Source: Deltaproteobacteria bacterium
GTDB lineage: Bacteria; Desulfobacterota; Desulfuromonadia; Desulfuromonadales; BM103
Length of the DNA stretch: 9,508 nucleotides
Reading direction: 5' to 3'
Assembly (NCBI GenBank): GCA_024636215.1
Contig: JAGXHL010000078.1
Coordinates: 1-9,508 of the forward strand
Shown here: positions 1 to 9,508 of the stretch, piece by piece
Layout: every line of letters begins with the position of its first letter
How positions within the stretch are numbered: the first letter of the stretch is position 1
Translations under genes and position numbers: made by a program
The notes under the pieces: model-generated
Databases searched by the model: none
Seen by the model: the letters and a program-made list of their open reading frames with translations, nothing else
Told to the model about the DNA's origin: nothing

Positions 1-140
1 CCTTTTTGCACGCGCGCTTCACGCGCGGCTGGGTCGGCCGTCGTGCCGCCTGGCTGTCGATCATCGGCTTTGCCGCCACCCTCTTCTGCTACCTCGGCGT
101 CAACCTGGTACTCTCCGGTCTGCACTCTTACGGCGGGTAA
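1..140 (+). CDS. ccsB: Cytochrome c biogenesis protein CcsB (ResC/CcsA type), C-terminal end, 5' truncated by window
   Basis: The frame starting at base 3 is open from the window edge and ends at TAA 138-140, leaving 45 residues. It reads [20 protein letters not shown] followed by [14 protein letters not shown], which I recognise as the conserved last transmembrane helix and tail of the CcsB/ResC subunit of system II cytochrome c maturation. In that family the integral membrane protein carries heme across the inner membrane and, with ResB/CcsA-type partners, attaches it to CXXCH motifs in the periplasm. The WWD heme-handling motif would lie upstream, outside the window, so the assignment rests on the tail alone. 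The 23 predicted hemes encoded downstream would be clients of this pathway. It is separated from the next gene by 439 bp, so it is probably not in the same operon. Confidence 0.82.
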
Positions 141-145
141 CACGA

Positions 146-173
146 GCGAGGTGCGAGGTACGAGGTACGAGGG
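146..173. repeat. Tandem 7-bp repeat, four copies
   Basis: The units are GCGAGGT, GCGAGGT, ACGAGGT and ACGAGGG, in perfect 7-bp register, starting 5 bases after the ccsB stop codon. No coding role is visible. It looks like a microsatellite-like intergenic repeat. Confidence 0.75.
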
Positions 174-178
174 GCTCT

Positions 179-288
179 GGACGCTGATTTCCGTTGGAAG
201 GGCATGATTTAGAAGTAATGTTTAATGGTTGCTTTGATCTTAAATCAGTGTTCATCAGATTTGATCAGCGTCCTGTTAAGGGTTTTGA
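179..288. repeat. Dispersed intergenic repeat, copy A (core ATCAGATTTGATC)
   Basis: Bases 244-288 match 1905-1948 almost base for base: both carry a TTCATCAGATTTGATCAGCG string, followed by TCC and an AAGG-TTTTGA tail. The outer decamer GGACGCTGAT at 179-188 is the exact reverse complement of ATCAGCGTCC at 264-273, so the copy can also form a long-range stem. A third, inverted pair of the same core lies at 8865-8960. This is a dispersed non-coding repeat of unknown function. Confidence 0.7.
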
Positions 289-335
289 GCTAGAAAATTT
301 ATTAGCAATCAAAATTAATATTTGATATCTCTACG

Positions 336-376
336 CGGGGGCATGAACATTAAGTTCTGTCCCCCGTTTTGTTTTT
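336..376 (+). terminator. Terminator-like hairpin (or REP-like palindrome) downstream of ccsB
   Basis: CGGGGG at 336-341 pairs with CCCCCG at 361-366. After a 3x3 internal loop, GAAC at 345-348 pairs with GTTC at 354-357 around an ATTAA loop. A T-rich tract (TTTTGTTTTT, 367-376) follows at once, as in an intrinsic terminator reading left to right. The string GTTCTGTCCCCCG also resembles palindromes associated with REP-type transposases in related genomes. That second reading is from memory and unverified. Confidence 0.5.
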
Positions 377-385
377 GATTTGATG

Positions 386-401
386 AGGCCGGAAAATTGC
401 A
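386..401 (+). promoter_or_regulatory. Possible sigma-54 promoter upstream of the 11-heme cytochrome (weak)
   Basis: GG at 387-388 and GC at 399-400 have the exact 10-base spacing of sigma-54 promoters, and the -12 element TTGCA (397-401) is perfect. The -24 element AGGCCG matches TGGCAC only in its central GGC. Transcription would begin near 412, giving a leader of about 170 bases before the ATG at 580. The candidate gains weight only because two better sigma-54 sites serve the same cluster. Confidence 0.35.
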
Positions 402-442
402 TAAATGTTTGTAGACATCCGTGTGTATTTGATGCGTGTCGC

Positions 443-529
443 TATAATGCGGATTATATGACGGTTTCAGCGTTGAACATGGCTCCTCTGTCGGGGAGTT
501 CGCGGCTTTGGATTACGCCAAAGCACCGC
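443..529 (+). promoter_or_regulatory. Leader with three consecutive small hairpins before the 11-heme cytochrome
   Basis: Three inverted repeats follow one another. TATAAT/ATTATA is at 443-448 and 453-458 with a GCGG loop. CTCCTC/GGGGAG is at 483-488 and 493-498 with a TGTC loop and one wobble pair. GCGG-CTTTGG pairs with CCAAAG-CA-CCGC (502-511 with 518-529), with loop ATTACG and a two-base bulge. None matches a riboswitch class I can name; the GEMM-I signature strings are absent. No gene is visible between 141 and 579. The structure could be a cis-regulatory leader or chance. Confidence 0.35.
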
Positions 530-579
530 TATTCTCTTTGTTGCAAAATGAATCATCTGTCCGGGGGGATTGGTAAGAG

Positions 580-1614
580 ATGCGCTACGGTCTGTCCAGT
601 TTGTGCCTTGCGGTTTGCTGTGTTCTGGCTCTGCCGGTTTTTGCCGCCGGCTCCACGGACAAGGGCTTTGTTCTGTGGGCCGGTTCCGCTGCGGTCGAAA
701 GTTGCATTACGGCTCAATGCCATGCCATTCTCGGTCGAGCGAAGCATGTGCATGCGCCGGTTGCAGAGGGCGATTGCCTGGTCTGTCACCAAGCCACCGA
801 ACAGGCACATCCGGGCGATGGTTCGATGACCTTGATTGAAGCAGAGCCGGGCCTCTGTTTTCAATGCCACGAAAATCCAGCGGCCCAAATGGCCTATCCG
901 CATTCTGCCCTTGAAGAGGGTTGCAGCGGTTGCCACAGTCCGCATCAAGGTGCTCTGCCGAAATTTTTGTTGCAGTCCGGCGGCAAGCTCTGCCTGATCT
1001 GTCATGAAGAGGTGATGCAAGGGAAATATGTCCATGGGCCGGTCAGGGCGACCAACTGCCGGATGTGCCACGGCATTCATGGTGGCGAACATGAGTCAAT
1101 GCTGAACCTGCCCGGCAAGGACAACTGTCTGGCCTGCCATGCCGGGATCAAGGATATCATGGCTGACGCAGTCTCTCAGCACGAACCGGTTGTTAACGGT
1201 GTCTGCTGGGATTGCCATACGCCCCATACCTCGAACTTTAAACCGTTTCTCAGGGCGCATTACACGCAGGAATTATATGCTCCCTACGAGAGCAAAAACT
1301 TTGCCCTCTGCTTTGGCTGCCACGATGAAAATGCCTTTGTCTATGAGCGGACCAGCGAAGCGACCGCTTTTCGAAACCGTGATCAGAACCTGCATTATTT
1401 TCACGTGAACCGGCCGCAGAAGGGCCGCGTCTGCAAAAATTGTCATGGCGTTCATGGAGCCGATCAAAACAAGTTGCTGATGAGCAAGGTGCCTGGTTTC
1501 GGGGACTGGGAGCTGCCTCTGATCTGGGTCAGCGAAGGTGAGCGGGCAACCTGTTATGTCGGCTGTCACCGACCGAAGACTTATGACCGGCTGAAGAAGG
1601 TCAGGAATCCTTGA
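580..1614 (+). CDS. Exported 11-heme c-type cytochrome (doubled-CXXCH type)
   Basis: This 344-residue protein has an N-terminal export signal (hydrophobic residues about 5-22, cleavage likely near VFA-AG at 22-24) and no convincing lipobox. Nine canonical CXXCH heme sites start at Cys66, 93, 115, 138, 160, 183, 209, 244 and 285. Two spaced variants flank them: CX4CH at 42-48 and CX3CH at 325-330. Many sites are followed by H-containing strings such as SPH, GIH and TPH, giving bis-histidine ligands. The segment KYVHGPV before Cys160 recurs in the octaheme protein downstream, pointing to a shared fold. The likely role is a periplasmic or outer-membrane-associated electron carrier feeding an extracellular pathway. 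The ATG at 580 is preceded by a G-rich stretch at 561-566. A 354-bp gap follows before the next gene. I cannot name an orthologue. Confidence 0.9.
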   Translation: MRYGLSSLCLAVCCVLALPVFAAGSTDKGFVLWAGSAAVESCITAQCHAILGRAKHVHAPVAEGDCLVCHQATEQAHPGDGSMTLIEAEPGLCFQCHENPAAQMAYPHSALEEGCSGCHSPHQGALPKFLLQSGGKLCLICHEEVMQGKYVHGPVRATNCRMCHGIHGGEHESMLNLPGKDNCLACHAGIKDIMADAVSQHEPVVNGVCWDCHTPHTSNFKPFLRAHYTQELYAPYESKNFALCFGCHDENAFVYERTSEATAFRNRDQNLHYFHVNRPQKGRVCKNCHGVHGADQNKLLMSKVPGFGDWELPLIWVSEGERATCYVGCHRPKTYDRLKKVRNP

Positions 1615-1668
1615 TTGCGCTACGCGCGTTGAATTGTTGAATTGTTGAATTGTTGAATTGTTGAATTG
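1614..1668. repeat. REP-like palindromic element plus five tandem octamers TTGAATTG
   Basis: The element begins on the last base of the cytochrome stop codon. Bases 1614-1636 are identical over 23 bp to 4097-4119; both contain the near-palindrome GCGCTACGCGCG. From 1629 to 1668 the octamer TTGAATTG is repeated five times without error. The array is non-coding. The related element at 4091-4170 sits at the same place relative to the next cytochrome gene. Copy number of such an array may vary between strains. Confidence 0.8.
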
Positions 1669-1742
1669 CAAAACTCCGGTAGGTAGATGAGAGGACTCAA
1701 GTCGCAAAAAACAGCAAAGGCTTAATTGGCCGCAGATACAAT

Positions 1743-1800
1743 CTGACTCAGGGCAGATAGGTCAAAGACTAAAGACTTATGGTTAAAGTCTTTCAGTCAG
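1743..1800. other. Nested hairpin in the 1615-1968 gene-free stretch
   Basis: CTGACT at 1743-1748 pairs with AGTCAG at 1795-1800, and inside it AAAGACTT at 1771-1778 pairs with AAGTCTTT at 1786-1793 around a 7-base loop. No T-run follows, so it is not a standard terminator. I see no gene in 1615-1968, only this structure and the repeats listed separately. Confidence 0.35.
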
Positions 1801-1904
1801 AAGCAAAACATTACGGAACGGCCCATGGAACGCAGATGAACACAGAAAAAGCGGATCAAGCGAAAAGTCTTAAGGTTCTAACCCAGAAGCTTGATTTTTG
1901 GTTG

Positions 1905-1948
1905 ATCAGCGTTCATCAGATTTGATCAGCGTCCAATTAAGGTTTTGA
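1905..1948. repeat. Dispersed intergenic repeat, copy B (core ATCAGATTTGATC)
   Basis: It aligns with 244-288 over about 44 bases with only a few differences. It ends 20 bases before the ATG of the first NHL lipoprotein and contains the in-frame TTG at 1945, an argument against that TTG being the real start codon. The stretch just before it (CGCAGATGAACACAG near 1831) resembles the same repeat family. Confidence 0.7.
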
Positions 1949-1968
1949 TCTTGGACCGAAAGGCAGTG

Positions 1969-3063
1969 ATGATTAAAGGTGTTTTTTCTTATAGCGTATG
2001 GTTGCTGTTGGTGTTGCTGCTGTCAGCCTGCAGCAGCAGTGCGCCCGAGGTGAAAAGGCGTTTTTTCTTTCCGCCGGCGCCGGCGGAACCGAAGATTGAA
2101 TATGTTCAAGGTTACTTTTCCGATCATGACCTGAAGCCTGAGAAGAACAGTTTTTTTACAGAGTATGTGCTTGGGCAAACGCGACCCAATGCGATGTTCT
2201 CGGCGCCGGTGGATGTCGCTTCGGATGGCAAGGGGCGGGTGTTTGTCGCGGATTCAACGGCTCGTCAGGTTTTTATCCTGGACCTGGCGAATCACACCTA
2301 CCGGGTTTTATCTTCTGCCATAAAAAGCGGCGGTCTGCAGCGCAGCTTCGGGCTTCCGTTCAGTGTGACTGTTACCGACGATGGCAGGCTCTACATCGCT
2401 GATGTGGTTGCCAAGAGCGTGGACGTTTTCGATGAACAGGAGAAATATCTCTTTTCGATCGGTGACTCCGAGCTGGTCCGGCCGACTGCGGTTGCGGTCG
2501 ATACGCAGCATAAAGTGATCTATGTTCTCGATACGGCAATGCACAGACTGATGTTGTTCGATCTGCAGGGAGAGCGGCTTGGGACTCTGGGAGAGCGGGG
2601 GAATGAACCCGGTCAGTTCAATTATCCAACCGATGTTGATGTCGATGACCAGGGTCATATCTATGTGCTTGATTCCCTTAATGCCCGTGTCCAGGTTTTT
2701 GATGAGACCGGAGCCTTTTTGAGGATGTTTGGCGAACGTGGTACGGCTGAAGGCTCGTTTGAAATCCCCAAGAACCTGGCTGTTTCAAACACCGGTCAGG
2801 TTTATGTGACCGATGCCCTGGCACACAAGCTGGTTATTTTCAGTACAGAGGGAGAATTGCTGCTGCGCATCGGCGGCAAATCCGTCGTAAAAAAAGGGAT
2901 CTCGCCGGGGGGCTTCTATCTGCCTCGAGGCGTCGATATCGATCCTGCCGGCGGCCTCTGGGTGGCCGACAGTCTGAATCGGATCGTGCACCGCTTCCAA
3001 TTCCTCACGCCGCAGTATTTGAGTGAAAACCCGATTTCCGAAAGTGTTTTGCAAACTCAATAG
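1969..3063 (+). CDS. NHL-repeat six-bladed beta-propeller lipoprotein (first copy)
   Basis: The protein is 364 residues from the ATG at 1969. I prefer this start to the in-frame TTG at 1945 because GAAAGG lies five bases upstream and the TTG falls inside a dispersed repeat. A short hydrophobic segment ends in lipobox LSAC, with lipidated Cys21. There is no Asp after the Cys, so by the Lol rule it would go to the outer membrane. A linker with PPAPAEPKIEY precedes six NHL-type blades at roughly 79-105, 128-156, 171-198, 218-246, 266-292 and 318-345; typical strings are VDVASDGKGRVFVAD and VDVDDQGHIYVLD. The tail has LTPQYL, shared with the second propeller at 4212. NHL lipoproteins are common beside multiheme cytochrome genes in Geobacter relatives. 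Their exact role is not settled; scaffold or assembly is an inference. The gene lies 28 bases before the octaheme gene, so the two are probably cotranscribed. Confidence 0.88.
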   Translation: MIKGVFSYSVWLLLVLLLSACSSSAPEVKRRFFFPPAPAEPKIEYVQGYFSDHDLKPEKNSFFTEYVLGQTRPNAMFSAPVDVASDGKGRVFVADSTARQVFILDLANHTYRVLSSAIKSGGLQRSFGLPFSVTVTDDGRLYIADVVAKSVDVFDEQEKYLFSIGDSELVRPTAVAVDTQHKVIYVLDTAMHRLMLFDLQGERLGTLGERGNEPGQFNYPTDVDVDDQGHIYVLDSLNARVQVFDETGAFLRMFGERGTAEGSFEIPKNLAVSNTGQVYVTDALAHKLVIFSTEGELLLRIGGKSVVKKGISPGGFYLPRGVDIDPAGGLWVADSLNRIVHRFQFLTPQYLSENPISESVLQTQ

Positions 3064-3091
3064 ACAGTCGAAGTGTCTGGAGTCAAAAAGG

Positions 3092-4087
3092 ATGCAGTCA
3101 ATAAAACACCTGTACAAAGCGGGGTTGACGGGTTTGCTGGTGCTGTTCTTGTGCGGCAATGCCTATGCGCTGCAGCTCATCTACCCGCTCGATGGAACTT
3201 ATGTGACCACATCGAAATACCTGATCGTCAAGGGCGGCACCGACCCTTTGCTCAGCGGTTTGACAATCGAGATCAATGGCGTTAAAAGCGACCTCATCAA
3301 TATCTCGCTGGAAACTTACCGCGCCGCATTCGGCGACATGCTGGTTGTCGAGCCGAGCTTCGATCCGGGTAAAAACCGGATTATCGTCGAAGGTTATCTA
3401 GGCGATGCGAAAATGGATACCGTCACAGCCACGATTTACTATCATGATCGCTTCGACCGGGCGCCGCCAACCGATTTTTCCCAGGAGGTTTTTCATTACG
3501 CAAAGCGGGAAGAAGCTTGTGCGGGTTGCCATAACATGACGCCATCAGCCGCCGAACTGGCAAACCCCGACCCCGGAAAGAATCCCTGTGGCTCCTGTCA
3601 TGCGCGCATGCTCGACAAGGCGCACGTGCATGGGCCGGCCGGGGTCTACGAGTGCACCTACTGTCATGCGATTGACAGCCTGCCCACCAAGTACCAGGCG
3701 CGCCCCGGGGATGCCGCTCTGTGCATGGAGTGTCATGAGGACAAGCTGGAAGAATATCGCAAATCCAAGTTTGTCCACGGGCCGGTCGAAGCGGGGCTCT
3801 GCATGGTCTGTCATGATCCCCACGCCAGCGAGCAGCGGGCCCAGCTGGTAATGCCGGCTTATGAGCTGTGCGCCTCCTGTCATGCACAGGTTGCCAAACT
3901 ACCGCATGTGGCTCGTGGTTCGGGCGGCAAGCCGCATCCCTTAAAGGGTGTGGTCAACCCTGCCGGGATCGGCGAGGAATTAAGCTGCGCCAGCTGTCAT
4001 GATCCGCATGCGGCGGCATCCAGTGCGATGTTCCGCTGGGGGATCGAATCACGCATGAGCCTGTGCGGTAAGTGCCATAAAAAATAA
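3092..4087 (+). CDS. Exported octaheme c-type cytochrome with N-terminal Ig-like domain
   Basis: This 331-residue protein starts at ATG 3092, with a GGAG ribosome site at 3079-3082. In-frame codons further upstream (GTG 3023) overlap the previous gene and would bury the signal peptide. The signal peptide ends at GNAYA-LQ (about residue 26). Residues about 28-118 look like a beta-sandwich of the Ig/glucodextranase-B kind (LIYPLDGTYVTTSKYLIVKG ... NRIIVEGY). Eight CXXCH sites follow, starting at Cys143, 166, 188, 211, 237, 260, 299 and 325. The mature part has nine histidines outside these motifs, enough for bis-His ligation of all eight hemes. The VHGP-x(4-6)-CxxCH repeat is shared with the 11-heme protein. 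It is likely a periplasmic electron carrier whose Ig domain docks to a partner; the docking is inference. Confidence 0.9.
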   Translation: MQSIKHLYKAGLTGLLVLFLCGNAYALQLIYPLDGTYVTTSKYLIVKGGTDPLLSGLTIEINGVKSDLINISLETYRAAFGDMLVVEPSFDPGKNRIIVEGYLGDAKMDTVTATIYYHDRFDRAPPTDFSQEVFHYAKREEACAGCHNMTPSAAELANPDPGKNPCGSCHARMLDKAHVHGPAGVYECTYCHAIDSLPTKYQARPGDAALCMECHEDKLEEYRKSKFVHGPVEAGLCMVCHDPHASEQRAQLVMPAYELCASCHAQVAKLPHVARGSGGKPHPLKGVVNPAGIGEELSCASCHDPHAAASSAMFRWGIESRMSLCGKCHKK

Positions 4088-4090
4088 GGC

Positions 4091-4170
4091 TGTTGAATTG
4101 CGCTACGCGCGTTGAATTGCTTTAAACGATTCAACAGTTCAACGCGCGTAGCGCAATCAATAATTCAACA
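4091..4170. repeat. Large inverted repeat (REP-like) after the octaheme gene
   Basis: ATTGCGCTACGCGCGTTGAA at 4097-4116 is the perfect reverse complement of 4138-4157, a 20-bp stem with a 21-base loop. The outer hexamers TGTTGA (4091-4096) and TCAACA (4165-4170) extend it after a 7-base asymmetric bulge. The left arm plus three bases is identical to 1614-1636. It sits 4 bases after the octaheme stop codon and about 40 bases before the next gene. No T-run follows, so it may be an mRNA-stabilising or transcript-dividing structure rather than a terminator. Confidence 0.8.
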
Positions 4171-4211
4171 GGCGTCAGCCTATCTATCCAACAAAAACAG
4201 AGGTAACGACA

Positions 4212-5300
4212 ATGAACAAACCTTACAGAATCACATCCCTGCTGGCCCTGCTGGCGGTTACCATCCTTGCCGGCTGCGCTAAACCGCAGCCGCCTCGGGA
4301 AAAGGTCTACTGGCCGCCGCCGCCCAACGAGCCGAAGATGGAGTGGATTATTACTTACTCTTCGGAGGATGACTTCGAAAAGAGTGACAAGCAGATCGCC
4401 GCCGAGAAATTTTTGGGTAAAACAAAGTTCAACTTTTTTCTCAAGCCCGGTGGTGTGGCGTCTCGAGGCGACGGCGTCGTTTATGTCGCAGATCTCGATG
4501 CCAGTGAAATCCGCGTCATCGACTTCAACAACAAAACATCGACCACCTACTCCGAAAAGACGCCAGTCGCTCTGCCGGTCGGCATGACCATGGACAGCAA
4601 GGGGTCGCTGTTTGTCGCTGATGCACGGCGTAAACACGTCGTACAATTAAACCCCCAGCGCAAAGTGGTGCGGGGCTTCGGAGTCGGTGATCTGGAAAGA
4701 CCGACCTTCGTGGCTCTAGACGAAAAGCTGGGTCGTCTTTACGTGTCCGATGTGCTCAGGAACGAGGTGCTGGCTTTTGACCTGGCTACCGGGGAGAAGC
4801 TGTTTGCTTTTGGCGGCCAGGGCAGCGCAATCGGGCAGTTATATGTGCCGCAAGGAATCGCCGTAGACGATCAGGGCCGCATCTTTGTCGCCGAACAGCT
4901 CAATGCCCGCATCCAGGTCTTCGATAGTGAAGGCAAGCACCTCTACATGTTCGGTCAGCGCGGCGACAAGACTTTCAACTTCGAGGGCCCGCGCGGGCTG
5001 GCCTTCGACAGCAAAGGCAATCTGTTCGTTGCCGAGGCGCGCAAGTCGGCGTTGCTGGTTTTTCAACCGGATGGCACGCCCCTGACCTCCCTGGGTGGCA
5101 GTTCCAGTTCCCACCCCCTTGGCTTCACCATGCCGACTTCGGTCTATATCGACCGCAATGATCGTATTTATATCAGTGACGGTTTGAACCGACGCATTAC
5201 TATCTGGCAAATCTTGACTCCGGACTACCTGGCTGCGCACCCCCTGGACAGAGATGCCTTGCGCAAGATCGAGGACAAGGTCCTTCAGCTGAAGAAATAA
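4212..5300 (+). CDS. NHL-repeat six-bladed beta-propeller lipoprotein (second copy)
   Basis: This 362-residue protein starts at ATG 4212, with AGAGG at 4199-4203 as ribosome site. The signal peptide ends in lipobox LAGC (lipid on Cys22), again without Asp at +2, so outer-membrane anchoring is expected. Its order matches the first propeller: a proline-rich linker WPPPPNEPKMEW (34-45), then blades at roughly 80-105, 120-147, 163-190, 212-238, 259-285 and 307-333, then a tail with LTPDYLAAHP. Conserved strings include GIAVDDQGRIFVAEQLNARI and NLFVAEARKSALLVF. It is a divergent paralogue of 1969-3063. Context suggests an outer-membrane-attached accessory protein of the cytochrome system. No enzymatic residues can be pointed to. 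A 224-bp gap containing a sigma-54 promoter follows. Confidence 0.88.
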   Translation: MNKPYRITSLLALLAVTILAGCAKPQPPREKVYWPPPPNEPKMEWIITYSSEDDFEKSDKQIAAEKFLGKTKFNFFLKPGGVASRGDGVVYVADLDASEIRVIDFNNKTSTTYSEKTPVALPVGMTMDSKGSLFVADARRKHVVQLNPQRKVVRGFGVGDLERPTFVALDEKLGRLYVSDVLRNEVLAFDLATGEKLFAFGGQGSAIGQLYVPQGIAVDDQGRIFVAEQLNARIQVFDSEGKHLYMFGQRGDKTFNFEGPRGLAFDSKGNLFVAEARKSALLVFQPDGTPLTSLGGSSSSHPLGFTMPTSVYIDRNDRIYISDGLNRRITIWQILTPDYLAAHPLDRDALRKIEDKVLQLKK

Positions 5301-5401
5301 CGCAAGGTTGAATGCCGTTATTTGACAACGTCATATGGCCGCGCTTCGGTCGTTTGCCAAGGCTGGCGGGCAAGACTCTGCGGACCGATGCGGGCGGCGA
5401 C

Positions 5402-5445
5402 TGTGCTTTTGCACACTGATCAAAGTTGGCACATAATGTGCTTTT
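5402..5445 (+). promoter_or_regulatory. Sigma-54 promoter of the tetraheme gene with overlapping palindromes
   Basis: TGGCAC (5427-5432), five bases, then GTGCT (5438-5442) gives a perfect -24 element, the exact GG-N10-GC spacing and one mismatch in the -12 element. Transcription would start near 5453, about 70 bases before the ATG. The promoter contains GCACAT-A-ATGTGC (5429-5441), and TGTGC-TTTT-GCACA lies just upstream (5402-5415). The 9-mer TGTGCTTTT occurs at 5402 and again at 5437. These could be regulator sites. The activator is unknown. Confidence 0.72.
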
Positions 5446-5524
5446 ATTATTAGCGTAATTTGATATTGAAGCGGTAACCAGTGTGGTGCCGTAAGAAAAA
5501 CATTATGTATCTGGAGGTAGGAAA

Positions 5525-6241
5525 ATGAAGAAAGTCGTCGTCCTTGTGGCCATCGCAGCGCTGCTGGCCGCCCCCGCGTTTGCCGGGATCCGCAATTCGA
5601 AGCATGACCTGTCGTCGTCGAGCGGCATGAGCATCAGGTCCAGCGACACCAATGAGCTGTGCGTCTTCTGCCACACCCCGCACGCTGGTTCAACAGCTAC
5701 CAGCGCACCGCTCTGGAACCGTTCCCTGGGCAGCCTGACCTTCGCCGCAACAGACCTCTACAACAGTTCAACACTCCAAAGCACCTCAAAGCCAACCAGT
5801 GTTTATCAAGCTGTCAATGAGTCCGATGCCAAGCTCTGTCTCTCCTGCCACGATGGTGGCTCATTGGCCGACGGTCTGCTGAATCCACCTGCCAGCAACA
5901 ATAACGTACAGCCTAATTTTGCCTCAGGTAAAGACAAGATTACCGGTGAGTCTGACCTGCTTGAAAATACGGAAACCGTGACAGATGGCCTGAAGAATGA
6001 TCATCCGATCGGCATACCCTACACGACTGATGTAGCTTCTAATGATGGTGAGTTGTATGACCCGGCCTCCACATCGGCCATCGGCCCAGGCGCGACCTTG
6101 CCTCTGTATACGACACTCAACGGGACGGACGTCATGTGGTGTTCCACCTGTCACGATGTGCACAACCCGGACAATGGTACCCCGTTCCTGAACATGACCA
6201 ATTCCGGTTCGGCCATGTGCCTGACCTGCCACAAAAAATAG
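5525..6241 (+). CDS. OmcE-like tetraheme c-type cytochrome, probable surface or filament cytochrome
   Basis: This 238-residue protein has a clear Sec signal peptide (KKVVVLVAIAALLAAPAFA, cleavage before Gly21) and an excellent ribosome site GGAGG (5513-5517), 7 bases before the ATG. Four CXXCH sites start at Cys46, 105, 206 and 232. Besides the four heme-site histidines there are exactly four others: His27 (SKHDLS), His53 (TPH), His160 (NDHPIG) and His213 (DVHN). That is one distal ligand per heme, as expected for all bis-His ligation. Length, early KHDLS, CVFCHTPH, APLWNR, LCLSCHDG, DHPI, CSTCHDVHN and the C-terminal CLTCHKK recall OmcE, the tetraheme cytochrome that polymerises into extracellular nanowires in Geobacter sulfurreducens. 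Similarity is judged from memory, not by alignment. It has its own sigma-54 promoter and terminator, so it may be expressed at high level as a single-gene unit. Confidence 0.87.
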   Translation: MKKVVVLVAIAALLAAPAFAGIRNSKHDLSSSSGMSIRSSDTNELCVFCHTPHAGSTATSAPLWNRSLGSLTFAATDLYNSSTLQSTSKPTSVYQAVNESDAKLCLSCHDGGSLADGLLNPPASNNNVQPNFASGKDKITGESDLLENTETVTDGLKNDHPIGIPYTTDVASNDGELYDPASTSAIGPGATLPLYTTLNGTDVMWCSTCHDVHNPDNGTPFLNMTNSGSAMCLTCHKK

Positions 6242-6262
6242 ACTGATCGGTTTTTTGCGACC

Positions 6263-6300
6263 AAGAAGGCAGGAGGGTTTTCCCTCCTGCCTTTTTTATT
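6263..6300 (+). terminator. Strong intrinsic terminator after the tetraheme gene
   Basis: GGCAGGAGGG at 6268-6277 and CCCTCCTGCC at 6282-6291 form a perfect 10-bp GC-rich stem with a TTTT loop, extended by A-T pairs from 6263-6267 into the T-run at 6292-6297. It starts 22 bases after the stop codon and should end the tetraheme transcript before the beta-barrel gene. Confidence 0.93.
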
Positions 6301-6360
6301 CAGACCTGTAACCCAAGCAACGGCTATCCTCACGCTCGCTCGCTTGCGCTTTCTCAAGTC

Positions 6361-6433
6361 CGCAAAGCACGCAAAGAAAAGACTTCATTCCCTCTGTTTG
6401 AGGTTTGACTTGTCGAACTTTGCGAACTTTGCG
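6361..6433. repeat. Imperfect inverted repeat of the CGCAAAG-type intergenic family
   Basis: CGCAAAGCACGCAAAG at 6361-6376 pairs with CTTTGCGAACTTTGCG at 6418-6433 with two mismatches. Each arm is itself a doubled CGCAAAG unit. It lies in the 369-bp space between the terminator and the next promoter, and I see no gene in 6301-6560. Similar strings occur between genes in many deltaproteobacteria (from memory). Function unknown. Confidence 0.6.
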
Positions 6434-6561
6434 CGAGACAAAGAGGGTTTTGTTTTTGAATGTATTTCATCACGTTCAAACAGGTCATTTGACGAGGTTG
6501 GTTGCGGTTGTTTGGCCGGTCTGATGCGCCGCGCCGGCAAGGGTGGGGCGTTTCCGTGGCG

Positions 6562-6577
6562 TGGAACGAATTTTGCA
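6562..6577 (+). promoter_or_regulatory. Sigma-54 promoter of the outer-membrane barrel gene
   Basis: TGGAAC (6562-6567), five bases, then TTGCA (6573-6577). The GG-N10-GC spacing is exact, the -12 element is perfect and the -24 element has one mismatch to TGGCAC. Transcription would start near 6588, 23 bases before the ATG at 6611. It resembles the promoter at 5427, suggesting shared control by RpoN and an enhancer-binding activator. Confidence 0.7.
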
Positions 6578-6610
6578 ATTCGATAAAGAGCTTCTTGCTA
6601 GTAATGCGCA

Positions 6611-8836
6611 ATGATATCGTCAGGAAACCCTTTGAACCAGTTCCCTCGTATCTTTCTGCTATTCTTCCTGTTGCTCGCCCTGTGCGTGCCGCAAGCTTCG
6701 GCGCGCCTGCTGGGTGAGGTCGAGTGGGGTTACGCCCACTTCGAGCAGAGTGGCGGCGGTGACGATTACAGCGCATCGCACTTCACTCAGCGTTATTCGA
6801 TGCTCTACGACATGCAGGGGCTGCTGGGCGGCGGTCGATTAGGCGCCTACGATCTCGGTCTGGGTGCCGAATGGGCGACTTTCGACAGCGATTTTGACGG
6901 TGAAGAGCTGTCCCGGGATGCCTTCAAGCTGCTCTACGAAGGACATGTGCAGATTGCTCCTGGTGCCCTGCCGTTTCGGCTCAACGCCTACAGCTACGAT
7001 CTGAGAAAGATGAGTTTTGGTACCTCTTCGATGTCGGGATTGATCAATCCCGATATTGTTTCGGATCTTTATAACGGTCAGACCATCATCTCCGGTGTGC
7101 AATTCATGGCCGGCATCCGCAATGGCAGCTACCTGGGCCAGTACCGCGACATCCTGTCGCAGTGGCCGCGCCTGCTGGTTGATTACCGCGATGTTTACCA
7201 CCGCGATCTCAAGGCACGAAACCCGCAGGAATATCGTGACAGCAACCTGGCTTTCGTCTCCCTCAACAAGAAGGACAACTGGTTCCACTACCGTCTGCAT
7301 ACCCACACCGATTACCAGCGCCCGGAGGAAAACAGCAGTGAGAGCGTCATCATGCTCGGCACCATCGACCATACCCTCAAGCGCCAGTGGATCAACCTGA
7401 CCAACTGGATCCGCATTTCCGTGGACGGTTCCTACACGGTCACTGAGGAGACCTGGGATGACAGGGAAACCAACCGTTTCGATGTCAACTTCTTTACCAC
7501 CATGCAGCGCAACGGTTTCTCCGGCGGCAGCTATGCAAACCTGCAACGCGTTCAGCGCGGCGACTTTTTGGAACACACCTTCGATCTGCCGATCTATCTC
7601 AGCAACCGTATCAACCCGGACACCAACCTGCGCTCGACCTTCGAACTGTGGCGCAACAAGGAAACCCGCTCGATCTGGAGCGAAGAGCTCAGCGAGGATG
7701 CCTACTACGCCAGGGCTTTGCTCGAAGGCAACCAGCGTGGCCGAGTGCTGGTGACACCCAGCATGGAGATGGAGCTGCATACCGGAGACGTTGGCGAGGG
7801 TGAAGCGGTGCGCGGCCGGGTCGAGGTCAGCAGCAACCCCAAGCGGCGGCAGAATCCGGCCTGGCATGGCATGGGCTCCCTGGCCAGGTTCGGCGGGGTG
7901 GGGGAAGATAACGAAGATACCAGTCTCTGGGAAGGAGAGCTATCAGGCAGTACGGACTTTCGCCTGGGCAATACCATGCGCATTGGCGGCCAGCAGTATC
8001 TGCTTTACGGGTCCGGCTCCTACGAGTCACGGGTAACCCACTTCATGAGCTCCGCATCGGCCGGTGGCTTCGGCCGCTATAGCAGTCGCGACTCGCAGAC
8101 TGTCGACGGCTCCCTGCTGCGCAGTGAAACTAACCTGTATTTTGAACACACTTCGCCGGCGCGGGTGCAGAATCGCTTTCAGTTGAACTACAAGTTTGAA
8201 GATGGCGATGCCCACCGCCTTTATAATCTTGAGCTCACTCACCAGCTCAGTTACCAGTCACGTTGGTGGCGGGTTCGGTTTGAAAACCTCTATGCTACCG
8301 GCGATGACGTTAACAGCAATACTTCCCCGGTCAGCGATCTCGGGCAAAGCTTCATCCAGTCCTCCCGCGCGGGGCGCTTCGAGCATCGAGGCCTGGTCGA
8401 GTTCCTCCCCAACAATTACTGGCGGGCGCGTCTGGAGGAAAGTTACTACTGGGGTGAAGATTCGGCCGGGCAGAAAAGTCAGTTCATCACGGTCAGGCAG
8501 TCTGTGCAACGCACCTTCTACACCTTCGGTGGACTGCGGCGCAAGCGTGGCGAGGTGAGCCAGTCTGTGCTGTATGAACATTATCTTAATGACAACGACA
8601 GACAGGCTGTGACGTTTACCCTGACCGGTGACTACTACCCGAACACCTGGTGGCGGTTGGGGGCGAGCCTGGATTACTACTACCGCGATTTCGCCACCGA
8701 CACTCTCTTTTACACCCTGACCACGGGGATCGATTTCCCCATGTTCATGGTCGATTTTCGCTACCGTTACGGCGCCGAGCAAGATACCGATGTGGTGGCC
8801 CATCGCTACGAAGTCAATGTCAGAAAGACCTTCTGA
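6611..8836 (+). CDS. Outer-membrane beta-barrel protein, putative porin of a cytochrome conduit or export pore
   Basis: This is a 741-residue protein with a signal peptide (hydrophobic FLLFFLLLALCV, cleavage likely after QASA at about residue 31). The rest alternates polar and aromatic/hydrophobic residues in short strands with many Tyr, Trp and Arg (RYSMLYDMQG, WWRVRFENLY, WWRLGASLDYYYRDF). It ends in Phe (YEVNVRKTF), the BAM recognition signature of barrels. No heme motif and no MtrB-like N-terminal CxxC are present. The size fits a barrel of more than 20 strands, in the range of the porins that enclose cytochromes in MtrB/OmbB-type conduits. Family membership is inferred from context. ATG 6611 has a poor ribosome site; an in-frame TTG at 6632 has AGGA at 6622-6625, six bases upstream, and could be the true start (734 residues). 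The gene has its own sigma-54 promoter. Confidence 0.8.
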   Translation: MISSGNPLNQFPRIFLLFFLLLALCVPQASARLLGEVEWGYAHFEQSGGGDDYSASHFTQRYSMLYDMQGLLGGGRLGAYDLGLGAEWATFDSDFDGEELSRDAFKLLYEGHVQIAPGALPFRLNAYSYDLRKMSFGTSSMSGLINPDIVSDLYNGQTIISGVQFMAGIRNGSYLGQYRDILSQWPRLLVDYRDVYHRDLKARNPQEYRDSNLAFVSLNKKDNWFHYRLHTHTDYQRPEENSSESVIMLGTIDHTLKRQWINLTNWIRISVDGSYTVTEETWDDRETNRFDVNFFTTMQRNGFSGGSYANLQRVQRGDFLEHTFDLPIYLSNRINPDTNLRSTFELWRNKETRSIWSEELSEDAYYARALLEGNQRGRVLVTPSMEMELHTGDVGEGEAVRGRVEVSSNPKRRQNPAWHGMGSLARFGGVGEDNEDTSLWEGELSGSTDFRLGNTMRIGGQQYLLYGSGSYESRVTHFMSSASAGGFGRYSSRDSQTVDGSLLRSETNLYFEHTSPARVQNRFQLNYKFEDGDAHRLYNLELTHQLSYQSRWWRVRFENLYATGDDVNSNTSPVSDLGQSFIQSSRAGRFEHRGLVEFLPNNYWRARLEESYYWGEDSAGQKSQFITVRQSVQRTFYTFGGLRRKRGEVSQSVLYEHYLNDNDRQAVTFTLTGDYYPNTWWRLGASLDYYYRDFATDTLFYTLTTGIDFPMFMVDFRYRYGAEQDTDVVAHRYEVNVRKTF

Positions 8837-8864
8837 GTTTTGCTTCGGAGGCAAAGGCGCTATC

Positions 8865-8960
8865 GGACGCAGATCAAATCTGATAAACGCTGATTTTAAA
8901 AGCGAATCTTATGGCTTTTGCGTTTGCCTGATCCGGTGTGATCAGATTTGATCCGCGGCC
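8865..8960. repeat. Dispersed intergenic repeat, copy C, as an inverted pair
   Basis: Bases 8865-8894 and 8931-8960 are 30-base arms that pair with 7 mismatches. The 13-base core GATCAAATCTGAT / ATCAGATTTGATC is perfect and is the same core as at 244-288 and 1905-1948. It occupies most of the 156-bp gap between the barrel gene and the glycosyltransferase and could form a hairpin with a 36-base loop. No T-run follows it. Confidence 0.7.
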
Positions 8961-8992
8961 AAATAAAGTTTTTCCCCGGAGAATCAACCCTC

Positions 8993-9508
8993 GTGTTCCT
9001 TTCTGTTGTCATTCCTATCTACAACGAAGCGCCCAATTTGCAGGATTTATGCAGCGAAGTGGTTGCGGCCCTCGAAACTTTCGACTTCGAACTGATCCTG
9101 GTCGACGACGGCAGCCGCGACGAGTCTTTTGCCATCATGCAGGGGCTGGCCGCCGATGAACGGCGCCTCAAGGTGATCCGCCTGCGCCGCAACTTCGGCC
9201 AGACCGCCGCCATGGCGGCCGGTTTCAGCGCCGCTTCGGGTGAGGTGATCGTGCCCATGGACGGCGATCGGCAGAATAACCCGACCGACATCCCACGGCT
9301 ACTGGCCAAGCTTGAAGAGGGCTTTGATGTGGTCTCCGGTTGGCGCAAGAGTCGCAAAGACGCCTTCATTACCCGCAAGCTGCCCTCCCTGCTTGCCAAC
9401 CGCCTGATCTCGCGCATGACCCATGTTCCTCTGCACGATTACGGCTGCACCCTCAAAGCCTACCGCAAGGAGGTGCTCGACCAGGTGCGCCTGTACTGTG
9501 AACTGCAC
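8993..9508 (+). CDS. Family 2 glycosyltransferase (DPM1/GtrB/ArnC-like), N-terminal part, 3' truncated by window
   Basis: The GTG start at 8993 has GGAGA (8978-8982) ten bases upstream, and the frame stays open to the window end (172 residues). The N-terminus VFLSVVIPIYNEAPNLQDL, the LVDDGSRD motif (37-43) and MDGDRQNNPTDIP (89-101, holding the metal-binding D-x-D) are hallmarks of GT-A fold family 2 transferases. RRNFGQTAAMAAGF and HDYGCTLKAYRKEV are typical of the branch that moves a sugar from a nucleotide donor to polyprenyl phosphate at the inner membrane. C-terminal membrane helices, which would confirm a GtrB/ArnC type, are beyond the window. It probably belongs to a surface polysaccharide or lipid A modification locus unrelated to the cytochromes. 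The preceding inverted repeat separates it from the barrel gene. Confidence 0.88.
   Translation, partial: MFLSVVIPIYNEAPNLQDLCSEVVAALETFDFELILVDDGSRDESFAIMQGLAADERRLKVIRLRRNFGQTAAMAAGFSAASGEVIVPMDGDRQNNPTDIPRLLAKLEEGFDVVSGWRKSRKDAFITRKLPSLLANRLISRMTHVPLHDYGCTLKAYRKEVLDQVRLYCELH

Follow-up and report, generated by a model that had tools for sequence, protein, structure and literature searches.

The filament-forming cytochrome OmcE of Geobacter sulfurreducens is encoded by GSU0618, beside two further cytochrome genes, GSU0615 and GSU0616 (PMC13194489, PMC1829397). According to PMC9473688, glycosylation of OmcE filaments is extensive, and in the accessible part of PMC1829397 an omcE knock-out lowers U(VI) reduction by 45%, while disruption of GSU0616 raises reduction rates, an effect that was not complemented. 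According to the available text of PMC11077965, omcE deletion leaves Fe(III) oxide reduction and current unimpaired, and OmcE filaments are suggested to be a mutant artefact. For another filament cytochrome, OmcS, the osc cluster has been assigned roles in folding, secretion and morphology (Shen et al. 2025, as cited in PMC13194489 and PMC12977616); the shape of OmcS filaments reportedly depends in part on OscD. Other described loci join similar parts: OetABI, with OmcX and OmcS homologues nearby, combines a barrel, a periplasmic multiheme cytochrome and a filament cytochrome (PMC10553843), and Geoalkalibacter ferrihydriticus Ga0056053_02426-02431 encode MtoA-like cytochromes, an OmcE homologue and two NHL proteins (PMC12016550). 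The accessible sections of PMC12016550 describe this locus as lacking mtoB, interpret it as an Fe(II)-oxidation set and do not mention an adjacent barrel. In Desulfovibrio ferrophilus, DFE_0448-0451 and DFE_0461-0464 place proposed outer-membrane cytochromes beside NHL proteins, and PMC9769857, in its available portion, sees no porin-cytochrome conduit in them.

We analysed a stretch of 9,508 nucleotides (the window) of contig JAGXHL010000078.1 from a Deltaproteobacteria bacterium, for which an earlier note had suggested a nanowire or electron-export module of six consecutive genes with 23 hemes. Six open reading frames, A to F, do lie one after another on the + strand from 580 to 8836, and a motif count on their translations gave the same number of hemes, 11 in A, 8 in C and 4 in E. 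Upstream, on the same strand, bases 3..140 encode the 45 C-terminal residues of a CcsA/ResC protein of System II cytochrome c maturation, whose gene runs off the left edge (PF01578, positions 172-212 of 212, 3.4e-8, 33.8 bits against a cut-off of 29.9); this gene end was missing from the earlier gene list. Downstream, also on the + strand, a GT2 glycosyltransferase, G (8948..9508; PF00535, 2.5e-35), has an uncertain start and is open at the right edge. B and C probably start at ATG 1969 and ATG 3092 rather than at the listed TTG 1945 and GTG 3023, so that the two genes do not overlap.

The small subunit that had been called OmcE-like, E (5525..6241), lived up to that description: with 4 CXXCH motifs it matches OmcE (7tfs_A) at 1.8e-32 over residues 6-238 of 238, and 9yuq_N at 7.4e-40. 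It shares all 8 heme-ligating histidines of OmcE (PDB 7TFS); 4 motif and 4 other histidines were 100% conserved in 75 sequences, the distal ones, H27, H53, H160 and H213, being aligned with OmcE. At the level of sequence, E is a full-length homologue of the filament-forming protein. The octaheme cytochrome C (3092..4087; PF09699, 2e-27) has 8 CXXCH, about 115 residues between its signal peptide and first heme, and 8 motif and 7 other histidines that are at least 95% conserved in 74 sequences. Its neighbours B (1969..3063) and D (4212..5300) are NHL beta-propeller paralogues with 35% identity (PF01436, 1.1e-26 and 3.7e-27), and lipoboxes recognised by eye, LSAC-S in B and LAGC-A in D, agree with the two lipoproteins predicted before. 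No typical lipobox was seen by eye in the cytochromes A, C and E, and none of the three passed the OmcA/MtrC profile cut-off. The cytochrome-NHL pairing of the D. ferrophilus clusters resembles that of the window, as far as a comparison by description alone can tell.

Co-conservation of the six genes, which the earlier note had proposed as a check, was examined across genomes of the Geotalea class. A profile search found F in 80 of 277 genomes, and 138 of 7992 scored candidates were F homologues at E <=0.001. Our neighbourhood sample comprised 80 regions from 77 genomes; in the 57 with at least 7 kb upstream of F, C and NHL genes lay on the same strand as F in all 57, E in 53, A in 51, and all four in 47. 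Where at least 2.5 kb was available upstream, E was found within 73 of 74 regions, on the same strand in 69. Order and strand were kept in Desulfuromonadales-, Geobacter- and Geotalea-labelled loci although F identity fell to 25%, and outside the class one remote copy (G354, L199) reads C8-NHL-E4-barrel. Since the genes stay clustered in order and strand, the independent scattering of homologues that would have spoken against a module was not observed. Co-occurrence also followed the type of OmcE relative: 92 class genomes had an OmcE match at E <=1e-25, the best match being OmcE-sized (frame below 320 aa) in 69 and longer in 23, and F was present in 65 of the former but in 1 of the latter, with 14 of the 80 F genomes missing this OmcE cut.

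The boundaries of a strictly six-gene module, however, have to be redrawn. Its most constant core is C-NHL-E-F, for A is absent at 6 of the 57 loci, where C, NHL and E are retained; an A-like gene occurs at another place in three of these six genomes, interrupted by an in-frame stop in two, and in the other three no A-like gene extending to the C-terminal site was found. Conversely, the unit usually includes the maturation genes and often the glycosyltransferase: of the 50 regions that extend 9.5 kb or more upstream, 42 have ResB and 42 have CcsA ahead of the module, and a same-strand G homologue lay downstream in 38 of 58 with at least 5 kb. In 20 of all 80 regions ResB was itself preceded by a triheme Ppc-type gene, the position that ppcA has in G. 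sulfurreducens.

Very probably the window holds what is simply the usual omcE locus in its lineage and not a separate new assembly; G. sulfurreducens has GSU0615 and GSU0616 beside omcE. The search of 277 class genomes yielded no G. sulfurreducens, 64% being the highest OmcE identity, and the locus of that species was compared through the literature. Gene order is A-B-C-D-E-F in the window against (A)-C-NHL-E-(NHL)-F in Geobacter-type loci, and A17-NHL-C8-NHL-E4-F in L107 (G045:C1). In G. ferrihydriticus the F homologue P0059 (SAMN05660860_02425) and the OmcE-type P0162 share one contig; we infer that SAMN05660860 and Ga0056053 locus numbers correspond despite their differing prefixes. The Geoalkalibacter version of the module, barrel apart, appears to have been partly described already in the available text of PMC12016550.

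We consider it fairly probable that the window carries the omcE-type nanowire locus of a Desulfuromonadia bacterium represented by a metagenome-type record, a locus whose dedicated genes mature an extracellular tetraheme filament, export and anchor it, and feed it with electrons. This reading is favoured by the homology of E to OmcE, the co-conservation of the genes, the neighbouring ResB and CcsA, the resemblance of A to MtrA, the first Foldseek row of F (MtrB), the osc-type barrels picked by the F profile and the lowered U(VI) reduction of the omcE knock-out. Against it count the six loci without A, the poor model of A, the generic character of the MtrB-likeness of F, the failure of the OscE profile to find F, the unimpaired Fe(III) oxide reduction and current after omcE deletion, the raised reduction rates after GSU0616 disruption and the suggestion of a mutant artefact. 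The genes, their heme sites and their co-conservation are demonstrated; for A to F themselves we infer export, docking and assembly roles. A, C and E would be exported through Sec and receive heme from the adjacent System II lyase; E would then pass the outer membrane through F, or nucleate at F, and A and/or C would relay electrons from periplasmic carriers to the filament base, A possibly sitting inside or below F as MtrA does in MtrB. At the outer membrane, the propeller lipoproteins B and D could scaffold, anchor or chaperone the filament as it grows, by analogy with OscD and OmcS. In view of the extensive glycosylation reported for OmcE filaments, the GT2 enzyme may help decorate E, although a role of G in filament glycosylation is a guess.

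It is possible, if doubtful, that the locus is a conduit first, with A within F like MtrA in MtrB, E as the extracellular terminal in MtrC's place, and export taking place elsewhere. A (580..1614) lends itself to such a role. Its 344 residues (333 in the 6r2q MtrA chain) carry 9 CXXCH, a CX4CH at residue 42 and a CX3CH at residue 325, and the 22 axial histidines to be expected, 11 within the motifs and 11 outside them, are each at least 95% conserved in 43 sequences, in keeping with 11 bis-His sites. The two unusual motifs are real rather than chance occurrences, as judged from conservation, because in an alignment of 26 A sequences, window included, C42/C47/H48 and C325/C329/H330 never vary, and of the 59 A-type ORFs in the fetched regions 58 have the C-terminal CX3CH. 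In phmmer, A matched MtrA (6r2q_A) at 5.9e-8, and the same chain was its sole Foldseek match at E <=0.001 (4.5e-5), obtained from a low-confidence model (pLDDT 59.5); its TIGR03508 score was 107.9 bits, under the cut-off of 192.2. Taken by sequence and model, A is probably an MtrA-like cytochrome.

The predicted structure of F (6611..8836) also touches on the conduit. AlphaFold2 (mean pLDDT 89.5, pTM 0.71) gave a protein made nearly entirely of strands, about 34, which agrees with the large outer-membrane barrel suggested earlier. Foldseek placed MtrB (6r2q_B) first, at TM 0.25 with the following rows nearly tied, and among the best 50 rows MtrB had the lowest rmsd, 5.8 over 344 residues against 8.7-14.9 for the other 49. 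As 187 PDB chains matched with E <=0.001, the MtrB-likeness of this model is generic, and MtrB is best regarded as the nearest large-barrel analogue of F, by fold alone. Against a conduit stand the persistence of F at the six loci without A, even though three such genomes hold an A-like gene elsewhere, and the 14-23 CXXCH in 17 of 59 A-type ORFs, more than a simple plug needs. MtrCAB and MtoAB are approached by A, which resembles MtrA, and by a large barrel, but the window has no MtrC-like surface cytochrome, F has no Pfam match, and two of the 11 sites of A are non-canonical. OmcB of the OmbB-OmaB-OmcB conduit is an outward-facing lipoprotein cytochrome; the window has a barrel and an octaheme, but by eye no lipoprotein cytochrome among its six genes. 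OetB fills that position in the Oet conduit (PMC10553843), and none is evident in the window.

The window was also compared with osc-type blocks. In L191 and L194, whose osc labels were assigned from gene order, a filament-type cytochrome, a propeller lipoprotein, a barrel of about 745 residues and large multiheme cytochromes occur together as in the window; osc, however, has a PPIase, small lipoprotein-type genes, a YncE-like propeller and a hexaheme wire where the window has NHL propeller lipoproteins (B and D) and a tetraheme. No PPIase (OscH) was detected among the 7 window proteins scanned, whereas L191 has a Rotamase_2 match at 1.2e-26. The likeness between F and OscE-type barrels is limited to an N-terminal motif and asymmetrical: on 5335 ORFs an HMM of the F motif found two OscE-type barrels (6.4e-7 and 1.7e-5) and otherwise only F-family members up to E 2, the third, of L191, scoring E 7.3, while an OscE HMM found no F at E up to 10. 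Across 395 phylum genomes, too, the F profile retrieved, besides the remote module copy, weakly the N-termini of two osc-type cluster barrels, and the F-OscE profile signal vanished once signal peptides were removed. With reserve, and as an unlikely proposal, we suggest F as the outer-membrane translocon of a second, PPIase-free nanowire machine and a distant OscE relative, which would secrete heme-loaded OmcE subunits and dock A or C, one pore both building and electrifying the wire, with the propellers as a collar and the glycosyltransferase insulating the wire.

Quite improbable, in our view, is a generic surface-cytochrome island, clustered for co-regulation near maturation genes with no shared machine, in which F would be a porin for another substrate. 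Consistent with it, a terminator-like hairpin (6268..6291, + strand) followed by a T-run at 6292-6297 lies directly after E; the region 6242-6305 folds at -31.6 kcal/mol (z -6.79), and none of 200 shuffles was equally stable. Because this strong hairpin separates E from F, A-F are probably not a single transcript. A terminator consensus scan did not list this hairpin. Moreover, L123, L125, L127 and L132 have E and one NHL gene in the opposite orientation to F, and in L133 the surroundings of F yielded no E. The rows of F with the best Z are TonB-dependent receptors, MtrB ranking 38th (14.6 against 17.7 for BtuB). The earlier note had held that an unrelated transporter would undo the module; F had no transporter-family sequence match, with no hit in Pfam or NCBIfam up to E 0.1 and none meaningful among PDB sequences, but its fold matches are generic and include these receptors, so an unrelated transport role is conceivable. 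However, the conserved order and strand, reaching to the remote copy beyond the class, the association of F with OmcE-sized proteins and not with longer homologues, and the adjacency of the E-NHL pair to F even in the four inverted regions argue against a mere island. Less probable still is that the module serves inward electron uptake, as proposed for Geoalkalibacter on iron metal: the accessible text of PMC12016550 sees in the OmcE-homologue locus the likeliest determinant of Fe(II) oxidation in G. ferrihydriticus, but that proposal rested on MtoA similarity, and heme chains are reversible, their direction being unreadable from sequence.

The locus bears on how cytochrome wires leave the cell and how electrons reach their base; for OmcS, PMC13194489 and PMC12977616 cite a report of an assembly cluster. 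With OmcE now surrounded by a compact, strongly conserved set that includes a barrel, there are defined genes for deletion and a set that could be moved into a heterologous host, and the conserved CX4CH and CX3CH of A beside a System II lyase allow heme attachment to be studied at motifs of an unusual kind. Given the distribution of F between OmcE-sized and longer-frame genomes, the F-containing set may mark OmcE-type wires better than the cytochrome alone. In summary, our results suggest that this block, kept together in many Geobacter relatives, serves specifically to build extracellular protein wires and to feed them.

Six ORFs on the plus strand at 580-8836, in the order A-B-C-D-E-F, make up the run of consecutive exported-type genes that the earlier note had described. 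A (344 aa) is a cytochrome whose heme motifs comprise nine CXXCH, a single CX4CH and a single CX3CH; B and D are NHL-propeller lipoproteins, C is an octaheme and E a tetraheme cytochrome, and F is a barrel-type protein of 741 aa. The end of CcsA lies to the left of this set at bases 3-140, G, a GT2 glycosyltransferase, begins to the right of F, and a hairpin with a T-run stands directly 3' of E; tRNA and Rfam searches of the window gave no match. A dispersed repeat (core ATCAGATTTGATC-GCG--CC) is present in three direct copies at 236-285, 1897-1946 and 8923-8972 and an inverted copy at 8862-8894, all intergenic. A second repeat (ATTGCGCTACGCGCGTTGAATTG), at 1605-1649, 4097-4119 and 4122-4166, lies immediately 3' of A and of C; behind C it forms a 23-nt inverted pair with a 15-nt spacer, and behind A it is followed by tandem TTGAATTG units.

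Searching genome_contigs with F profile A1, built from 40 sequences, gave 50 loci with titles of Desulfuromonadales type, Geobacter type or plain Deltaproteobacteria, and 46 of them contained an E-type tetraheme gene; a plasmid search with F gave no match. F was found in 80 of the 277 genomes of the class of G001, the genome carrying locus L025 (Geotalea sp. SG265), with class and genus names inferred from the loci; we take this class to be Desulfuromonadia. Eighty F regions were taken from 77 genomes, leaving out F fragments in G071, G138 and G215 and the fragment contigs G015:C217, G145:C243 and G237:C14. Genes were labelled by bit-score thresholds of our own setting, and neighbourhood counts used hit-first gene selection, so that long wrong-strand ORFs do not mask C, D and E.

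Co-conservation of the genes, which the earlier note had read as a possible module, was checked in the 57 regions with at least 7 kb upstream (the other 23 of the 80 had under 7 kb) and held well: C and an NHL gene were present in all 57, E on the same strand in 53, A in 51 and two NHL genes in 35. The commonest same-strand orders, with N for NHL, were A-N-C-N-E-F and A-C-N-E-N-F (16 each), A-C-N-E-F (12) and C-N-E-F (6), followed by A-N-C-F (4, with E inverted nearby), A-N-C-E-N-F (2) and A-N-C-F-E-N (1). Loci L010, L011, L013, L123, L125, L127 and L132 have the E-NHL pair in inverted orientation beyond F, with the A-N-C-F order kept. ResB and CcsA were each found in 42 of the 50 regions with at least 9.5 kb upstream, and by our own tally 20 of the 80 regions have a triheme Ppc-type gene ahead of ResB. 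Of the 58 regions with 5 kb or more downstream, 38 carried a same-strand G, as did 6 of the 10 with 1.5-5 kb.

The converse was examined in the 92 genomes whose OmcE match reached E <=1e-25, a cut that is strict, since 14 of the 80 F genomes fall outside it. Where the best match was OmcE-sized (69 genomes), F was present in 65; where it lay in a longer frame (23 genomes), F was present in one.

E itself is, as judged by sequence, an OmcE-family cytochrome, in agreement with the small OmcE-like subunit proposed earlier: phmmer against the PDB aligned it with OmcE (7tfs_A) at 1.8e-32 over residues 6-238 of 238. Its nearest solved relative, nearer than OmcE, is 9yuq_N (7.4e-40, residues 1-238 of 238), a 'putative multiheme cytochrome c' of 16 chains. 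E has four motif and four other conserved histidines and C has eight and seven, no eighth distal ligand of C being found at 95% conservation. The assignment of A as an 11-heme cytochrome holds up. When 26 A sequences are aligned, the Cys and His of both odd motifs, C42-C47-H48 and C325-C329-H330, are invariant, with spacing at the first ranging from CX1CH to CX4CH. A set of 43 sequences shows conservation of 95% or more at each of 11 motif histidines and 11 further ones, as many as 11 bis-His hemes require. Among 59 A-type ORFs, 58 have the C-terminal CX3CH and 17 have 14-23 CXXCH.

The outer-membrane barrel proposed for F is consistent with its AlphaFold2 model, whose DSSP list predicts 34 long strands (short ones at 135-139 and 149-154 set aside). 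In Foldseek 187 chains matched at E <=0.001, with MtrB first (6.7e-7, TM 0.25) in a near tie with other barrels. A second alignment gave F-MtrB an rmsd of 5.8 over 344 residues, versus 8.7-14.9 in the other 49 listed; by Z (14.6) MtrB stood 38th among the matches listed, after TonB-dependent receptors and porins, and absence from these matches excludes no family. Invariant columns of F concentrate at about residues 117-272, and its sequence gave only a chance match in the PDB (E 1.6). The AlphaFold2 model of A is poor (pLDDT 59.5) and was used for Foldseek alone, where MtrA was the sole match at E <=0.001.

Six regions (G144, G146, G147, G148, G152 and G154) have no A in the locus. An A-profile search found A-like genes elsewhere in G146 (C1:901080-902036) and G147 (C60:254611-255225), each with one in-frame stop and perhaps a decaying copy, and in G148 (C1:1192268-1193575; open frames of 462 and 424 aa); for the remaining three, G144, G152 and G154, no A-profile match extended to the C-terminal site. 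ResB and CcsA lie ahead of the set (window 3-140; L021, L025) and A has unusual heme motifs, for which the pair could possibly be a dedicated heme lyase; however, ResB/CcsA persist where the locus has lost A.

In a phylum-wide sample of 395 genomes, 14 had an F-profile match, 11 being class members known before. G354, outside the class, keeps the order C8-NHL-E4-barrel (heme counts after gene letters; L199 4216-9929; barrel of 696 aa). In G421 and G394 the matches were barrels of the OscE type, the barrel of the omcS companion (osc) cluster of G. sulfurreducens, confined to F-profile positions 5-59, with modest per-genome E-values of 7.9e-5 and 7.8e-4; the two osc-type clusters are close relatives of one another. 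Since the search had no osc target, this is a notable coincidence. A motif HMM of F residues 31-72, free of the signal peptide, recovered the same two barrels from 5335 ORFs (6.4e-7 and 1.7e-5), the next non-F match having E 2.0, reversed ORFs E 1 at best and a third OscE only E 7.3; an OscE profile search recovered no F. With signal peptides, hhalign of F against OscE gave 75% (E 2.5e-5) over 48 columns, or 63 without realignment, versus 0.5-0.6% for reversed controls. The value fell to 0.7% once signal peptides were removed; full-length homology is not taken as established, and F-OscE kinship is a lead. The osc-type loci L191 (1907-14087), L194 and L200 hold a propeller lipoprotein, a barrel of ~750 aa, small lipoprotein-type genes, a PPIase and cytochromes of 26 and 16 hemes; L191 and L194 also have a hexaheme.

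A phrase-level search of one literature collection found no paper naming an omcE cluster, operon, locus, companion or OmcE secretion. According to passages of PMC1829397, omcE is predicted to be monocistronic and gsu0615-0616-0617 to form one unit; disruption of gsu0616, which was not complemented, is reported to speed up reduction, and loss of omcE to lower U(VI) reduction by 45%. An excerpt of PMC11077965 reports no Fe(III) oxide defect upon OmcE loss and doubts OmcE filaments, and one of PMC9473688 describes extensive OmcE glycosylation. In extracts of PMC12016550 a Geoalkalibacter gene list is given and mtoB is stated to be absent; L107 in G045 (A17-NHL-C8-NHL-E4-F) is presumably the counterpart of that locus.

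The constancy of the C-NHL-E-F core suggests that F serves E, through export or anchoring, no less than it serves A. By analogy, the functions in secretion and morphology reported for the osc cluster (Shen et al. 2025, as cited in passages of PMC13194489 and PMC12977616) point the same way. We infer that the genes would form a coherent build-and-feed kit, in which ResB/CcsA would be the maturation pair, E the wire subunit, F the outer-membrane barrel serving the wire, A and C electron carriers and B and D the lipoproteins, often joined by a glycosyltransferase.
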